Below are positions 1 to 64,000 of a stretch of DNA of 64,000 bases, one piece after another; position 1 is the stretch's first letter, and each line of letters begins with the position of its first letter. This DNA comes from an uncultured Prevotellaceae bacterium. GTDB lineage: Bacteria; Bacteroidota; Bacteroidia; Bacteroidales; Bacteroidaceae. The stretch is from assembly GCA_900318685.1 (NCBI GenBank), contig ONLL01000014.1, positions 1 to 64,000 on the forward strand. The letters are read 5' to 3'. The position numbers and the translations under genes were made by a program. The notes under the pieces are model-generated. The model worked only from the letters and a program-made list of their open reading frames with translations, was not told the DNA's origin and made no database searches.

Positions 1-1
1 C

Positions 2-325
2 ATCTTCAAGGTGGGCATCACCAGCACGGCCTCCGACACGGAGGAGGGCTGCACGGCTGCCAACGTGAAGAAGAGCCGCGTGCTGTTCGCCCCCGAGACC
101 ACCTCGTCGCCCACGGGTGAGACGGCCACGGTGCAGCGTCCTGCCCTGGTGAACGGCGTGCCTACGCTGGTAGACTACGAGGTGACCACCTACAATCACC
201 CCGCCACCATGCTCAAGGACATCCGTTTCGAGCTGGCTCACAATGCCACTGGCAGCGGTATCACCCCGAGTGGTGATGACTCAGGAGGCGGTGATGGCGG
301 CGGAGGGGATGAGCCAAGACCGTAG
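2..325 (+). CDS. HU-like DNA-binding protein, C-terminal part (5' cut by window edge)
   Basis: The reading frame is open from base 2, so the gene begins upstream of the window and only about 107 C-terminal residues are seen. The protein ends in a Gly/Asp-rich tail finishing GGDEPRP, close to the GDDEPRP tail of the HU-like protein at 21678-22262. The FKVG start also resembles the FRPT segment of that protein. I infer the same Bacteroidota HU/IHF-like family, which binds and bends DNA. The DNA-binding arm is outside the window, so the assignment rests on tail similarity. A GTG at 11 is in frame but is unlikely to be the true start. Confidence 0.6.
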   Translation: MFKVGITSTASDTEEGCTAANVKKSRVLFAPETTSSPTGETATVQRPALVNGVPTLVDYEVTTYNHPATMLKDIRFELAHNATGSGITPSGDDSGGGDGGGGDEPRP

Positions 326-358
326 ACCCACCCCCAGCCCCTCCCGAGGGGAGGGGAG
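326..358. repeat. GC-rich palindromic intergenic repeat
   Basis: Directly after the stop codon lies CCCACCCCCAGCCCCTCCCG followed by AGGGGAGGGGAG. CCCCTCCC pairs with GGGGAGGGG. The same CCCACCCCCAG head occurs inside miaB at 14914, so this is a dispersed element. Confidence 0.7.
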
Positions 359-374
359 TTTAGATTGTCTCAAA

Positions 375-453
375 GTGAAGAGTTTAGAGTGTAGAGTTTA
401 GAGTTCTTGCGTCCCTTTGGTAGCAAGCGAGCCGAGCTCGAGCGTGCTACCGC
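375..453. repeat. Composite repeat: heptamer array plus 54-bp palindromic unit
   Basis: Bases 375-402 are four tandem heptamers (GTGAAGA, GTTTAGA, GTGTAGA, GTTTAGA). Bases 400-453 form a unit whose core is a hairpin closed by GGTAGCA/TGCTACC. The 54 bases 400-453 are identical, in reverse complement, to 32994-33047 inside the GT2 gene, where a heptamer array also adjoins them. Confidence 0.9.
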
Positions 454-485
454 GCTGACTACCGCACATTGACTCTTAGTGTAGA

Positions 486-525
486 AAAGCCCCTTCCGTG
501 CTTTGGTGCGGGAAGGGGTTTTTTC
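486..525 (+). terminator. Rho-independent terminator
   Basis: CCCCTTCC pairs with GGAAGGGG around a short loop, with six Ts after the stem and four As before it. It can end rightward transcription and probably also the leftward rha operon that stops at 590. Confidence 0.85.
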
Positions 526-589
526 GTTGCTTCTTGCGCAGCCACTCACCTCATCTCGGAGGTAGGAGAGGAGGGTGAAGGGTGCCCCG

Positions 590-1624
590 TCAGCTGATGA
601 GCTTGGGGAGGAAGGTGGAGAAGACCAGGACTACGAGGCCTACTACGAGGACGGCGATGGTGGTCTTGGAACAGCCCTTCCACTCCTTGAGGATGATGCC
701 CCAGACATTGGAGAAGAGCACGTTGAACGCCATGAGGATGCAGAACGCCAGGGTCATCATGCTGCTGCCGGGCTCGAAGAAGCTCTTGCCCAGGCTGAGT
801 CCGAAGAACTGGGAATACCACAGGGCTCCGGCGAGGAGGCAGAACAGGAGGTTGTTGCCCCAGACGCTCTTCTTCTTGTAGTCGCCCCAGGTGTGGTTCT
901 TCTGGTTCTGATAGAAGCAGTAGACGGCATTGGTGACGAAGCCTCCGAGGGTGACGAGGAACGTGGCGGGGAGGGTCTTGAACATGTCCTGCGTCTCGGC
1001 GAAGTGTATGTCCTTGCCGAACTCCAGTCCTACGTTGAAGCATCCGCTCATGAATCCGGCGAGCAGGGCGATGGCGAGGCCCTTGGGGAAGTTGAAGTCC
1101 TTGACGGCCTCTTTCTTCTCCTCCTCGGAGAGCGATGCCGACTTCATGCCTCCTGCGATGCCGATGATGGCGATGCCGAGCAGGCACACCACGACGCCGA
1201 GGATGACGGCGAAGGTGAGCGACTCGAGTGCGTTGAGCTCAGGGAAGAAGATGTTGAGCAGGATGGGTCCCATGATGGTGCCCAGTCCGGCGCAGGTGCC
1301 CAGTGCTATCGACTGTCCGAGGGCGACGCCGAGGTAGCGCATCGACAGTCCGAAGGTGAGTCCGCCCACTCCCCAGAGCACGCCGAAGAGGATGGTCATC
1401 CAGATGTTGAACGACGACGCACCGGCGAAGAGCTCGCCCACGGAATGCCCTTCGGGCACTGCCAGCAGGAGTCCGAGGAAGGGCAGGATGAGCCATGCGA
1501 AGACGCCCTGGATGATCCAGTACGACTCCCACGACCAGTCCTTGATCTTGTTGATGGGCACGTAGCAGCTGCTCTGGCAGAATGCTCCGATGGCGATGAT
1601 GATTAGTCCGATGAATATTTCCAT
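590..1624 (-). CDS. rhaT: L-rhamnose/proton symporter RhaT
   Basis: This 344-aa inner-membrane protein has about ten hydrophobic segments and fits the RhaT family in length and sequence, including the N-terminal SSCYVPINKIKDWSWE region and a MRYLGVALGQS stretch. Family members import L-rhamnose with a proton. It is the last gene of the leftward run rhaB-GH115-rhaA-rhaT, 116 bases after rhaA. That gap holds GC-rich hairpins, so it may be expressed at a different level from the upstream genes. Transcription meets the hairpin at 486-525. The identification is firm because sequence and context agree. Confidence 0.95.
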   Translation of the reverse strand: MEIFIGLIIIAIGAFCQSSCYVPINKIKDWSWESYWIIQGVFAWLILPFLGLLLAVPEGHSVGELFAGASSFNIWMTILFGVLWGVGGLTFGLSMRYLGVALGQSIALGTCAGLGTIMGPILLNIFFPELNALESLTFAVILGVVVCLLGIAIIGIAGGMKSASLSEEEKKEAVKDFNFPKGLAIALLAGFMSGCFNVGLEFGKDIHFAETQDMFKTLPATFLVTLGGFVTNAVYCFYQNQKNHTWGDYKKKSVWGNNLLFCLLAGALWYSQFFGLSLGKSFFEPGSSMMTLAFCILMAFNVLFSNVWGIILKEWKGCSKTTIAVLVVGLVVLVFSTFLPKLIS

Positions 1625-1631
1625 AAATTGA

Positions 1632-1730
1632 AAGGCCCCCCTCTAATCCCCTCGACTGGGGGGAAGCCGCAACGGGGGCGCGGGCTTGGGTCACGAAAGA
1701 AGCCTCCCCCGGTGGTGGCAGGGGAGGCTG
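1632..1730. repeat. GC-rich hairpins between rhaA and rhaT
   Basis: The rhaA-rhaT spacer contains AGGCCCCCC...GGGGGG and a second hairpin AGCCTCCCC...GGGGAGGCT (about 1700-1729). The first resembles the GC-rich repeat family at 326 and 14914. The second could attenuate or stabilise the operon mRNA. Confidence 0.6.
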
Positions 1731-1740
1731 ATGAGGGCTT

Positions 1741-2991
1741 TTAACGCTTGGAGGTGACGTCCTTCTCGTACTGCTGGATGCAGGCGATGAACTCCTCGCC
1801 CACGGGGACGTTGTTCTTCAGGTTGAAGTAGTCGTAGACGGCGCCGAAGGGCATCGACTTGGCCTCTTCCATGAGTGCGAGGCGCTCGAAGTACTGTCCG
1901 TTGTCCTCGTACTCGCGCAGCTTGGCCTTGGGCTCGAGCATGGCCTGGAGGATGCACTTCTGTGTGGCGCGGCTGCCGATGATGTAGGCACCGATGCGGT
2001 TGATGGAGGCATCGAAGTAGTCGAGACCGACGTGGGCGCGGTCGAGGGCGTCGCTGCGCACGAGCTCCTTGAAGAGGTCGAGGGTCTGGTCGTTCATGAT
2101 GGTCACGTGGTCGCTGTCCCAGCGCACGGGGCGGCTGACGTGGAGCATGAGCTCGGGCACGTACATGAGCAGGGTGGATACGAAGTCGGAGACGTTCTCG
2201 GTGGGCTCATAGTGGCCGGTGTCGAGGGTGTAGATGTACTTGCGGGTGGCGCAGTAGGCGGTGTAGAAGTCGTGTGAGCCCACGGTGTAGCTTTCCAGTC
2301 CGATGCCGAAGAGCTTAGCCTCGAAGCAGTTCTTCACCCAGTCGAGCTTCTCCTCCATGACCTCGTCGAGCGATGCTGCCAGGATCTCGCGGTACTTCTT
2401 GCGCTGCACGGGTATGTCCTTCATGCCGTCGTGCACCCAGATGTTCATGATGCAGGGGTCGTTCTGGGCCTTACCCATGGCGTCGGCTATGCGGCGGCAG
2501 CGCTTGGTGTGCTCGATCCAGAAGTCGCGGATGCCTTTGTCGGGGTTGGCTAGTGTGAGGTCGCCGCTCTTGGGGTGTGAGAACGAGGTGGAGTTGAAGT
2601 CGAGCTTCATGTTGTTGGCCTTGGCCCAGTCGATCCAGCTCTGGAAGTGCTCGACGCCGCACTGGTCGCGGTCGACGAACTTGCCGCCGAAGTCGCCGTA
2701 GATCTCGTGGAGGTTCAGGCGGTGGTTGCCGCCGAGGAGTGTCTTGACGAACTCGATGTCCTGGCGTACCTCGTCGATGGTGCGTGCGCGTCCGGGATAG
2801 TTGCCGGTGGTCTGGATGCCGCCGCTGAGGGCCTCGTTGCGCTCGAAGCCGACGACGTCGTCGGTCTGCCAGCAGTGGAGTGAGAGCTGCTGCTTCTGGA
2901 GCTGGTCAAGTACTGCGTCGGTGTCGACGCCAATGGCTGCGTAGCGTTCCTTGGCTACGGCATAAGCCTGTTCAATCAGATTAGCTTTCAT
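1741..2991 (-). CDS. rhaA: L-rhamnose isomerase
   Basis: The 416-aa cytoplasmic enzyme converts L-rhamnose to L-rhamnulose with a divalent metal. Length and sequence match RhaA throughout, for example the N-terminal AYAVAKERYAAIGVDTD, the NIWVHDGMKD segment and the DTGHYEPTENVSD segment that includes metal-binding positions. It follows the GH115 gene by 42 bases in the same direction and precedes rhaT. The start ATG at 2991 fits the family N-terminus. With rhaB it supplies the first two steps of rhamnose catabolism. Confidence 0.96.
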   Translation of the reverse strand: MKANLIEQAYAVAKERYAAIGVDTDAVLDQLQKQQLSLHCWQTDDVVGFERNEALSGGIQTTGNYPGRARTIDEVRQDIEFVKTLLGGNHRLNLHEIYGDFGGKFVDRDQCGVEHFQSWIDWAKANNMKLDFNSTSFSHPKSGDLTLANPDKGIRDFWIEHTKRCRRIADAMGKAQNDPCIMNIWVHDGMKDIPVQRKKYREILAASLDEVMEEKLDWVKNCFEAKLFGIGLESYTVGSHDFYTAYCATRKYIYTLDTGHYEPTENVSDFVSTLLMYVPELMLHVSRPVRWDSDHVTIMNDQTLDLFKELVRSDALDRAHVGLDYFDASINRIGAYIIGSRATQKCILQAMLEPKAKLREYEDNGQYFERLALMEEAKSMPFGAVYDYFNLKNNVPVGEEFIACIQQYEKDVTSKR

Positions 2992-3033
2992 TGTCTTAAT
3001 GTTTTTGTTTTGAAATAATAAAAAGATGACTAA

Positions 3034-5388
3034 TTAGTAAGTGTTCACGGGAATGAGGTAGGCTTGTCGCTCGCCTCCTTGCCATATCATCCACTGGTCG
3101 GCGATGATGTGATGGTCGAGGGCAGTGATGCTGAGCCTGTGACGGCCTTTGGTGAGGCGTATGGGTGTCTTGTTGAGTGCCTGTCCGCGCAGCACGCTCT
3201 GCTTCCAGGTCTCTGAGCGGTAGGGCGTCTTCAGCGAGATGACGGTGGCGGGCTGGTCGTCGATCTGCACGGCATAGCGCAGGTCACCGCGGTCGCTGGG
3301 CTGCGTGGGTATCATGGCGGTGTAGAGCGTGGCGTCGCCCTCCTGCGGGCTGTCGAAGTCGTACGTCAGCGTGGTGCCCTTGGGCAGGGCTACGGCCTGC
3401 ATGGAGTGGCCGAGCATCGGGATGACCTGGGGGGACTGCTGTGATACGGCAGCAGACGGGGCGGCAGCGTAGTCGCAGGCATTGCGGGCGATGGCACGGC
3501 CTACGGAGGGATGCTGCGGGAACGAGGTGTGCACCTTGCCGAAGACGGGCAGGTCGCGCGGTGCGGCTGACATGAGGCGCTGCCACTTGCCGTTGTTCAT
3601 CGTGTTGTAGTGCTCCGTCAGCTGCTGTATCTCCTCGTAGGCTTTCTTGCTTTCTGGTTCGTTGGAGAGCATCTTGCGGGTCATGGCGGCAGCGGCATGG
3701 ACGGGATACAGCACATGGGCGAAGTAGGCATCCTGACGGGCGTCCATCACCAGGGGGCGCCAGGTGTCGACGATGGCTTCGAGGTGAGCGAAGGCCTCCA
3801 TGCGCTGGTAGCCCTCGGTCAGCGAGAACTCGGTGCTCTCAGGCACTGACTTGCCGCCGGGGTATTTCTGTCTGTCGAGCTCCACCTGTGTCCATCCCAT
3901 GAACTCGGGACGGCGGATGGCGTTGAGGTGACAGAGCTCGCGCATGGCGGGGAAGATGGCGCGTCCCACCTGGGCGCCAAACTGCGTCATATACCATCGT
4001 TCCATGTGCTCTTCAAGAGAGAGAGGACCTTGTGTGGTAGCCACCCATCGTCTCCCTTTTAATGACGGGTCGGTGGAAATGCTGTTGATGTCCCATGCCA
4101 GGTCCAGGAACAGCTCCAGCTGGTAGGCGGCCACTTTCGGGTCGTGGACATTGGCTATCCACAGGCGTCGGCAGTTGTGATCGTAGGCGGCACGCATCTC
4201 GTTGTAGATGAGTCCCGGCTGTGTGGTGCTGAGCCAGAGGTAGTCGTGCGGACGTCCCCAGTAGGAGAGGTGATAGTAGATGCCGCCTCCGCCGCTGCGC
4301 TGCTGCTGCAGGCTGTCGGGCAGGCGCGTGAGGTAGCCGTAGTTGTCGTCGCACCACATCAGCGTGACGTCGTCGGGCACGCGCAGTCCGCTCTCGTAGA
4401 TCTCGAGCACCTCCTTGTAGGGTATGAACACCTGCGGCACGTGCTCCACATCCTTATTATAATAGCGACGGATGAGCTGACGCTGGTCGTCGATGACCTG
4501 CTGCAGCCCGTTGAGCTTCTCCTCGGGAGTCTTCACTCCCTCCATCGAACCGTCGTGTATGCCTCGCATGCCCAGGGTGAAGAGAGCCTCCGAGCCTTTC
4601 ATCTGCTGCAGGCGCTCCTGCCAGTACTGCTGCACCTGCTGGCGGTTGGTGATGTAGTTATACGCACCACGTGATTTGTGATCCCACTCGGCGACGTTGT
4701 TGCGCAGCAGGGGCTCGCAGTGGCTGGTGCCGACGAGGATGGCGAAGGAGTCGGCCATCTCCTTGTTGCCGGGAACGGTGAAGAAACCGGGCGACACATT
4801 GTGCATGGCCGGCCAGATGGCGTTGGCTCGCAGGCGCAGCAGAAGCTGGAAGAGCCGCTTGTAGGTCTGCGGGCCCATGTTGTCCCCAGACCAGCGGCGT
4901 ATGCTCCAGTCCTCGTCATTGATGAAGATGCCGCGATACTGCACCGACGGTGTATGCTCGAGTCGGAACGTGTCGGGTAGTGACAGAGGGGTGAAACGGC
5001 TGTGTGGACGCACGTCGCCCCACCATACCCACGGCGACACCCCGGCCATGCGGCTCAGTTCGAGGATGCCGTAGGCGGTGCCGCGGGCGTTATGGCCCTC
5101 GACCACCACCTGGCTGTTCTGCACACGGATGCAGAAGCCGTCGTCGCTGCCCTTGCCCTGCACGATGCGGATGGGGGCATCCTTGGCGGGTACGGCCTTG
5201 TGTCTAGTCACCAGCTCCATGTCGTCGGCGAACATCTGCAAGGCCTGCTCCACGACGGGAGCCACCTTGCCCTGCACCTGGTAGGTCACAGGATGCTCGC
5301 CGTCGTACCATACTACGTTGCCGGCCATTGCAGTGGATGATGACAGCATCAGGGCCAGCCATACAAATAGGCGAACAGCTTTTTTCAT
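3034..5388 (-). CDS. Glycoside hydrolase family 115 (alpha-glucuronidase-type), exported
   Basis: This is a 784-aa protein with a clear signal peptide (MKKAVRLFVWLALMLSSSTAMA). It shows the GH115 layout: an N-terminal GH20-like domain, then the YRGIFINDEDWS segment, a (beta/alpha)8 catalytic region with LRANAIWPAMHN and MWCDDNYGY, a helical domain, and a C-terminal beta domain. At 784 aa it is somewhat short for the family. GH115 enzymes remove (4-O-methyl)glucuronic acid from xylan or arabinogalactan. Its place between rhaB and rhaA, 22 bases after rhaB, suggests a substrate in which glucuronic acid is linked to rhamnose, such as capped arabinogalactan or gum chains. That substrate is inferred. 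Confidence 0.88.
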   Translation of the reverse strand: MKKAVRLFVWLALMLSSSTAMAGNVVWYDGEHPVTYQVQGKVAPVVEQALQMFADDMELVTRHKAVPAKDAPIRIVQGKGSDDGFCIRVQNSQVVVEGHNARGTAYGILELSRMAGVSPWVWWGDVRPHSRFTPLSLPDTFRLEHTPSVQYRGIFINDEDWSIRRWSGDNMGPQTYKRLFQLLLRLRANAIWPAMHNVSPGFFTVPGNKEMADSFAILVGTSHCEPLLRNNVAEWDHKSRGAYNYITNRQQVQQYWQERLQQMKGSEALFTLGMRGIHDGSMEGVKTPEEKLNGLQQVIDDQRQLIRRYYNKDVEHVPQVFIPYKEVLEIYESGLRVPDDVTLMWCDDNYGYLTRLPDSLQQQRSGGGGIYYHLSYWGRPHDYLWLSTTQPGLIYNEMRAAYDHNCRRLWIANVHDPKVAAYQLELFLDLAWDINSISTDPSLKGRRWVATTQGPLSLEEHMERWYMTQFGAQVGRAIFPAMRELCHLNAIRRPEFMGWTQVELDRQKYPGGKSVPESTEFSLTEGYQRMEAFAHLEAIVDTWRPLVMDARQDAYFAHVLYPVHAAAAMTRKMLSNEPESKKAYEEIQQLTEHYNTMNNGKWQRLMSAAPRDLPVFGKVHTSFPQHPSVGRAIARNACDYAAAPSAAVSQQSPQVIPMLGHSMQAVALPKGTTLTYDFDSPQEGDATLYTAMIPTQPSDRGDLRYAVQIDDQPATVISLKTPYRSETWKQSVLRGQALNKTPIRLTKGRHRLSITALDHHIIADQWMIWQGGERQAYLIPVNTY

Positions 5389-5410
5389 CGATGACGGTAT
5401 TGCCAGTTAA

Positions 5411-6895
5411 TTATTTCTTATTGACGATGCCAAGATACTTGTCGTATGCGGCATCCCACACGGCCTTGTCCTGCGGCTCGTACTTCACCATCTCGATGCT
5501 GTTGGCGATGATGGCACGCATCTGCCAGATGTCGTTCACCAGACGGGCTGCCTTGGCCTGCATCATGATGTTGCCGATGGCGGTGCACTCCTGCGGACCG
5601 GCAAGGACGGTGGCACCTGTAGAGTTGGCCGTGAACTGATTGAGGTACTTGTTCAGCGAGCCGCCACCAATGATATGGAGCACGTCGAGACGGAACGGAG
5701 CGAACTCCTGCAGCCAGGTGAATACCTGACGATAGCGCAGGGCCAGCGAGTCGAAGATGCAGCGGCAGATCTCGGCGGGAGTCTCCGGCACGGGCTGATT
5801 GGTCTCGCGGCAGTACTTCTGGATGGCTGCTATCATGCTCGAGGGGGCAGCAAAGGCAGCGTCGTCGGGGTTGATGAGCGAGCGGAAGGGCTCGACGGTC
5901 ATGGCCTGTCCCTGCAGTTCGGGATGGCTGAGCTGGCGCACCTCATCGGGCCATTCCAGTCGGCAGCGTTCATAGAGCCACATGCCGCATATATTCTTCA
6001 GGAAGCGGGTGGTGCCCTCGATGCCTCCCTCGTTGGTGAAGTTGCGCTCGTAGCTCAGGTCGCTGATGATGGCATCCTTCGTCTCGATGCCCATCAGGCT
6101 CCATGTGCCGCTGCTGAGGTAGGCAAACTTCTCGTCGCTGGCAGGTACGGCAGCTACGGCCGAGCCGGTGTCGTGGCCTGCCACAGCAATCACGGGCACG
6201 GGTCCCAGTCCTGTCAGGCGCTGCACCTCGTCGGTGAGGACGCCGATGACGGTGCCGGGATTGACCATCTTGCCGAACTTGCTCCTGGTGAGTCCGAGTG
6301 AGCAGAGCAGGCGCTCGTCGAGCTGCTTAGTGCGGGGATCGAGCAGCTGCGAGGTCGATGCGATGGTGTATTCGCACACCTCGTTGCCCGTGAGCATCCA
6401 GCTGAGTGCATCGGGCACGAACAGGATCTTCTGTGCATGACGCAGGGCTTCGTTGCCCTCGCGCTTCATGGCATAGAGCTGGAAGATCGAGTTGAAGTTC
6501 ATGAACTGTATGCCCGTCACGTCGTAGACCTCTTTCTTGGAGATGACATGCTTCAGGTAGTCGTCCATAGCATCGAAGGTGATGGGGTCGCGATAGGCGC
6601 GCGGGTTTCTCAGGATGGCACCGTCGGCACCTATGCATACGAAGTCAACGCCCCAGGTGTCGATGCCTATCGACGTGATCTCCAGTCCGCGTCGGGCCAC
6701 CTCCTTCAGTCCTCTGATGATTTCAAAGTAGAGGGCATAGATGTCCCAATAGTAGTGTCCGCCCTGTTCGATAAGGTTGTTGGGGAATCGTGTCAGCTCC
6801 CCCAGGTCAAACTTTCCGTCGGTGATGTTTCCAATGATGGTGCGGCCGCTGGTAGCTCCCAGGTCGACTGCGAAGAAATACTTTTTCTGCTCCAT
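5411..6895 (-). CDS. rhaB: Rhamnulokinase
   Basis: The FGGY-type sugar kinase of 494 aa phosphorylates L-rhamnulose. It has the N-terminal VDLGATSGRTIIG phosphate loop, IDTWGVDFVCI, an internal VAGHDTGSAVAA and the C-terminal GGGSLNKYLNQ segment. An open frame extends upstream to 7003, but the promoter -7 box at 6969-6976 lies inside that extension, so the ATG at 6895 (MEQKKYFFAVDLGATSG) is the right start. A purine-rich AAAGAAACC precedes it. It is the first gene of the operon. No AraC-type rhamnose regulator is seen nearby. Confidence 0.95.
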   Translation of the reverse strand: MEQKKYFFAVDLGATSGRTIIGNITDGKFDLGELTRFPNNLIEQGGHYYWDIYALYFEIIRGLKEVARRGLEITSIGIDTWGVDFVCIGADGAILRNPRAYRDPITFDAMDDYLKHVISKKEVYDVTGIQFMNFNSIFQLYAMKREGNEALRHAQKILFVPDALSWMLTGNEVCEYTIASTSQLLDPRTKQLDERLLCSLGLTRSKFGKMVNPGTVIGVLTDEVQRLTGLGPVPVIAVAGHDTGSAVAAVPASDEKFAYLSSGTWSLMGIETKDAIISDLSYERNFTNEGGIEGTTRFLKNICGMWLYERCRLEWPDEVRQLSHPELQGQAMTVEPFRSLINPDDAAFAAPSSMIAAIQKYCRETNQPVPETPAEICRCIFDSLALRYRQVFTWLQEFAPFRLDVLHIIGGGSLNKYLNQFTANSTGATVLAGPQECTAIGNIMMQAKAARLVNDIWQMRAIIANSIEMVKYEPQDKAVWDAAYDKYLGIVNKK

Positions 6896-6968
6896 GACTG
6901 TTGGTTTCTTTTTTTTGATTTGTTGGTATGCCTCTGCGCTTGCGCGCCGGCAGTTAGTAATAATGGTG

Positions 6969-6976
6969 CAAAAGTA
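6969..6976 (-). promoter_or_regulatory. rha operon promoter, -7 box
   Basis: TACTTTTG on the minus strand, about 75 bases before the rhaB start, fits TAnnTTTG. No good TTTG lies 19-20 bases upstream, which suits an activator-dependent promoter. Confidence 0.7.
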
Positions 6977-7037
6977 CGAAAAATATGCCGCTCGCACCAT
7001 CATATTTTGATTTAACGACTGAATTTTTTGATTTTCC

Positions 7038-7068
7038 TTTGTTTTTTACCAAACTCTTATTATCTTTG
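7038..7068 (+). promoter_or_regulatory. Bacteroidota promoter for HAD gene
   Basis: TTTG at 7038-7041, 19-base spacer, TATCTTTG at 7061-7068. It is back to back with the rha promoter. Confidence 0.85.
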
Positions 7069-7086
7069 CACAATGATTGAGAACCT

Positions 7087-7815
7087 ATGAAAGGGCAAAT
7101 GACAATGAAGGACAGACACTATACTGACCTGTTCGTGGATTTCGACGACACCCTCTGCGACACTCATGGCAACGCTGTTGAGGCACTGCACGAGGTGTAC
7201 GACGAATATCATCTGGAACGCTGCTTCAGCCATCCTGACATCTTCCACAATGCTTATTGGGAGGCAAATATCGACCTCTGGCAGCGCTATGGACGGGGAG
7301 AGATCACACGCGACTATCTCATCGTCGAGCGCTTTCGCCGTCCGCTGAGTCAGGGCAGGGACATCAGCGTCACGCCTGACCTCTGCCTGCAGATGAGCGA
7401 CCGCTTCCTCGACCTCTGTGCTCAGAAGGCGGGCGTGGTGGAGGGTGCCCACGAGCTGGTGGACTATCTGCGCCGGCGTGGCTATCGCCTTCACCTCTGT
7501 TCCAACGGCTTCCATGAGGTGCAGTATAGGAAGATTCATGCCTGTGGTTTCGACGGATGCTTCGATACCGTCGTCCTGAGTGAGGATGCTGGAGCCAACA
7601 AGCCCCTGCCTGCCTACTTTGACTATGCCTTCCGCCTGACGCAGGCCCGTCGTGAGACCACCGTGATGATAGGCGACGGATGGGACAGCGACATGAGTGG
7701 TGCCATCGGCTACGGTCTGGACACCATCTACCTGAACCGTTTCCCTGAGTATCGTCCGCCGCTGCCCGTCACCCATGAGGTGACCAGACTGTCGGAGATC
7801 ATGCTGATCCTGTGA
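7087..7815 (+). CDS. HAD-superfamily hydrolase, YjjG-like
   Basis: The protein is up to 242 aa. It carries the HAD motifs: DFDDT near the N-terminus with the nucleophile Asp and acid Asp, a cap domain, LCSNG (motif II), a Lys in ANKPLPAYF (motif III) and GDGWDSD (motif IV). Overall layout resembles YjjG-type nucleotidases, which dephosphorylate pyrimidine nucleoside monophosphates including non-canonical ones. Substrate remains a guess. The start is uncertain: ATGs at 7087, 7099 and 7105 are in frame, and an AAAGGG at 7090-7095 favours a later one. An out-of-frame five-codon mini-ORF from 7073 overlaps the 7087 ATG. Confidence 0.82.
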   Translation: MKGQMTMKDRHYTDLFVDFDDTLCDTHGNAVEALHEVYDEYHLERCFSHPDIFHNAYWEANIDLWQRYGRGEITRDYLIVERFRRPLSQGRDISVTPDLCLQMSDRFLDLCAQKAGVVEGAHELVDYLRRRGYRLHLCSNGFHEVQYRKIHACGFDGCFDTVVLSEDAGANKPLPAYFDYAFRLTQARRETTVMIGDGWDSDMSGAIGYGLDTIYLNRFPEYRPPLPVTHEVTRLSEIMLIL

Positions 7816-7854
7816 TGATTTATGCTTGGGAGATCGAAGAAAAACGCGTTTTTC

Positions 7855-7886
7855 TTTGGTTTTCTGCTCACTTATTCGTACTTTTG
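7855..7886 (+). promoter_or_regulatory. Promoter for acyltransferase-nigD pair
   Basis: TTTG at 7855-7858, 20-base spacer, TACTTTTG at 7879-7886. Only ten bases separate the box from the chosen ATG at 7897, so the leader is very short. Confidence 0.85.
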
Positions 7887-7896
7887 CATGCAGAAT

Positions 7897-9015
7897 ATGA
7901 AAAGAGAAGAATTTGATGCCATCCGGCCCTTTGAGCCGGAAGAACTGCCAGCGGCTTACGACCGTCTGGAGAGTGACACGCAGTTCCGTGCTGTGGTGGC
8001 CATGCTCTATCCGCAGGTGCCCTTCGAGGCAGTGATGCTTAGGATGCGCGGCTGCACGACGAGCCTTGACTTTCAGAAAGCTTTCTGCTATCCGTTTCTG
8101 AAGGAGCTGATGGCAAAGGCCTCGACGGGCCTGGACATGAATGTGGATGCCATCGACGTCAGGCGACGCTACACGTTCGTGTCGAACCATCGTGACATCG
8201 TGCTCGATTCAGCCCTGCTCGATGTGCTGCTGATTGATGCCGGTGCGGAGACGACCACTGAGATTGCCATCGGCGACAACCTGCTGGCGGCACCCTGGAT
8301 CAAGGACCTGGTGAGGATCAACAAGTCGTTCATTGTGGAGCGCTCGCTGGGCATCCGTGAGATGCTCATGGCATCGCGACGCCTCAGTGAGTATATGCAT
8401 TACGTCATAGGCGAGAAGCACGACAATGTGTGGATAGCCCAGCGTGAGGGACGTGCCAAGGACAGCGACGACCGCACGCAGCCCAGCATCCTGAAGATGA
8501 TGGCGATGGGAGGCGAGGGCAGTGTCGTGGAACGACTGAAGCAGCTGCACATTGTGCCCCTGAGCATCAGCTATGAGTATGACCCCTGCGACTTCCTGAA
8601 GGCGAGGGAGTTTCAGCTGAAGCGTGACGTGGAGGGTTGGCGGAAGACCAAGCAGGATGATGTGGAGTCGATGCGTACGGGCATCATGGGATACAAGGGA
8701 GAGGTGCACTACCACTGTGCTCCCTGCATCGATGAATGGCTCGACACGCTGCCCGAGGATCTTCCCAAGGGTGAGCTGTTCGACGTCATCGCCGCCCATA
8801 TCGACAGCGAGATACACCGTCACTATCGTCTCTATGCCTCCAACCGAGTGGCTGCCGGCGCCGAGAGCACGGCCGAAGAGCGTGCCGCCTTCGGGCAATA
8901 CCTGGATCAGCAGCTGGGTAAGATCCGGCTGGAGAATGCCGACGAGGAATTCCTCCGTGAGCGCCTCGTCGAGATGTATGCTAATCCCTACCGAAACCAT
9001 ATCGCAGCGTTATGA
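7897..9015 (+). CDS. PlsC-like acyltransferase
   Basis: The 372-aa protein contains NHRDIVLD, the NHxxxxD variant of the catalytic motif of glycerolphosphate acyltransferases, followed by DNLLAAPWIKDL and by VWIAQREGRAKD, matching the usual downstream blocks. Such Bacteroidota proteins are probably membrane-associated enzymes that move an acyl chain onto a lysophospholipid or other lipid. The open frame begins at 7822, but the -7 box at 7879-7886 rules out that start, and ATG 7897 (MKREEFDAI) is preferred. It overlaps the next gene by four bases (ATGA), so the two are translationally coupled. Confidence 0.85.
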   Translation: MKREEFDAIRPFEPEELPAAYDRLESDTQFRAVVAMLYPQVPFEAVMLRMRGCTTSLDFQKAFCYPFLKELMAKASTGLDMNVDAIDVRRRYTFVSNHRDIVLDSALLDVLLIDAGAETTTEIAIGDNLLAAPWIKDLVRINKSFIVERSLGIREMLMASRRLSEYMHYVIGEKHDNVWIAQREGRAKDSDDRTQPSILKMMAMGGEGSVVERLKQLHIVPLSISYEYDPCDFLKAREFQLKRDVEGWRKTKQDDVESMRTGIMGYKGEVHYHCAPCIDEWLDTLPEDLPKGELFDVIAAHIDSEIHRHYRLYASNRVAAGAESTAEERAAFGQYLDQQLGKIRLENADEEFLRERLVEMYANPYRNHIAAL

Positions 9016-9689
9016 GACATCAGGCTTTCTTGACCTTACTGGCATTTCTGCCCTTTCTTGCTGCCTGCACCATCGATGCCTACGAAAAAGGTGAGGGCGA
9101 ATACTCGCTGCTGACCGCTGAGCTGGTGGAGGCATACGTCGACAACGACAAGCATGTCAGTCATGTGGTGACCGATCAGGGTGAACGCCTCATACTGACG
9201 TCACCGCTGACGGCCCAGTGGATAGAGACACCCGACACGATGTATCGGGCCCTGCTCTATTATGATCAGGTGGAAGAAGGAAAGGCCGAGCCGAGGAGCT
9301 TCGGCTGGGTAGGTGTGCTGACTCCCCGCGACAGCATCAAAGGCGGGATGAAGAGCGATCCGCTCTATACGGAAAGCATGTGGGTGGCAAAGAACCATAA
9401 ATACCTGAACCTGCGCCTGCGCCTGCTGACGGGCAGCACCGACGACGAGAAAGCCCGCCACTCGATAGGGCTGATGAAGGATGCTGCCAGTTCAACGCCT
9501 GGGCATGCGCGGATGGTGCTGTACCACGATCAGGGCGGTATGCCCGAGTATTATTCGATGGTGACCTATGCCAGCATTCCGCTGGACAGCATCAAGGCTG
9601 ACACGCTGACCATCGTGGTCAAGACCTATAACGGTGAGGTGAACCGCACGTTCAAACTTCGTTCTTCGGACTCTTCCGTCGTACTTTGA
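9012..9689 (+). CDS. NigD-like lipoprotein
   Basis: This 225-aa protein has a lipoprotein signal (FLPFLAAC) and then a beta-rich region matching NigD-like proteins of Bacteroidota: ERLILTSPLTAQWIETPDTMYRALLYYD and a C-terminal TLTIVVKTYNGEVNRTFKL. The function of the family is not established; members are probably anchored in the outer membrane. It starts on the ATGA overlap with the acyltransferase. Its last 38 bases overlap the convergent yitT-like gene in antisense, which is a tight arrangement. Confidence 0.85.
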   Translation: MRHQAFLTLLAFLPFLAACTIDAYEKGEGEYSLLTAELVEAYVDNDKHVSHVVTDQGERLILTSPLTAQWIETPDTMYRALLYYDQVEEGKAEPRSFGWVGVLTPRDSIKGGMKSDPLYTESMWVAKNHKYLNLRLRLLTGSTDDEKARHSIGLMKDAASSTPGHARMVLYHDQGGMPEYYSMVTYASIPLDSIKADTLTIVVKTYNGEVNRTFKLRSSDSSVVL

Positions 9690-10551
9690 AGCGGTCGAAA
9701 CCTTCGCCATAGACACCAATGACGGCACTCTGCGAGACGAAGGCAGTGGGGTCGATCTCGTTGATGATGCGGAAGATGACGTCGCTCTGGCGACGCTTGG
9801 CGAGCACGAAGAGCATCTTGACTTCCTTTCCGGAATAGAATCCGTGGGCATCGATGGTGGTGCATCCACGGTGAGGCTCCTTGTTGATGCGATGACCTAT
9901 CTCCTTATACTTGTCGGAGATGATGAAGAACTGGACGGAGCTTCGCATCGAGTTCACCACCTGGTCGATACAGAAGGCGGTGACGTAGAGTACGACATAT
10001 CCGTAGATGACTTTCTCCCAGTCTTTCAGCACAAAGTAGCTGCTGGTGATGATGATGACATCGCAGATCATGATCACACGTCCCAGCGAGATGTCGCGGT
10101 ACTTATTCAGAACAGCTGCGATGATGTCGGTGCCTCCCGTCGATCCGTTGTTGGCCAGTCCCAGGCCCACGCCGCATCCGCAGAACACACTACCGATGAT
10201 GGCCGCCATGAAAGGCTGGTCGCTGAGCAGGTGACCGGTATAATTCTCCGTGGCGATGCCCACAGCTACGGTGAGCACCGTCACGGCGAATATGGTCTTC
10301 AAGCAAAACTTCAGCCCGAGAATCTTGAGCGCAAAGAGCAGCAGCACTGCATTGATGGTGAAGTAAGAGAACTGCACGGGTATGCCCGTGGCCCAGAAGA
10401 GGATGCTGGTGACACCCGCCACGCCTCCGGTGGTGATGTTGTTCGGCAGCAGAAACACCGCCCATCCGATACAATAGGAGAGCATGGCGATGGTGATCAT
10501 CACATAGTCTTTGGCCTCTCTCCAGAAGAATGCTTTTGTAGGTCTTTCCAT
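9652..10551 (-). CDS. YitT family membrane protein
   Basis: The 299-aa protein has about five transmembrane segments (WAVFLLPNNITTGGVAGVTSILF, ANNGSTGGTDIIAAVLNKY) followed by a cytoplasmic DUF2179-type domain ending in VSQSAVIGVYGEGFDRFKV. This is the YitT (DUF161 plus DUF2179) layout. Transport activity has been suggested for the family, but the substrate is unknown. A GTG at 10560 would overlap the promoter, so ATG 10551 (MERPTKAFF) is chosen. The 3' end overlaps the convergent nigD-like gene. Confidence 0.88.
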   Translation of the reverse strand: MERPTKAFFWREAKDYVMITIAMLSYCIGWAVFLLPNNITTGGVAGVTSILFWATGIPVQFSYFTINAVLLLFALKILGLKFCLKTIFAVTVLTVAVGIATENYTGHLLSDQPFMAAIIGSVFCGCGVGLGLANNGSTGGTDIIAAVLNKYRDISLGRVIMICDVIIITSSYFVLKDWEKVIYGYVVLYVTAFCIDQVVNSMRSSVQFFIISDKYKEIGHRINKEPHRGCTTIDAHGFYSGKEVKMLFVLAKRRQSDVIFRIINEIDPTAFVSQSAVIGVYGEGFDRFKVRRKSPKNEV

Positions 10552-10559
10552 TTCGGGCA

Positions 10560-10567
10560 CAAAGTTA
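10560..10567 (-). promoter_or_regulatory. yitT promoter -7 box
   Basis: TAACTTTG on the minus strand with only eight bases before ATG 10551, so the mRNA should be leaderless or nearly so. Confidence 0.75.
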
Positions 10568-10619
10568 CACCTTTTTTTTGAATTAGCGCAAGGTATGACG
10601 CTTTTTTTTCGTCGGACGG

Positions 10620-11564
10620 CTAATCAGCCTTGAACAGATCCTTGATGCCTCCGATGCTGCCCAGGAGGTTGGTGGCTTCGTAGGGCAGGTAGACAGTCTT
10701 CGTCTTCTCGCCTTCGGCCAGCTCCTGCATCATCTGTATGTACTTCTGAGCCAGGAGGTAGTTGGCCGGATTGGTAGACTTGCCCACTGCCTGGGTGATG
10801 AGTTCGATGGCTTTAGCCTCGGCCTCGGCCTTGCGGATGCGAGCCTGAGCCTCACCTTCAGCCTCGAGGATGGCCTGTTGGCGTGCTGCCTCGGCTTTGT
10901 TGACGATGGCGGTCTTCTCACCTTCTGATGCAAGTATCTCAGCAGCCTTCTGACCCTCGGAGGTGAGGATCTGTGCACGCTTGTTGCGCTCAGCCTGCAT
11001 CTGCTTCTCCATGGCGTTGAGCACGGAGTTGGGAGGGGTGATGTCCTGCAGCTCTACGCGGTTGACCTTGACGCCCCACTTGTCGGTGGCATCGTCGAGG
11101 ACGGCAGAGAGCTTCTTGTTGATGGTGTCGCGCGAGGTCAGTGTCTCGTCGAGTTCCAGTTCGCCGATGATGTTTCGCAAGGTGGTCTGCGTGAGCTTCT
11201 CGATGGCGTTAGGCAGATTGTTGATCTCATAGGTGGCCTTGAAGGGGTCTACGATCTGGAAGTAGAGCAGGGCATTGATCTCGGTCTGGACGTTGTCCTT
11301 GGTGATGACGTTCTGCTTGGGAAAGTCGTACACCTGCTCACGAAGGTCGATGGTGGTGGAGTTCTGGTAGCGTCCGTGGTTGAGTACGACGATGGACTTG
11401 GCCTTGTCGATAAAGGGGATGATGATGTTGATGCCAGGCTTGAGGGTGGCATGATAGCGTCCCAGGCGTTCCACGATTTTCGTTTCCGACTGTGGGATGA
11501 TGACAAGTGACATCTTGACGAACAGGATGACACAGACGACGATAGCAATTAATACGTAATTCAT
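10620..11564 (-). CDS. qmcA: SPFH/band-7 membrane protein (stomatin-like)
   Basis: The 314-aa protein has one N-terminal transmembrane segment, then a band-7 domain (ETKIVERLGRYHATLKPGINIIIPFIDK) and a long Ala/Glu-rich coiled coil (residues about 180-260). This is the stomatin/QmcA (HflK/C-like) organisation. These proteins oligomerise at the membrane and are thought to organise microdomains. It follows an NfeD-family gene by 21 bases. That pairing is classical, because NfeD and stomatin are functional partners across bacteria. Confidence 0.92.
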   Translation of the reverse strand: MNYVLIAIVVCVILFVKMSLVIIPQSETKIVERLGRYHATLKPGINIIIPFIDKAKSIVVLNHGRYQNSTTIDLREQVYDFPKQNVITKDNVQTEINALLYFQIVDPFKATYEINNLPNAIEKLTQTTLRNIIGELELDETLTSRDTINKKLSAVLDDATDKWGVKVNRVELQDITPPNSVLNAMEKQMQAERNKRAQILTSEGQKAAEILASEGEKTAIVNKAEAARQQAILEAEGEAQARIRKAEAEAKAIELITQAVGKSTNPANYLLAQKYIQMMQELAEGEKTKTVYLPYEATNLLGSIGGIKDLFKAD

Positions 11565-11585
11565 AATGGTATGTGTTTTAAATGT

Positions 11586-12041
11586 TTAACCTTCTAGTTT
11601 CTCTACCGTGATGATGGTGCTCTCACGGCCTATGACACGCACCCTAGTGCCGGCGGGGATGTCAGTGGCTTCGTTGGTGACGCTCTTCCAGATGTCGCCG
11701 TCTATTTGCACACGTCCGTAGCCGTTGGCCTTGACCGTCTCCACGACATGTCCCACACGTCCCATCAGGGCGTCGGCGTTGCTCACGCGCTGCTCTTCGT
11801 TCCGATGCAGATAGCGCAAGGCCACGGGTCGCACCAGGAAGATGCTCAGCAGTGAGAAGAGTGCGAACAGGAGGATCTGTCCGTAGATGTTCAGGCCCAG
11901 CAAGGCCGAGAGCAGTCCGAAGACGGCACCGATGGAGAAGCAGATAATGAAAAAGTCGCCCGACGACAGTTCCAGTATCAGGCAGATGACGGCTATCGCC
12001 GCCCATAGCTGCCACATGTTTGCTGCAAAATACTCAATCAT
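11586..12041 (-). CDS. NfeD family membrane protein
   Basis: The 151-aa protein has three to four membrane segments (LWAAIAVICLILELSSGDF, FFIICFSIGAVFGLLSALLGL) followed by an OB-fold-like C-terminal domain (MGRVGHVVETV, YGRVQIDGDIWKS, GTRVRVIGRESTIITVEKL). This is the short NfeD form lacking the ClpP-like protease domain. It is the upstream partner of the stomatin-like gene. It starts 33 bases after the end of the LuxR-like regulator gene and may be read from the same promoter. Confidence 0.9.
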   Translation of the reverse strand: MIEYFAANMWQLWAAIAVICLILELSSGDFFIICFSIGAVFGLLSALLGLNIYGQILLFALFSLLSIFLVRPVALRYLHRNEEQRVSNADALMGRVGHVVETVKANGYGRVQIDGDIWKSVTNEATDIPAGTRVRVIGRESTIITVEKLEG

Positions 12042-12074
12042 AAGCTTATTTTTTATTATAATAATGTGTCATTG

Positions 12075-12755
12075 TCAGAGTGTCAGGATGAAGTCGTCCC
12101 AGTCTTTCGACGATCCTTTCTCTCCAAATACCTTTTGATAGAGACGGCTGCGCGTGGAGGCTACGCTCTCTTTGGAGTGTGCCGTGAGCAGTGCGATGTC
12201 GCGGGGCTGCAGGCGTACCTTCACCAGCAGGCTGACGTGGTAGTCCTGTGGCGTCATCTTGTAGAGGCTGTAGAGCCGGCCAGTGAAGTTGGAATAGACC
12301 GAATTGACCGTCTGCTCCAGCTCACGCCAGTCCTCTTCCTTCATGCTCCGCCCTTCGTCCAGGAGGGACTTCATCCGCTTGTACACCTCACTTCCGAAGA
12401 TGACAGGCTCTGCCTGCTGGCGTTTCTCCTGTTCGATCAGGGCCACTTTGTTGTCGTAGTCCAGTCGCGCTTTCTTTTCCTCGAGTTCCAACCGAAGCAT
12501 CGAGTTCTCGTCGCCCAGCTTCTGGATGAGCGACTGCAGCTCGGCTATCTGCTGTTCGTTGCGCATGATGCTCTGGCTGCTGGTGGCCTGCTGCTCCTCT
12601 TGCATCGCACGAACCTTATTAAGTCGGTCCTGCAACTCAAGCACCTTTCGGCGACTGTGCTGCACCGTCAGCACGAACAGTGCGACGTAGGCCAGGGCTC
12701 CTAGTATAAGTAGGAACAACTCTCGGTCGGTGAGTATGGTCATCATCTGGTTCAT
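12075..12755 (-). CDS. Membrane-anchored coiled-coil protein with LuxR-like C-terminal HTH
   Basis: The 226-aa protein has an N-terminal transmembrane segment (FLLILGALAYVALFVLTV), a coiled coil (about residues 30-110) and a C-terminal domain. The latter (RDIALLTAHSKESVASTRSRLYQKVFGEKGS) resembles the HTH of Bacteroidota LuxR-like regulators that usually carry TPR repeats; here a coiled coil takes their place. It is probably a membrane-tethered regulator; targets are unknown. The -7 box at 12760-12767 leaves four bases before ATG 12755, and ATGs at 12746 and 12743 are alternatives. It is divergent from the CE7 esterase. Confidence 0.72.
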   Translation of the reverse strand: MNQMMTILTDRELFLLILGALAYVALFVLTVQHSRRKVLELQDRLNKVRAMQEEQQATSSQSIMRNEQQIAELQSLIQKLGDENSMLRLELEEKKARLDYDNKVALIEQEKRQQAEPVIFGSEVYKRMKSLLDEGRSMKEEDWRELEQTVNSVYSNFTGRLYSLYKMTPQDYHVSLLVKVRLQPRDIALLTAHSKESVASTRSRLYQKVFGEKGSSKDWDDFILTL

Positions 12756-12757
12756 GT

Positions 12758-12871
12758 TGCAAAGGTACAACAAAAAAGTATTCTAGCCAAACTTTTCTGT
12801 TCTCAATGATTTGCAAAGGCTGAAAAGTTCGCAAAAGTTTGCTTGTCATGCTTTTTTGTTGTACCTTTGCA
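12758..12871. promoter_or_regulatory. Divergent promoters inside an exact 21-bp inverted repeat
   Basis: Arms 12758-12778 (minus) and 12851-12871 (plus) are identical over 21 bases and each contains TTTTTTGTTGTACCTTTGCA, including the TACCTTTG box. On the plus strand a TTTG at 12838-12841 lies 20 bases before the box at 12862-12869. Both genes may therefore answer to one factor. Confidence 0.8.
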
Positions 12872-12902
12872 CGCAGAAATACCTCATAAACATTCCAAAA
12901 CG

Positions 12903-14237
12903 ATGAAACAACTACTACTTTCCATTTTCCTTTGTGTCTGCTGCCATCTTGCAGCACAGCAGTTCCAGCAGGAGTTTGGCAATCCGCGTAAGTCATTCGT
13001 GGAGACCATCGCATTGCCCGATCATGCAGACAGTCGCTATTGTCAGGGTCAGCAGGCTACGCTCCGCCTGGTGGCCAGAGCTGGGGGCGTGCCTCTGGAT
13101 GGTGTCACCGTGAGATACAAGTGCGGACCAGAGATGCAGCTTCAAGAGCGCTTCGACAGCATTGCCTTCCGCAATGGTGAGGCTGCCATTCGTATGGGCA
13201 CAATGCTTGAGCCGGGCTTCCTTGCATGTCAGTATGAGTTTCATGTCGACGGCAAGCGCTATACCGATTTGGTGAAGGTGGCTTATGACCCGGAGCTGAT
13301 AACAACGTTCACACCCATGCCTCAGGATTTCGAGACTTTCTGGAAGAAAGTGCTGGCTGAGGCCCGTAAAGTAGACCTCGAACCGCAGTACTTCGACGTG
13401 CCCGATGCCACTACCGCACAGATAGAGACAAAGCTCGTGCGACTGCATGTTGGCAAGGACAAGTGGATGCAGGGATACCTTTCGAGGCCGCTCGACGGGA
13501 AGCGGCACCCTGTGGTGCTCGTCCCTCCCGGTGCTGGCAGCCAGAAAATATTCCCTTCCGATTATTTCCCCAAAGAGGGATGTATCTATCTGAAGATAGA
13601 AATCCACGACAACGACCAGCGCTTGCCTGACAATGAATATGCTGTTGCACGTCAGAAGAGTGAAGGCTATGGAGATCGTGGCATCGCGTCGAAGGATACC
13701 TATTATTTTAAGGATGTGTATGCCGGCTGTGCAAGGGCCGTCGACTTCCTCTGCTCCCTGCCCGACTGGGACGGACGTAATGTTATCGTCACAGGAGGAT
13801 CGCAAGGGGGAGCTCTGACCATCATTACTTCGGCGCTGAACGAAAAGGTGACTCTTTGTGCTCCCTTCTATCCTGCTCTCTGCGATCTGATGGGATTCCT
13901 CCACCATCGTGCTGGCGGATGGCCCAAGTTCTTCGCCGGGTATGACATCCCAGGGAATCAGCATGTACCAGGTATGCCTAAGGGCGTCAATATCGAACAG
14001 TCTGTGGCTACGCTGCAGTACTTTGACGTTGTGAACTTCGCCCGCATCCTGAAGGTGCCGACCTTCATGAGCTGGGGGTACAGCGACGACACCTGCTCGC
14101 CTACAAGCATTTGGGCTGCCTGGAACGTCATCAGTGCTCCTAAGATGAAGGATATCACTCCGTCGAGTGCTCACTGGCGCTTCCCTAGTAGTCAGGAGAA
14201 GTGTCTGCAGTGGATGAAGGAAAATATCGTGCGTTGA
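12903..14237 (+). CDS. Carbohydrate esterase family 7 (acetyl xylan esterase type), exported
   Basis: This alpha/beta hydrolase is about 444 aa, with a signal peptide (MKQLLLSIFLCVCCHLAAQQ) and an N-terminal beta domain of about 110 residues before the hydrolase fold. The nucleophile Ser lies in TGGSQGGAL, the Asp in SWGYSDDTCSP and the His in SSAHWRFP, which is the CE7 pattern. CE7 enzymes deacetylate xylo-oligosaccharides and related esters. The open frame starts at 12843, but the -7 box at 12862-12869 excludes that start, so ATG 12903 is used. A promoter for miaB overlaps its stop codon. Confidence 0.88.
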   Translation: MKQLLLSIFLCVCCHLAAQQFQQEFGNPRKSFVETIALPDHADSRYCQGQQATLRLVARAGGVPLDGVTVRYKCGPEMQLQERFDSIAFRNGEAAIRMGTMLEPGFLACQYEFHVDGKRYTDLVKVAYDPELITTFTPMPQDFETFWKKVLAEARKVDLEPQYFDVPDATTAQIETKLVRLHVGKDKWMQGYLSRPLDGKRHPVVLVPPGAGSQKIFPSDYFPKEGCIYLKIEIHDNDQRLPDNEYAVARQKSEGYGDRGIASKDTYYFKDVYAGCARAVDFLCSLPDWDGRNVIVTGGSQGGALTIITSALNEKVTLCAPFYPALCDLMGFLHHRAGGWPKFFAGYDIPGNQHVPGMPKGVNIEQSVATLQYFDVVNFARILKVPTFMSWGYSDDTCSPTSIWAAWNVISAPKMKDITPSSAHWRFPSSQEKCLQWMKENIVR

Positions 14238-14239
14238 AC

Positions 14240-14271
14240 TTTGGCAGTATAGTTTTTTTTCATTACCTTTG
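14240..14271 (+). promoter_or_regulatory. miaB promoter
   Basis: TTTG at 14240-14243, 20-base spacer, TACCTTTG at 14264-14271. Nine bases separate it from ATG 14281. Confidence 0.85.
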
Positions 14272-14280
14272 CAGCCGATT

Positions 14281-15663
14281 ATGAAGAAACTGTATATCGA
14301 GACATACGGATGCCAGATGAACGTGGCTGACTCGGAGGTGGTGGCTTCCGTGATGCAGATGGCTGGCTATGAGACGACGGATAGCCTGGACGAGGCAGAT
14401 GCCGTGTTCCTGAACACCTGCTCAGTGCGTGACAATGCCGAGCAAAAAATCTATCGCCGCCTGGAAGCACTCAACGCCATCCGCCGTAACAATTTGGCGC
14501 ATTCGGGAGAGGGACTCATCATCGGCGTGCTGGGCTGCATGGCCGAACGGGTGAAGGACGACTTGCTCAGCAATCATGGTGTCGACCTGGTGGCAGGTCC
14601 CGATGCCTATCTGTCGCTGCCTGATCTTGTCGCTCAGGCAGAAACGGGACATAAGGCCATCAACATCGAACTGTCGACCACTGAGACCTATCGCGACGTG
14701 GTGCCTCAGCGCATGGCCCTAGGCCACAAGATTGGCGGATTTGTCAGCATCATGCGTGGCTGCAATAACTTCTGTCACTATTGCATCGTGCCCTATACCC
14801 GGGGACGGGAGCGCAGCCGTGATGTGGAGAGCATATTGAGGGAGGTGCGTGACTTGCGTGACCGCGGCTTCAAGGAAGTGACACTGCTTGGCCAGAATGT
14901 GAACTCGTATAGGACCCACCCCCAGTCCACACAGCAGCATGTGTTAACCGAACTCCCCTCCCTTCGTGAGGGGTCGGGGGTGGGCTTCCCGGAATTGCTC
15001 CGCCAGGTCGCCCTCGAGGCTCCTGAGATGCGCATCCGTTTCACCACCTCACACCCTAAGGATATGAGCGACGAGACATTGCATGTCATCGCCGAGATGC
15101 CTAATGTCTGCCGACACATCCACCTGCCCGTGCAGAGCGGCAGCGACCGTATTCTCAAGCTGATGAACCGGAAGTATACACGGGAATGGTATCTGGATCG
15201 TGTGGCTGCCATACGCCGTATCATCCCCGACTGCGGACTGTCGACCGACATCTTCGTGGGCTATCACTCAGAAACGGAAGAAGACCATCAGCTGTCGTTG
15301 TCGCTGATGCGTGAGGTGGGCTACGACTCAGCTTTTATGTTCAAATACTCTGAGCGTCCGGGCACCTATGCGTCGAAACATCTGCCTGATGACGTGCCCG
15401 AGGAAGTGAAACTGCGCCGACTGAATGAACTCATCACCCTGCAGACAGAAATATCGGCCCAGCAAAACAAGAAGGACGAGGGACGGGTGTTCGACGTTCT
15501 CGTTGAAGGTTTCTCCAAGCGTAGTCGCAGCCAATTGTGCGGACGCACGGAGCAGAACAAAATGGTGGTCTTTCCCAAGGCAGACCACCACATCGGACAG
15601 GTTGTAAGGGTGCGCATCGCCTCGTCTACCAGTGCTACGCTGCTGGGAGAGATTGATGGCTGA
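14281..15663 (+). CDS. miaB: tRNA-2-methylthio-N6-dimethylallyladenosine synthase
   Basis: The 460-aa radical SAM methylthiotransferase acts on A37 of tRNAs reading UNN codons. It has the N-terminal UPF0004 domain with cysteines in TYGCQMN, NTCSVRD and LGCMAE, the radical SAM motif CNNFCHYC, the TSHPKDMSDE block and a C-terminal TRAM domain. ATG 14281 fits the family. Oddity: after LGQNVNSYR the chain carries about 25 extra, poorly matching residues (THPQSTQQHVL...GSGVG) encoded by a dispersed GC-rich repeat at 14914-14984. The frame is kept, so the enzyme is probably functional with an enlarged surface loop. Confidence 0.95.
   Translation: MKKLYIETYGCQMNVADSEVVASVMQMAGYETTDSLDEADAVFLNTCSVRDNAEQKIYRRLEALNAIRRNNLAHSGEGLIIGVLGCMAERVKDDLLSNHGVDLVAGPDAYLSLPDLVAQAETGHKAINIELSTTETYRDVVPQRMALGHKIGGFVSIMRGCNNFCHYCIVPYTRGRERSRDVESILREVRDLRDRGFKEVTLLGQNVNSYRTHPQSTQQHVLTELPSLREGSGVGFPELLRQVALEAPEMRIRFTTSHPKDMSDETLHVIAEMPNVCRHIHLPVQSGSDRILKLMNRKYTREWYLDRVAAIRRIIPDCGLSTDIFVGYHSETEEDHQLSLSLMREVGYDSAFMFKYSERPGTYASKHLPDDVPEEVKLRRLNELITLQTEISAQQNKKDEGRVFDVLVEGFSKRSRSQLCGRTEQNKMVVFPKADHHIGQVVRVRIASSTSATLLGEIDG
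14914..14984. repeat. GC-rich palindromic repeat inside miaB
   Basis: The segment begins ACCCACCCCCAG and ends CGGGGGTGGG, giving inverted ends. An inner hairpin CTCCCCTCC...GTGAGGGG lies near the right end. It shares the CCCACCCCCAG head with the intergenic repeat at 326. Confidence 0.8.
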
Positions 15664-15684
15664 TGTTGACCAGTGACTGGCGAC

Positions 15685-16269
15685 TCATTCTCCGGTCACC
15701 AGTTGCTCGATGACCTCCGGAAAGTGCTCCATCTCCAGCACGTGTTCCTTTGCTGCGATGTCGTCGGCAGTATCGTCGGGATCCAGTGACACCCGAAACT
15801 GAGCAATGATGTCGCCACCGTCGCATTCGGCGGTGACGTAGTGCACGGTCATACCCGTCTCCTGTTCGCCGGCAGCCTTCACCGCCTCATGCACATGATG
15901 TCCCCACATGCCTTTGCCTCCGAACTTCGGCAACAGCGACGGGTGGAGGTTCACCATACGGCGGGGGAAAGCATCGATGAGGTAGTCGGGCACCAGAGGC
16001 AGGAAGCCTGCGAGCACCACGAAGTCAATGCCGTATTGTTCCAGCAGTGGCAGCACCACCTCCGGCTGAGCCAGCTCGGCCTTGGTGATGACTACCGTCG
16101 GCACGTCCAGTCTTCGGGCACGCTCCAGGACATAGGCGTCAGACTTGTTGCTTACTACGAGGCTTACCTCAGCTACTTCCGACTGGCGGAAGTGCAAAAT
16201 CAGATTTTCGCAGTTCGACCCGCTTCCTGAAGCAAATACGGCGAGGTTTGTTCTCTTCTTGTTCGACAT
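15685..16269 (-). CDS. purN: Phosphoribosylglycinamide formyltransferase
   Basis: The 194-aa enzyme transfers formyl from 10-formyl-tetrahydrofolate to GAR in purine synthesis. Visible motifs are FASGSGSNCENL (phosphate binding), NLHPSLLPKFGG with the catalytic His, and ECDGGDII with the catalytic Asp. Length and start are standard. It is convergent with miaB, with about 20 bases between them, and is a single-gene unit. Confidence 0.95.
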   Translation of the reverse strand: MSNKKRTNLAVFASGSGSNCENLILHFRQSEVAEVSLVVSNKSDAYVLERARRLDVPTVVITKAELAQPEVVLPLLEQYGIDFVVLAGFLPLVPDYLIDAFPRRMVNLHPSLLPKFGGKGMWGHHVHEAVKAAGEQETGMTVHYVTAECDGGDIIAQFRVSLDPDDTADDIAAKEHVLEMEHFPEVIEQLVTGE

Positions 16270-16310
16270 GTTATGTGATTACTAAACTTGCATTCATCGT
16301 AATTTGGCCA

Positions 16311-16318
16311 CAAAATTA
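16311..16318 (-). promoter_or_regulatory. purN promoter -7 box
   Basis: TAATTTTG on the minus strand, about 41 bases before the purN ATG. No clear upstream TTTG is seen. Confidence 0.55.
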
Positions 16319-16399
16319 ATAAAAAAATGGCGAATCCCGCCATGTTGGGAGTAAAGATATGCTTTTTTTGTCCTTTTTTCAAGATAAATTTGGCTTTTT

Positions 16400-16432
16400 C
16401 TTGGCTGATGTGAAAGATTATTTGTACTTTTG
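16400..16432 (+). promoter_or_regulatory. Nudix gene promoter
   Basis: CTTG at 16400-16403 and TACTTTTG at 16425-16432, about 21 bases apart. Confidence 0.7.
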
Positions 16433-16454
16433 CGGGCAGTTAACAGCGACATAT

Positions 16455-16952
16455 ATGGATAACTTGCAAGAGATATTCCCCATTGTAGACAAAGATGGCA
16501 ACGTGGTGGGAACGGCGACACGTGGTGAGTGCCACAACGGGTCGCGGCTGCTGCATCCGGTAGTACATCTTCATGTATTCAACTCAGATGGCAGCATCTA
16601 CCTTCAGCGACGCCCGCTATGGAAGGACATCCAGCCAGGCAAGTGGGACACGGCAGTAGGCGGGCACATGGACTACGGCGAGACACCTGAGCAGGCACTG
16701 CGCAGGGAGGCGGCCGAGGAACTGGGCATCACCGACTTCAAGGCGGTGTTTGTCGAGAAGTATGTGTTCGACAGCAAGCGTGAAAGTGAGCTCGTCTATG
16801 TCAACTACACTATCTATGACGGTCCTGTCCTTCCCTCATCCGACGAGCTCGACGGCGGACGCTTTTGGACGATGGACGAGATACGCCAGGCTATGGGGAA
16901 GGATGTGCTCACGCCAAACTTTGAGAGCGAGTTCCGGCGTTGCTTCCTTTGA
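16455..16952 (+). CDS. Nudix hydrolase
   Basis: The 165-aa protein has a complete Nudix box, GHMDYGETPEQALRREAAEE followed by LG, at about residues 72-94. Its N-terminal part (DNLQEIFPIVDKDGNVVGTATRGECHNGSRLLHPVVHLHVF) resembles the isopentenyl-diphosphate isomerase-like Nudix subgroup. That resemblance does not prove isomerase activity, and many such proteins hydrolyse nucleoside diphosphate derivatives. The open frame extends back to 16359, but the promoter at 16425-16432 sets ATG 16455 as the start. Confidence 0.85.
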   Translation: MDNLQEIFPIVDKDGNVVGTATRGECHNGSRLLHPVVHLHVFNSDGSIYLQRRPLWKDIQPGKWDTAVGGHMDYGETPEQALRREAAEELGITDFKAVFVEKYVFDSKRESELVYVNYTIYDGPVLPSSDELDGGRFWTMDEIRQAMGKDVLTPNFESEFRRCFL

Positions 16953-17009
16953 AAAGTGACTTTTTTCATCGTAAGCTGACATGCAGAGACGAAAAAAAAC
17001 GCGAAAGTA

Positions 17010-17041
17010 TTTGGGAAGACGGGATAAATTGCGTAACTTTG
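17010..17041 (+). promoter_or_regulatory. pta promoter
   Basis: TTTG at 17010-17013, 20-base spacer, TAACTTTG at 17034-17041. Confidence 0.85.
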
Positions 17042-17081
17042 CAGGCACAAATCAAAACATCATTTTTAATTACTACGAACT

Positions 17082-18092
17082 ATGGGATTAATAGAACAAA
17101 TCATTGCGCGTGCCAAGAGTAACAAGCAGCGCATCGTGCTCCCCGAAGCTGAGGAGGAGCGTACCCTGACGGCAGCCGACCGTGTGCTGGCCGACGACAT
17201 CGCCGACCTGATTCTCATCGGCAATCCTGAGAAAGTGCATGCTTTGGCCAAGGAGAAGGGACTGACCCACATCGACAAAGCCACACTGATCGACCCGCTG
17301 AACTATGAGCGGAGCGAAGAACTGGCACAGCTGCTCCAGAAACTGCGTGAGAAGAAAGGCATGACCATCGAGAAAGCCCGCGAGCTGGTGAAAGATCCGC
17401 TGTACCTCGGCTGTATGATCATCAAGACGGAAGGTGCCGACGGTCAGATCTCGGGAGCACTCTCCACCACAGGTGAGACCCTGCGCCCAGCCTTGCAGAT
17501 CATCAAATGTGCCCCTGGCATCACCTGTGTCAGCGGAGCGATGCTGATGATCACGAAGAAACCTGAGTACGGCGAGAATGGTGTGCTCGTGGTGGGTGAC
17601 GTCGCCGTGACTCCTATGCCTGATGCCGACCAGCTGAGCCAGATCGCAGTATGCACCGCTCAGACAGCTCGCAGCGTAGCCGGTTTCGCCGACCCGCGTG
17701 TCGCCATGCTGAGCTTCTCGACGAAAGGAAGTGCATCGCATGAGGTAGTCGACAAGGTGGTGGAGGCCACTCGTCTCGCCAAGGAGCTCGACCCCACGCT
17801 CAAAATTGACGGTGAGCTGCAGGCCGATGCTGCCCTTGTGCCGTCAGTAGGTAAGAAGAAGGCTCCGGGCAGCGAAATCGCCGGCAATGCCAACGTGCTC
17901 GTCTTCCCTTGTCTGGAGGTTGGTAACATCGCTTATAAGCTCGTCCAGCGTCTGGGCGATGCAGTGGCTGTAGGCCCCATTCTTCAGGGTATTGCTCGCC
18001 CGGTGAACGATCTCAGTCGTGGTTGCAGTGTGGATGACATCTATTATCTCGTCGCCATTACTGCCTGCCAGGCTATGGACGCCAAAAAATAA
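17082..18092 (+). CDS. pta: Phosphate acetyltransferase
   Basis: The 336-aa enzyme converts acetyl-CoA and phosphate to acetyl phosphate. It is the short form made only of the PTA_PTB domain, without the P-loop regulatory domain of the long enterobacterial form. Conserved blocks include IVLPEAEEERTLTAADRVL, ISGALSTTGETLRPALQ and KKKAPGSEIAGNANVLVFPC. It pairs with acetate kinase 543 bases downstream. Normally the two genes are adjacent, but here a repeat-bounded cassette separates them. Confidence 0.96.
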   Translation: MGLIEQIIARAKSNKQRIVLPEAEEERTLTAADRVLADDIADLILIGNPEKVHALAKEKGLTHIDKATLIDPLNYERSEELAQLLQKLREKKGMTIEKARELVKDPLYLGCMIIKTEGADGQISGALSTTGETLRPALQIIKCAPGITCVSGAMLMITKKPEYGENGVLVVGDVAVTPMPDADQLSQIAVCTAQTARSVAGFADPRVAMLSFSTKGSASHEVVDKVVEATRLAKELDPTLKIDGELQADAALVPSVGKKKAPGSEIAGNANVLVFPCLEVGNIAYKLVQRLGDAVAVGPILQGIARPVNDLSRGCSVDDIYYLVAITACQAMDAKK

Positions 18093-18111
18093 GAAATAGA
18101 AACAAGAATTT

Positions 18112-18615
18112 TGGACAGAAATTATTATAATTACTATAATTATTTCTTTCAATGACAAGGCAAGAGTATAAGAACATATATGATGTAGTGGGTGCCGCCC
18201 AAGAAGTGCATAAGACACTTGGACGTGGGCTGTCGGAACTTATCTATCAAGAAGCTTTTTCTATAGAGATGACTGAGCGTGGTATGGAATTTGAGCGTGA
18301 AAAGCAACTCAGACTTTACTACAAAACTCACTTAATGGAAAAGACTTATTACGCTGACTTCTACTATCAAGGGGTGTTGATAGAATTGAAAGCAGTTGAG
18401 AAGATTCTGCCAGAACATCGCTCACAGTTGTTTAATTATATGCGCATAACTCAACTGAACAGAGGGATTCTCTTGAACTTTTGCGAAAAGAGTCTTCGAG
18501 CAGAACGCTATCTGTATTTAGAAGATGAAGATAGGTTTGTCCTCCTTACGCAAAACAACTATAAAGGCTATATCATAGATTGAATAATTATCTTAATTAT
18601 AATAATTTCTGTCCA
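18112..18615. mobile_element. Inverted-repeat-bounded GxxExxY cassette between pta and ackA
   Basis: The left end 18112-18146 and right end 18582-18615 are inverted repeats. The outer 22 bases, beginning TGGACAGAAATTATTATAAT, are identical, and after two mismatches a shared ATAATTAT continues. Only the GxxExxY gene fits inside the 504 bp. No transposase is present and no flanking target duplication is obvious. I infer a non-autonomous mobile cassette inserted in the pta-ackA operon. Confidence 0.72.
18152..18583 (+). CDS. GxxExxY family protein (PD-(D/E)xK nuclease fold)
   Basis: This is a 143-aa protein. The name-giving motif GLSELIY is at about residue 27, followed by a nuclease-like core: YYADFYYQGVLIELKAVEKI supplies the Asp and the E-x-K, and RSQLFNYMRITQLNRGILLNF is a typical last block. 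Family members are common in Bacteroidota and cyanobacteria and their job is unknown; a DNA-processing or repair role is a guess from the fold. No promoter is seen, so it may be read from pta. It fills the inverted-repeat cassette, and its stop codon overlaps the right repeat. Base composition is more AT-rich than its neighbours, consistent with transfer. Confidence 0.88.
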   Translation: MTRQEYKNIYDVVGAAQEVHKTLGRGLSELIYQEAFSIEMTERGMEFEREKQLRLYYKTHLMEKTYYADFYYQGVLIELKAVEKILPEHRSQLFNYMRITQLNRGILLNFCEKSLRAERYLYLEDEDRFVLLTQNNYKGYIID

Positions 18616-18634
18616 TATTAAAAAAAGAATATAA

Positions 18635-19825
18635 ATGAAAATTTTAGTATTAAATTGTGGTTCGTCCAGCATCAAGTACGCACTGTACAACATGGACGAC
18701 AAGAGTGTGATGACCAGCGGCGGCGCCGAGCGTGTGGGACTCGAAGGGTCCTTCGTCAAGGTGAAGCTCTCCAACGGTGAGAAACGTCAGATCATGCACG
18801 ACATTCCTGAGCATACGGAAGGCGTGAAGTTCATCTTCTCGCTGCTCACCGATCCTGAGATTGGCGTGATCAAGAGCCTCGACGAGATCGATGCCGTAGG
18901 ACACCGCATGGTGCATGGAGGCGAGAAGTTCAACAAGTCAGTCATCCTCACCGACGAGGTGCTGAAGGAATTTGAGAAATGCTCCGACCTGGCTCCTCTG
19001 CATAATCCTGCCAACCTCAAGGGTGTGAACGCCGTGAAGGAGCTGATGCCTGGCCTGCCTCAGGTAGGCGTGTTCGACACCGCTTTCCATCAGACGATGC
19101 CCCCCAAGGCCTATATGTATGCCATCCCCTACGAGCTGTATGAGAAGTACGGCATCCGTCGCTACGGTTTCCACGGTACCTCCCACCGCTATGTCTCGCA
19201 GCGTGCATGCGAGTTCCTGGGCATCCCTGCCGAGGGCACTAAGATGGTGACCTGCCACGTGGGCAACGGAGGCTCGATTGCTGCTGTCGTTGATGGCAAG
19301 TGCATCGATACCTCGATGGGTCTGACGCCGCTGGAGGGACTCATGATGGGCACCCGTGCCGGTGATATCGATGGCGGCGCAGTGACGTTCATCGAGAAGA
19401 AGCTTGGCCTCGATGCCGACGGCATGAGCAACCTGCTGAACAAGAAGAGCGGCGTGGCCGGTCTGACAGGTGGCAGCAGCGATATGCGCGATGTGGAGAA
19501 CGCTGCCAATAACGGCGACGAGCGCGCCCGTCTGGCTCAGGACATGTATTTCTATCGCATCAAGAAGTACATCGGCGCCTATGCGGCAGCTATGGGCGGA
19601 CTCGACATCATCGTCTTCACTGCCGGCGTGGGTGAGAATCAGATCGGCATGCGCTCAGAGGTGTGCAAGGGTCTGGAGTTCCTCGGCGTGAAGTTCGACG
19701 AGCAGAAGAACAAGGTGCGTGGCGAGGAGGCTGTCATCTCGGCCGACGACTCAAGAGTGAAGGTCCTGGTCATTCCTACCAATGAGGAACTGATGATCGC
19801 AACCGACACGATGAATCTTCTTTGA
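18635..19825 (+). CDS. ackA: Acetate kinase
   Basis: The 396-aa cytoplasmic enzyme makes ATP and acetate from acetyl phosphate. It begins with the family signature MKILVLNCGSSSIKYALYN and has GFHGTSHRYVS, CHVGNGGSIAAV and the C-terminal FTAGVGEN and VIPTNEELMIATDT. No TAnnTTTG box is visible just upstream, so transcription probably comes from the pta promoter through the inserted cassette. A strong hairpin follows at 19856-19904. Confidence 0.97.
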   Translation: MKILVLNCGSSSIKYALYNMDDKSVMTSGGAERVGLEGSFVKVKLSNGEKRQIMHDIPEHTEGVKFIFSLLTDPEIGVIKSLDEIDAVGHRMVHGGEKFNKSVILTDEVLKEFEKCSDLAPLHNPANLKGVNAVKELMPGLPQVGVFDTAFHQTMPPKAYMYAIPYELYEKYGIRRYGFHGTSHRYVSQRACEFLGIPAEGTKMVTCHVGNGGSIAAVVDGKCIDTSMGLTPLEGLMMGTRAGDIDGGAVTFIEKKLGLDADGMSNLLNKKSGVAGLTGGSSDMRDVENAANNGDERARLAQDMYFYRIKKYIGAYAAAMGGLDIIVFTAGVGENQIGMRSEVCKGLEFLGVKFDEQKNKVRGEEAVISADDSRVKVLVIPTNEELMIATDTMNLL

Positions 19826-19844
19826 AAGAAAAACGGCGAAAATC

Positions 19845-19904
19845 TTTGCTAATTGAAAAAAAATGCCTATCTTTGCCACCAAAATGGCAGATATAGGCAT
19901 TTTT
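19845..19904 (+). terminator. ackA terminator hairpin that also holds a promoter
   Basis: AAAAATGCCTAT...TTGCCA pairs with TGGCA...ATAGGCATTTTT, an A-flanked, T-tailed stem able to stop transcription both ways. The left arm contains TATCTTTG (19868-19875) with TTTG at 19845-19848, 19 bases upstream. That is a good promoter for the lipoprotein genes that follow. Confidence 0.8.
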
Positions 19905-19909
19905 ACATA

Positions 19910-19945
19910 GGAGCAATGCCGAAAATCCTGTAAAGAGTAGGCGCA
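19910..19945 (+). repeat. Duplicated leader motif, copy 1
   Basis: This block contains GCCGAAAATCCTGTAAAGAG and lies just before the first small lipoprotein gene. It is repeated with almost no change at 20270-20305. Confidence 0.85.
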
Positions 19946-19964
19946 CACTAAAAACCAGTACGTG

Positions 19965-20258
19965 ATGAAAAAACTTTTATTCGCTGCACTGACAGCACTA
20001 GTGATGAGCCTGAGCTTTACCGCTTGCGGCGGCGACCATGAGAAAGCCGGCAAGGCCCTCGAGGAGTTCAAGGCCATTATCGAGAAGATGGAGGCTTACA
20101 ACGACGAGGATGCCGACATTGAGAGCCTACTTTCCATCCAGAAGGAACTGTCGGAATGGACCGAGAAGTATGGTGACCTCAGCGAGTCAGACTTCACCAG
20201 CGAGCAGAAGGCTGAGTTCGACAAGCTCGAGGAGCGCATGGATGCCCTCAACCAATAG
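19965..20258 (+). CDS. Small lipoprotein, paralogue 1 of 3
   Basis: This 97-aa protein has a lipoprotein signal (MKKLLFAALTALVMSLSFTAC) followed by a charged helical stretch (HEKAGKALEEFKAIIEKME, and so on). I do not recognise a named family. The GTG three bases earlier is less likely than ATG 19965. It shares its signal peptide style and helical character with the two genes that follow, so the three look like diverged tandem duplicates. Its leader contains the repeated motif 19910-19945. Confidence 0.75.
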   Translation: MKKLLFAALTALVMSLSFTACGGDHEKAGKALEEFKAIIEKMEAYNDEDADIESLLSIQKELSEWTEKYGDLSESDFTSEQKAEFDKLEERMDALNQ

Positions 20259-20269
20259 TGACTGACCAA

Positions 20270-20305
20270 GGAGCAAAGCCGAAAATCCTGTAAAGAGTAG
20301 GCACA
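20270..20305 (+). repeat. Duplicated leader motif, copy 2
   Basis: This copy lies 360 bases after copy 1, in the gap before the second lipoprotein gene. It differs by about one base over the 34-base core, although the flanking paralogous genes have diverged strongly. Confidence 0.85.
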
Positions 20306-20325
20306 GACCAAAACTATATTTTAAT

Positions 20326-20712
20326 ATGAGAAAAACGATTTTCGCTGTTCTCACAGCGTTTGTGATGAGTCTTGCATTCGTGGCTTGTTCCAGCTCTCCT
20401 GAGGACAAGATCGTCAGCACGATGGAGGATATGGTAAGCTATATCAAGGGATTCCATATCAAGTCGGCCGATGACCTGAACAAGCTGACCGACAAGATTG
20501 CCACCTTCAAGAAAGAGACTGAGAGTGCTATTGAGGAGCTCACTTCAGGCAAGTCGCCCGAAGAACTGATGAAGCTCGCCGAACAGATGGAAGACCTGGA
20601 GAAGAAGATGACCAAGCTGACCGCCGACCTCGAGAAGGAGGGCGAGCGCCTGGAGAAGGAAGCCAAGGATGCCGGTCTGGACCTTGACAAGCTCGATGAT
20701 CTGTTTGATTAA
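20326..20712 (+). CDS. Small lipoprotein, paralogue 2 of 3
   Basis: This 128-aa protein has the signal MRKTIFAVLTAFVMSLAFVAC and then an almost wholly helical, Lys/Glu-rich body. The segment HIKSADDLNKLTDKIATFKKE aligns with HIKSADDLTALQKKLEGAKDQ of the third paralogue, and both end in a DLDKLDDLF/DIDALGDIF motif. It is probably anchored in a membrane facing the periplasm. Function unknown. It is 67 bases after the first paralogue and is likely co-transcribed from 19845-19875. Confidence 0.78.
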   Translation: MRKTIFAVLTAFVMSLAFVACSSSPEDKIVSTMEDMVSYIKGFHIKSADDLNKLTDKIATFKKETESAIEELTSGKSPEELMKLAEQMEDLEKKMTKLTADLEKEGERLEKEAKDAGLDLDKLDDLFD

Positions 20713-20733
20713 TTTAAAAAATAACAAAAGCAC

Positions 20734-21228
20734 ATGAAAAAAGTATTGTATTCTGTTCTGGCAGTGATGGTCATGAGCCTCTGCCTTGTTTCCTGCAAAG
20801 ACAGCAAGGCTCCAGCCGACAAGGAAAATGCTGAGGCTGCCGCCGAAGAGCAAGTAGAAGAGAAAGCCGCTGAGAAGGCTGCGATTGTCGTCGACGAGAA
20901 TGCCAGCCCCGTTGAAAAGATGGTGGGCATCATGAGCGGCGTGGTGAATATCCTGAAGGACACCCACATCAAGTCGGCCGACGACCTCACGGCACTCCAG
21001 AAGAAGCTCGAGGGCGCCAAGGATCAGTTTGAGGCAGCTACCACTGACCTCGCTACTTTCTTCTCCAGTGTCACAGCGGAGAATGCTGAGAAGATCGAGG
21101 CCACGATGGCCGACATTGAGCAGCGCATGGATCAACTTGAGAAAGAGGGCGAAGCCGAGGCCGATCGTCTGAAGAAGGAGGCTGAGGCTCTTGGTCTGGA
21201 TATCGACGCGCTCGGCGACATCTTCTAA
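20734..21228 (+). CDS. Small lipoprotein, paralogue 3 of 3
   Basis: This 164-aa protein has the signal MKKVLYSVLAVMVMSLCLVSC, then an Ala/Glu-rich low-complexity linker (residues about 25-55) and the shared helical domain (TVTAENAEKIEATMADIEQR). The longer linker distinguishes it from paralogue 2. It lacks the repeated leader found before the other two, and only 21 bases separate it from paralogue 2. Function unknown. Confidence 0.78.
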   Translation: MKKVLYSVLAVMVMSLCLVSCKDSKAPADKENAEAAAEEQVEEKAAEKAAIVVDENASPVEKMVGIMSGVVNILKDTHIKSADDLTALQKKLEGAKDQFEAATTDLATFFSSVTAENAEKIEATMADIEQRMDQLEKEGEAEADRLKKEAEALGLDIDALGDIF

Positions 21229-21268
21229 GCATTATCCAGCAGCATTTTCGCGGCAACGGCCCGAACTG

Positions 21269-21367
21269 CTCATGGGATAAATACAGGCATTCTGAGAGAT
21301 TTCAAGCGTTTTTGATACCCTCAGAATGCCTGTTAAATGTCAATAGTCAATAGTCAATAGTAAGCAG
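21269..21367 (+). repeat. Left inverted repeat of the 2.07-kb module
   Basis: It starts CTCATGGGATAAATACAGGC, contains a hairpin with a perfect 14-bp stem (ACAGGCATTCTGAG), and ends with three GTCAATA heptamers (21339-21359). The hairpin may terminate transcription of the lipoprotein operon. Confidence 0.92.
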
Positions 21368-21372
21368 TGGGC

Positions 21373-21489
21373 TCACATCGGGCCCAGGCCCATGCAGCTC
21401 GTGGTGGTGAGCGCGGTGATGGCAGCCGTGATCATGGCCGACACGATCTGCCAGATCCTCATCCATGCCTCCCTGGATAGCTTCTTCAT
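21373..21489 (-). CDS. Smalltalk-type small protein
   Basis: A 38-aa reading frame begins MKKLSREAWMRIWQIVSAM and continues through a Thr/Ala-rich hydrophobic stretch to TTTSCMGLGPM. It matches my knowledge of the Bacteroidota smalltalk proteins: about 30-40 aa, MKK start, one hydrophobic segment and a TTTSC end, usually encoded beside HU-like and amidase genes. Function is unknown. A strong AGGAGG (21499-21504, minus strand) precedes the ATG, which is rare in this phylum and supports translation. It lies downstream of the HU-like gene. The amidase often found in such loci is absent. Confidence 0.8.
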   Translation of the reverse strand: MKKLSREAWMRIWQIVSAMITAAITALTTTSCMGLGPM

Positions 21490-21513
21490 CCTTTAAGTCC
21501 TCCTTTCATTTAT

Positions 21514-21673
21514 GAATTTAGAATTTAGAATTTAGATTTTAGAAGTATCGCCTTCGGCGAGTAGGATTTAAGATGTAAGAATTTTGATTTTAGAAGCATC
21601 GCCTTCTCTGAACTCCTACTTCATACTCGCCCAAAGGGCGACACATCTAAACTCTAAATTCTTAACTCTTAAT
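21514..21673. repeat. Two heptamer tracts with hairpins between smalltalk and HU genes
   Basis: Bases 21514-21541 are GAATTTA-type heptamers and 21646-21673 are TCTAAAC/TCTTAAC-type. Between them lie two copies of an AGAAGYATCGCCTTC block and a GCCCAAAGGGC hairpin. Confidence 0.8.
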
Positions 21674-21677
21674 TCCC

Positions 21678-22262
21678 TTAGGGTCTCGGCTCGTCGTCGC
21701 CACTACCACTGCCGTCTCCGGGATTGGCCTGGGCATAGGCGAAGTCCTGGACAGGGGTGAAGGTTCGGTTGCGGCGCACCACCTTCTCCACGCCGTCGAC
21801 GGTCTCCTTGACAGCGGTCGACTCCACCACGCTGTCGAGACGCAGGGCGCACTTCTTCTTCAGCTCCTTGAAGGTGATGTCGCGCAGATCCTCACCCTCG
21901 GGATAGAAGCGGATGTGGATGCCCTCTACCAGGCCGGCAGCACCCATGGCCTGAGCGTCCTCCAGGGTGGCAGCACCTCCGGGCACGTTCTGCACGGTGG
22001 GGCGGAAGGTGCCCAGGCCGTCGAGCTTCACGGGCACTCCCTGCGACAGCAGCTCGATCATGCACTGTGCGAGCTGTCCCAGCACGAGGCGCAGGGTGTT
22101 CTCGTCGACCAGCGATGCATGGCCGCTGATGTGCTTTGCCAGACCGTAGGTCGAGAGGGTCTGACGGTTGGCCGCCTCGGCGAAATAGTGACCGAAGGTC
22201 TTGCTGAGGGCGTTCTTGTTCTGGCGGATGTTAATAGCCATCACGATTTGATTACTTGGCAT
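21678..22262 (-). CDS. HU/IHF-like DNA-binding protein with acidic tail
   Basis: The 194-aa protein has an IHF-like fold region: helices (KNALSKTFGHYFAEAANRQTLSTYGLAKHISGH), then VKLDGLGTFRPTV, the typical HU strand, and a later IHIRFYPEGEDLRDITF segment. The C-terminus is a disordered Gly/Ser/Asp tail ending GDDEPRP. Family members bind DNA and are abundant beside smalltalk genes in Bacteroidota. The open frame runs up to 22382, but AAAGGAGA just before ATG 22262 favours MPSNQIVMAINIR as the start. A -7 box at 22449-22456 lies about 190 bases upstream. It resembles the truncated protein at the window start. Confidence 0.82.
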   Translation of the reverse strand: MPSNQIVMAINIRQNKNALSKTFGHYFAEAANRQTLSTYGLAKHISGHASLVDENTLRLVLGQLAQCMIELLSQGVPVKLDGLGTFRPTVQNVPGGAATLEDAQAMGAAGLVEGIHIRFYPEGEDLRDITFKELKKKCALRLDSVVESTAVKETVDGVEKVVRRNRTFTPVQDFAYAQANPGDGSGSGDDEPRP

Positions 22263-22781
22263 TTCTCTTGTTCTCCTTTCTTTGTTAATTAATGTTAAGC
22301 ATAGTTCCTGTTTACTCTGAGCGAAAGTTCTAGTTACTCGGCATGTTAGTCGCACTTTCTCGGTAGGTTTTGGAGTGGCCATCTCCGTGCCTTGTGAGCA
22401 TCAGGATTCATTTTCTGTGCAATCATCGCTGCAACTTGTTTGCGTCGGCAAAGGTACTGCCTTTTCTGAATATCGACCCTGATTTTGCAAGTTAAAAAAG
22501 CTTAAGATTTTTGCATTCTCGCTCACATAAGAGAGGGCCTGCCCGTGCTTCGACGTGCAGCAATGGCTGAGAGGAGAAAATTATTTGACATCATTTATTG
22601 ACTATTGACTATTGACTATTGACATTTAAGGTGGCATACTGACGTTATATTAATATATATTATATATAATATATATTAATATAAAAGTTGTCATAGGTCG
22701 TTGAAGAGAAAAATGCATCAAAAATGGCGGTTAAATGTCAATAGTAAATAGTCAATAGTAAGGAAGAAAGGAACAAGCAAA
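22263..22781. other. Central intergenic region of the module
   Basis: This 519-base gap separates the outward-facing genes. It holds a minus-strand TACCTTTG at 22449-22456, a long HU leader, heptamer tracts at 22598-22625 (TTGACTA) and 22737-22764 (GTCAATA), and between them the 40-bp palindrome. No TAnnTTTG box is seen for the rightward gene. Confidence 0.7.
22645..22684. repeat. Perfect 40-bp AT palindrome
   Basis: The sequence is only A and T and equals its own reverse complement over all 40 bases (20-base arms). TGAC and GTCA flank it. It has no T-tailed terminator form and could be a protein-binding or cruciform site. Confidence 0.92.
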
Positions 22782-23243
22782 ATGGAAGTTAACGAACAGA
22801 AAACCAAGACGTTGAAGGGCTCGATGAAGTTCTTCAAGGACGACCGCCTGGAGTTCACGCCCTACGGGCAGGGAGAGCCTATGTATGCCGAGATCAGGAA
22901 GGCCGGCGATGGCTCGCTCATGAGGACTACAGGCGAGAAGCGGCAAAGTCTGGTGGCATGGCTGAAGGTGGATGCCAACGCTGCCGACCCCGCCGCCGAC
23001 CTGCGCGACCAGCTCGAAAAAGTGCTGAAAGGCCTGCCGGAATCCCAGCGGAAGCCTCGTCTGAGGGGCCGTTTCCTGAAGAATTCGGACGAGCTGAAAG
23101 TGCGTCTAGATGAGCGCGACGGCACGATAAGCGTGCTGATGACGCTGGATGTGAGAAGTAAAAATTATGTACAAAGATTTAATACGGTGCACAGCCGTGC
23201 AAAGGACAACAGGATGAATGTGGCTTTCAAGTCAGTCAGCTGA
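22782..23243 (+). CDS. Unknown 153-aa protein of the inverted-repeat module
   Basis: The 153-aa protein is charged and has no signal peptide or membrane segment. It begins MEVNEQKTKTLKGSMKFFKD and contains LEFTPYGQGEP and an AADPAADLRDQLEKVLKGLP stretch. I do not recognise a characterised family; it has the look of small Bacteroidota proteins found near HU-like genes, possibly nucleic-acid binding given its basic C-terminus. AAGAAAGGAAC precedes the ATG. Its stop codon (23241-23243) abuts the right inverted repeat exactly, mirroring the leftward side of the module. Confidence 0.65.
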   Translation: MEVNEQKTKTLKGSMKFFKDDRLEFTPYGQGEPMYAEIRKAGDGSLMRTTGEKRQSLVAWLKVDANAADPAADLRDQLEKVLKGLPESQRKPRLRGRFLKNSDELKVRLDERDGTISVLMTLDVRSKNYVQRFNTVHSRAKDNRMNVAFKSVS

Positions 23244-23337
23244 CTGCTTACTATATTGACTATTGACATTTAACTGGCATTCTGAGGGTATCAAAAACGC
23301 TTGAAATCTCTCAGAATGCCTGTATTTATCCCATGAG
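23244..23337 (-). repeat. Right inverted repeat of the 2.07-kb module
   Basis: This is the reverse complement of 21269-21367 with one mismatch after 62 identical bases and a shorter heptamer tract. It ends ATCCCATGAG and carries the same hairpin. Confidence 0.92.
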
Positions 23338-23355
23338 TCGGCTATTAGCGTTTTG

Positions 23356-23820
23356 TCAGATGTTGATGCCGTAGCTCTGCTTCACTTCGCTCATAACGAA
23401 GGTGCTCTCGATGGAGGCGACGGTGTCGATGTCGCCAAGTTTGGTGAGCACGAACTCCTGATATTGCTTCATATCGCGCGTGCGTACATTTAATAGATAG
23501 TCGTAGGCACCGCTGATGTTGTAGCAGGCCGTCACCTCGGGTATGCGCTGGATGCGGCGCACGAAGCTGTCGGCTATCTCATGGTTGATCTGTTTCAGCT
23601 TCACCATGCAGAACACGAGCATCCCCTGTCCCATCTTCTCTGGGTCGAGCACCGCCACGTATTTCTTGATGTATCCTCTGCGCTCCAGCCGTTTCTGACG
23701 CTCAAAGACGGGTGTAGGGGTCAGATGAACGGCATCGGCAAGCTCTTTTGTGGTCAGTTTTGCGTTTTTTTGCAGCGTCCGGAGTATCTGCAGATCGGTC
23801 TCATCGAGTATTTCAGCCAT
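23356..23820 (-). CDS. Lrp/AsnC family regulator
   Basis: The 154-aa protein has an N-terminal HTH (DLQILRTLQKNAKLTTKELADAVHLTPTPVFERQKRLERRGYIKKY) and a C-terminal RAM ligand-binding domain (VKLKQINHEIADSFVRRI, GAYDYLLNVRTRDMKQYQEF). Such regulators sense amino acids as dimers or octamers. It is divergent from metY, and its promoter lies beside that of metY, so it may control metY and itself, perhaps in response to methionine or another amino acid. That link is inferred. Confidence 0.92.
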   Translation of the reverse strand: MAEILDETDLQILRTLQKNAKLTTKELADAVHLTPTPVFERQKRLERRGYIKKYVAVLDPEKMGQGMLVFCMVKLKQINHEIADSFVRRIQRIPEVTACYNISGAYDYLLNVRTRDMKQYQEFVLTKLGDIDTVASIESTFVMSEVKQSYGINI

Positions 23821-23891
23821 CTTTTTGGTGTTTTATTCTGTTGCAAGGGCTTTTGGGAGCCCGTTTTGGAATGATTCTTCTGTTGACGGTG

Positions 23892-23958
23892 CAAAAGTAG
23901 TGAAATCTTCTGAATTATGCAAGAAATTTGGCGGATATTTCTAAACTTCGTACCTTTG
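23892..23958. promoter_or_regulatory. Divergent lrp and metY promoters
   Basis: Minus strand: CTTG at 23920-23923, 20-base spacer, TACTTTTG at 23892-23899. Plus strand: TTTG at 23927-23930, 20-base spacer, TACCTTTG at 23951-23958. The two upstream boxes are only three bases apart, so one bound protein could affect both. Confidence 0.85.
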
Positions 23959-23971
23959 CAGCGGCAATTAA

Positions 23972-24027
23972 GTGAAGAGTGAAGAATGAAGAGTGAAGAA
24001 TGTAGAGTGAAGAATGAAGAGTGAAGA
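23972..24027 (+). repeat. Heptamer array in the metY leader
   Basis: Eight tandem heptamers of the form RTGAAGA (one ATGTAGA) lie between the metY promoter and its ATG. The array is also readable as four 14-mers. Confidence 0.95.
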
Positions 24028-24065
24028 ATGAAAACATTATTAATTAATAAATAAAGGACAAGATT

Positions 24066-25355
24066 ATGAGTACAAAGAATTATCGTTTTGAGACTTTACA
24101 GCTCCATGTAGGCCAGGAACAGGCCGACCCCGCAACTGATGCACGTGCAGTGCCCATCTATCAGACCACGAGCTATGTGTTTCGCAACTCACAGCATGCT
24201 GCCGACCGCTTCGGTCTGCGTGATGCCGGCAATATCTACGGTCGTCTGACCAACTCGACTCAGGGCGTGTTTGAAGATCGCGTGGCTGCTCTTGAGGGTG
24301 GTGTAGCCGGTCTGGCTGTTGCCAGTGGTGCTGCCGCCATCACCTATGCCCTGCAGAACATTGTGCAGGCCGGCGACCACATCGTTGCAGCCGACAACCT
24401 CTATGGCGGCTCCTACAACCTGATCACTCACACGCTGGCCACGCAGGGCATCACTAACACCATCGTGAACGTAAATGATCTCGAAGCCCTCGATGCAGCA
24501 GTACAACCCAACACGAAAGTAATATATGCCGAGACCTTCGGCAACCCCAACAGTGACGTGCTCGACCTTGAGGGGGTGGCGGCGGTAGCCCATAAGCACG
24601 GCATCCCCTTCATCGTCGACAACACCTTCGGCACGCCTTATCTCATCCGTCCGTTGGAGCATGGAGCAGACATCGTGGTGCATTCGGCCACAAAGTTCCT
24701 GGGAGGACACGGTACGTCGCTGGGTGGCGTCATCGTGGATGGCGGCAAGTTTGACTGGAAGGCCAATCCTGACAAGTTCCCCACGCTGGCCAAGCCCGAT
24801 CCCTCGTATCACGGCATCGTCTTTGCCGATGCTGTCGGTGCTGCTGCCTACGTCACCCGCATCCGTGCCGTGCTGCTGCGCGATACCGGAGCCACGCTAT
24901 CGCCATTCAATGCCTTCATCCTGCTGCAGGGTGTCGAGACGCTGAGCCTGCGTGTGGAGCGCCATGTGGAGAACGCGCTGAAGGTGGTCGACTTCCTTGC
25001 CAATCATCCCAAGGTGGCCCGCGTGAATCATCCGGCTCTCGAGAATCATCCCGACCACAAGCTCTACCAGAAGTACTTCCCCAATGGCGGCGGCAGCATC
25101 TTCACTTTCGAGATCAAGGGCGGACAGGAGGAGGCCTGGCGCTTCATCGATGCCTTGCAGATCTTCTCGCTGTTGGCTAACGTTGCCGATGTGAAGAGCC
25201 TGGTGATTCATCCCTACACCACCACCCACTCACAGCTCTCGCCCGAGGAGCTGGCCGAGCAGCACATCACGCCGTCGACCATCCGTCTCTCCATCGGCAC
25301 AGAGCACATCGACGATATCATCGACGACCTGTCGCAGGCATTTGACAAAATCTGA
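24066..25355 (+). CDS. metY: O-acetylhomoserine sulfhydrylase (PLP enzyme)
   Basis: The 429-aa Cys/Met-metabolism PLP enzyme condenses O-acetylhomoserine with sulfide to homocysteine. It shows the long MetY form: ETLQLHVGQEQADPATDARAVPIYQTTSYVF at the start, the PLP lysine in SATKFLGGHGTSLGG, and the C-terminal SLVIHPYTTTHSQL and TIRLSIGTEHIDDI. The leader carries an eight-unit heptamer array. Its stop codon overlaps an ATG of the next gene by one base. With cysK at 27.7 kb it forms a sulfur assimilation neighbourhood. Confidence 0.93.
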   Translation: MSTKNYRFETLQLHVGQEQADPATDARAVPIYQTTSYVFRNSQHAADRFGLRDAGNIYGRLTNSTQGVFEDRVAALEGGVAGLAVASGAAAITYALQNIVQAGDHIVAADNLYGGSYNLITHTLATQGITNTIVNVNDLEALDAAVQPNTKVIYAETFGNPNSDVLDLEGVAAVAHKHGIPFIVDNTFGTPYLIRPLEHGADIVVHSATKFLGGHGTSLGGVIVDGGKFDWKANPDKFPTLAKPDPSYHGIVFADAVGAAAYVTRIRAVLLRDTGATLSPFNAFILLQGVETLSLRVERHVENALKVVDFLANHPKVARVNHPALENHPDHKLYQKYFPNGGGSIFTFEIKGGQEEAWRFIDALQIFSLLANVADVKSLVIHPYTTTHSQLSPEELAEQHITPSTIRLSIGTEHIDDIIDDLSQAFDKI

Positions 25356-25369
25356 TGTCGTGTTGCTGC

Positions 25370-26014
25370 ATGAGAGCATTTATCTTGGCAGACAATCAGG
25401 AACTGACTCGCTTTGCCCTGGAGGGTCTGATTCGCTCTAGGGGCGAGAGCAACATCTTCAGAGCCAGCGACAAGGCAGGACTTGTGGAGTTGTTAAAGGA
25501 GCACGAGAATGCTGTCGTGCTCCTTGACTACACAATGTTCGACTTTGCCGATGAGAATCAGCTCCTGATTGTCGCCGAGCGTTTCGCATTGTCGCAGTGG
25601 ATACTCATCAGCGACGAGCTGACCCCTCAGTTCTTGCGTCGTGTGGTCTACTCGTCCCATCAGTTCAGCATCGTTTTCAAGGATGGCCCGTTGAGGGATG
25701 TCCGTGATGCCCTTGATGCTGTCAGCCGTCTCAACCGCCACATCAGCCAGCGGGCGCTGGAAGTGATCATCAACCAGCAGCAGGAAGAAGAGGAACAGCA
25801 CAGCATTTTGACAGAGACGGAGAAGGAGATAGTGAAGGCCATCGCTCAGGGCAAGACTACCAAGGAGATTGCCAATGAGCGATTCTCAAGTGTTCACACC
25901 ATCACTACACATCGCAAGAACATCTTCCGCAAACTTGGTGTCAACACTGCCCACGAAGTCATCAAATATGCCTTGCGGGCTGGGCTGGTGGACTCGTCAG
26001 AGTTTTATATTTAA
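25370..26014 (+). CDS. NarL/LuxR-type response regulator
   Basis: The protein is about 214 aa with an N-terminal receiver-like domain (MRAFILADNQELTRFALEGL, acceptor Asp probably in VVLLDYTMFD, Lys in VFKDGPLR). The C-terminal LuxR HTH is LTETEKEIVKAIAQGKTTKEIANERFSSVHTITTHRKNIFRKLGV. The acidic pair before the acceptor is DN instead of two acids. No histidine kinase is nearby, so it is an orphan here. ATG 25355 overlaps the metY stop and would add five residues; 25370 better fits the receiver start. Confidence 0.85.
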   Translation: MRAFILADNQELTRFALEGLIRSRGESNIFRASDKAGLVELLKEHENAVVLLDYTMFDFADENQLLIVAERFALSQWILISDELTPQFLRRVVYSSHQFSIVFKDGPLRDVRDALDAVSRLNRHISQRALEVIINQQQEEEEQHSILTETEKEIVKAIAQGKTTKEIANERFSSVHTITTHRKNIFRKLGVNTAHEVIKYALRAGLVDSSEFYI

Positions 26015-26020
26015 ATAGTT

Positions 26021-26731
26021 ATGAGCAACAAAATCGTCTTAGTGACAGGTGCCAATAAAGGCATCGGATTCGGAATAGCAAAACACCTCGGACTGAGCGG
26101 TTGGAAAGTAGTAATTGGCGCACGCAATGAGCAGCGTGCAGAGAAGGCCATCAGTGAGCTGGAAGGTGAAGGCATTGATGTCCGAGGATGGGTCAACATC
26201 GAACTGAAAGACCTTGCCAACATCGAAAAAGCCGCCAAGCAGATCAACGAACAATATCCAGAGCTTTCGCTGCTCGTAAACAATGCCGGCATCCCTGGCG
26301 ATATGAGCGTGGACAGTGAGCATACGGAGATCGGCGTCATCCGTGAGACACTGGATGTGAACTTCATCGGCACCTTTGCTCTCGCCAAGGCACTGATACC
26401 CCTGATTGCCAGGAACAGCGGACGTATCGCCAATGTTACCGTACCCTCAGAGATTAGCCCCTACTGGCACCCATTGGCCTACGTCACCAGCAAAGCCGCT
26501 CAGAATGCGATGATGGGCGTGATGGCTATTGAATTTCAGCAGAGCAACACCCCTGTGGAGATATTCTCTGTTCACCCGGGACCCACGACTACCGATTTGA
26601 ACGGCAATATGGCTCTTCCGGGTTTCCACGACATCGAGACCGTTGGCCGGAAGTTTGCTGAATTGATCAATGACGGCCAGAATCACCAGGGTGAGTTCAT
26701 CGAACTCTATCCTATTGTGAAAGAAGACTGA
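26021..26731 (+). CDS. Short-chain dehydrogenase/reductase
   Basis: The 236-aa Rossmann enzyme has TGANKGIGFGIAK (cofactor loop TGxxxGIG), NNAGIPG and the catalytic Tyr-Lys pair as YVTSK in HPLAYVTSKAAQNAMM. The Arg after the first strand (GARNEQRAEK) suggests NADP(H). It resembles carbonyl-reductase-like SDRs of plants and bacteria; the substrate cannot be told. The Ser normally before YxxxK may be the one in VPSEIS. It follows the response regulator by six bases and may be co-transcribed. Confidence 0.88.
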   Translation: MSNKIVLVTGANKGIGFGIAKHLGLSGWKVVIGARNEQRAEKAISELEGEGIDVRGWVNIELKDLANIEKAAKQINEQYPELSLLVNNAGIPGDMSVDSEHTEIGVIRETLDVNFIGTFALAKALIPLIARNSGRIANVTVPSEISPYWHPLAYVTSKAAQNAMMGVMAIEFQQSNTPVEIFSVHPGPTTTDLNGNMALPGFHDIETVGRKFAELINDGQNHQGEFIELYPIVKED

Positions 26732-26739
26732 AGAATAGA

Positions 26740-27549
26740 TCAGGAAGAATGATGCTTGACGGCATCTTGAATGACCAGTCCAGCCAGCATAAATCCGAAG
26801 ATGGCAGTGATGTGAGCCAGGGTGCCGTTGATCTGTGCCTTAGAGGTGCACCATTCGTGATTCAGCAAGTTAGGGTCGCCAGGGCCCGTCTTCGCTTTGG
26901 GACACATACACTGCTCAGTACCACAGGTGGCGTTATGGCCTTTGTTTTCCAGCAGCTCATCCGAAAAGACGCACTGAAACTTGCGCTTAGGATATTGTCC
27001 GTCGCGCTTGAAACGCTTGCGGAGAGCACGGGCCAACGGGTCGCCCTGAACCTTCCAGAACTCAGCGGTTTTGATGCGCGTGGGGTCGAGCTTCAGTGCT
27101 GCACCCATCGATGAGAAGAACTTCGCATCCGTTTGTGTCGCCATCAGAATCAGCAGCGTCTTGTCTTTCAGCGAGTCGATGGCATCGATGATATAGTCGT
27201 AGCTGCCGATATCGAAGCTCTCAGCAGTCTCGGCAGTGAATATCTGTTGCAGGGCGGTGATCTCTGCTGAAGGGTTGATGCTGAGCAGACGCTCCTTCAG
27301 TGCCTCCACCTTCACCTGGCCTATGGTCTTCGAGGTGGCCATCAACTGACGGTTGATGTTGGTGATGCACACACGGTCGCTGTCGACAATGGTGATTCGC
27401 CGGATGCCTGAACGCACCAGACTCTCTGCACACCACGAGCCTACACCGCCCACGCCGAAGATGATCACGCGCTTGGAAGCAATGCTGCTCATTGCTTCAT
27501 CGCCTAACAGGAGTTCTGCTCTGCGGAAGATTGCTTGTTCTAATGCCAT
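26740..27549 (-). CDS. tcdA: tRNA threonylcarbamoyladenosine dehydratase
   Basis: The 269-aa E1-like ThiF/MoeB-fold enzyme (CsdL/TcdA) cyclises t6A37 in tRNA in an ATP-dependent step. It has RRAELLLGDEAMSSIASKRVIIFGVGGVGSWCAESLVRSG with the nucleotide loop, NINRQLMA, the DAIDSLKDKTLLI block and the Cys-containing C-terminal region typical of the subgroup. It is convergent with the SDR gene. The -7 box lies at 27569-27576. Confidence 0.93.
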   Translation of the reverse strand: MALEQAIFRRAELLLGDEAMSSIASKRVIIFGVGGVGSWCAESLVRSGIRRITIVDSDRVCITNINRQLMATSKTIGQVKVEALKERLLSINPSAEITALQQIFTAETAESFDIGSYDYIIDAIDSLKDKTLLILMATQTDAKFFSSMGAALKLDPTRIKTAEFWKVQGDPLARALRKRFKRDGQYPKRKFQCVFSDELLENKGHNATCGTEQCMCPKAKTGPGDPNLLNHEWCTSKAQINGTLAHITAIFGFMLAGLVIQDAVKHHSS

Positions 27550-27568
27550 ATTTACTTCTTGGTGGCTG

Positions 27569-27576
27569 CAAAGTTA
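27569..27576 (-). promoter_or_regulatory. tcdA promoter -7 box
   Basis: TAACTTTG on the minus strand, 19 bases before ATG 27549; no clear upstream TTTG. Confidence 0.65.
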
Positions 27577-27662
27577 CGACTAATTTTTGGAATTTAACGC
27601 CGATTATAAACATTTTTTTAGCAAATACCATCAATATGGTATGTGAATAACCTGCAAAAGGT

Positions 27663-27694
27663 ATTGTGGAAGTGAAAAAAACACCGTACCTTTG
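27663..27694 (+). promoter_or_regulatory. cysK promoter
   Basis: ATTG at 27663-27666, 20-base spacer, TACCTTTG at 27687-27694. Confidence 0.8.
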
Positions 27695-27729
27695 CACCCA
27701 GATTCATAACAATATAAATAGATAAGGAT

Positions 27730-28677
27730 ATGACAAAGATTGCAAAACAGCTGACCGAGCTCATCGGCAACACTCCTCTTCTGGAGCTCAACAAGTATTC
27801 ACAGGCAAAGGGACTTGAGACCCCGGTAATAGCCAAAGTGGAGTTTTTCAATCCTGGCGGCAGCGTGAAAGACCGCATCGCTCTCGCTATGATTGAGGAT
27901 GCTGAGCAGAAAGGCATCCTGAAGCCCGGTGCCACCATTATCGAGCCCACCAGCGGCAATACGGGCGTAGGACTGGCGCTGGTGTCGGCAGTAAAGGGTT
28001 ATCACCTCATCCTCACGATGCCCGAGACGATGAGCATCGAGCGTCGCAACCTGGTGAAGGCCTATGGTGCCGAGGTGCGGCTGACGTCGGGAAAAGACGG
28101 AATGCCTGGTGCTATCCGAGCTGCCGAGGAGCTGCGCGACAGTATTCCCGGCTCAGTGATCCTGCAGCAGTTTGAGAATCCCGCCAACCCTGCCAGGCAC
28201 TATGCCACTACGGGTCCTGAGATCTGGCGTGACACCGACGGCCAGGTGGACATCTTCATCGGTGGCGTAGGTACAGGCGGCACCATCAGCGGCACGGGTA
28301 AGTATCTGAAGGAACAGAAACCCAATGTGAAAGTGATAGCCGTAGAACCCAAGTCAAGCCCCGTGCTGAACGGTGGCCAGAGTGGTCCCCACAAGATTCA
28401 GGGCATCGGCGCCGGCTTTATCCCCAAGACCTACGATGCTGATGTGATCGACGAGGTGTTCGACGTGGAGAACGACGACGCCATCCGCACGGGTCGTGAG
28501 ATTGCCCGGCAGGAAGGTCTGCTCGTGGGTATCTCGGCTGGTGCTGCCCTCTATGCCGCCATTCAGGTGGCCAAGCGCCCGGAGAACAAAGGCAAGAAGA
28601 TTGTCGTACTGCTGCCTGATACTGGCGAGCGTTATCTCAGCACGGTGCTCTATGCCTTCGACGACTATCCTCTTTAA
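27730..28677 (+). CDS. cysK: Cysteine synthase A
   Basis: The 315-aa PLP enzyme makes cysteine from O-acetylserine and sulfide. The PLP lysine is in [12 protein letters not shown], the substrate loop is [13 protein letters not shown], the phosphate-binding glycine loop is [17 protein letters not shown], and [11 protein letters not shown] and [12 protein letters not shown] are typical CysK. A terminator hairpin follows at 28698. Confidence 0.96.
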
Positions 28678-28697
28678 TCAAGCGGGGAGATACAATT

Positions 28698-28745
28698 CAG
28701 TCCTGACTCGGTCGACAGAGAGACGGAGCCAGGACTGTTTCTTTC
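28698..28745. terminator. Hairpin between cysK and ddl
   Basis: CAGTCCTGACTC pairs with GAGCCAGGACTG, followed by TTTCTTTC on the plus strand. It ends cysK and may also serve the convergent ddl operon. Confidence 0.85.
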
Positions 28746-28758
28746 AGTGAATGCACGT

Positions 28759-29748
28759 TCAGAACTGATTCTCGACGATGTCTGAAAGCACGTCCTTCAT
28801 CTCAAGTCCTGCTGCACGCACCTGCTGAGGGATGAAGCTGGTCACGGTCATTCCTGGCGTGGTGTTGATTTCGAGCATCGAGATGTCGCCCTTCGGCGAG
28901 ATGATATAGTCGATGCGGATGATGCCGTTGCAATGCAGGATATCATAGATGGCCGAGGTGAGCTTCTGTGCCCGCTCAGCCTGTTCCTGTGGGATGCGTG
29001 CAGGAGTGATCTCCTCCACCTGGCCGTTGTATTTGGCGTCGTAGTCGAAGAATTCATTCTTCGTCACCACTTCCGTCACTGGGAACACCACTTCCTTGTC
29101 CTTCGTCTTGTAGCAGCCCACAGTGATCTCCGTGCCCTCGAGGAACGACTCGATCATCACCTCGTCGCTCTCCATCATTGCTACGCGCAGTGCGGGAGCC
29201 AGCTGATCGGGGTTCTTCACCTTGCTCACTCCAAAAGAGCTGCCGTCGTTCGATGGCTTGACGAAGCAGGGCATGCCGATGGTCTTGACGATCTCCTGTT
29301 CGTCGAGCTGATTCTCCTGTCCGCGCCGGACGAGGATGCTCTCGGCTACGCGAACACCGAAGCCCTTCAGATACTGGTTGAGCACGAACTTATTGAAGGT
29401 CATAGCCTCTACCAGCACGCCGCTGGTGCTGTAGGGGATATGGAGCAGGTCGAAGTATCCCTGCAGGATGCCGTTCTCTCCCGGAGTGCCGTGAATGGTG
29501 ATATAGGCGTAGTCGAAGTGCCGCGTGACGTTGCCTTCGCGGAAGGTGAAGTCGTGCATTTTTACGCGTGAGGTGGTGCCGTCGGGCAGGTCAACCTGCC
29601 AGTCGGTGCCTTTCATGTCGACCACGTATACGTTGTACTTCTCTTTGTCGAAGAAGGAGTAGAGTCCTTGGGCGGAGCGGAGCGAGACATCGTGTTCGCT
29701 GGAGTCGCCGCCACAGACGATAGCTATTGTGCGTTTAGCTTGCTTCAT
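28759..29748 (-). CDS. ddl: D-alanine--D-alanine ligase
   Basis: The 329-aa ATP-grasp ligase makes the D-Ala-D-Ala end of the peptidoglycan stem. It has IAIVCGGDSSEHDVSLRSAQ at the N-terminus, HGTPGENGILQGYFDLL, FVKPSNDGSSFGVSKV and the metal-binding MLEINTTPGMT. It is the third gene of a leftward operon PASTA-rluD-ddl and follows rluD by 55 bases. Linking a cell-wall enzyme with a PASTA protein supports a shared envelope role. Confidence 0.96.
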   Translation of the reverse strand: MKQAKRTIAIVCGGDSSEHDVSLRSAQGLYSFFDKEKYNVYVVDMKGTDWQVDLPDGTTSRVKMHDFTFREGNVTRHFDYAYITIHGTPGENGILQGYFDLLHIPYSTSGVLVEAMTFNKFVLNQYLKGFGVRVAESILVRRGQENQLDEQEIVKTIGMPCFVKPSNDGSSFGVSKVKNPDQLAPALRVAMMESDEVMIESFLEGTEITVGCYKTKDKEVVFPVTEVVTKNEFFDYDAKYNGQVEEITPARIPQEQAERAQKLTSAIYDILHCNGIIRIDYIISPKGDISMLEINTTPGMTVTSFIPQQVRAAGLEMKDVLSDIVENQF

Positions 29749-29803
29749 GCTTGTTGTCCTTTTATATTGATTTGTTGAATTGCTTATATTGGTTTGCTGA
29801 ATG

Positions 29804-30886
29804 TCAGCTGGTGGCTTTGAGCCTGTTGCGCCATTTATTGACGAGCGCCTCGAGGTCGTCGGGTAGGGGAGAGGTGAAGTCCATCTGCTCGCCTGTAGTG
29901 GGATGCTTGAATCCTAGCGTCTGTGCGTGCAGCGCCTGTCGCGGGCAGATCTTGAGGCAGTTTTGGATGTAGGCCTTGTAGCTGGCCGTGCGCTCTCCTC
30001 TGAGTATCTCGCAGCCTCCGTAGCGCTCGTCGCCGAAGAGCGGATGACCTATGTGGCGCATGTGAGCACGAATCTGATGCGTGCGTCCCGTCTCCAGCCG
30101 GCATTCCACGAGGGTGGTGTATCCATATCGCTCGAGCACATGATAGTGAGTGACGGCAGGCTTGCCTGTCTCGCTGTCGGGTGGGAACACCTCCATACGG
30201 AGCCTGTCTCTGGGGTCGCGTCCGATGTTGCCCTCGATGCGTCCTTCGTCCTCGACGAAGTTTCCCCATACCAGTGCCACATAGCTGCGGTGGGTATCAT
30301 GATTGAAGAACTGCTTACCCAGACAGGATTTCGCCTCTGGCGTCTTTGCTACGACGAGCAGTCCGCTGGTGTCCTTGTCGATGCGGTGCACCAGTCCCAC
30401 CTGCGGGTCGTTGGGGTCGTAGGAGGGCAGGTTGCGCAGGTGCCAGGCGACGGCGTGCACCAGTGTGCCGTGAAAATTGCCGCATCCCGGATGCACCACG
30501 AGTCCTGCTGGTTTGTAGACCACCATCAGGTCGTCGTCCTCATAGCGCACGTCGAGGGGCATCTCTTCGGGCACGATCGTCGTGTCGAAGTGAGGTCGGT
30601 TGAGTTTCAGGGTGATTACATCGCCCGCGCGTACCTTATAATTACTCTTTACGGGACGGTCGTTGACAAACAGGAATCCGGCTTCGGCAGCCTGCTGTAT
30701 GCGGTTGCGCGAGGAGTGCTGGGTGTGCTCGGTCAGGTATTTGTCGATGCGCAGCGGAACCTGTCCGCGATCCACCTCCAGTCGCAGATGCTCGTAAAGC
30801 TGCTGTTCGCCGCCTTCGGCGGCCTCGTCGTCCAGCAGCTCGTCCAGTCCTTCGTCGATTATCTCCTCGTCGTCAATCATCGTCAT
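29804..30886 (-). CDS. RluA-family pseudouridine synthase (RluD-like)
   Basis: The 360-aa enzyme has an acidic N-terminal extension (about 35 aa), then an S4 RNA-binding domain (RIDKYLTEHTQHSSRNRIQQAAEAGFLFVNDRPVK) and the catalytic domain with the nucleophile Asp in HRIDKDTSGLL. ETGRTHQIRAHMRHIGHPLFGDERYGG is the usual later block. Family members modify 23S rRNA or tRNA uridines; the RluD-like class is likely but the target is inferred. It lies 30 bases after the PASTA gene. Confidence 0.93.
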   Translation of the reverse strand: MTMIDDEEIIDEGLDELLDDEAAEGGEQQLYEHLRLEVDRGQVPLRIDKYLTEHTQHSSRNRIQQAAEAGFLFVNDRPVKSNYKVRAGDVITLKLNRPHFDTTIVPEEMPLDVRYEDDDLMVVYKPAGLVVHPGCGNFHGTLVHAVAWHLRNLPSYDPNDPQVGLVHRIDKDTSGLLVVAKTPEAKSCLGKQFFNHDTHRSYVALVWGNFVEDEGRIEGNIGRDPRDRLRMEVFPPDSETGKPAVTHYHVLERYGYTTLVECRLETGRTHQIRAHMRHIGHPLFGDERYGGCEILRGERTASYKAYIQNCLKICPRQALHAQTLGFKHPTTGEQMDFTSPLPDDLEALVNKWRNRLKATS

Positions 30887-30916
30887 CTAAGGGTTCATTA
30901 CTTGTCGGGCCCTCGT

Positions 30917-31588
30917 CTAGGGCTCGTCGAAGATGTCATTCATGTCTACAGGCTCGAAGTCGTCCTCCTCGCCGATGTCGCCGTTTTCACCTTCGGGTAT
31001 GTCCTCGGTGTCGTCATAGAAGTCATATTCGTCGGTGGCTCCGTTGCCTATGATCAGGGTGATCAGCGACTCGCGTGCCACCATATCGCCAGCATGCAAA
31101 TTGCGACCTTCACACTGCAGGCCGTAGACCCAGTCCTTGTCGCCGTCGATGAGCTTGGGTGATGCTACGCGGAACTCCAGCGCCCGCAGCGTGGCCAGTG
31201 CCTGACGATAGCTGCTGTTGCCGGCCAGGTCGGGAATGCGCACACGGGGGATGGTGAGCGAGTTGATGGTGACGTAGATGGTGCGTCCCTGCTTCACGTT
31301 CATTCCCTTGGCGGGCGACTGCACGACGACGCAGCCGGCGGGCTTGTCCTTGATGTAGGTCGAGTCGTTGGCCATGATGCGCAGCCCCAGCTCTTCAACT
31401 TCGGTGGTGGCGACGCGATAGTCCTTACCGTAGAGGTCGGGCACTTCGATCGACTCGCCGTGATGGGTGTACGACAGCAGCCACCACTTAAGCCCTACGA
31501 GGACGATGATGACGGTGGCCACCATTCCCAGTAGATTGAGCCAGAGGTGCCAGCTTGTAAACTTCTTGAACAGATGCTTCACTTTCAT
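30917..31588 (-). CDS. PASTA-domain membrane protein
   Basis: The 223-aa protein has a short cytoplasmic start, one membrane segment (LWLNLLGMVATVIIVLVGL) and two to three PASTA repeats (SIEVPDLYGKDYRVATTEVEELGLRI, RVRIPDLAGNSSYRQALATLRALEFRV), then an acidic tail. PASTA domains bind peptidoglycan or muropeptides. There is no kinase domain. The open frame reaches 31687, but the promoter TATCTTTG at 31593-31600 sets ATG 31588 as start, leaving a leader of about zero bases. It is the first gene of the operon with rluD and ddl. Confidence 0.9.
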   Translation of the reverse strand: MKVKHLFKKFTSWHLWLNLLGMVATVIIVLVGLKWWLLSYTHHGESIEVPDLYGKDYRVATTEVEELGLRIMANDSTYIKDKPAGCVVVQSPAKGMNVKQGRTIYVTINSLTIPRVRIPDLAGNSSYRQALATLRALEFRVASPKLIDGDKDWVYGLQCEGRNLHAGDMVARESLITLIIGNGATDEYDFYDDTEDIPEGENGDIGEEDDFEPVDMNDIFDEP

Positions 31589-31592
31589 GTTG

Positions 31593-31623
31593 CAAAGATA
31601 CGCTATTTTGTGCGAATAACAAA
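31593..31623 (-). promoter_or_regulatory. PASTA-rluD-ddl promoter
   Basis: Minus strand TTTG at 31620-31623, 19-base spacer, TATCTTTG at 31593-31600, then CAAC and ATG: apparently leaderless. Confidence 0.85.
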
Positions 31624-31737
31624 ACAAAACGGGCACAAAATGGCACAAAGTGTGCATTTTCTTGCAAAAACAAATGGAATAGCACACTCGGTTGAGCGGT
31701 ACTACCCCATTTATTTCATCGTGCCGACTGACGGCTC

Positions 31738-31893
31738 TTACTTGCCGTGACGCTCGTCGGAAACGGTCAACTTCTTGCGGCCCTTAGCGCGGCGTGAAGC
31801 CAGCACGCGGCGTCCGTTCTTTGTGGCCATGCGCTCGCGGAAGCCATGCTTGTTCACGCGGCGGCGATTGTGGGGCTGAAATGTTCTTTTCAT
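31738..31893 (-). CDS. rpmH: 50S ribosomal protein L34
   Basis: A 51-aa frame beginning [20 protein letters not shown], rich in Arg and Lys, matches L34 over its whole length ([20 protein letters not shown]). It is a core protein of the large ribosomal subunit. It stands alone here, divergent from efp, and is not next to rnpA or dnaA as in many other phyla. A minus-strand TAATTTTG box lies at 31963-31970, giving a leader of about 65 bases. Confidence 0.97.
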
Positions 31894-31962
31894 CGTTCTA
31901 TTTTCTTTGTTTATTGTTGTTATTCAACGCGAAGAAGTGGGGCAAATCCACATTTCGGGCTG

Positions 31963-31994
31963 CAAAATTACACAAATCTTTTGAATTACGCAAG
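31963..31994 (-). promoter_or_regulatory. rpmH promoter
   Basis: Minus strand CTTG at 31991-31994, 20-base spacer, TAATTTTG at 31963-31970. Confidence 0.65.
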
Positions 31995-32007
31995 TTTAAT
32001 GAGAAAT

Positions 32008-32052
32008 TTTTCACTTTTCACTTTCCACTTTTCACTTTTTTTCGTACCTTTG
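32008..32052 (+). promoter_or_regulatory. efp promoter with heptamer array upstream of the -7 box
   Basis: TACCTTTG is at 32045-32052. The four heptamers TTTTCAC/TTTCCAC at 32008-32035 occupy the place of the upstream box, and no TTTG is seen 19-20 bases away. A change in repeat number would alter the sequence at -33. Confidence 0.7.
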
Positions 32053-32102
32053 CACCCGAAACAAGACAATATAAGGTAAAAAATCAGCAAAGAAACCAAT
32101 TT

Positions 32103-32669
32103 ATGATTAACTCGCAAGACATTAAAAAGGGAACAGCCATCCGCATGGACGGAGGCATTTGGGTTTGCATCGATTTCCAGCATCGCAAGCCGGGTAAGGG
32201 TAACACCATCATGATCATCAAGCTGAAGAACGTCAGCGACGGTCGTGTGTTGGAGCGTCGCTTCAACATCGGTGAGAAGCTGGAAGACGTGATCATCGAG
32301 CGTCGCCCCTATCAGTATCTGTATGAGGACAACAGCGGCCGCATCTTCATGAATCAGGAGACCTTCGAGCAGATTCCCATCGACAACGAGCTCGTGATCG
32401 GTCATGAGTACATGAAGGAGAGCGACATCGTGGAGGTGGTCAGCGATACTACCGATGGCACCATTCTCTATGCCGAGATGCCCGTGAAGACCATTCTGCG
32501 CGTCACCCACAGCGAGCCCGGTATCAAGGGCGACACTGCTACGAACACGCTGAAGCCCGCTACCCTCGAGACTGGCGTTGAGGTGCGTGTGCCTTTGTTC
32601 ATCAACGAGGGCGACCTCATCCAGGTTGACACCCGCGACGGCTCCTATCTGGCCCGCGCTAAGGAATAA
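32103..32669 (+). CDS. efp: Elongation factor P
   Basis: The 188-aa three-domain beta-barrel protein relieves ribosome stalling at proline runs. It has the KOW-like N-terminal domain with the tip loop HRKPGKGNT (Lys about residue 32 at the position modified in many species), the EF-P signature region near the C-terminus (KGDTATNTLKPATLETGVEVRVPLFINEGD) and the end VDTRDGSYLARAKE. The long open frame from 31794 is not real coding; ATG 32103 (MINSQDIKKG) is standard. The GT2 gene follows after five bases. Confidence 0.97.
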   Translation: MINSQDIKKGTAIRMDGGIWVCIDFQHRKPGKGNTIMIIKLKNVSDGRVLERRFNIGEKLEDVIIERRPYQYLYEDNSGRIFMNQETFEQIPIDNELVIGHEYMKESDIVEVVSDTTDGTILYAEMPVKTILRVTHSEPGIKGDTATNTLKPATLETGVEVRVPLFINEGDLIQVDTRDGSYLARAKE

Positions 32670-32674
32670 TTTCT

Positions 32675-33850
32675 ATGCGCTATAGCATCGTCGTTCCAGT
32701 CTTCAACCGTCCTGACGAAGTCCGCGAGCTGTTGGAGAGCCTCACCTGTCAGTCGCTCAGCGATTTCGAGGTGATCATTGTGGAAGACGGTTCAAAGTCG
32801 ACTTGCAAGGATGTTTGCGACCAGTTCGCAGGCATCCTTGACTTACATTATTATTATAAGGAGAACAGCGGACCGGGACAGAGCCGCAACTACGGAGCCG
32901 AGCGTGCCTCAGGCGAATGGATCATCGTGCTCGACAGCGACGTAGTCCTGCCAAAGAACTATCTGGAGAACGTGGAAGCCGAATTATATCAGAGCGGTAG
33001 CACGCTCGAGCTCGGCTCGCTTGCTACCAAAGGGACGCAAGAACTCTCCACTCTCCACTCTCCACTCTCCACTCTAAACTCTTCACTCTCCACTCCCGCC
33101 GCCTGGGGCGGTCCCGATGCTGCTCATCCCGACTTTACTCCCGTGCAGAAGGCCATCAGTTATTCGATGACCTCGTTTTTCACCACTGGAGGCATTCGCG
33201 GAGGCAAGAAGAAGCTCGACAAGTTCTTTCCGCGCTCGTTCAACATGGGCGTGCTAAGCGAGGTCTACAAAAAGCTGGGTGGATTCTCCAAGATGCGCTT
33301 CGGCGAGGACATCGACTTCAGCTACCGCATCGTAGAGGCAGGCTATCAGACACGACTGCTGTCATCGGCCTGGGTGTGGCACAAGCGGCGCACGGACTTC
33401 CGCAAGTTCTTCCGTCAGGTGTTCAACAGCGGCATCGCTCGCATCAACCTCACCAAGCGCCATCCGGGTACGCTGAAGCTCGTCCATCTGCTGCCCACCG
33501 TCTTCACCCTGGGCGTTATCTTTCTCCTGCTGCTCTTTATGATGGGGGTAGGCCTCTATATCGAAGGCGAATGGCTCGACGCGCACGGACTGCGGCCCAC
33601 CGACAACATGCATCAAGGCGTAGGCTTCGTCTTGTGTGTGCTATCATTACTGCCCCTGCTCATCTACAGCCTCATCATCTTCGTCGACTCCAGCATACGC
33701 AACCGCAGCCTCTGGGTGGGACTGCTCAGCATTCCTGCCGCCTTCACACAGCTCATGGGCTACGGCTTGGGCTTCATCAAGGCCTGGTGGAAGCGCTGTG
33801 TGCTAGGACAGGACGAGTTCCAGGCTTTCGAAAAGAACTTCTACAAATGA
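32675..33850 (+). CDS. Family 2 glycosyltransferase with C-terminal membrane segments
   Basis: The 391-aa protein has a GT-A domain (RYSIVVPVFNRPDEVRELLESL, VIIVEDGS, IIVLDSDVVLP), an acceptor part with FGEDIDFSYRI and WHKRR, then three to four membrane segments. It probably adds a sugar to a lipid-linked or surface glycan. Anomaly: residues about 107-141 (SGSTLELGSLATKGTQELS..., then Ser/Thr/Leu repeats) are encoded by a dispersed repeat (54-bp unit plus seven heptamers) whose core is identical to intergenic 400-453. Homologues I recall run straight from about LE to GGPD. The frame is intact. It overlaps radC by four bases. Confidence 0.9.
   Translation: MRYSIVVPVFNRPDEVRELLESLTCQSLSDFEVIIVEDGSKSTCKDVCDQFAGILDLHYYYKENSGPGQSRNYGAERASGEWIIVLDSDVVLPKNYLENVEAELYQSGSTLELGSLATKGTQELSTLHSPLSTLNSSLSTPAAWGGPDAAHPDFTPVQKAISYSMTSFFTTGGIRGGKKKLDKFFPRSFNMGVLSEVYKKLGGFSKMRFGEDIDFSYRIVEAGYQTRLLSSAWVWHKRRTDFRKFFRQVFNSGIARINLTKRHPGTLKLVHLLPTVFTLGVIFLLLLFMMGVGLYIEGEWLDAHGLRPTDNMHQGVGFVLCVLSLLPLLIYSLIIFVDSSIRNRSLWVGLLSIPAAFTQLMGYGLGFIKAWWKRCVLGQDEFQAFEKNFYK
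32994..33095. repeat. Composite repeat inserted in frame in the GT2 gene
   Basis: Bases 32994-33047 are an exact reverse-complement copy of 400-453. Bases 33047-33095 are seven heptamers (mostly TCCACTC, with TAAACTC and TTCACTC). The order of unit and array matches the copy at 375-453. Confidence 0.95.
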
Positions 33851-34536
33851 GCTCCCGACTGACCATCGCCAATTGGGCCGAGGACGACCAGCCACGTGAG
33901 AAGCTGCGCGACAAGGGTGCGCAGGCACTCAGCAATGCCGAGCTGCTGGCCATTCTCATCGGGTCGGGATCGCCAGGTGTGAGCGCCGTCGAACTGATGC
34001 AGCAGGTGCTCAACGACTGCAAGAACAACCTCAACACGATGGGCAAGATGAGCATTCGCCAGCTGATGGACTACAGAGGCATAGGCGAGGCGAAGGCCAT
34101 CACCATCCTCGCTGCCTGTGAGCTGGGCAAGCGCCGACAGGAGCAGAGCCCTCTGGAGCGGCCCGACCTGGGCACCGCCACCCGCATCTACAACTACATG
34201 CGGCCCAAGATGCAGGACCTCGACACAGAGGAGTTCTGGGTGCTGCTGCTCAACCAGAACTACCGCCTCATCAAGGATATCAGAATCTCTCACGGAGGCA
34301 TCTCCGAGGTCTCTGTCGACGTGCGCATCATCATGCGCGAAGCCGTGCTGGCCAACGCCACCGTCCTCGCCGTATGCCACAATCACCCCAGCGGCAGCAT
34401 CAGTCCCAGCCGGCAGGACGACCAGATCACCCAGACCATCCACCGGGCCTGCGACACTATGCGCCTGCACTTCCTCGACCATCTTATCATCACCGACGGA
34501 CAATACTTTTCCTACCACGAAAGCGGAAAAGTCTAG
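33847..34536 (+). CDS. radC: RadC family JAB-domain protein
   Basis: The 229-aa protein has an N-terminal helix-hairpin-helix region (PREKLRDKGAQALSNAELLAILIGSG, YRGIGEAKA) and a JAMM metalloprotease-like domain with HNHPSGSISPSRQD. Despite its name, a DNA repair role is not established. It begins on the ATGA overlap with the GT2 stop, so translation is coupled. A much longer open frame from 33376 lies in another frame of the GT2 gene and is not used. Confidence 0.94.
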   Translation: MSSRLTIANWAEDDQPREKLRDKGAQALSNAELLAILIGSGSPGVSAVELMQQVLNDCKNNLNTMGKMSIRQLMDYRGIGEAKAITILAACELGKRRQEQSPLERPDLGTATRIYNYMRPKMQDLDTEEFWVLLLNQNYRLIKDIRISHGGISEVSVDVRIIMREAVLANATVLAVCHNHPSGSISPSRQDDQITQTIHRACDTMRLHFLDHLIITDGQYFSYHESGKV

Positions 34537-34598
34537 TAATGTAGCGGCATTTAACAAGTATTAACGGTTAAGTGCCCGCACGTATGACCTTTTTTTAA

Positions 34599-34606
34599 TA
34601 TCTTTG
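34599..34606 (+). promoter_or_regulatory. ompA-like gene promoter -7 box
   Basis: TATCTTTG preceded by a T-run; no good upstream TTTG. Confidence 0.65.
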
Positions 34607-34640
34607 CAGATAATTTTACAACATGTAAGTTTATCAGCAC

Positions 34641-35738
34641 ATGAGAACCATCATCAAGCAACTATCGCTCTGCGCACTGCTGCTCTGTAGCGCTGCCTCC
34701 GTCAGAGCACAGCAGACGGCCACGTCATCACGAGTGCTCGTAGCACCAGGTGTAGAATTCTTCGTGCCCAACTGGCAGATTGACATCCAGACCGGTGGAG
34801 CCTACGACCTCGGCGAGGGAAAGTTCGTCGACCTGCTCTCGCCGGCACTCCAGCTCTCCACCACCTATCAGTTCCATCCCGTGATGGGACTGCGTCTCGG
34901 AGTAAGTGGAGCATGGGCACGCAACAGGTATGAGAAGCCCGTCTACGAATACAAGTGGAACTTCGTCCAGCCGGCACTCGACTTCAAGGTCGACCTGCTC
35001 TCGATCTTCGCAGGATGGAATCCTCACAGGGTGGCCAATCTCTACATGATACTCGGAGCAGGAGCAACCTACGCCTTTAACAACGACGAGGCCGTAGAGG
35101 CCAGCCACCATCCTGACGTGCACCTGCGCAAACTATGGGAGAAAGACCGCTGGAGCGCAGTAGGACGAGGAGGACTGGGCACCGACATACGGCTCAGCGA
35201 CCGACTTGCGCTCAGCGCTGAAGTCAACGCTAACATCCTCTCCGACCACTTCAACTCGAAAGAAGGAAAGGGCGACAACTCCGACTGGCATTTCAACGGA
35301 CTCGTAGGACTCAAGATCAACCTAGGGCCTACGCACGGCCAGACCGATCCCGTCTACCGCGTTGTAGAGCAGCGACCCGTCGAGCAGCCGCAGATAGTGC
35401 CCGTCGAGGAGCCCACGGGACTCACCGTCAACATCTTCTTCGACCTCAACCGCTATGAGCTACGCCGCAGCGAATACGAGAAGCTCGTACTCCTGGCCAT
35501 CTATCTGCATGAGCATCCACATGCCAGCGTCGACCTCACAGGATATGCTGACAAGGAGACTGGCAACGCCACCATCAACGAGCATCTCTCCGTACAGCGT
35601 GCACAAGCGGTGGCCAACTTCCTCATTGGCCGAGGCATCGAGAGCTCACGCATACACAAGGACGCCAAGGGCGACCGTGAGCAGCCGTTCAACGTGCCTG
35701 AGCAGAACCGTGTCACCATCAGCGTCGTATCAGAATAA
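34641..35738 (+). CDS. OmpA family outer membrane protein
   Basis: The 365-aa protein has a signal peptide (ending SAASVRAQQ), an N-terminal beta-barrel-like domain of about 215 residues (LGVSGAWARNRYEKPVYEYKW, LNGLVGLKINLG-type strands) and a C-terminal OmpA-like peptidoglycan-binding domain (VNIFFDLNRYELRRSEYEKL, VDLTGYADKETGNATINEHLSVQRAQAVANFL). It links the outer membrane to the wall. The following DUF59 gene starts 11 bases downstream. Confidence 0.92.
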   Translation: MRTIIKQLSLCALLLCSAASVRAQQTATSSRVLVAPGVEFFVPNWQIDIQTGGAYDLGEGKFVDLLSPALQLSTTYQFHPVMGLRLGVSGAWARNRYEKPVYEYKWNFVQPALDFKVDLLSIFAGWNPHRVANLYMILGAGATYAFNNDEAVEASHHPDVHLRKLWEKDRWSAVGRGGLGTDIRLSDRLALSAEVNANILSDHFNSKEGKGDNSDWHFNGLVGLKINLGPTHGQTDPVYRVVEQRPVEQPQIVPVEEPTGLTVNIFFDLNRYELRRSEYEKLVLLAIYLHEHPHASVDLTGYADKETGNATINEHLSVQRAQAVANFLIGRGIESSRIHKDAKGDREQPFNVPEQNRVTISVVSE

Positions 35739-35749
35739 CCTCACCGCCT

Positions 35750-36070
35750 ATGACGACAGAAGAAAAAGTTAAGATAGAGGAACGCATCGTCGACGTGCTC
35801 AAGACCGTCTACGACCCTGAGATACCTGTCAATGTCTTCGACCTGGGCATGATCTACAAGATCGACCTGAAAGACGACTACACCGTCGACCTCGACATGA
35901 CTTTCACCGCCCCCAACTGTCCTGCCGCCGACTTCATCCTCGAGGACGTCCGCACCAAGGTCGAGAGTGTCGATCAGATCAAGGGCTGTACCGTCAACCT
36001 GGTCTTCGAGCCCGCCTGGGACCAGTCGATGATGACCGAGGAAGCGCGCGTTGAGCTAGGATTCGAGTAA
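35750..36070 (+). CDS. DUF59/MIP18-type iron-sulfur assembly protein
   Basis: The 106-aa protein has IVDVLKTVYDPEIPVNVFDLGMIYKIDL and TFTAPNCPAADFILEDVRTKV, the DUF59 (SufT/PaaD/Cia2-like) signature with its single conserved Cys. Such proteins help mature or transfer Fe-S clusters. No other suf genes are adjacent. It is probably co-transcribed with the OmpA gene and followed by lpxH. Confidence 0.9.
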   Translation: MTTEEKVKIEERIVDVLKTVYDPEIPVNVFDLGMIYKIDLKDDYTVDLDMTFTAPNCPAADFILEDVRTKVESVDQIKGCTVNLVFEPAWDQSMMTEEARVELGFE

Positions 36071-36098
36071 GTGTAGAGTTTAAAGTGTAGAGTGTAGA
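36071..36098 (+). repeat. Heptamer array before lpxH
   Basis: GTGTAGA, GTTTAAA, GTGTAGA, GTGTAGA between the DUF59 stop and the lpxH ATG at 36102; it occupies the ribosome-binding region. Confidence 0.92.
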
Positions 36099-36101
36099 AA
36101 A

Positions 36102-36866
36102 ATGAAACCGATTTATTTTCTTTCCGACGCACATCTCGGCTCGTGGGCAGTCGAACACAGGAGGATGCAGGAGCGACGACTCGTGCGGTTCCTCGACTCC
36201 ATCAAGCACAAAGCCGCAGCAGTATACCTGCTGGGCGACATGTTCGACTTCTGGTACGAATATAAATATGTCGTGCCGCGAGGCTATACACGCTTCCTGG
36301 GCAAGCTCTCGGAGCTCAGCGACCTCGGCGTGGAAGTTCACTACTTCACTGGCAACCACGACATCTGGGCCTACAACTACCTCGAGCGTGAATGCGGGGT
36401 CATACTCCACAAAAAGCCCCTCACCACCGAGCTCTACGGAAAGATATTCTTCCTGGCACATGGCGACGGACTGGGCGACCCCAGCCCCAAGTTCAAGTTC
36501 GTGCGCACACTCTTCCACTCGCGCATCTGCCAGCGCCTTTTCTCGGCCGTACATCCCAGATGGGGAGTATGGTTCGGGCAGACTTGGGCCAAACACTCGC
36601 GATTGAAGCGGCCCGAAGGCGAGGAGCCACCTTACATGGGCGAAGACCGCGAGTTTCTCGTCCTCTACACCAAGCGCTACATACAGTATCACTCCAACGT
36701 CGACTACTTCATCTACGGCCACCGTCACATCGATATCGACCTCCAGCTCACCCACAAGGCCCGTGTCCTCATCCTTGGCGACTGGATCACCCAGTTCAGC
36801 TATGCCGTATGGGACGGCGACCACCTCTTCATGTCGCAGTATATAGAGGGCGAGAGCAAGGTATAG
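36102..36866 (+). CDS. lpxH: UDP-2,3-diacylglucosamine diphosphatase
   Basis: The 254-aa metallophosphoesterase has the ordered metal motifs FLSDAHLGSW, LGDMFDFWYEY, FTGNHDIW, LAHGDGLGD and YGHRHIDID. It matches LpxH of Bacteroidota, which cleaves UDP-2,3-diacylglucosamine to lipid X in lipid A synthesis at the inner membrane. The ATG is only three bases after a heptamer array, so ribosome binding probably depends on that A-rich tract. Confidence 0.92.
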   Translation: MKPIYFLSDAHLGSWAVEHRRMQERRLVRFLDSIKHKAAAVYLLGDMFDFWYEYKYVVPRGYTRFLGKLSELSDLGVEVHYFTGNHDIWAYNYLERECGVILHKKPLTTELYGKIFFLAHGDGLGDPSPKFKFVRTLFHSRICQRLFSAVHPRWGVWFGQTWAKHSRLKRPEGEEPPYMGEDREFLVLYTKRYIQYHSNVDYFIYGHRHIDIDLQLTHKARVLILGDWITQFSYAVWDGDHLFMSQYIEGESKV

Positions 36867-36898
36867 GCCTGGCCGCACGAAAGTACGTCACTTTGCTC

Positions 36899-36941
36899 TT
36901 ATTCCCCTGGTGGGAACATCCAATTCCCATGAGGGGAATAA
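36899..36941. terminator. Long hairpin after lpxH
   Basis: TTATTCCCCT..TGGGAA pairs with TTCCCA..AGGGGAATAA. The flanking Ts and As make it a plausible terminator for lpxH. Confidence 0.65.
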
Positions 36942-36949
36942 TGCGCCCG

Positions 36950-37029
36950 TTGCGGACGGACCACTCACTCGTTGCGGACGGATGGCGCGACCATCGCGGA
37001 CGGACGAGATGCCCGTCGCGGACGAGCGA
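36950..37029 (+). repeat. 22-bp-period array, GCGGACGGA type
   Basis: T(T/C)GCGGACGGA starts at 36950, 36972, 36994 and 37016, exactly 22 bases apart; the other 11 bases of each unit vary. It ends TCGCGGACGAGCGA. The same family occurs inverted at 55077-55186. Confidence 0.92.
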
Positions 37030-37055
37030 ATTGAAGGTGCCGACTACAGGCTCTA

Positions 37056-37121
37056 CACCTTACGGGTAAAGCCCCTTCACCTTACGGGTAAAGCGCCTTC
37101 ACCTTACGGGTGTAGTATTCA
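37056..37121 (+). repeat. 22-bp-period array, CTTACGGG type
   Basis: CACCTTACGGGT begins at 37056, 37078 and 37100, exactly 22 bases apart. Confidence 0.9.
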
Positions 37122-37180
37122 TACCCCGAACCATCATCTCAACCCTGAAATCTGAAGAATTTTTTCATTTTTGGCCGATA

Positions 37181-37433
37181 CCTCACTAAATCGCTCAAAT
37201 GCCTTTAAACAAAGGGGATTTGACAAGTGAGGTATGTCGATTTAACCTCACTTATACCTCACTCATACCTCACTTCCAACCTCACTTCCGCACAGTCAGT
37301 TCAAACTATTGAGCGAGTGAGGTTACGAGTGAGGTATAAGTGAGGTTCAGGTGAGGTATAAGTGAGGTATCTCAGGCATACCTCACCTCCCGTTTCCCCT
37401 TTATACAAAGGCATTTCAGAAGATTTAGTGAGG
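37181..37433. repeat. Palindromic GTGAGGT cluster with inverted ends
   Basis: The ends CCTCACTAAATC...AAATGCCTTT and AAAGGCATTT...GATTTAGTGAGG are inverted repeats of about 40 bases. Inside, CCTCAC motifs on the left (37246, 37257, 37268, 37280) and GTGAGG motifs on the right (37317, 37329, 37340, 37351, 37362) recur every 11-12 bases. Confidence 0.85.
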
Positions 37434-37506
37434 TTAACCCCCAAAATCACATTTTGCACTACTTTTTCACTGTCCGAGATATATTTCGAAATAAATCTCG
37501 ATATTA

Positions 37507-37538
37507 TTTGGTCATTTCAAATAATTATCGTAACTTTG
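37507..37538 (+). promoter_or_regulatory. Promoter of the structured leader
   Basis: TTTG at 37507-37510, 20-base spacer, TAACTTTG at 37531-37538. The ATG is 255 bases further on. Confidence 0.88.
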
Positions 37539-37544
37539 CCGCCA

Positions 37545-37748
37545 GAGTGGAAAGGATCCACTCGGCAGAAGAAGCGTTATGCTCCAAACTTGCGAAGTGG
37601 AAACCTGAGAAATTTTCATTGCAAGGCTGATTAAGGCAGGAGAGCAGAACGGTTTCACGCTATATGCGTGGGGCTGTGCTCCATTTTCTTTAATCGGGTT
37701 TTCTCAGGACCTCCACTTCGGAACTGGCAAGGCAGCTCCCGCTTCTGC
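37545..37748 (+). ncRNA. Candidate structured 5' leader RNA
   Basis: Nested pairings build one long rod: GCAGAAG 37565/CTTCTGC 37742, CTTGC 37589/GCAAG 37727, GAAGTGGA 37594/TCCACTTC 37712, CCTGAGAAA 37604/TTTCTCAGG 37700, GATTAA 37629/TTAATC 37690, GGAG 37639/CTCC 37679 and CACGC 37656/GCGTG 37666. A separate 5' hairpin is GAGTGG 37545/CCACTC 37558. It starts just after a good promoter and leads into the 515-aa gene with no terminator, so I read it as a 5' UTR element. I cannot match it to a named RNA class. Confidence 0.68.
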
Positions 37749-37792
37749 TGTGCATCGAAGCGAATCAAGTGAAACCTATTAACTAGTTAGAA

Positions 37793-39340
37793 ATGAAAAA
37801 GATTTTTGTGACAATGATGTTGCTCATAGCAGCAACAGCCATGAACGCCCAGACCATTGTGATGGGCGACATGAACGACGACAAAGAGCTCACCATCACT
37901 GATGCTGTGAGCGTAGTAGACGTAATTTTGGGCAAGGCACCCAAGCAGACCATCAGTCTGGGAGGCGATCCTTACGGTGTGGACAACACTTTGGTCGTAG
38001 GTACGTGGTATGCGCCAGACGGTTCCTCCTTCGTGTTCAACGAGGACGGTACTACGACTTATCCTGGCGGAGCAACCTACGAGTTTATGCCTATGCCGGG
38101 GCGTCTGCTGATTTACATAGCCCAGAATCGCCCTTTGAAGGTGCTGCCCATCATCAAGGCGACAAGTGAATACCTGCTTGTCGTTGACTATGCCACAGGC
38201 GGGTTCACCTATTACACCAAATCCTCTTCACTTGCTTCTGGCATCACGCTCGACCAGACTTCGCTCACCATGAACTCTGGTACTACTGCCCAGTTGAGTG
38301 CCAGCATCACTCCTGAGACAGCCTTCGCCAGTATTATTTGGACAAGCAGTGATGAAAGCGTGGCTACCGTCGACGCCAACGGCCTTGTGAATGCCGTAGC
38401 AGGCGGCTCTTGCACCATCACTGCCACGACCACTGGTAGTCAGAAGACAGCTACCTGCAGCGTCAACGTCAAACAAATGGTGACCAGCATCACGCTCTCA
38501 AATACGATTGCAGTTTTAGAGCTAGATGGGTTTATTCGTCTCACTGCAAACGTGTTACCTGAGAATGCAGCCAATAAAAATGTGGTTTGGAGTAGCAGCA
38601 ATGAGGACGTGGCATTTGTAAGGAATGGCCGTGTAGATGCCTACGGCACTGGAACAGCAGTTATTACCTGCGAAGCAGCTGATGATAGCGGAGTAAAAGC
38701 TACTTGTGTCGTTTATGTTGTAGATCCAGACTCCTATGTTGACCTTGATTTACCTAGTGGTACGCTATGGGCTACATGTAACATAGGTGCCAGTAATCCT
38801 GAGGAGTATGGCGACTATTTCTCATGGGGTGAGTGTTACGGAAAAACAAATTATTCTGGAATTTATTACAAGTGGATGAAGAGGGATGGCGATAGTTGGA
38901 ATTTAACAAAATACTGCGATGATAGCCGATTCGGTTATAAGGGCTTTACAGATGATAAATCCGAACTAGATCTTGAGGACGATGCCGCCTATGTGAACTG
39001 GGGACCCGCCTGGCGCATGCCTAGCCCGGAGCAGTTCATTGAACTTGTCAATAGCAATTATACCACTATTGAAGTGACAACGCTGAATGATGTAAGTGGC
39101 AGCAAGATAACCAGTAACTCAAACGGCAAATCAATTTTCCTGCCTCATGCAGGATACTACTGGAACTCCTCATTTATAAATGCAGGCTCATCTGGCAGCT
39201 ACTGGTCGCGCATGAATATTTCTGGAGATCCGACTTACGCGATTTCTCTAAGAATATCTAATGATGGGGTCATTCCGAATTACGGCTTCACGCGAGATTT
39301 CGGATTTAGCGTTCGCCCTGTTCGAAATATAAACGAATAA
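37793..39340 (+). CDS. Secreted protein: dockerin-like repeat, two Ig-like domains, FISUMP-type C-terminus
   Basis: This 515-aa protein has the signal peptide MKKIFVTMMLLIAATAMNAQ. Next is a dockerin-like calcium motif (GDMNDDKELTITDAVSVVDVILG), a beta region, and two bacterial Ig-like (Big_2) domains (about residues 150-225 and 230-310, each with the SVT/W-S-S-x-x-x-VA pattern). The C-terminal domain (YVDLDLPSGTLWATCNIGASNPEEYGDYFSWGE ... GFSVRPVR) is of the Fibrobacter-succinogenes-major-paralogue type. It is probably surface-exposed, with unknown ligand. Its mRNA carries the long structured leader. No cohesin or cellulosome genes are seen. Confidence 0.82.
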   Translation: MKKIFVTMMLLIAATAMNAQTIVMGDMNDDKELTITDAVSVVDVILGKAPKQTISLGGDPYGVDNTLVVGTWYAPDGSSFVFNEDGTTTYPGGATYEFMPMPGRLLIYIAQNRPLKVLPIIKATSEYLLVVDYATGGFTYYTKSSSLASGITLDQTSLTMNSGTTAQLSASITPETAFASIIWTSSDESVATVDANGLVNAVAGGSCTITATTTGSQKTATCSVNVKQMVTSITLSNTIAVLELDGFIRLTANVLPENAANKNVVWSSSNEDVAFVRNGRVDAYGTGTAVITCEAADDSGVKATCVVYVVDPDSYVDLDLPSGTLWATCNIGASNPEEYGDYFSWGECYGKTNYSGIYYKWMKRDGDSWNLTKYCDDSRFGYKGFTDDKSELDLEDDAAYVNWGPAWRMPSPEQFIELVNSNYTTIEVTTLNDVSGSKITSNSNGKSIFLPHAGYYWNSSFINAGSSGSYWSRMNISGDPTYAISLRISNDGVIPNYGFTRDFGFSVRPVRNINE

Positions 39341-39374
39341 TTACTTTTTTGAGGAATTATAATACGAAAAACTA

Positions 39375-40028
39375 ATGAAACGAATAATAACAGATTATCA
39401 TCGTGGTCATCCCAATTTTATGGATGAAGAACTTGCCAATGCTTTACAACTGTATACAACATACAAAGCAGGAACAGGTGCTACTGAAGAGCAAGTGCTA
39501 GAATGCTGTTTGACAGGTAATCATTTTCGCTGTCTGCACGTGACAAAGGCTAAGAGACCTCTATTAATCGCAGATGCTGTAAAGGAATTAAAGAAAGCTC
39601 AGATCCTCAGTTTCTCTGGTGGTGACTTCGAGGCTTTGTACTCAGAAGTAAAGAAGGCTATAGGGGGAATAAACCAGATTGGACTGCTGGTACTTTATGA
39701 TACGACAAAGGCAATCGGTCATTTGCTTGGTATAGAACCTGTCAACTATGTCTATACCCAAAGCGGAGCCAAGATAGGTGCAAAGAAGTTGCTGGGCGTG
39801 AAACGTATGGGATGGAGATTGCCGACAACGGTGTTCGCAAAATACTTCCCAGACGAAAAAAGCATTTACATAGAAAATATGCTTTGCATTTATAAGGATT
39901 ATTTCAGTAAGGGAGGCGCCAATGCTAAAGCCGACACTCTCGGTGTGCTTTCCACAGTTACAGAAGGCTGTGGTTCGAATCCTAAGCCTTCGCGCCCAAG
40001 ACATCGAACATCTTGCAACTCCAAATAA
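39375..40028 (+). CDS. Hypothetical protein, 217 aa
   Basis: I do not recognise this protein. It is soluble with no signal peptide. Features are an N-terminal helical region (FMDEELANALQLYTTYKAGTGATEEQVLECCL), a middle part that could bind nucleic acid (GINQIGLLVLYDTTKAIGHLLGIEP) and a basic end (NPKPSRPRHRTSCNSK). The last part looks unlike the rest and may be a frameshifted tail. It starts 34 bases after the FISUMP-type gene and is AT-richer than the housekeeping genes, in keeping with an accessory tract. A strong hairpin follows at 40038-40067. Confidence 0.55.
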   Translation: MKRIITDYHRGHPNFMDEELANALQLYTTYKAGTGATEEQVLECCLTGNHFRCLHVTKAKRPLLIADAVKELKKAQILSFSGGDFEALYSEVKKAIGGINQIGLLVLYDTTKAIGHLLGIEPVNYVYTQSGAKIGAKKLLGVKRMGWRLPTTVFAKYFPDEKSIYIENMLCIYKDYFSKGGANAKADTLGVLSTVTEGCGSNPKPSRPRHRTSCNSK

Positions 40029-40032
40029 TGAA

Positions 40033-40083
40033 GTAAAGAGAAGCGCTCCTGTGTTGGGGCGCTTCTCATGTTATGACAGATAA
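40033..40083 (+). repeat. Hairpin-bearing direct repeat, copy 1
   Basis: GAGAAGCGCTCC pairs with GGGGCGCTTCTC; then CATGTTATGACAGATAACA. The block recurs in degraded form at 40745-40795. The stem may also terminate the upstream gene. Confidence 0.75.
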
Positions 40084-40222
40084 CACTATGACACTAATTT
40101 CGCTCCTATAAAAATGTTTCGAGTTTTTCTGGCAGGATGACTTGAAATAGAGGCAATAAAGTGCCAGTCAGGGTATCCGCATGTTTTCTCTTGCGCTATT
40201 CATAAAAAAAGAGGAGAAAAAC

Positions 40223-40253
40223 ATTGTTTATTCGCAAAAAATGATTAACTTTG
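40223..40253 (+). promoter_or_regulatory. MNT gene promoter
   Basis: ATTG at 40223-40226, 19-base spacer, TAACTTTG at 40246-40253. Confidence 0.75.
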
Positions 40254-40274
40254 CGGCAAGAAAAGAATAATAGT

Positions 40275-40586
40275 ATGGACAAACAGATTCTTGACAGCAT
40301 CAAAAAAGTGCTTGCCATAAGCCTGCCGCAAGGAGGAACGGCATTGCTCTACGGGTCGCAAGCCCGTGGTGATGCTCGTTTGGATTCTGACTGGGACATA
40401 CTGATTGTCCTTGATAAGGAGCGGCTGATGCCCGAAGACTACGACACGGTGACCTATCCCCTTACTAAGTTAGGATGGGACATCGGTGCAGAAATCAATC
40501 CCATCATGTACACGAAGAAAGAATGGGAGGCTAGCAAAATCACTCCATTTTATCATCATGTCCTAGAAGATGCTATCGCCTTATGA
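40275..40586 (+). CDS. MNT-type nucleotidyltransferase (antitoxin-like)
   Basis: The 103-aa protein has the minimal nucleotidyltransferase motif LLYGSQARGDARLDSDWDILIV (GS then DxD). In MNT-HEPN modules this protein neutralises the HEPN RNase toxin by nucleotidylation. An open frame begins at 40251, inside the promoter, so ATG 40275 (MDKQILDSIKK) is used. It overlaps the next frame by ATGA as in intact modules, but that partner is broken, so this gene is probably a leftover. Confidence 0.85.
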   Translation: MDKQILDSIKKVLAISLPQGGTALLYGSQARGDARLDSDWDILIVLDKERLMPEDYDTVTYPLTKLGWDIGAEINPIMYTKKEWEASKITPFYHHVLEDAIAL

Positions 40587-40726
40587 GTTTGAACGATGAT
40601 GAGAGAAAAACGATGGTCACTCTTCAGATGGAGAAGGCCAGCCGTTTCTTAGAACAAGCGGAAATGGTGCGTGGATTGCAACAATGGGATTTGGCCTGTC
40701 CACGAGTTGGTAAAGGTAATTGCTAG
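40583..40726 (+). pseudogene. Truncated HEPN-domain toxin remnant
   Basis: The 47-codon frame starts on the MNT stop codon with MSLNDDERKTMVTLQMEKASRFLEQAE, the typical start of HEPN partners of MNT proteins, and continues to GLQQWDLA. There it diverges into CPRVGKGNC and stops. In intact proteins about 80-100 residues follow, including the RxxxxH catalytic motif, which is missing here. A degraded direct repeat begins 19 bases later. I read this as a 3' deletion. Confidence 0.78.
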
Positions 40727-40744
40727 CCTCATTCATGTCAAAAG

Positions 40745-40795
40745 TTAAGAGAAGTATTCCTAGATCGGGCGCTTCTCATATTATGGCAAATAACG
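40745..40795 (+). repeat. Hairpin-bearing direct repeat, copy 2
   Basis: TAAGAGAAGTATTCC...GGGCGCTTCTCATATTATGG and ATAAC match copy 1 at 40033-40083 apart from scattered changes. The MNT-HEPN remnant lies between the copies. Confidence 0.72.
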
Positions 40796-40837
40796 GCATT
40801 GTCGATAATTCCTGACATCTGTTTTCTTCAGATAAAC

Positions 40838-41773
40838 TCACTTCTGTAATCGGGCTAACCGGGACGTGATGAGTTCCATATATGCGCACCTCATGCCTTC
40901 GCTGAGGAAAGAGTCCTGTATAAGCGTCTGCCACTTTGGTAGAGCCTTTTGAAGACTAGCTATAAGACGCAGCACCACATTCTCTTCCAAACCCATTGTC
41001 CTTGCCGCACTCAGGAAATCGTTCGGACGGAGTTTTGTCTTTCTTCCGGAAAGGGGTAATGCCAAATCCTCATTGTCCTTGGGATTGGCAATAGCAACGC
41101 TAAGGAGGTCGTAGGCTGGCGACAACTGATACTTCTCAGAAGGACGATAGAGCGAGAAGTTCTTCAGGTGCATATCATTGTTGCCCGTCACAAAGCAGAA
41201 AAGCAAGAGCTGCATATAGTTCGTCAGGTCGAGCTTGGGCGTCCTGCTATACTGCGCTATGGTCTTCGCTATCTGCTCATGTGAGCCTTTATACTTGTAT
41301 TCTGTAGGGTGCAACGTCAGTTGACACATGTCCTCCATGTCAATCTTCTCGCCATTCTTGGTGCGGTCAATGCGTTTGGTAATGTAACCGAGTTTCCCAT
41401 CGGCCAAACGAATGAGGCTATGAGGTACGACACTAATCCTTGCCGCTTCAGCAAGGTGCATCGTCAGGTCTTCGTTTTCAGGCAATTGCGGATAACTCTC
41501 CGTCTGTGGCTTGAGGATATAATCTCCCCAGAGGCCCACAATGGTCAGTCGGCTACTGCCCTCGTGCTTGTTGAGGTTCAGCGACAGCTTGGGCTGAACA
41601 CCTGTCAGTGAAGTTTGTGCACGAATTACTTGTTCGGCCAAACTATCAAGGTCTTCATGCCGATATTCCAGCGACGGGACATCTTTTGTCCCAAAGAACT
41701 TTCGTGCACAACCAGGATGAAAGTCTATCTGACCCTCTTTCAAAGGTTGATAACAATACAAACACTTACACAT
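40838..41773 (-). CDS. HipT/HipA-like Ser/Thr kinase toxin
   Basis: The protein is about 311 aa. An N-terminal CxC-xx-C...HPGC cluster (CKCLYCYQPLKEGQIDFHPGC) looks like a small zinc site. Then comes the Gly-rich loop QTSLTGVQPKLSL, where S and T flank a Leu at the positions of the autophosphorylated SxS motif of HipT. Kinase-core motifs are FVTGNNDMHLKNFSL (catalytic HxxN-like) and LSPAYDLLSV (metal-binding Asp). HipA-type kinases phosphorylate aminoacyl-tRNA synthetases and halt growth. AGGAGG precedes two adjacent ATGs (41776 and 41773). It overlaps the hipS-like gene. Confidence 0.85.
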   Translation of the reverse strand: MCKCLYCYQPLKEGQIDFHPGCARKFFGTKDVPSLEYRHEDLDSLAEQVIRAQTSLTGVQPKLSLNLNKHEGSSRLTIVGLWGDYILKPQTESYPQLPENEDLTMHLAEAARISVVPHSLIRLADGKLGYITKRIDRTKNGEKIDMEDMCQLTLHPTEYKYKGSHEQIAKTIAQYSRTPKLDLTNYMQLLLFCFVTGNNDMHLKNFSLYRPSEKYQLSPAYDLLSVAIANPKDNEDLALPLSGRKTKLRPNDFLSAARTMGLEENVVLRLIASLQKALPKWQTLIQDSFLSEGMRCAYMELITSRLARLQK

Positions 41774-42105
41774 CATTCGCCTCCTTCCTTGTTTATTGGT
41801 ACGACACTGACAGAGCCAATGCACTCCTTGCAGCATAAGAGCAGCAGGGACATACGGTCGAGAATGCTGATGTCGGTGTTGCGGAGTGCCACATCAAGCA
41901 GCCATCCTTCAGGTATCAGCCCGTCAAAAAAAGGAAACAACACAGGGCTGATGTACGCCTCCGTCTGTAATGGCAGTGTCAGACTTATAGGCTGTGCATC
42001 CTTACGAGCGAGGTACGTATCATCATAGCAGAAGCGGTATTCGCCACCTTCTTCTGTTAAGATGCCAGCAAATATGTCCTTTCGGTATATTTCTGCTTGT
42101 CTCAT
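41773..42105 (-). CDS. HipS-like protein (separate HipA N-terminal subdomain)
   Basis: The 110-aa protein corresponds to the N-terminal subdomain 1 of HipA as a separate chain (EIYRKDIFAGILTEEGGEYRFCYDDTYL, LPLQTEAYISPVLFPFFDGLIPEGWLLDVAL). In the tripartite HipBST system, HipS acts as the antitoxin. It overlaps hipB-like upstream (ATGA at 42102-42105) and the kinase gene downstream, so all three are translationally coupled. The last residues KEGGE encode the ribosome-binding site of the kinase gene. Confidence 0.82.
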   Translation of the reverse strand: MRQAEIYRKDIFAGILTEEGGEYRFCYDDTYLARKDAQPISLTLPLQTEAYISPVLFPFFDGLIPEGWLLDVALRNTDISILDRMSLLLLCCKECIGSVSVVPINKEGGE

Positions 42106-42305
42106 TGCTTGGGTGTTGCCGTTAGTTCGTAATCAAACAAATCAAGTAGTTGGTTTACCTTATCCATTCTTAGCGTCGTTTTCCCTTGTTCCAGGTTTCT
42201 GACGAAACAAAGACCCACGCCAGACTTTAGGGCGAGGTCTTCCTGAGTAAGGCCATATTCCTTGCGCAGGGTCTTTACGACAGCTGATAGTTTAGTCCTT
42301 TCCAT
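42102..42305 (-). CDS. HipB-like HTH regulator
   Basis: The 67-aa XRE-type HTH protein (LSAVVKTLRKEYGLTQEDLALKSGVGLCFVRNLEQGKTTLRMDKVNQLLDLF) is of the size and layout of HipB in hip operons. It should dimerise and repress the operon. It is the first gene. The -7 box at 42329-42336 lies in AT-rich DNA with TGATAT/ATATCA repeats that could be operators. Confidence 0.88.
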   Translation of the reverse strand: MERTKLSAVVKTLRKEYGLTQEDLALKSGVGLCFVRNLEQGKTTLRMDKVNQLLDLFDYELTATPKQ

Positions 42306-42328
42306 ATCAAATTATATCGTTTCGAATG

Positions 42329-42336
42329 CAAAATTA
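42329..42336 (-). promoter_or_regulatory. hip operon promoter -7 box
   Basis: TAATTTTG on the minus strand. ATATCA/TGATAT half-sites lie on both sides (42304-42309, 42348-42353 and about 42375). Confidence 0.6.
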
Positions 42337-42475
42337 CAACTTTATTTTGATATTACATCATTTCTGATATAAAATTGCTGGGATTTAACAAAATTACATG
42401 CGTTCTACTGCAATATGCTTGAAAAGAGACTCTGTTTTGGTTCATTTCTATCTATTAACAATCATGAATGCGTGA

Positions 42476-42516
42476 ACAAAAAGTAAGTGCCGTAAGTCGT
42501 GTGACCTACGGCACTT
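42476..42516 (-). terminator. tRNA operon terminator
   Basis: AAGTGCCGTA.GTC pairs with GAC.TACGGCACTT; on the minus strand it is followed by TTACTTTTTG. Confidence 0.8.
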
Positions 42517-42534
42517 CCCGCCTTTCAAGCCTAG

Positions 42535-42616
42535 TACCCAGAGCCGGGGTCGAACCGGCACGGGTTGCCCCACTGGTGTTTGAGACCAGCGCGTCTACCG
42601 ATTCCGCCATCTGGGC
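42535..42616 (-). tRNA. tRNA-Leu (anticodon CAA)
   Basis: The acceptor arms GCCCAGA/TCTGGGT close the structure. The anticodon stem CTGGT/ACCAG holds the loop CTCAAAC with CAA. A variable arm (TGGGGCAACCCG) and the T arm GGTTCGACCCC are visible. CCA is not encoded. It is the last of three leftward tRNA genes and borders the accessory tract. Confidence 0.95.
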
Positions 42617-42642
42617 CTGTTTTCCAATATTTCAATTTATTG

Positions 42643-42715
42643 TCGGGATGAGGCGACTCGAACGCCCGACCCCTACGTCCCGAACGTAGTGCGCTACCAA
42701 CTGCGCTACATCCCG
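42643..42715 (-). tRNA. tRNA-Pro (anticodon CGG)
   Basis: Acceptor CGGGATG/CATCCCG, D arm GCGCAGTTGGTAGCGC, anticodon stem CTACG/CGTAG with loop TTCGGGA (CGG). CCA is not encoded. Confidence 0.95.
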
Positions 42716-42716
42716 C

Positions 42717-42792
42717 TGGTGATCCGCTTGGGGTTCGAACCCAAGACCCCAACATTAAAAGTGTTGTGCTCTACCGACTGAGCTAGCGGATC
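42717..42792 (-). tRNA. tRNA-Lys (anticodon TTT)
   Basis: Acceptor GATCCGC/GCGGATC, D arm GCTCAGTCGGTAGAGC, anticodon stem CAACA/TGTTG with loop CTTTTAA (TTT). The discriminator A is followed by an encoded CCA, unlike the other two. Confidence 0.95.
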
Positions 42793-42818
42793 TACCCTGT
42801 TTTGCTCGAAAGCGGGTG

Positions 42819-42850
42819 CAAAGGTACAAAGTTTTTTTGAATCAGCCAAA
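42819..42850 (-). promoter_or_regulatory. tRNA operon promoter
   Basis: Minus strand TTTG at 42847-42850, 20-base spacer, TACCTTTG at 42819-42826. Confidence 0.85.
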
Positions 42851-42873
42851 TGTTTGGCCGATTTTTTGTCTTT

Positions 42874-44076
42874 TCATTCGTGCATGTGCCATATAAGGCT
42901 CACCTTTCGGGCTATGGCGATGTAGTTGAGCACGGTGACGAGGACGAAAATGGCTGCTCCGACGAGCAGGGTGGGGAGGAATGCTGCAGGCTGGAATCCG
43001 TCGTAGAGGTCGCCCAGAAGGGGGAGGTAGCAGCGGCGTGCGATGATGGTGACGGCAATGGCTGCTGCGAGCACCAGCAGATTGAGCACGACGGTGAGCA
43101 CGAGGAAGGGCCATACGATGCTGCGCGGCGTGTAGCCTATGAGGAGCAGATTGTCGACGGTCTCGGTGTTCTTCTGCAAGATGAGGAAGATGCTGAGCAG
43201 GAGCACATAGAACGAGAGGACGGCGATGATGAGTCCTACGACGAGCACGACGGTGGTGATGATGCGCATGAGGCTGGCGGCTCGCGAGGCGTCGGCATCG
43301 GCGGCCTCAGTGTCGTACCCATATCGGTCGAGGTAGGCTGCTATGCGTTCGTCAGCTGGATTGTCGACCTGCAGGATGAGACGTGAGGGCTGCGTGGAGG
43401 CTCCAGGTGCCAGCCGGCTGTTCATGTCGTCGATGAAAGCCTGTGGTACGAGGATGGTGTTGAGCCGTCGCGAGAAGGCTACCACGTGGCCTGTCTTGAG
43501 AAGGGTGGTGACGCCTCTCAGGCGCAGGTTGACGGCTACGGCACCGGCTATCTCCTCGGAAATAGTAGGCAGACCCTGACTGCTGGCGAAGCCGAAGTTA
43601 TAAAGATTAAGGTACGCGCGCGGGAGGATGATCGGCACGTCATAGCTGTCAGGATCGTAGGTCCAGTCGTCAAGATTGGTGTCTAGAAACTCGTCGGGTA
43701 CGGCTTCGAGAAACATGTCGGTGGAGAACTGCATGGGCAGATTGCCTCCTCCAATGGTGGCGAAGACGCTGAACTGAGCCGGTGTGTAGCGTCCCAGCCG
43801 TCGTGTGAAGGGCTGCTCCTCAAGGCGCTTTATCTCCTTCTCGCTGAAGGTGGGCGACGAGCCAGTCAGCGTGCCCAGTGAACTGACGCGCTTGGTGATG
43901 ACGATGTGGCCGGGCTGCATGAAGCTGTCGCTCGAGGAGAACAGCGGCTTGAGGTCGCTGAAGAACTGTACGGCGGTGAGTATGATGGCCATACCGCATA
44001 GGTTGGCGAGCACGAAGCCCGCCAACTGCCATGCGTTGATATGGCGTCCCAGCAGTTTATGCAACAGCCGGTTCAT
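42874..44076 (-). CDS. FtsX-like ABC transporter permease
   Basis: The 400-aa protein has one N-terminal membrane segment (LAGFVLANLCGMAIILTAVQFF), a periplasmic domain of about 220 residues, then three membrane segments (IITTVVLVVGLIIAVLSFYVLLLSIFLIL, IVWPFLVLTVVLNLLVLAAAIAV, LLVGAAIFVLVTVLNYIAI). This is the MacB/FtsX layout. No ATPase gene is adjacent. It ends a leftward run after DUF4836 with a six-base gap. Substrate unknown; envelope-related work is likely. Confidence 0.85.
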   Translation of the reverse strand: MNRLLHKLLGRHINAWQLAGFVLANLCGMAIILTAVQFFSDLKPLFSSSDSFMQPGHIVITKRVSSLGTLTGSSPTFSEKEIKRLEEQPFTRRLGRYTPAQFSVFATIGGGNLPMQFSTDMFLEAVPDEFLDTNLDDWTYDPDSYDVPIILPRAYLNLYNFGFASSQGLPTISEEIAGAVAVNLRLRGVTTLLKTGHVVAFSRRLNTILVPQAFIDDMNSRLAPGASTQPSRLILQVDNPADERIAAYLDRYGYDTEAADADASRAASLMRIITTVVLVVGLIIAVLSFYVLLLSIFLILQKNTETVDNLLLIGYTPRSIVWPFLVLTVVLNLLVLAAAIAVTIIARRCYLPLLGDLYDGFQPAAFLPTLLVGAAIFVLVTVLNYIAIARKVSLIWHMHE

Positions 44077-44082
44077 GTAGCT

Positions 44083-45591
44083 TTAGTCGAGGAATTTCTT
44101 CACGTAGTCGGCGATGGCCTCCACGGGATTCTTCTTCTTGTCCTTCATGACGATGCGCATCACGCCTGTGGCGCCCTCACCGTTGTAGCACTCGGCATAG
44201 TCGAAGAGGTCGGACAATGCGTCGAAGAGCTGCTTGTCGGAGCCGGAGGCCTCTTTGGCGAGTGTGTCGAAGAGGTCGGCATTGAAGCGCAGATACATAC
44301 CTTTACCCTTGATCTCCTTGACGGGATACTTCTCGCGTGGGGTGCTGAAGACGCTCTCCTTATCGGTCGAGAAATAGGTCATGCCGTTCTTGAAGCCCAG
44401 GGCGGCCCAGGCTGTGGGAGTGCGTGAGAAGTCCTCTGACTCCCAGTCGTAGTCGTAGTCGGTGGGGAAGAGGTACTGGTTGTCGCCGACCTCCTGGAAC
44501 TCGTCCATATCGCCGATGTTCTGGAGGAGCAGTCCGAGGGCATCCTCGTTCTTCGTGCCTACATAGAGGCTGACGCTGGGCTGGTTGTCCTTGATTCCTG
44601 AGAATTCGAGCGAAGCGGTGCCGTCGAAGTTCTCGAGCACGTCCTCGATCATCTCCATTGACTCATCGTCGATTTCGTAGGCTTCAGCCAGGTTGCTGAT
44701 TTGCTCGAGGAACATCTTGGGGTCGATGTTGAGGAAAAGGCTCAGACCCTTGTCGCTGATGTACTTGGTTTGTGCGTCGTCGATGCTCTTCATGGCCTTG
44801 AGGCTCTTGTCGACGTACTTCTGCCACTCCTGCGACATAGGTACGAACTCGGCTTCGAGGACGGCCTCGCCAGGATTGAGACCGAAGTCGACGATGCTTG
44901 CGAAATCCTTGACGTCCAGACCGTCGGGCATCATTGCTGTCATCTCGCTGGCATTAGGAATGTTCTCCAGACCCTCACCCAGGAAGAGAACCTGCATGAC
45001 TCCCTTCTTGTCGCACATCTTGTCGAAGGCTTTGTTGCCATCCAGCGAGCCCTTACCGCCGGCGCGCTCCTTGAGGGTGGCAATCATGTCGTCGACATCA
45101 TCGACCTTGCCGCCGAAGAACCAGTCACCGTTGAAGATGAGGGCTGCATCGCGGTCGAGCTCACAATAGCTGACGCCGTTGGACTCTTCCACCTCAAAGA
45201 CGTCGAGAGCCTTGATGAGGTCGATGAGGTTGCTCTTGCTGGCCATTGTGCCCACGATTCCGAAATCAGGGTCGCGCTCCAGGTCGCCTGCGGCATAGAG
45301 ATAGAGAGGCTCAGTGAGGTCGATACCCGACTTGGTGGGGTCGTCGAGGATGTCGAGCACCTTGTCGCGCACTTCCTTGTCGAGGCCCATCGCCTTGACC
45401 TGCTTCTTGAGCCATTTCGAGAGTTCGGACTTGTCGCCTGTGAGGCCGCTCTTCTCAGAGGCCTGCTTGGCGTCGATACGCATGACGAACAGCGCATCCT
45501 CAGGGACGAGCTGCTGGCCTTGTTGCTTACTACATGATGCGAGCAGCATGAGGGCCACGAGCATCGTTACGAGAAATGATAGTCTTTTCAT
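44083..45591 (-). CDS. DUF4836 family lipoprotein
   Basis: The 502-aa protein has a lipoprotein signal (MKRLSFLVTMLVALMLLASC). Its sequence matches the Bacteroidota DUF4836 family: VPEDALFVMRIDAKQASEKSGL near the N-terminus, DGDWFF-type NGDWFFGGK, and later FSGIKDNQPSVSLYVGTKNEDALGLLLQ. Function is unknown; it is likely on the outer-membrane periplasmic side or the cell surface. It sits between the AI-2E-type transporter and the permease and is probably co-transcribed with both. Confidence 0.86.
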   Translation of the reverse strand: MKRLSFLVTMLVALMLLASCSKQQGQQLVPEDALFVMRIDAKQASEKSGLTGDKSELSKWLKKQVKAMGLDKEVRDKVLDILDDPTKSGIDLTEPLYLYAAGDLERDPDFGIVGTMASKSNLIDLIKALDVFEVEESNGVSYCELDRDAALIFNGDWFFGGKVDDVDDMIATLKERAGGKGSLDGNKAFDKMCDKKGVMQVLFLGEGLENIPNASEMTAMMPDGLDVKDFASIVDFGLNPGEAVLEAEFVPMSQEWQKYVDKSLKAMKSIDDAQTKYISDKGLSLFLNIDPKMFLEQISNLAEAYEIDDESMEMIEDVLENFDGTASLEFSGIKDNQPSVSLYVGTKNEDALGLLLQNIGDMDEFQEVGDNQYLFPTDYDYDWESEDFSRTPTAWAALGFKNGMTYFSTDKESVFSTPREKYPVKEIKGKGMYLRFNADLFDTLAKEASGSDKQLFDALSDLFDYAECYNGEGATGVMRIVMKDKKKNPVEAIADYVKKFLD

Positions 45592-45635
45592 TGTCGTGTG
45601 TACTTAAAAAATGAATAGTGTTTATTATTAGATGA

Positions 45636-46757
45636 TTACTTCTCTTCAGTTTGTGCAGGAGGGTCGGGAATATCCGGCACCACATCCTCCTCGCGGGTGA
45701 CGTAGCGCTGATAGTAGGCTATGAGCAGCGTGGTGAGCGGCAGGGCGATGATGAGGCCGATGAACCCCAGCAGCGCGCCCCAGATGGAGAGCGAGAGCAG
45801 CAGGATGGCCGGATTGAGGCCCATTGCCTTGCCCATGACCTTCGGCGTGACCACCATATCGCATATGACCTGCACGATGGCAAACACGGCGAGTGCCGAG
45901 ATAAGGATGATCCAGAAGTTCTGGCCCGTATCGGCGGCCTTGAGCAGCGACAGGAACACGGTGGGTACCAGCGCCAGTGTGTGGAGATAAGGTACGAGGT
46001 CCATGATGCCGATGAGTATGCCCAGGCCGATGGCCATCGGGAAGTCGATGATGGTGAACCCGATGCAGAACAGGATGCCCATGATGAGTGCTACGGTGCC
46101 CTGACCACGGATGTAGTTGTTGAGCTCGCGAGAGGCATCGCCTGCCAGCTCGCTCCAGAAGGGACGGCTCTTGTGTGGGAAGATCTTGATCCATGCCTTC
46201 GTCAGGTATTCGTAGTCGAGCAGGATGAAGAACATGTAGAGCAGGGCGATGAGCGATCCTGCGATGCTGATGATGATGTTGGCCGTCTTGCCCAGCACCT
46301 TGAACATGTTGGGGATGGCGGCCTTGATGCTCTCGTTGAACTCCTGGCTGTGCAGGAACTTCTGGATGGCATCGCGATGGCTCTCAGTCCACTGGCGGAT
46401 GGCCTCAGGGATGCTGTCGACGTGAGCTGCCGACTGCACATAGTTGGTGGCCAGTTGCCCGAGCTTCGCAAACTGCCCAAGCATCGGAGGAATGATGAGC
46501 CAGAGCACGACCGACACGATGATGATGACGCCGATGAGGGTGACGATGATGCTGAGTGCACGATTGCGCAGGCGCATCTTGTATTGCACGAACTTCACGG
46601 CCGGATAGAGCAGATAGGCCAGCAGCCAGCCGATGGCGAAAGGCAGCAGCACATTGCTCAGGTAGCTTACCAGCAGGAACACACCCACCACCAGCAGACC
46701 GTAGCCCAGCCAGCGCACGAAGGTGTCGAAGGTGATGATCTTGTTGTATGTTAACAT
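45636..46757 (-). CDS. AI-2E/PerM family transporter
   Basis: The 373-aa protein has seven to eight membrane segments, a first hairpin (YGLLVVGVFLLVSYLSNVLLPFAIGWLLAYLLYPAV), a soluble part and the conserved GQGTVALIMGILFCIGFTIIDFPMAIGLGILIGIMDLVPY and PKVMGKAMGLNPAILLLSLSIWGALLGFIG blocks. The family includes TqsA-like exporters and sodium/proton antiporters, so the AI-2 name does not prove a signalling role. It heads the run toward DUF4836 and the permease, 54 bases after tdk, and may share the tdk transcript. Confidence 0.9.
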   Translation of the reverse strand: MLTYNKIITFDTFVRWLGYGLLVVGVFLLVSYLSNVLLPFAIGWLLAYLLYPAVKFVQYKMRLRNRALSIIVTLIGVIIIVSVVLWLIIPPMLGQFAKLGQLATNYVQSAAHVDSIPEAIRQWTESHRDAIQKFLHSQEFNESIKAAIPNMFKVLGKTANIIISIAGSLIALLYMFFILLDYEYLTKAWIKIFPHKSRPFWSELAGDASRELNNYIRGQGTVALIMGILFCIGFTIIDFPMAIGLGILIGIMDLVPYLHTLALVPTVFLSLLKAADTGQNFWIILISALAVFAIVQVICDMVVTPKVMGKAMGLNPAILLLSLSIWGALLGFIGLIIALPLTTLLIAYYQRYVTREEDVVPDIPDPPAQTEEK

Positions 46758-46811
46758 GGGGCTATGTTTTGCGATTCTTCGATATTACGATATTTCGAGA
46801 TGATGATTGTG

Positions 46812-47414
46812 CTATTTGCTTTCTTCTTGTTTTTTGCTGTCTTCGCTGATGGCTTTCTGGTAGCACTCGCGGCAGAGTGGCTCATACTCCTGCGTCTCGC
46901 CCAGTAGCACCCGCTTGTCGTTCTGCACCTTGCGATGACTGACGTAGGCCAGCGCTCCGCATCTCACACAGATGGCGTGCACCTTCGTCACATCGTCGGC
47001 AATGGCGCAGAGGGCAGGCATAGGGCCGAAAGGCACCCCCCGGAAGTCCATATCCAGACCTGCCACGATGACGCGGATGCCTCTGTTGGCCAGCTCGTTG
47101 CATACGTCGACGATGCCCATGTCGAAGAACTGAGCCTCGTCGATGCCAACTACATCGATGTCGCTCGACAGTAGCAGGATTGAGGCCGACGAGTCGATGG
47201 GCGTCGACTGGATGTGCTTCTGGTCGTGGCTCACCACATCTTCCTCGGAATAGCGCGTGTCGATCGAAGGCTTGAATATTTCAACTCGCTGCTTGGCGAA
47301 CTGCGCCCTGCGCATCCGCCTGATCAGCTCCTCAGTCTTGCCCGAAAACATCGAGCCGCACACCACCTCGATTCTGCCTGGGCGATGTGCCTCACCAGTT
47401 AAGTTATCTGCCAT
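46812..47414 (-). CDS. tdk: Thymidine kinase (TK1 type)
   Basis: The 200-aa cytoplasmic enzyme phosphorylates thymidine. It has the P-loop [33 protein letters not shown] and a zinc-binding Cys set (CVRCG ... CRECY). The frame opens at 47501, but TACCTTTG at 47422-47429 places the start at ATG 47414 ([17 protein letters not shown]), seven bases after the box. Upstream are heptamers of the GGAGTTA type. Confidence 0.95.
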
Positions 47415-47421
47415 TTGAGTG

Positions 47422-47429
47422 CAAAGGTA
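47422..47429 (-). promoter_or_regulatory. tdk promoter -7 box
   Basis: TACCTTTG on the minus strand seven bases before the ATG; the upstream region holds GGAGTTA heptamers and no TTTG at the usual distance. Confidence 0.7.
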
Positions 47430-47492
47430 CGAAGGAGTTAGGAGTTTTTTATTGTCAAAAAGGATAAATAATGTTAAATGCAGCGTAATAAG

Positions 47493-47520
47493 TCCTAACA
47501 CCTAACTCCTAACTCCTAAC
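47493..47520 (+). repeat. Heptamer array before rsmI
   Basis: TCCTAAC, ACCTAAC, TCCTAAC, TCCTAAC directly upstream of the rsmI -7 box (TAATTTTG at 47528-47535). Two related units lie at 47433-47446 on the tdk side. Confidence 0.9.
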
Positions 47521-47544
47521 TTTTGCTTAATTTTGTCTCCGAAT

Positions 47545-48243
47545 ATGGCAACATTGTATATTGTTCCCACTCCCGTGGGCAACATGGAGGACATGACGCT
47601 GCGCGCCATCCGCGTGTTGAAGGAGGTGGATTTGGTGCTTGCCGAGGATACCCGGACATCGGGCATCCTCTTGAAGCATTTCGATATCAAGAACCAGCTC
47701 ATGTCGCATCATAAGTTCAATGAGCACGGCACCTCAGCCGCTGTCATCGACCGTCTGTTGTCAGGTCAGAACGTGGCTCTCATCAGCGATGCAGGCACGC
47801 CAGGCATCAGCGATCCTGGCTTCTTCCTGGTGCGCGAGGCCGTCAGGGCTGGCATTGAAGTGGTGACTCTGCCTGGAGCCACAGCCCTTATCCCTGCGCT
47901 GGTGAGCAGCGGTCTGCCTTGCGATCGTTTCACCTTCGAGGGATTCCTTCCTCAGAAGAAAGGTCGCCAGAGCCGCATAGAGGCGCTGCGTGAGGAGACG
48001 CGCACGATGGTGTTCTACGAGTCGCCTTACCGTGTGCTGAAGACGCTGCAGCAGCTGGCTGAGGTCTTCGGAGTCGACCGCCAGGCATCCGCCTGCCGTG
48101 AGATTTCCAAGATTCACGAGGAGAGCGTGAGAGGCTCGCTGCAGGAGCTCATCGAACATTTTACGGCGATTGAGCCGCGTGGCGAGTTTGTGCTCGTGGT
48201 GGCTGGTCGTCAGCAAGAAGAGAAGAAACTTAAAACTGAATAA
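47545..48243 (+). CDS. rsmI: 16S rRNA C1402 ribose 2'-O-methyltransferase
   Basis: The 232-aa SAM-dependent tetrapyrrole-methylase-fold enzyme has LYIVPTPVGNMEDMTLRAIRVLKEVDLVLAEDTRTSG, LISDAGTPGISDPGFFLVREA, LPGATALIPALVSSGLP and FVLVVAG. It methylates C1402 in the decoding centre. The -7 box TAATTTTG at 47528-47535 is nine bases before ATG 47545, so the earlier ATG at 47533 is excluded. The next gene starts after three bases. Confidence 0.95.
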   Translation: MATLYIVPTPVGNMEDMTLRAIRVLKEVDLVLAEDTRTSGILLKHFDIKNQLMSHHKFNEHGTSAAVIDRLLSGQNVALISDAGTPGISDPGFFLVREAVRAGIEVVTLPGATALIPALVSSGLPCDRFTFEGFLPQKKGRQSRIEALREETRTMVFYESPYRVLKTLQQLAEVFGVDRQASACREISKIHEESVRGSLQELIEHFTAIEPRGEFVLVVAGRQQEEKKLKTE

Positions 48244-48245
48244 TT

Positions 48246-49100
48246 ATGAAAAGGACTATTTTAATGTCACTGCTGGCCATCGCCTTCTGTGCCTGCAATG
48301 AGACAAAAAACAACAGCTCGAGCAATGAGGAGAAAAGCGACTCCATCGAGATGCTCACACGCGAGAACGAACAGCTGCGCAACGAAACCGATGACCTGCT
48401 GTCGACGTTGAACGAGATTGAAGAGGGCTTCCGCGAGATCAACGAGGCTCAGGGACGTCTCACCATCGACCGCCGGGGCGAGGGTGCCAATGCCCGTGAG
48501 CGCATCCGCGAGGATATGCAGTACATTCAGGTGACGATGGCCCAGAATGCTGAGCTCATCGAGAAGCTGCGTTCACGTCTGCGTGAGAGCGGAAAGATGA
48601 GCGAGCAGTTGCAGCGCACCATCGACAACTTCACTGCCCAGCTCGAGCAGAAGGCTACCGAGATTCAGCAGCTGCGCGACGAGCTGACCGCCAAGAATAT
48701 ACGCATCGATGAGCTCGACGAGCAGGTGGCCACGCTCAACGAGGACCTTAGCAACCTCCAGGAGCACAGCCAGCAGCAGGATCAGACCATCAGTCAGCAA
48801 GACCGCCGTCTCTATACCGGCTGGTATGCTATCGGAACGAAGAAAGAACTGAAGAATGCCAGCATCCTTAGTGGAGGTGAAGTGCTGCAGAGTACCTTCG
48901 ATGCTTCTTACTTCACGGAGATCGACATTCGCGAGCTCAAGACCATCACACTCAACTACAAGAGTCCTGAGATCCTGACCAACCACCCCGCCAGCTCCTA
49001 CAACCTGGAGAAAATCGAGAAGAACCACTACATCCTGCATATCAACGACTACGATCAGTTCTGGCGCACCAGCAAGTATCTGGTCATTCAGGTGAAGTAG
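48246..49100 (+). CDS. Coiled-coil lipoprotein
   Basis: The 284-aa protein has a lipoprotein signal (MKRTILMSLLAIAFCAC), a long coiled coil (about residues 30-185, heptad-rich QLRNETDDLLSTLNEIEEGF to LSNLQEHSQQQDQTISQQ) and a compact C-terminal beta domain (RRLYTGWYAIGTKKELKNASILSGGEVLQSTF ... NHYILHINDYDQFWRTSKYLVIQVK). I do not know a characterised homologue. It is probably an envelope-anchored rod with a globular tip, and follows rsmI by two bases. Confidence 0.8.
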   Translation: MKRTILMSLLAIAFCACNETKNNSSSNEEKSDSIEMLTRENEQLRNETDDLLSTLNEIEEGFREINEAQGRLTIDRRGEGANARERIREDMQYIQVTMAQNAELIEKLRSRLRESGKMSEQLQRTIDNFTAQLEQKATEIQQLRDELTAKNIRIDELDEQVATLNEDLSNLQEHSQQQDQTISQQDRRLYTGWYAIGTKKELKNASILSGGEVLQSTFDASYFTEIDIRELKTITLNYKSPEILTNHPASSYNLEKIEKNHYILHINDYDQFWRTSKYLVIQVK

Positions 49101-49151
49101 GGCCTCATCGTCAGATACAATTATTCACAAAACAATTATTGACACTAACTT

Positions 49152-51182
49152 ATGAAACTACGACTCTTATCCTGCGCCCTGCTCATGACAGGGGCGCTGA
49201 CCGTTCAGGCACAGCATGTGATGGACGTCAACACCAAGAAGCTGGGTGCTACCGTCCAGTCAACGATGTATGGCCTCTTCTTCGAGGACATTAACTTCGC
49301 CGCTGATGGCGGACTCTATGGCGAGCTTGTGAAAAACCGTTCCTTCGAGTTTGCTCAGCCCTATATGGGATGGCGCGTCTTCGGCAATGTTGAGCTGAAG
49401 GCTGACGGCCCCTTCGAGCGCTGTCCGCACTATGTCGTGCTCAGCGATCCAGGTCATCGTGAGCGTCGCACTGGCCTGCAGAACGAGGGATACTTCGGCA
49501 TCGGCGTCGAGCAGGGCAAGGAATATCGCTTCTCTGTCTGGGCCAAGGCTCCCAGAGGCAATTCGCAGATTCGCGTGCAGCTCATCAACGAGAATGCAAT
49601 GACTGAGCATCAGGAGTTTGTGCAAGAGAAGCTTGATGTCAGCGGCAATGAGTGGAAGCAGTATGAGATCGTGCTCAAGGCTTCGCGTACTGAGTCCAAG
49701 GCTCAGCTGCGCATCTTCCTCAGCAGTCCCAATCCTGTGGCACTCGAGCATATCTCGCTCTTCCCCGTCGATACCTATAAGGGTCGCAAGAACGGCCTTC
49801 GTCGCGACCTTGCTCAGGCACTCGAGGATATGCATCCTGGTGTGTTCCGATTCCCTGGCGGATGCATCGTTGAGGGTACTACGCTCGACACACGCTATCA
49901 GTGGAAGAACACCATCGGACCCGTCGAGAACCGTCCCATCAACCGCAACCGCTGGGAGGATACCTTCGACTATCGTTACTTTGCCGACTACTACCAGAGC
50001 TACGGACTGGGATTCTTTGAGTTCTTCCAGCTCTGCGAGGACATCGGAGCCGAGCCGCTGCCCGTGCTCAGCGTGGGCTTGGCCTGCCAGTTCCAGAACG
50101 GACTCGACGCTCATGCATCAATGGACCAGCTGCAGCCCTTCATCGACGACTGCCTCGACCTGATCGAGTTTGCCAACGGACCTGCTGACTCGAAATGGGG
50201 TAAGAAGCGTGCAGAGATGGGACATCCCGAGCCCTTCAACATGAAGTTCATCGGCGTAGGCAACGAGCAGTGGGACACCCCCTATTACGATCGCCTGAAG
50301 CCCTTCGTCGAGGCTATCCGCGCCAAGTACCCCAACATCAAGATTGTGGGCACCAGCGGCCCCGACAGCGAGGGACAGATGTTTGAGAAAGGATGGGAGG
50401 CTATGCGTGCACAGGGTGCCGACCTCGTCGACGAGCACTTCTATCGTCCAGAGGCTTGGTTCTTGGGCACCAAGGAGGCCAAGCAGCGCTATGGTGAGAA
50501 CTGCGGTGGCTTGCGCTATGAGAGCTACCCACGCAAGGGCCCGAAGGTATTTGCCGGTGAGTATGCTTGTCACGGGCGCGGAAAGAAGTGGAACCACTAT
50601 GAGACGAGTCTCTATGAGGCAGCCTTCATGACCGATCTTGAGCGTAATGCCGACATCGTGGAGATGGCCACCTATGCACCGCTCTTCGCTCACATCGACG
50701 GATGGCAGTGGCGGCCCGATATGATCTGGTACGACAACCTGCGTATGTTTAAGTCGGTGTCATACTACGTGCAGCAGATGTATGCTATGAACAAGGGCAC
50801 GAACGTGCTGTCGCTCACTGCTGCCGACCCAGCCGATGCTAAGGGAAAGAAACGCGTTCCCGTTGGTGGCCAGGAGGGCATGAACGGCCTCTTCGCCTCC
50901 TCTGTCTATGATGCCAATACTGGCGAGGTAATCATCAAGATCGCCAACACCTCGAAGCAGCCTCAGAGCGTGCAGTTCAATCTGTTGGGTATGACTGGAG
51001 AGCGTACCGCTACGACCCTCACCCTCAGTCACAACGGAATGGACGACGAGAACACCCTCGACCAGCCCACCAAGATCACTCCGAAGCCAGGCTCCCTCAC
51101 CTGCCAGGCCGACAAGAAGAACACCGTGCTCACCGACCAGCTCCCCGCTATGTCCTTCCGCCTCTATAAGGTGAAGAAGTAG
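49152..51182 (+). CDS. GH51 alpha-L-arabinofuranosidase, exported
   Basis: The 676-aa protein has the signal peptide MKLRLLSCALLMTGALTVQAQ, a GH51 N-terminal strand (GLFFEDINFAADGGLYGELVKNRSFE), a CBM4-like insert (about residues 80-200), the catalytic barrel with the acid/base Glu in FIGVGNEQWDTPYY (about 370) and the nucleophile Glu in VFAGEYACHG (about 468), and a C-terminal beta domain. It should release arabinofuranose from arabinan, arabinoxylan or pectin side chains. It fits with PL11, GH115 and the rha operon as a pectin/arabinogalactan set. Confidence 0.93.
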   Translation: MKLRLLSCALLMTGALTVQAQHVMDVNTKKLGATVQSTMYGLFFEDINFAADGGLYGELVKNRSFEFAQPYMGWRVFGNVELKADGPFERCPHYVVLSDPGHRERRTGLQNEGYFGIGVEQGKEYRFSVWAKAPRGNSQIRVQLINENAMTEHQEFVQEKLDVSGNEWKQYEIVLKASRTESKAQLRIFLSSPNPVALEHISLFPVDTYKGRKNGLRRDLAQALEDMHPGVFRFPGGCIVEGTTLDTRYQWKNTIGPVENRPINRNRWEDTFDYRYFADYYQSYGLGFFEFFQLCEDIGAEPLPVLSVGLACQFQNGLDAHASMDQLQPFIDDCLDLIEFANGPADSKWGKKRAEMGHPEPFNMKFIGVGNEQWDTPYYDRLKPFVEAIRAKYPNIKIVGTSGPDSEGQMFEKGWEAMRAQGADLVDEHFYRPEAWFLGTKEAKQRYGENCGGLRYESYPRKGPKVFAGEYACHGRGKKWNHYETSLYEAAFMTDLERNADIVEMATYAPLFAHIDGWQWRPDMIWYDNLRMFKSVSYYVQQMYAMNKGTNVLSLTAADPADAKGKKRVPVGGQEGMNGLFASSVYDANTGEVIIKIANTSKQPQSVQFNLLGMTGERTATTLTLSHNGMDDENTLDQPTKITPKPGSLTCQADKKNTVLTDQLPAMSFRLYKVKK

Positions 51183-51192
51183 TGTCATTCTT

Positions 51193-51290
51193 TTGAACGG
51201 CTTAAGAGGGCCTCTTGAACGGTTTAAGAGGCCCTTTTGAACGGTTCAAGACCTCCTTTTGAACGGCTTGAGAACTACTCTTGGGCCGTT
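51193..51290 (+). repeat. 22-bp-period array, TTGAACGG type
   Basis: TTGAACGG starts at 51193, 51215, 51237 and 51259, with a degenerate TTGGGCCG at 51281, exactly 22 bases apart. Unit remainders (CTTAAGAGG, TTTAAGAGG, TTCAAGACC, CTTGAGAAC) are related. Confidence 0.93.
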
Positions 51291-51414
51291 CACGTTTTAA
51301 TATGCCATATACTCACTTTTGTTCGCCGCGGGTTCCTTTTCGCGCGTACAATATTTAAACTTTCATAAAAAGGGTCCAAATCACCCCTTTCCTGCAAAAA
51401 TAAACTATCCACCT

Positions 51415-51446
51415 TTTGCTCAGTTTCCGAAAATGTAGTAACTTTG
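51415..51446 (+). promoter_or_regulatory. Promoter of the 1087-aa protein gene
   Basis: TTTG at 51415-51418, 20-base spacer, TAACTTTG at 51439-51446. Confidence 0.87.
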
Positions 51447-51492
51447 CACCCAATTAATTAACTACAACAATTTTAACTTAAATTTTTAATTT

Positions 51493-54400
51493 ATGAGAAA
51501 ACTAAAACTCTTATTCGCAGTGGCCGCACTCGCAATGGGTGGGGTCTGTACTGTTAATGCACAGACTGATGGTGAGTACTATCTTTACGATTCAACCGCT
51601 AAAGTCTTTCTCACAAGAGGTGCCAGCTATGGTACTGAAGGTTCTGCCGACAAGTATGGTATCCCAGTTATCTGGAACTCTACTGACGGAACCATTCGTT
51701 TTAAGGACTGGTCTGATACCGGTTTATTCAAGACAGAAACTGCTGCTATCTTTACTGATGGAACTGCAGGAAAATGGGCTTTTGAAGCAGTGACAGGCGG
51801 TTACCTTCTGAAATATGTAGAAGATGGTGCTTATGTACGCCATTCCGATGGCGGATGGGGTAAATACCTTAACTTTGTCACAGATGCCTCAGAAGCAACA
51901 GTCTGGACTTTTATGAGTAAGGCAGAGCACGATGCCCTGATTGCCACTTATGTTAATAACAATTATGATAATGTTATCAACAGTGCAGGTCTAAGCACTA
52001 CCTCATCAGATTTCATTTCATATCTTTCAGCAAATTATGCTGCAAAAGACATGACCTCTAAAGTCGCTACTGCAAGGTTTGCAGGAAACGTTGGAGGATG
52101 GACATGGACTGCAAGGAACAGAACTCATGATGGTCAGCCTGCTTATGGAACTGATTTTGTCGAATTTTTCCAAACGACAGGTGTTATTTCACAGACTGTG
52201 ACAGGCCTTGATAAAGGTGTTTACAAAGTGACCGTCAATGGTTTTGAAAGAAGTAAAGATTACGCCTCATGCAATACTCTTGGTGCCGACGGTTATGAAA
52301 TTGTTGCAGCTTATATGGCAGCAAATAGCGAACAGGTCGCCTTCAAATCGTGGTATAGTGAAAAGGAAGGGACAAATAACCCTGACAACACAGCACAAGC
52401 TGTAGCCGCTTTTAACAATGACAAGTACAAGAACGAACTCTATACATATGTAGGTGAGGATGGGAAACTTGATTTATCAGTAGTTATTCCTATGTTCGCA
52501 TGGGGACATTGGGTTCTGTTCAATAATGTGACACTGACTTATTATTCTGATGCTGTGTCTGAAGAAGACGCTTCCGCTCTGCTGGAAAAGGCTGCCACTT
52601 ATCTCAGCAAGCCTATGCTTGGCACATTCGCATCAGCTATCGAGTCAGCTAAGACTGCATTTGAAGCATCCAAGACCATTGCCAACTACAATGCACTTAA
52701 GTCTGCTCTTGACAACTCAGAAACTTCTATTGAGTCGTATGCCAGTGCTAAGAATGTTCTTGATCTGGTGACTGCTCAGTTAGAGAATACCAATCTTTAC
52801 ACTGCTGCTGCTCTTGAGGCAAATTACACGACCTACAAGACGAAGTATGACAACCGCACCCTGACCAATGCAGAGGCCAATTCGCTAGTGTTCTGTAACC
52901 GTCGCGGTGGTTTATGGCCTGCCATAGCACTTTCCACATGGGCTATTGATGGCACTTCTGTCCTAAGTGGAGATGAGGTTATCTATATCAACAACTGGTC
53001 GACTGAAGGTAACACCGATAACTCTGGCATGACAACTCCCTTTGTAGAGTATTGGGTGACCGACGCAAATGCTGTTGCCGCAAGAACATTTACCAGTACT
53101 GTCGAGGGTCTGACGGCCGAGAAGATGTATAAGGTGACTGCACTGGTGCGTGTGCGCCAGCAGAACAGCCAGACGAAGGCTGATGACGATGTGACTATCC
53201 AAGTAGGTGAAGGTAATGTTGTGAATGCTGCCAACGGTACGCTGACCAACACTTCGTATTTCTTCAAGACCGTTGAGGCTGTAGGTGCTGCTGATGCTGA
53301 TGGCAAGCTCGTCATAAAAATTGTCGTCAAGGATGGCAATCACATCAGCTGGTTGGCCTTCAAGGACGTGAACTATGTTGAGTTCTCTGGTGCTACTAAT
53401 GCCGAGAAGCAGGCTCTCGCTAACGCCATCACTGCTGCTGAAGCTAAGACACTTGGCTTTGAGAAGGATGAATTTGCTCCTTATAACAACGTAGCAGCTC
53501 TTGAGGCTTTGGCTGCTGCTAAAGATATTGATACAAATATTGCTACTAGTGCTGCTGTCGTTGAAGCTACTACTGCTCTGACGAATGCCACATGGACGGC
53601 CAATACCGCTGAGGTGAACGCTATCTGTGGTGGTGACTTTACACAGTACGAGACAGTTGGTGGTCAGGATCTTCCTTACGGTTGGAATCTATACAATACT
53701 GGTAACAATTCCCGTATCATGGGTGGCACAGAGGGCACAAGTAATACTGGTCTATCTGCAACCACCTCTGGTAAGGCTCTGCTCATGAAGTTCAATGCCA
53801 CTTATGGCGAGAGCGTGGGTTACACCATGCCGCTGAAGGCTGGTAAGATTTACAAGATTACCTTCAAGTATGGTGGGTGGGGTAATACTCCTAATACCAT
53901 TGTCAGTCTGACCGACCCCAGTAATGCTGCCATCACGCTGGCTCCTAACTTCAAGCCTGCTACAAATGATGCTAACAGTAATGCAGCTGACTGGTATGAC
54001 TATACTGGCTATTTCGTTGCCACCACTTCTGGTGACTATAAGCTTCATTTCAATAAGGTGGAAAGTGGTCAGCAGCAGATTGTCATCGCCGACATCGACC
54101 TGCGCACTGCTGAAGCTATCGAGTTTGCCGACGGCTCTGTTCCCACTTACGCCCCCGGTACCTATCCCAGCGTGAAGATCACTCGTTCGATGGAGGCTGG
54201 CCGTTGGTATACTGCAATTTATCCGTTTGCAATTGAAGACATAGACAAGATGGCTGAACTGAAGGGCTATAACTCTGAGACGGGTGCTCTGTCGTTCAAG
54301 TCGATTACTGCCAGCGTGGCTAACAAACCTTTCCTAATGCGTTCTGAGACAGCAAAGACAGCTATCGAGCTGACGAATGTCGATGTTACTGCTGCAGTCG

Positions 54401-54756
54401 CTACCGATGCTTCGGCTGAGGGGAATGCAGTTATGAAGGGCGTGTATGCTACCACGAATATCAACAGCACCGATGAGTCGACATTCTACGTGATGAGCAA
54501 CAACACCATCTATCCTGTCAGCAAAGATGATGAGAGCAAGGCTGCTATCATCAATCCTTACCGTGGCTATATCCAGGTGACGCCTGCAACTTCTCCTGTC
54601 CGTGGATACACAGTTGATGGCGAGGAGACCGCAATTGAGGGCATGGAAATTGTTCAGATGGAGAATGGCAGTGTCTACAACTTGAATGGTCAGCGTGTTG
54701 AGAATGCTCAGAAGGGGCTCTACATAGTGAATGGCAAAAAGGTCCTGGTGAAGTAA
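51493..54756 (+). CDS. Large secreted multidomain protein with T9SS-like C-terminus
   Basis: This 1087-aa protein has a signal peptide (MRKLKLLFAVAALAMGGVCTVNAQ). A first domain (GEYYLYDSTAKVFLTRGASYG) resembles beta-trefoil-like repeats of Prevotella secreted proteins. Then come two carbohydrate-binding-like beta domains with intervening helical FIVAR-like segments (EEDASALLEKAATYL, NAEKQALANAITAAEAKTLGF), and a final NLNGQRVENAQKGLYIVNGKKVLVK tail resembling type IX sorting signals. No enzyme motif is seen. Adhesion to host or plant glycans is possible but inferred. Its AT-rich start and Thr/Ala-rich composition differ from its neighbours. A 55-aa gene follows. Confidence 0.75.
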   Translation: MRKLKLLFAVAALAMGGVCTVNAQTDGEYYLYDSTAKVFLTRGASYGTEGSADKYGIPVIWNSTDGTIRFKDWSDTGLFKTETAAIFTDGTAGKWAFEAVTGGYLLKYVEDGAYVRHSDGGWGKYLNFVTDASEATVWTFMSKAEHDALIATYVNNNYDNVINSAGLSTTSSDFISYLSANYAAKDMTSKVATARFAGNVGGWTWTARNRTHDGQPAYGTDFVEFFQTTGVISQTVTGLDKGVYKVTVNGFERSKDYASCNTLGADGYEIVAAYMAANSEQVAFKSWYSEKEGTNNPDNTAQAVAAFNNDKYKNELYTYVGEDGKLDLSVVIPMFAWGHWVLFNNVTLTYYSDAVSEEDASALLEKAATYLSKPMLGTFASAIESAKTAFEASKTIANYNALKSALDNSETSIESYASAKNVLDLVTAQLENTNLYTAAALEANYTTYKTKYDNRTLTNAEANSLVFCNRRGGLWPAIALSTWAIDGTSVLSGDEVIYINNWSTEGNTDNSGMTTPFVEYWVTDANAVAARTFTSTVEGLTAEKMYKVTALVRVRQQNSQTKADDDVTIQVGEGNVVNAANGTLTNTSYFFKTVEAVGAADADGKLVIKIVVKDGNHISWLAFKDVNYVEFSGATNAEKQALANAITAAEAKTLGFEKDEFAPYNNVAALEALAAAKDIDTNIATSAAVVEATTALTNATWTANTAEVNAICGGDFTQYETVGGQDLPYGWNLYNTGNNSRIMGGTEGTSNTGLSATTSGKALLMKFNATYGESVGYTMPLKAGKIYKITFKYGGWGNTPNTIVSLTDPSNAAITLAPNFKPATNDANSNAADWYDYTGYFVATTSGDYKLHFNKVESGQQQIVIADIDLRTAEAIEFADGSVPTYAPGTYPSVKITRSMEAGRWYTAIYPFAIEDIDKMAELKGYNSETGALSFKSITASVANKPFLMRSETAKTAIELTNVDVTAAVATDASAEGNAVMKGVYATTNINSTDESTFYVMSNNTIYPVSKDDESKAAIINPYRGYIQVTPATSPVRGYTVDGEETAIEGMEIVQMENGSVYNLNGQRVENAQKGLYIVNGKKVLVK

Positions 54757-54799
54757 TTTACCTCGGGCTGATAATAGTAACATTATTAAAAGAAAAGTC

Positions 54800-54967
54800 A
54801 TGAAGAAAGAATATATGAAGCCAACGACCACTTTGGTCGACGTGAAAAGTCAGGCAATGATTTGTGTCTCTGGACTTGACGGCGTTACTCAGAGCACAGA
54901 AGAATTTGGTGGCGGTACATCCGATTCCCGTGGTGGCTCCATTTGGGATGATGATGACGAATGGTAG
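54800..54967 (+). CDS. Small acidic peptide, 55 aa
   Basis: The frame begins MKKEYMKPTTTLVDVKSQAM, then ICVSGLDGV, a Gly/Ser-rich GGGTSDSRGGS and the end WDDDDEW. It has no signal peptide by eye and one Cys. AAAAGAAAAG precedes the ATG, and it lies 43 bases after the 1087-aa gene, probably on the same transcript. I recall many unannotated Prevotella peptides with an MKKxYxKP start and a Gly-rich or acidic WDDD end. Function unknown; a peptide precursor is one possibility, though no modifying enzyme is nearby. Confidence 0.65.
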   Translation: MKKEYMKPTTTLVDVKSQAMICVSGLDGVTQSTEEFGGGTSDSRGGSIWDDDDEW

Positions 54968-55009
54968 AAAAATCCTTTCGTGAGCATAATTAGATAATCT
55001 ATAAGCAGG

Positions 55010-55040
55010 TCAGGGCGCATCCGTTGTTGGTGCGCCCTGA
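55010..55040 (+). terminator. Hairpin after the small peptide gene
   Basis: TCAGGGCGCA pairs perfectly with TGCGCCCTGA; the T tract after it is weak, so it is a terminator or an mRNA-end stabiliser. Confidence 0.6.
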
Positions 55041-55076
55041 TTGCGTTGATTGGGGAGGTTCGAGAGGAAGGACTCG

Positions 55077-55186
55077 CTTATCCGCGATGAGCATCTCGTC
55101 CGTCCGTAACGAGCGTGCGCTCCGTCCGTAAAGAGCGTGCGCTCCGTCCGCAACGAGCGATCGGTCCGTCCGCAACGAGTGGGACG
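55077..55186 (-). repeat. 22-bp-period array, GCGGACGGA type (inverted copy)
   Basis: TCCGTCCG(T/C)AA starts at 55099, 55121, 55143 and 55165, exactly 22 bases apart, with a degenerate unit at 55077. Its reverse complement is the TT(G/A)CGGACGGA unit of 36950-37029, and both arrays end in a CGCGGA..AGCGA unit. Confidence 0.92.
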
Positions 55187-55268
55187 CTCGTACGTGGTGG
55201 GCTGGATGGGGGGATAAATGATGGGGGCAAGGGCTGATGTGAATGATGACCATTTTTCACCGCAAAGA

Positions 55269-55300
55269 TTTGGCGGAATGAGAAATATGTTGTATCTTTG
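55269..55300 (+). promoter_or_regulatory. Pullulanase promoter
   Basis: TTTG at 55269-55272, 20-base spacer, TATCTTTG at 55293-55300. Confidence 0.87.
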
Positions 55301-55327
55301 CAAACGAACAAATCAATTAACTAACCA

Positions 55328-57202
55328 ATGAAGCGATTATTGATGGCTGGAATGGTGGCTCTGGTGATGGGCTGCGAAGGAGGAAAGCAGGACACAGCGT
55401 TCTGCTTCGACGAGATGACATACTCGCCTAGCGAGACGGTGTTCAAACTGTTTGCTCCCAAGGATGCGAAGTGCTATGTCAGGGTGGGGGTGGACCGCCT
55501 GGCCATGACGCTGAAGGACAGTATCTGGACGGTTACTGCTAAGGGCGACCGTAAGGGGCAGCCGTATGTGTTTGTGGTCAACGGACAGGAGTCGCCGGGT
55601 GTCTTCGCCAAGGCTGTGACGATTAACGGCAAGGCGGGCGTGGTGGTCGACATGAAGGATGCCGACCCTGAAGGCTGGGCCGAGGACAAGGGGGCGCGTC
55701 AGGAGCGCGAGGCCGACTGGGTGGTCTATGAGATGCATCATCGCGACTTCTCCATCAACCGTCCTGATGCTGTGTACAAAGGAAAATTCCTGGCGCTGAC
55801 GGAGCCGTGGGCCATCAGTCACCTGCAGGAGCTGGGCGTCAACGCTGTGCATATCCTGCCGAGCTACGACTATGGGTCGGTGGACGAGCTCCAACTGCAA
55901 AAGCCGCAATACAACTGGGGCTATGACCCTGTGAACTACAATGTGCCTGAGGGCTCCTATTCGACTGATCCTGCCGATCCTCTCTGCCGCATCCGCGAGT
56001 TCAAGCAGATGGTGCAGGCTCTGCATCGGGCGGGCATCGGCGTGGTGCTCGACGTGGTGTACAACCATACCTACGACAAGGAGCATTCCAACTTCCAGCG
56101 CACCTATCCTGAGTACTACTATCGTGGCGACTCCAACGGCTCTGGCTGTGGCAATGAGACGGCCTCGGAACAGCCCATGATGCGACGGTTTATGATTGAG
56201 AGCGTGAAGTACTGGATCAACGAGTATCACATCGACGGCTTCCGCTTCGACCTGATGGGTTGTCACGACATTGAGACGATGAACGAGATCCGTGCGGCTG
56301 TGGATGCCATCGACCCACACATCTTTATATATGGTGAGGGATGGAGCGCAGGCCAGTGTGCACTGCCAACGGAGCAGCTGGGCGTGAAGGCCAACATCCG
56401 TCAGATGCCTCGCATCGCTGCCTTCAGCGACGACATGCGCGATGCCCTGCGTGGTCCCTTCAGCGACGATACCAAGGGTGCTTTCCTGGCTGGTATCCCT
56501 GGCGAAGAGATGAGTCTGATGGCTGGCATCGCAGGTATGGTGGAACATCCGCAGGTGGATTACACCAAGGTGAACTACAGCGACGAGCCCTATGCTCTGG
56601 AACCTACGCAGATGATGGCTTATGTGAGCTGTCACGATGACATGTGTCTGGTCGACCGTCTCAAGGCCAGCATTCCTGGTCTCACGGAGACTGGTTTGCT
56701 GCGTCTCGATATGTTGGCACAGACGGCAGTGTTCACTTCGCAGGGTGTGCCCTTCATGCTCAGTGGCGAGGAACTGCTGCGTACGAAGCAGGGCGTGCAC
56801 AACTCGTTTGAGTCGCCTGATTCCATCAACCAGCTCGACTGGACCAACAAGGATCGCTATCCTCAGCTGTTTGAGTACTACAAGCGTCTGATAGCCCTGC
56901 GTAAGGCTCATCCTGCCTTCCGTTTGGGCGAGGCCGAACAGGTCAGACAGCATCTGAAGTTCATGGAGCCGAAGGACTGTCTGGTGGGCTTCACACTCAC
57001 CGATGTCCCTGGCGACAGCTGGCAGAACATCGTCGTCGTGCTCAATGCCAACAAGAAAGCCGTGAAGGTGGAGGTGCCTGAAGGACAGTATACTGTGGTC
57101 TGCCGTGACGGACAGATCAATGAGCAGGGCCTCGGACAGGTCAGCGGATCAGAGGTGAGCGTGGGTGCTCAGTCGGCCCTGATAATGGTGAAGGATAAAT
57201 AA
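55328..57202 (+). CDS. pulA: Type I pullulanase, GH13 lipoprotein
   Basis: The 624-aa protein has a lipobox (LVMGC), an N-terminal CBM48-like domain and the GH13 barrel: YNWGYDPVNYNVPEGSYS (pullulanase signature), DVVYNHTY (region I), GFRFDLMG (nucleophile Asp), YGEGW (acid Glu) and VSCHDDM (region IV). It debranches alpha-1,6 links in pullulan, starch or glycogen fragments, probably at the cell surface or in the periplasm. PL11 follows after 26 bases, so the two enzymes share a transcript despite different substrates. Confidence 0.93.
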   Translation: MKRLLMAGMVALVMGCEGGKQDTAFCFDEMTYSPSETVFKLFAPKDAKCYVRVGVDRLAMTLKDSIWTVTAKGDRKGQPYVFVVNGQESPGVFAKAVTINGKAGVVVDMKDADPEGWAEDKGARQEREADWVVYEMHHRDFSINRPDAVYKGKFLALTEPWAISHLQELGVNAVHILPSYDYGSVDELQLQKPQYNWGYDPVNYNVPEGSYSTDPADPLCRIREFKQMVQALHRAGIGVVLDVVYNHTYDKEHSNFQRTYPEYYYRGDSNGSGCGNETASEQPMMRRFMIESVKYWINEYHIDGFRFDLMGCHDIETMNEIRAAVDAIDPHIFIYGEGWSAGQCALPTEQLGVKANIRQMPRIAAFSDDMRDALRGPFSDDTKGAFLAGIPGEEMSLMAGIAGMVEHPQVDYTKVNYSDEPYALEPTQMMAYVSCHDDMCLVDRLKASIPGLTETGLLRLDMLAQTAVFTSQGVPFMLSGEELLRTKQGVHNSFESPDSINQLDWTNKDRYPQLFEYYKRLIALRKAHPAFRLGEAEQVRQHLKFMEPKDCLVGFTLTDVPGDSWQNIVVVLNANKKAVKVEVPEGQYTVVCRDGQINEQGLGQVSGSEVSVGAQSALIMVKDK

Positions 57203-57228
57203 TCAAACTACAAGACAACTAACAACTT

Positions 57229-59619
57229 ATGAAGAAAACCGTAATGACAATGATGGCCTGCCTGCTGACTGCGAGTCAGCTGACGGCCCAGAATACGCCC
57301 GTGAGCCAGATGGAGAAGCTGGATCGTGGCGTGGTGGCCCTTCCCTCTGCCAGCAATAAGGGCAATTTCGTCAGCTGGCGCATGCTAGGCACTGATAATG
57401 AGGATCTGGTGACATTCGACGTTATACGCGATGGCGTGACCATTTCCAAGGACCAGTATGCCACCTGCTATCAGGACCTGACTGGTGCGAAAGGTGCTAC
57501 CTATCAGGTGGTGACGAAGGTCAATGGTGAGGTAGTAGAGACGTCGGCTGAAGTGAAGGCCTGGGAGCAGGTTTACAACCCCATCAAGCTCGACCGGCCT
57601 GCCACAGGAGCTCAGGGTGGCAACTATTCGCCCAACGATATGTCAGTGGGCGATGTCGATGGCGACGGGCAGTACGAGCTGTTCGTAAAGTGGGACCCCT
57701 CTACGTCGAAGGACAATTCGCAGGGTGGCATCACTGACAACGTGTTCATCGACTGCTACAAGCTTGACGGCACTAAACTTTGGCGCATCGACCTGGGACG
57801 TAACATCCGTGCAGGAGCCCACTACACGCAGTTCATGGTGTATGATTTCGATGGCGACGGACGTGTGGAGATGATGTGCAAGACGGGTCCTGGCTCGCTC
57901 GACGGCAAGGCTAACCCTGTGAATCAGGTTGCGACAGAGGAGACCATCAAGTCCGTCAATGCAAATGCTGTCTATCGCAGCGGCGACGGCCGCATCACTG
58001 GCGGTCAGGAGTGGCTCACCGTGTTCAAAGGCGAGACTGGCGAGGCCGTGCATACCGTGTTCTATAATCCCAACCGTAACATGACCTATGGAGGAGCTGC
58101 CGACGGCTCAGTGAACTGGGGTGTGGGCGGCAAGAACGACACTGGATCCTATGGCAATCGTGGCGAGCGGTTCCTGGCAGGTGTGGCGTTCCTCGATGGT
58201 CCTGACAAACCAGCCAGCGGAATCTTCTGCCGAGGATACTACGACTATGCTTTCATCTGGGCTGTGACCTTCGATGGCGAGCAGATACATCAGAAATGGC
58301 TGAGCCAGCACAAGGCAGGCTCCAGCTATACGCTCTACACCTATAAAGAGGACGGCTCACGCACGAGCAAGGCCTATACCGGCTGCAAGGCCACCAGTGG
58401 TTCAGGCAGCGGCACGATGTATCAGAACGGCAACCACAATATGTCGATAGCCGATGTCGACGGCGACGGCTGTGACGAGATCGTCTGGGGATCGGCAGCA
58501 CTCGACAATGACGGACGTCTGCTCTATGGCACAGGCTTCGGACACGGCGATGCCATCCATGTGGCCGACCACAATCCTGATCGTCCTGGATTGGAAGTCT
58601 TCCAGATTCACGAGGGAGGCAAGTATGGCTGGGACCTCCACGATGCTGCTACGGGTGAGATATTGTTCAGTGCAACGGGTGGCGGAGATAATGGGCGAGG
58701 AATGGCTGCACAGCTCGATGCCAGCCATCGTGGCTCCTACTTCAGCTCAGCCAACGACCGTCAGCAGCGAAGCGCTGTCACAGGCAATGTGGCCTCGACA
58801 GGATCGACATCCATGAACTTCCGCATCTACTGGGATGGTGACCTGCAGGATGAACTGCTCGACGGCAACCAGATTGACAAGTGGAATGGCAATGGCACCA
58901 GCCGTCTCTTCATCAACGGCAAGAACCCCTACGACTATAACTCGTCGCAGACGTGCAACTCCACCAAGAAGACACCTTGCCTGCAGGCCGACATCCTGGG
59001 TGACTGGCGTGAGGAGATCATCCTTTGGTCGGGTACGGATAATGCCACCATCAACATCTTCACGACAAACATGCTCTCAAACTACCGCATGCCTACGCTG
59101 ATGCATGACCATACCTATCGTATGGGCATTTGCTGGCAGAACGTGGCCTACAACCAGCCGCCGCACCTGGGCTACTACCTGCCCGATGCTATGATGCCAA
59201 GGTTGCTGAATGAAGAAAAGACTGTGGAGGGACTGCTGGGCCAAGAGATGACGTTCACCTCTGGTTGGCGCTATGCCTCGACCGTGAGCTTCCTGGCCTG
59301 CTACCTTCCTGATGGCTCGCGCACCTATTCCGATCCTGAGGGCTTCGAACGTACAAAGGCAGAGGACGGTAAGTCGCTGACGGTCAAGGGAACTCCCACG
59401 GTGGCAGGCGACTATCGCTTCGTGGTGCGTCTGGCAGGAATGAACAAGGAGGTGCTGAACGACACCATCGTGTTCCACGTGGTCGACCCGACATCAATCC
59501 GCGACATCGAGTCATCGGCTGTCCGTGAATCCGTCTACGACCTGCAGGGCCGGCCTTTGGAAGGCCAGCCCCGTCAAGGCGTTTACGTCACCAATGGGCG
59601 CAAGCGTCTGGTGAAATAA
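57229..59619 (+). CDS. Rhamnogalacturonan lyase, PL11, secreted
   Basis: The 796-aa protein has the signal peptide MKKTVMTMMACLLTASQLTAQ, an N-terminal beta domain, and the eight-bladed propeller of PL11 with several calcium-type loops (GDVDGDGQYELFVKWDPS, YDFDGDGRVEMMCKTGPGS, ADVDGDGCDEIVWGS). Typical motifs include GHGDAIHVADHNPDRPGLEVFQ and LGDWREEIILW. An Ig-like end and a YDLQGRPL...GVYVTNGRKRLVK tail follow, the latter like the tail of the 1087-aa protein and suggesting type IX export. It cleaves rhamnogalacturonan I by beta-elimination, giving rhamnose-containing fragments. Confidence 0.94.
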   Translation: MKKTVMTMMACLLTASQLTAQNTPVSQMEKLDRGVVALPSASNKGNFVSWRMLGTDNEDLVTFDVIRDGVTISKDQYATCYQDLTGAKGATYQVVTKVNGEVVETSAEVKAWEQVYNPIKLDRPATGAQGGNYSPNDMSVGDVDGDGQYELFVKWDPSTSKDNSQGGITDNVFIDCYKLDGTKLWRIDLGRNIRAGAHYTQFMVYDFDGDGRVEMMCKTGPGSLDGKANPVNQVATEETIKSVNANAVYRSGDGRITGGQEWLTVFKGETGEAVHTVFYNPNRNMTYGGAADGSVNWGVGGKNDTGSYGNRGERFLAGVAFLDGPDKPASGIFCRGYYDYAFIWAVTFDGEQIHQKWLSQHKAGSSYTLYTYKEDGSRTSKAYTGCKATSGSGSGTMYQNGNHNMSIADVDGDGCDEIVWGSAALDNDGRLLYGTGFGHGDAIHVADHNPDRPGLEVFQIHEGGKYGWDLHDAATGEILFSATGGGDNGRGMAAQLDASHRGSYFSSANDRQQRSAVTGNVASTGSTSMNFRIYWDGDLQDELLDGNQIDKWNGNGTSRLFINGKNPYDYNSSQTCNSTKKTPCLQADILGDWREEIILWSGTDNATINIFTTNMLSNYRMPTLMHDHTYRMGICWQNVAYNQPPHLGYYLPDAMMPRLLNEEKTVEGLLGQEMTFTSGWRYASTVSFLACYLPDGSRTYSDPEGFERTKAEDGKSLTVKGTPTVAGDYRFVVRLAGMNKEVLNDTIVFHVVDPTSIRDIESSAVRESVYDLQGRPLEGQPRQGVYVTNGRKRLVK

Positions 59620-59626
59620 AGATAGC

Positions 59627-62443
59627 TTATTTGCTGTGCATCAATCGGCCGTCGCTGCTTATTCCAGCGGCGGTCATTGTTATGCGCGTCTCTTTGCTGT
59701 TGTTGTAGAAGGTAGCTGTAAAGCGTCCCTCGTCATCGCACTTTGCATTGGGATTCCAATAGAGTGTGCGACGATAGTCGGTGGGCTCCGCAGGATGCCG
59801 ATCGCTATAGTCAGGGCTGTAGAAGCTTTCGGCCATGTTGATACCTCGAAACACGATGTGACGGTCGCGGAAGGTGGGCTGTACTCCGTTATTTGGAATG
59901 AGCACCATGTCGACGATGGCATCGGGCGAGTGACTCTCGTATACCATCAGCGAGTCTTCAGTGCGAGGCTCAAAGTCTGTGAATATGCGGATGTCCTGCA
60001 GGCGCTTGAGCTTCAACTGTTCGTACATATACTGAGAGGTGCGGTTAGCACGGAAGAACCCGGCTTCCTCCGCCTCTCCATCGCCTACCAGCGGCGAATA
60101 GTTACGATAGTAAGTGGCACCCTCCAGTCGTCCGTCGACATTGTAGGAGACGGGACGGTTCATGTTGCCGAAGAGATATTTGCACACCTGCACGGGGAAC
60201 TGCCGCATGTCGAGCTTGCCGAAGCTAAGCCCTCGGTCGGTGACGTCGTTGTAGAGGTCGTAGGCATCCATGACGAAGGCCGGCTTCTTCCAGTCGACAG
60301 CACGACGCCCACGGCGACGACCCTGCACGTTGACGTTCTGTATCATGTGCATATCGTTTTCCATCGACCAGTCTGACACTGTGTCGATGTACAGCTCGAA
60401 GTCGATTTCAGGCTGGTGCTTCTCGTAGAATGTGTAGTCGTGGGTGTACATGGGATAGAACAGGTCGCGCTTGATGTAGAAGTCGGGGAAGGCATCCTCG
60501 TCTAGAATCTTCGCATCAGAGCGTGACGACATGTTCTTGCGGATGGAGTCCTGAACCTTGTAGGCTTTCATGTTGAGGTAGGCCAGGCCATAGAAGGGAG
60601 GAATCTCAAAGACGAATCGTCCGCCCTGAGTCTTCTGAACGGAACCGGCATACTCACCGTCGACGGAAATCTCGGCTTCTACGAGTACTTCGCGTTTCAG
60701 GTTGCCGTGATTCACACCCAGGTGGTCGTTGGCCCTGTCTAGGGAGGTAAACTCGATGTCATCGGCGTAGGGGTTGATGTCGTCGAAGCCACTGGTGGCG
60801 CTGATTGTCTCGATGCCGTCGCCGGCTTCGGTCTCTGCCCATGGGTCGACGTATTCCTCGTCCTGGTTAGTCTTTCTGGCCCGCATGCCTACACCATCCT
60901 GCCAGGCGCTGACTTCATCGGGCTCTACTGGGGTGAGGTTCAGCATCTTGTAGACGGCTCCTTCGACAGTAAGCGTCTGCTCGGGTTGGTAGCGCATCTC
61001 GCGATCGCCCTCTGCCAGCTCTTGCCATTTGTACTTGCGCCATCCCTGGACCATCATCAGCAGGTCGAGGTGTCGACGATGAAGGTCGTCATCGGCTTCG
61101 AAGTAATGAGCTGGGTAGGCGATGAAGCCTCGCAGCTCGCTCGATAGCAGCAGGTCGGTCATCAGGTTGCCGTTGTCGTATGTGGGCTCATCGGTATAGC
61201 TGTCGCGGATGGACAGCGAGAAGTTCATGGGCTCGCTGACACCTTCCAGCTGAATGGGCAGTTCGATGCGCTCGTAGGGAGCAAAGGTCTTGCTCTTCTG
61301 GATGGTTGTGGTGATGAGTGCCTTGTCGTGTTCATGGTTGTTGACGAATAGCAGGCGGTCGGCCAGAATCTGTCCGTCGCTGTCGAACAATGTCACGTCA
61401 GCTACGCCTGAGGGCAGTTTCTCAAGGGGCAGCTCAATGGTGGTGGAGGGGCTGTTGAGACTTACCTGTTCGAAGTGCTTCAGCGATCCCCGGCAGAGGA
61501 TGCTCACAGCATAGTCCTTGTCTTGTGGCAGGTTGCTGGCGAGGATGGTCAGGCGTTTGCCTTCTAGACGGAAAGCTGCTCCCTGCTCTTCTGATTTGGG
61601 CAGTCGTATGTCCCACTCTTTATCGCGCCAGGTGAATGTTGCCTTCATCCGTTTGTTGGTGGGGGTGACAGTGAACGATCCACGTCCCATATACTCTGTC
61701 TGGATGTCGAAGGGCTGCTGTCCCTCGGCAGTGACGGTGCCCTTGATATTGACAGCCTCACCATGTTGGTCAGTGATGTCAAAGGCTACGCGGTTTTCTA
61801 CCCCTTCGATGAGGTGACCGCCTTCAGGATAGAATGTCACAACAAGGTCGTCCTTCTTCTGGCGTGGCAGTCGAGTCTTGGGGCGCTGGTACATACGCCG
61901 TGAGTCGTAGTCGCCCTTCGTGTCGGGCTTGCTATAGATAGGCAGCACGCGTGAGTAGAGACCGTCCCAGACGCGGAAGTAGTCGGCAGCCATCTTTTTG
62001 TTGTAGAACCACCAAGTCTCATCCGTGCGATAATAATGTTCGCGCACGTTGAAGTTGAGCATCCATCGGGTGTAGGCGCGCAGCTCGTAGTAGCCTGAGT
62101 AGAGCGAGTCGGTGAGGGCAAACTGGCCGCAGGTGTAGCCTTTGGGACTGACGATGATGGTCTGGCGCTCGACCAGCAGTCCATCAGGTGAGAGCAGCTC
62201 GACATAGAGCAGCCGGCTCATGTCAGTCGGCTGCAGATTGTCGGCTCGGACGACGTAGGCTTTGTACCAAAGGGTGTCGCCCACGAAGTAACACTGGTTG
62301 TCGGTATGCAGGTATACCTTTTCCTGAGTCTGCGACGTGGAGGCATTTTGCAGTGCCTCACGTATGTCATCAAGATTACCTGCACTGGCGCTGGATGACA
62401 GGATAGCCAGCAGCATTACGATTACACTATATAATCTAGTCAT
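59627..62443 (-). CDS. Macroglobulin-like (MG2-type) surface protein
   Basis: The 938-aa protein has a signal peptide (ending LSSSASAGN). An MG2-like start reads EKVYLHTDNQCYFVGDTLWYKAYVV, followed by repeated beta domains (YPEGGHLIEGVENRVAFDITDQHGEAVNIKGTV is a frequent block in such Bacteroidota proteins), a C-terminal plug/carboxypeptidase-like part and GRFTATFYNNSKETRITMTAAGI. It lacks a thioester motif. Homologues often occur beside sigma/anti-sigma genes; function is unproven, perhaps in outer-membrane transport or protection. The -7 box lies at 62466-62473. It converges on PL11 with a seven-base gap. Confidence 0.75.
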   Translation of the reverse strand: MTRLYSVIVMLLAILSSSASAGNLDDIREALQNASTSQTQEKVYLHTDNQCYFVGDTLWYKAYVVRADNLQPTDMSRLLYVELLSPDGLLVERQTIIVSPKGYTCGQFALTDSLYSGYYELRAYTRWMLNFNVREHYYRTDETWWFYNKKMAADYFRVWDGLYSRVLPIYSKPDTKGDYDSRRMYQRPKTRLPRQKKDDLVVTFYPEGGHLIEGVENRVAFDITDQHGEAVNIKGTVTAEGQQPFDIQTEYMGRGSFTVTPTNKRMKATFTWRDKEWDIRLPKSEEQGAAFRLEGKRLTILASNLPQDKDYAVSILCRGSLKHFEQVSLNSPSTTIELPLEKLPSGVADVTLFDSDGQILADRLLFVNNHEHDKALITTTIQKSKTFAPYERIELPIQLEGVSEPMNFSLSIRDSYTDEPTYDNGNLMTDLLLSSELRGFIAYPAHYFEADDDLHRRHLDLLMMVQGWRKYKWQELAEGDREMRYQPEQTLTVEGAVYKMLNLTPVEPDEVSAWQDGVGMRARKTNQDEEYVDPWAETEAGDGIETISATSGFDDINPYADDIEFTSLDRANDHLGVNHGNLKREVLVEAEISVDGEYAGSVQKTQGGRFVFEIPPFYGLAYLNMKAYKVQDSIRKNMSSRSDAKILDEDAFPDFYIKRDLFYPMYTHDYTFYEKHQPEIDFELYIDTVSDWSMENDMHMIQNVNVQGRRRGRRAVDWKKPAFVMDAYDLYNDVTDRGLSFGKLDMRQFPVQVCKYLFGNMNRPVSYNVDGRLEGATYYRNYSPLVGDGEAEEAGFFRANRTSQYMYEQLKLKRLQDIRIFTDFEPRTEDSLMVYESHSPDAIVDMVLIPNNGVQPTFRDRHIVFRGINMAESFYSPDYSDRHPAEPTDYRRTLYWNPNAKCDDEGRFTATFYNNSKETRITMTAAGISSDGRLMHSK

Positions 62444-62465
62444 AGCTTACTGCGATATTTGAGTG

Positions 62466-62473
62466 CAAAGGTA
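62466..62473 (-). promoter_or_regulatory. Promoter -7 box of the MG2-type gene
   Basis: TACCTTTG on the minus strand, 22 bases before ATG 62443. Confidence 0.7.
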
Positions 62474-62533
62474 CTTCAAAATCTTGAAATACTGGCGTTT
62501 TTAAGATTTTTTATTATCGAAAGGCTGCAAAGC

Positions 62534-63733
62534 TTATCTCAGAGAGTAGCGTATGCCCAGCTGAAGGTCGAACTGCAACGGACGCTCCTTGAAGATGTTC
62601 TGCATGTGGCTGCCGTTGTCAGGATAGTAGCGAAGGCCCGGCTGGACATAGATGCTGAGTTGTGGTAAGAACGTATACTCTATGCCTGCCGAGCCTAGCA
62701 GCGAGAACTGCATGCGGTCGCGATTCAGATGTCCGTTGTCAACTTCAGCCTTCAGGTTGTACTGGGCTTCTGCTCCTGTGCTGACGTATGCTGTCAGTGA
62801 TGGCTTCTGCCAGAAGGTGTAACCTGCCGTCAGTGGCACGCCTATGTAGTGGAGACGCTGGTCGTTGACTTGCGTGAAAGCAGCCAGCCGATGGTTGAAC
62901 GTGGAGGACACCAGGGAGTAGTTGATGCCGCTGCTCAGCCACCATCGCTCACTGAGTGGCAGATGGAGGGAGAGACCTACGGTGAGGGGCATGCGATGCT
63001 CGGTCTTCTCTTCATGATCGGCCAGGTAGACAGGGGTTGTACGTGCCAGTGCCGATGATAGAGGCCCCATGTAAGCTTGGTTCATGAGCATGGGCTCCGT
63101 CTGCGTTATGCCATTGTTGTTTGCCAACAGGTTGGTAGCGTGGAACTGGAGGGAGAAGGGACGACGGACGGCTTTTCGGGGCAAGTTGGGCATGGGATTG
63201 CTACGCTGATCAGTAGAATGGGGTAGGGCCCCGCTGTTGCCAGAAGGATTCGTCTCCTGCTGTTGAGTCGTTTCCTGCGATGGAGTAGCGTTTTGCGACG
63301 TCATCTCTGGTTGCTGTGTCGTTTTCTGCGTTGATGTTGCTGGCGTCTCAACCAAGTTAGTTGACTCAGCAGTTTGTTCCTCTTTGGTAGAGTTGCCTAC
63401 ATGTTGAGCATGACTGATGGGCAGGGATGTAGCAGTCATTTCTTTTTGCTGTATATTGTTTGTGGAGGATTGTTGCTGACTCTCTGGTTCTTCAGCCTTT
63501 GCCAACAGCTCCTCAGCAGACGACTGTGTATCGTCTGAAGTACTCAGCAATTGCCATCCCCCTATAAGCAGCAATGCGACAGCAGCTGCTCCTGCCATCC
63601 AGCGGCGAAGCACCATCAGGCGTGGACGACGCTGCAGGCGCTGCTCAATGTCGTCCCACAGTCCCTCAGGCACAGGCTCTTCATGGTCTGCAAGCCGTTG
63701 GCGAAGTTGTTCTGTCCAGTCTTGTTGCTTCAT
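62534..63733 (-). CDS. Anti-sigma-like membrane protein with outer-membrane-type beta-barrel domain
   Basis: The 399-aa protein has an N-terminal cytoplasmic helical part (DWTEQLRQRLADHEEPVPEGLWDDIEQRL), as in many Bacteroidota proteins paired with ECF sigma factors, and a membrane segment (WMAGAAAVALLLIGGWQLL). A Gln/Thr-rich linker (about residues 80-170) follows, then a PorT-like beta-barrel domain (LTVGLSLHLPLSERWWLSSGINYSLVSS ... FDLQLGIRYSLR). A barrel joined to an inner-membrane anchor is topologically odd; the linker may span the periplasm. It overlaps the sigma gene by ATGA, supporting a regulator-sigma pair. Confidence 0.8.
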   Translation of the reverse strand: MKQQDWTEQLRQRLADHEEPVPEGLWDDIEQRLQRRPRLMVLRRWMAGAAAVALLLIGGWQLLSTSDDTQSSAEELLAKAEEPESQQQSSTNNIQQKEMTATSLPISHAQHVGNSTKEEQTAESTNLVETPATSTQKTTQQPEMTSQNATPSQETTQQQETNPSGNSGALPHSTDQRSNPMPNLPRKAVRRPFSLQFHATNLLANNNGITQTEPMLMNQAYMGPLSSALARTTPVYLADHEEKTEHRMPLTVGLSLHLPLSERWWLSSGINYSLVSSTFNHRLAAFTQVNDQRLHYIGVPLTAGYTFWQKPSLTAYVSTGAEAQYNLKAEVDNGHLNRDRMQFSLLGSAGIEYTFLPQLSIYVQPGLRYYPDNGSHMQNIFKERPLQFDLQLGIRYSLR

Positions 63734-64000
63734 AGCTGTTGTTGATATTGTTGTATTTGTCGGGCCAGCATCCGTTTGGCGCGTAGGAACTGCGATGCTG
63801 AGCTGTTCTCCTTAATGCCGAGCAGGGCGGCTATCTCTTTGTGGCTCTTCTGCTCGAAGACATAGAGGTTGAAAACGATTCGATAGCCTTCGGGCAGTTG
63901 TTCGATCATTCGCTGTAGCACTTCCATGCTAATGCCACCCACATCGGGCTCCTCGTCGGGAGTGCCCTCTTCCTCAGGCAGTTCGGTGAAGAGATGCCGT
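63730..64000 (-). CDS. ECF sigma factor, C-terminal part (5' cut by window edge)
   Basis: The frame is open to the window end. The visible 89 residues contain sigma region 4: MEVLQRMIEQLPEGYRIVFNLYVFEQKSHKEIAALLGIKENSSASQFLRAKRMLARQIQQ, the HTH that contacts the -33 promoter region. An acidic stretch (ELPEEEGTPDEEPDVGG) precedes it. It overlaps the downstream anti-sigma-like gene by four bases. Region 2 is outside the window. Confidence 0.92.
   Translation of the reverse strand, partial: RHLFTELPEEEGTPDEEPDVGGISMEVLQRMIEQLPEGYRIVFNLYVFEQKSHKEIAALLGIKENSSASQFLRAKRMLARQIQQYQQQL

Follow-up and report, generated by a model that had tools for sequence, protein, structure and literature searches.

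A palindrome-centred module in an uncultured Prevotellaceae bacterium, apparently a deletion derivative of a dispersed primase-helicase element family

The window, by which we mean the whole 64-kb stretch of DNA that was analysed, contains at 21269-23337 a compact module bounded by long inverted ends. Two genes at its left, a smalltalk-like ORF and a gene for a DNA-binding protein of the HU-HIG family, are directed leftward; a 153-aa ORF, here called U153, is directed rightward, and between the divergent genes lies a perfect A+T palindrome flanked by inverted heptamer tracts (Table 1). These genes, with their orientations and positions, and the palindrome with its tracts had been described in an earlier note on this DNA, and our analysis found them as described. 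The same note had reported near-identical ends with the outer 62 bases the same, and this was borne out: segments 21269-21352 and 23254-23337 align over 84 nt with 1 mismatch, the outer 62 nt being identical, and a longer alignment of the same ends covers 108 columns at 92%.

Table 1. Features of the module, with positions in the window
Feature	Position	Strand	Remark
Left end: terminal motif CTCATGGGATAAATACAGG, hairpin, heptamer tract	21269-21367	+	Same boundary at C57:25931
Left-end hairpin, 14-nt arms, 23 nt between	21283-21333	.	
Left-end tract, unit GTCAATA	21333-21361	-	Inverted match to central left tract, 29 nt, 100%
Smalltalk-like ORF, 38 aa	21373-21489	-	18.9 bits; NCBI cut-off 24.7 (NF033879)
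Second inverted heptamer pair, GAATTTA / TCTAAAC, between smalltalk and HU	21508-21676	.	
HU-HIG family DNA-binding protein	21678-22382	-	PF18291, 44 bits; cut-off 26.2
Remnant of amidase gene 3' end	22534-22571	+	35/38 nt identical to L016
Central left tract, unit TATTGAC, ending ATTTAA	22596-22629	+	
Perfect A+T palindrome, 40 bp, proposed origin core	22645-22684	.	
Central right tract, inverted	22730-22760	-	
153-aa ORF (U153)	22782-23243	+	Residues 1 to ~135, primase-partner family; rest matches C-terminus of the ORF beside the C57 end
Approximate junction of the deletion removing the primase-helicase gene	23184	.	DNA identity with C57 remnant starts
Right end: tract, hairpin, terminal motif	23243-23337	-	
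Right-end tract	23254-23273	+	

The HU-HIG protein meets the Pfam cut-off, with the smalltalk-like ORF adjoining its gene, and has 19 matches in the same genome. Its true start probably lies near 22262, where the homologues in loci L019 and L041 begin. The smalltalk gene of the earlier note is present as an ORF, but falls below the NCBI cut-off for that profile; we retain the name on two grounds, its position and its similarity to sister loci L043-L047 (50-53% over 27-36 residues). U153 matched no Pfam, NCBIfam or PHROGs family at the thresholds used, and no assignable fold was found for it. Among the ORFs of the module no transposase or recombinase was recognised, as the earlier note had also stated.

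The 14-nt arms of the end hairpins pair at 100% in the left end and at 93% in the right, and DNA folding of the right end gave a z of -5.3. When the GTCAATA unit was searched as a 14-mer with at most 1 mismatch, 8 sites were found in the 64-kb window, all of them within the module, against 0 in 100 shuffles. Arrays with units of 7-8 bp also occur outside the elements. In 1.0 Mb of sequence, enriched in elements, periods 7 and 8 were represented by 68 and 39 arrays, and each of the other periods from 5 to 14 by at most 6. The window itself has 7-bp tandem arrays outside the module at 374-405, 23971-24032, 32008-32039, 33043-33095, 36070-36098 and 47489-47521. At the spot that matches window 21508-21676, other inverted or heptamer inserts are present in L019 (2800-2945) and L041 (5103-5318).

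A 102-nt query made from the ends detected three full copies in the same genome, namely the two module ends and C57:25931-26027, plus the two central tracts. Across 200 genomes of the genus, this one included, the positives were this genome and one other, the latter over 29 nt only. Beside the end on contig C57 lie a C-terminus shared with U153 and a scrap of primase gene, so that this locus is a decayed sister copy of the module. The end motif, with 1 mismatch allowed, has 6 sites in the genome, 3 of which are the window ends and C57; two of the remaining three follow terminator-like hairpins, and none of the three has element genes within 1.5 kb. A related class of hairpin has 6 sites, and element ends account for 4. 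As regards the possibility raised in the earlier note that the ends are genome-wide terminators unlinked to HU genes, the outcome is mixed. Solo ends or terminators with the terminal motif of the element and without element genes are seen at C20:33023 (L189) and C46:24172 (L192). In a second genome, 187 nt at the start of a contig (L202) match window 22339-22526, upstream of HU, at 94%, and may come from a near copy of the element in the window.

Six paralogues of U153, in addition to the C57 remnant, were found elsewhere in the same genome, and a profile search at E<=1e-6 gave relatives in 77 of 398 genomes of the genus, again including this one. Sixty of the U153 places listed for other genomes were taken as a sample of relatives, a sample that was thus chosen through U153. 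A primase gene is present in 59 of the 60 (the exception is L110), mostly directly adjoining the U153 relative, and some of the 60 also have a lytic enzyme, an antirepressor, HU, smalltalk or DUF4248. All 48 of the primases that were aligned match PF08800 (BT4734-like_N), and 10 match DUF3987. The common core of the sampled relatives is the primase-helicase and its U153 partner, HU-HIG and smalltalk being frequent members. The earlier suggestion of a unit built around a DNA-bending protein was therefore half right; HU-HIG is frequent, but the core, in this U153-based sample, is another.

Complete copies run from an end and a tract through smalltalk and HU, other genes, a tract, the A+T palindrome and an inverted tract to the U153 partner, the primase/MCM-like helicase, in some cases a lytic enzyme or small ORF, a tract and the other end. 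Loci L016-L019 share a common plan: smalltalk and HU leftward and further genes, including an amidase, rightward in the left part; in the right part, the A+T palindrome between a tract and its inverted counterpart, then U153, a protein of 800 residues, a small ORF, and finally tract and hairpin. L019 is the most complete of these, L017 and L018 are shorter, and L016 is without a left end in the stretch covered. The end hairpins are present in the copies of the same genome, where primase-bearing copies are found on C38 (complete) and at C44:57466 (left end not located). The HU loci L041, L047 and L049 of this genome have a palindrome, with neither matching end tracts nor a primase match. In L104, an element that has a tract at either end encloses a gene for a PDDEXK_2 nuclease-family transposase (4361-5416), perhaps as cargo.

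The window module has the arrangement that marks this family, a palindrome with inverted tracts and end tracts that match them. The primase-helicase gene downstream of U153 is absent in the window, and since nearly all the sampled relatives have it, the window copy is a derivative. DNA identity between the window and the C57 remnant runs from near 23184 through to the module end. The 153-aa ORF is a fusion remnant: its last residues correspond to the C-terminus of an ORF next to the C57 end, and this neighbouring ORF resembles the one downstream of the primase in L016 with a score of 82, where 500 shuffles gave at most 51. Taken together, the amidase remnant, the U153 fusion and the C57 identity show internal deletions on both sides of the palindrome. 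These deletions took most of the amidase and the whole primase gene and kept both ends, the four tracts and the palindrome. By these comparisons the module belongs to a dispersed family of chromosomal elements, as a member with internal deletions. The proposal in the earlier note of a non-autonomous unit is supported in so far as two internal deletions are visible and this and other genomes contain longer relatives built to the same plan. L017 and L018 of the same genome also lack the primase in the stretch covered and have kept palindrome and tracts.

Palindromes rich in A+T were found 25 times in 84 sequences, made up of the window, 21 further stretches of the same genome, two named contigs and the 60 relatives. 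The flanks of 21 of the 25 share at least three 9-mers in inverted orientation, compared with 9 of 600 pairs taken between elements. The palindrome sequence varies between elements with self-complementarity kept, and the 7-8-bp unit of the tracts differs from element to element, save in some close relatives. Tracts at the end and the centre were compared in 49 primase loci with at least 150 nt beyond the primase. In 12 of these the right-end tract matches the direct-plus-inverted central pair of its own locus, as against 19 of 2352 cross pairs, several of which join loci with a common unit; no linked set of tracts was found in the other 37 within the stretch covered. All end-to-centre matches seen belong to primase units or to deletion derivatives of such units. 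For seven hand-picked elements with 27 tracts, mean similarity was 0.84 within and 0.011 between elements, and 0 of 10000 label permutations reached the observed value; this statistic is a description and not a test, because several of the tracts were located by their unit.

Close relatives are informative about how the units change. L017 and L018 are 85.5% identical over 1155 columns and have their units, AGTATTCG and AATCATCG, swapped in register; the units of L019 and L056, AGTACGCG and AGTTAACA, are likewise swapped in register, and those of the closely related pair L098 and L110 also differ. The tracts of one element share one private 7-8-bp unit, which changes in concert between close relatives. 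When the end hairpin without the unit was used as an out-of-sample query, a left end was found on each of two further contigs: the one at C4:6709 has the L018 unit, that at C7:12512 the L017 unit, and both are followed by sequence resembling the smalltalk region of L019. The C7 left end is identical to the L017 right end at 36 of 36 nt. Thus, for each of the two right-end units of this class there is one left end that has it. The assembly is broken at this point, so that the physical pairing of left and right ends is tentative. Contig C7 (tail, L017 unit) and contig C35 (head, L018 unit) overlap by 99 nt, and C4 overlaps neither C35 nor C44. As C35 also contains, at 545, the first 100 nt of C44, a collapsed shared C35 stretch would explain the C7/C35 overlap, and the data fit a C35 stretch that is common to both elements and was collapsed in assembly; alternatively, C7 and C35 could belong to one element with two different units.

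The element family, which occurs in gut Prevotella-like bacteria, is probably mobile. Its copies are dispersed, and homologous ends stop at a common terminal motif at several unrelated places. Terminal inverted repeats, as in transposons with their own transposase, are present in the module. Against mobility, no target-site duplication was found beside the window ends, where the outside bases differ, no integrase or transposase was recognised in the window, L019 or L107, several ORFs of which match no family, and hairpins of terminator type have the same motif with no element genes nearby. The earlier note had held that a block fixed in all relatives would speak against mobility, and it is not fixed: 29 Lrp loci, out of 47 positive relatives, were without lipoprotein, HU or 153-aa gene up to 1.5 kb on either side (at L159 only 169 nt of the relevant side were covered). 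Since the lipoprotein neighbour never occurs at these loci, an empty site of the window copy is not recognisable there. The related genome of L055 matches the window in the HU gene, upstream of HU, in part of U153, weakly in an Lrp-like gene and in short hits, with no match to the lipoprotein flank. The right-hand neighbour of L019 was absent from all 10 loci, its own included, in the stretch covered. The empty sites in relatives envisaged in the earlier note were thus not found in clean form, the neighbours of the window copy and of L019 not being adjacent there. A solo hairpin end at C15:64922 (L197) has about 105 bp of outer flank in common with C4, where the site is occupied. It may represent a target or the scar of an excision, but was rejected as an empty site, its other flank not matching.

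The account that we favour, and consider fairly probable, is that the module is a deletion derivative of the primase element family, with the palindrome as origin and mobility in trans. The palindrome and its inverted tracts would form a replication origin opened by the primase-helicase with the help of U153 and HU-HIG. The end tracts, with the same unit as the centre, would mark the limits of the segment that is replicated or moved, and could pair with each other or with the centre. Having lost the primase-helicase and the amidase and kept every cis site, the window copy would be non-autonomous and could move only in trans, with the help of primase-bearing copies, for example C38 or C44:57466. 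The private unit would keep co-resident copies from cross-reacting.

The structures might instead be regulatory, the hairpins acting as bidirectional terminators and the palindrome as a divergent promoter or operator in an ordinary, non-moving genomic island, with the tracts as fast-changing, microsatellite-like arrays homogenised by gene conversion. Such an explanation would accommodate the terminator-like hairpins that have the same downstream motif and no element genes, the presence of 7-8-bp arrays elsewhere, and the intergenic palindrome upstream of U153, where the 4 promoter-like sites found exceed the 2.3 expected (sd 1.4). However, a scan allowing loops of 3-8 nt only found 0 T-tailed terminators in the module against 2.0 in shuffles, and termination does not call for four tracts that share a private unit in inverted register. 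As the palindrome also stays self-complementary while its sequence changes, and elements with homologous ends are found at several unrelated places, we think a purely regulatory role unlikely. That the long, nearly identical inverted ends, with inverted tracts at several scales, bound an invertible (phase-variable) segment, as the earlier note had considered, is very improbable and was set aside. No site-specific recombinase was recognised inside, homologous ends occur on dispersed elements, and in the sole strain pair the L055 element of the second genome has the same site and orientation as L019. Identity between the two is 98.4% over 3368 columns; in the 366 columns of the left end it is 92.6%, and there the tract of the second genome's element is two units longer.

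In a published proposal on HU expansions in Bacteroidetes, HU-HIG units are reportedly modular anti-invader cassettes, in which case primase, restriction and nuclease genes would be interchangeable cargo around the palindrome-tract frame. Three loci were looked at in this respect. At L049 of the same genome (C30:155500-166500) HU, smalltalk and palindrome adjoin a C5 DNA methylase and a restriction-type HNH nuclease; L041, also of this genome, adjoins a YhcG-type nuclease, and in L101, from another species, a type IIG enzyme lies beside palindrome and HU. Yet the L101 palindrome has no detected inverted tracts, the shared stretch of L049 is minimal, and the restriction of end-to-centre matches to primase units and their derivatives does not fit exchangeable cargo. 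The window copy has no such gene, PADLOC gave no matches for HU and U153, and the primase only weakly matches PrimPol. We therefore give defence cargo little credence, less than a regulatory role and more than inversion.

The proteins of the favoured primase element family belong to known families. BT4734-like primases are treated in a survey of the AEP family, in which DUF3987 is predicted to be the helicase domain of mobile-element replication proteins (PMC5862659). The present family resembles those loci in that its primases match PF08800 and some match DUF3987; the portions of the survey accessible to us treat the proteins, and not element boundaries, palindrome or private tracts, and the window copy differs further in having no primase. 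Among open-licence papers, none was found on the tracts, the palindrome or the element limits. In iteron-controlled replicons, short direct repeats flank an A+T-rich region beside an initiator-type gene, a layout that the family resembles. Unlike in those replicons, each copy has a 7-8-bp unit of its own, which is inverted about a perfect palindrome and recurs at the ends, and the L019 primase had no match in plasmids. Plant transposons of the En/Spm and Ac type have repeated subterminal binding motifs and give deletion derivatives; here too internal deletions keep the ends and cis motifs, and short and longer copies coexist, but no transposase was recognised, no target duplication is visible, and the motif varies by copy. 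Phage satellites of the SaPI/PICI type likewise combine a primase-helicase replication module with antirepressor-like and lytic genes. The family differs from them in that no integrase or packaging gene was recognised among the ORFs scanned in L019 and L107, some of which match no family. The L019 primase had no match in phages, and the family has 2 loci in viral contigs.

The elements may form a distinct class, although we consider this less likely than not. With the same reserve they may be pictured as integrase-free chromosomal mobile elements, widespread in Prevotella-like bacteria, with a primase-MCM-like helicase, a palindromic origin and a self-chosen barcode that is rewritten in concert. 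If the barcode reading is true, one 7-8-bp unit at both ends and on both sides of the origin keeps co-resident elements orthogonal. The rewriting would need a templated tract-copying step, and we know of no bacterial transposon with one; nor, to our knowledge, is there an agreed purpose for smalltalk genes or BT4734/DUF3987 primases. Here HU, smalltalk and these primases are joined in a single bounded unit whose cis sites are defined, and it is exactly those sites that the deletion derivatives keep. The question raised is which process writes one short repeat into four distant, inverted sites, and whether this prevents interference between related elements in one cell.

Some other features of the window may be recorded. 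Two DUF805b RNA motifs (19908-19943 and 20268-20303) precede small lipoprotein-like ORFs to the left of the module. Two arrays with 22-bp units of different consensus are located at 51190-51273 and 55099-55179. At 37245-37370, two facing arrays with 11-bp units (ACCTCACTTAT and AGTGAGGTATA), about 30 bp apart, resemble a large hairpin made of repeats.
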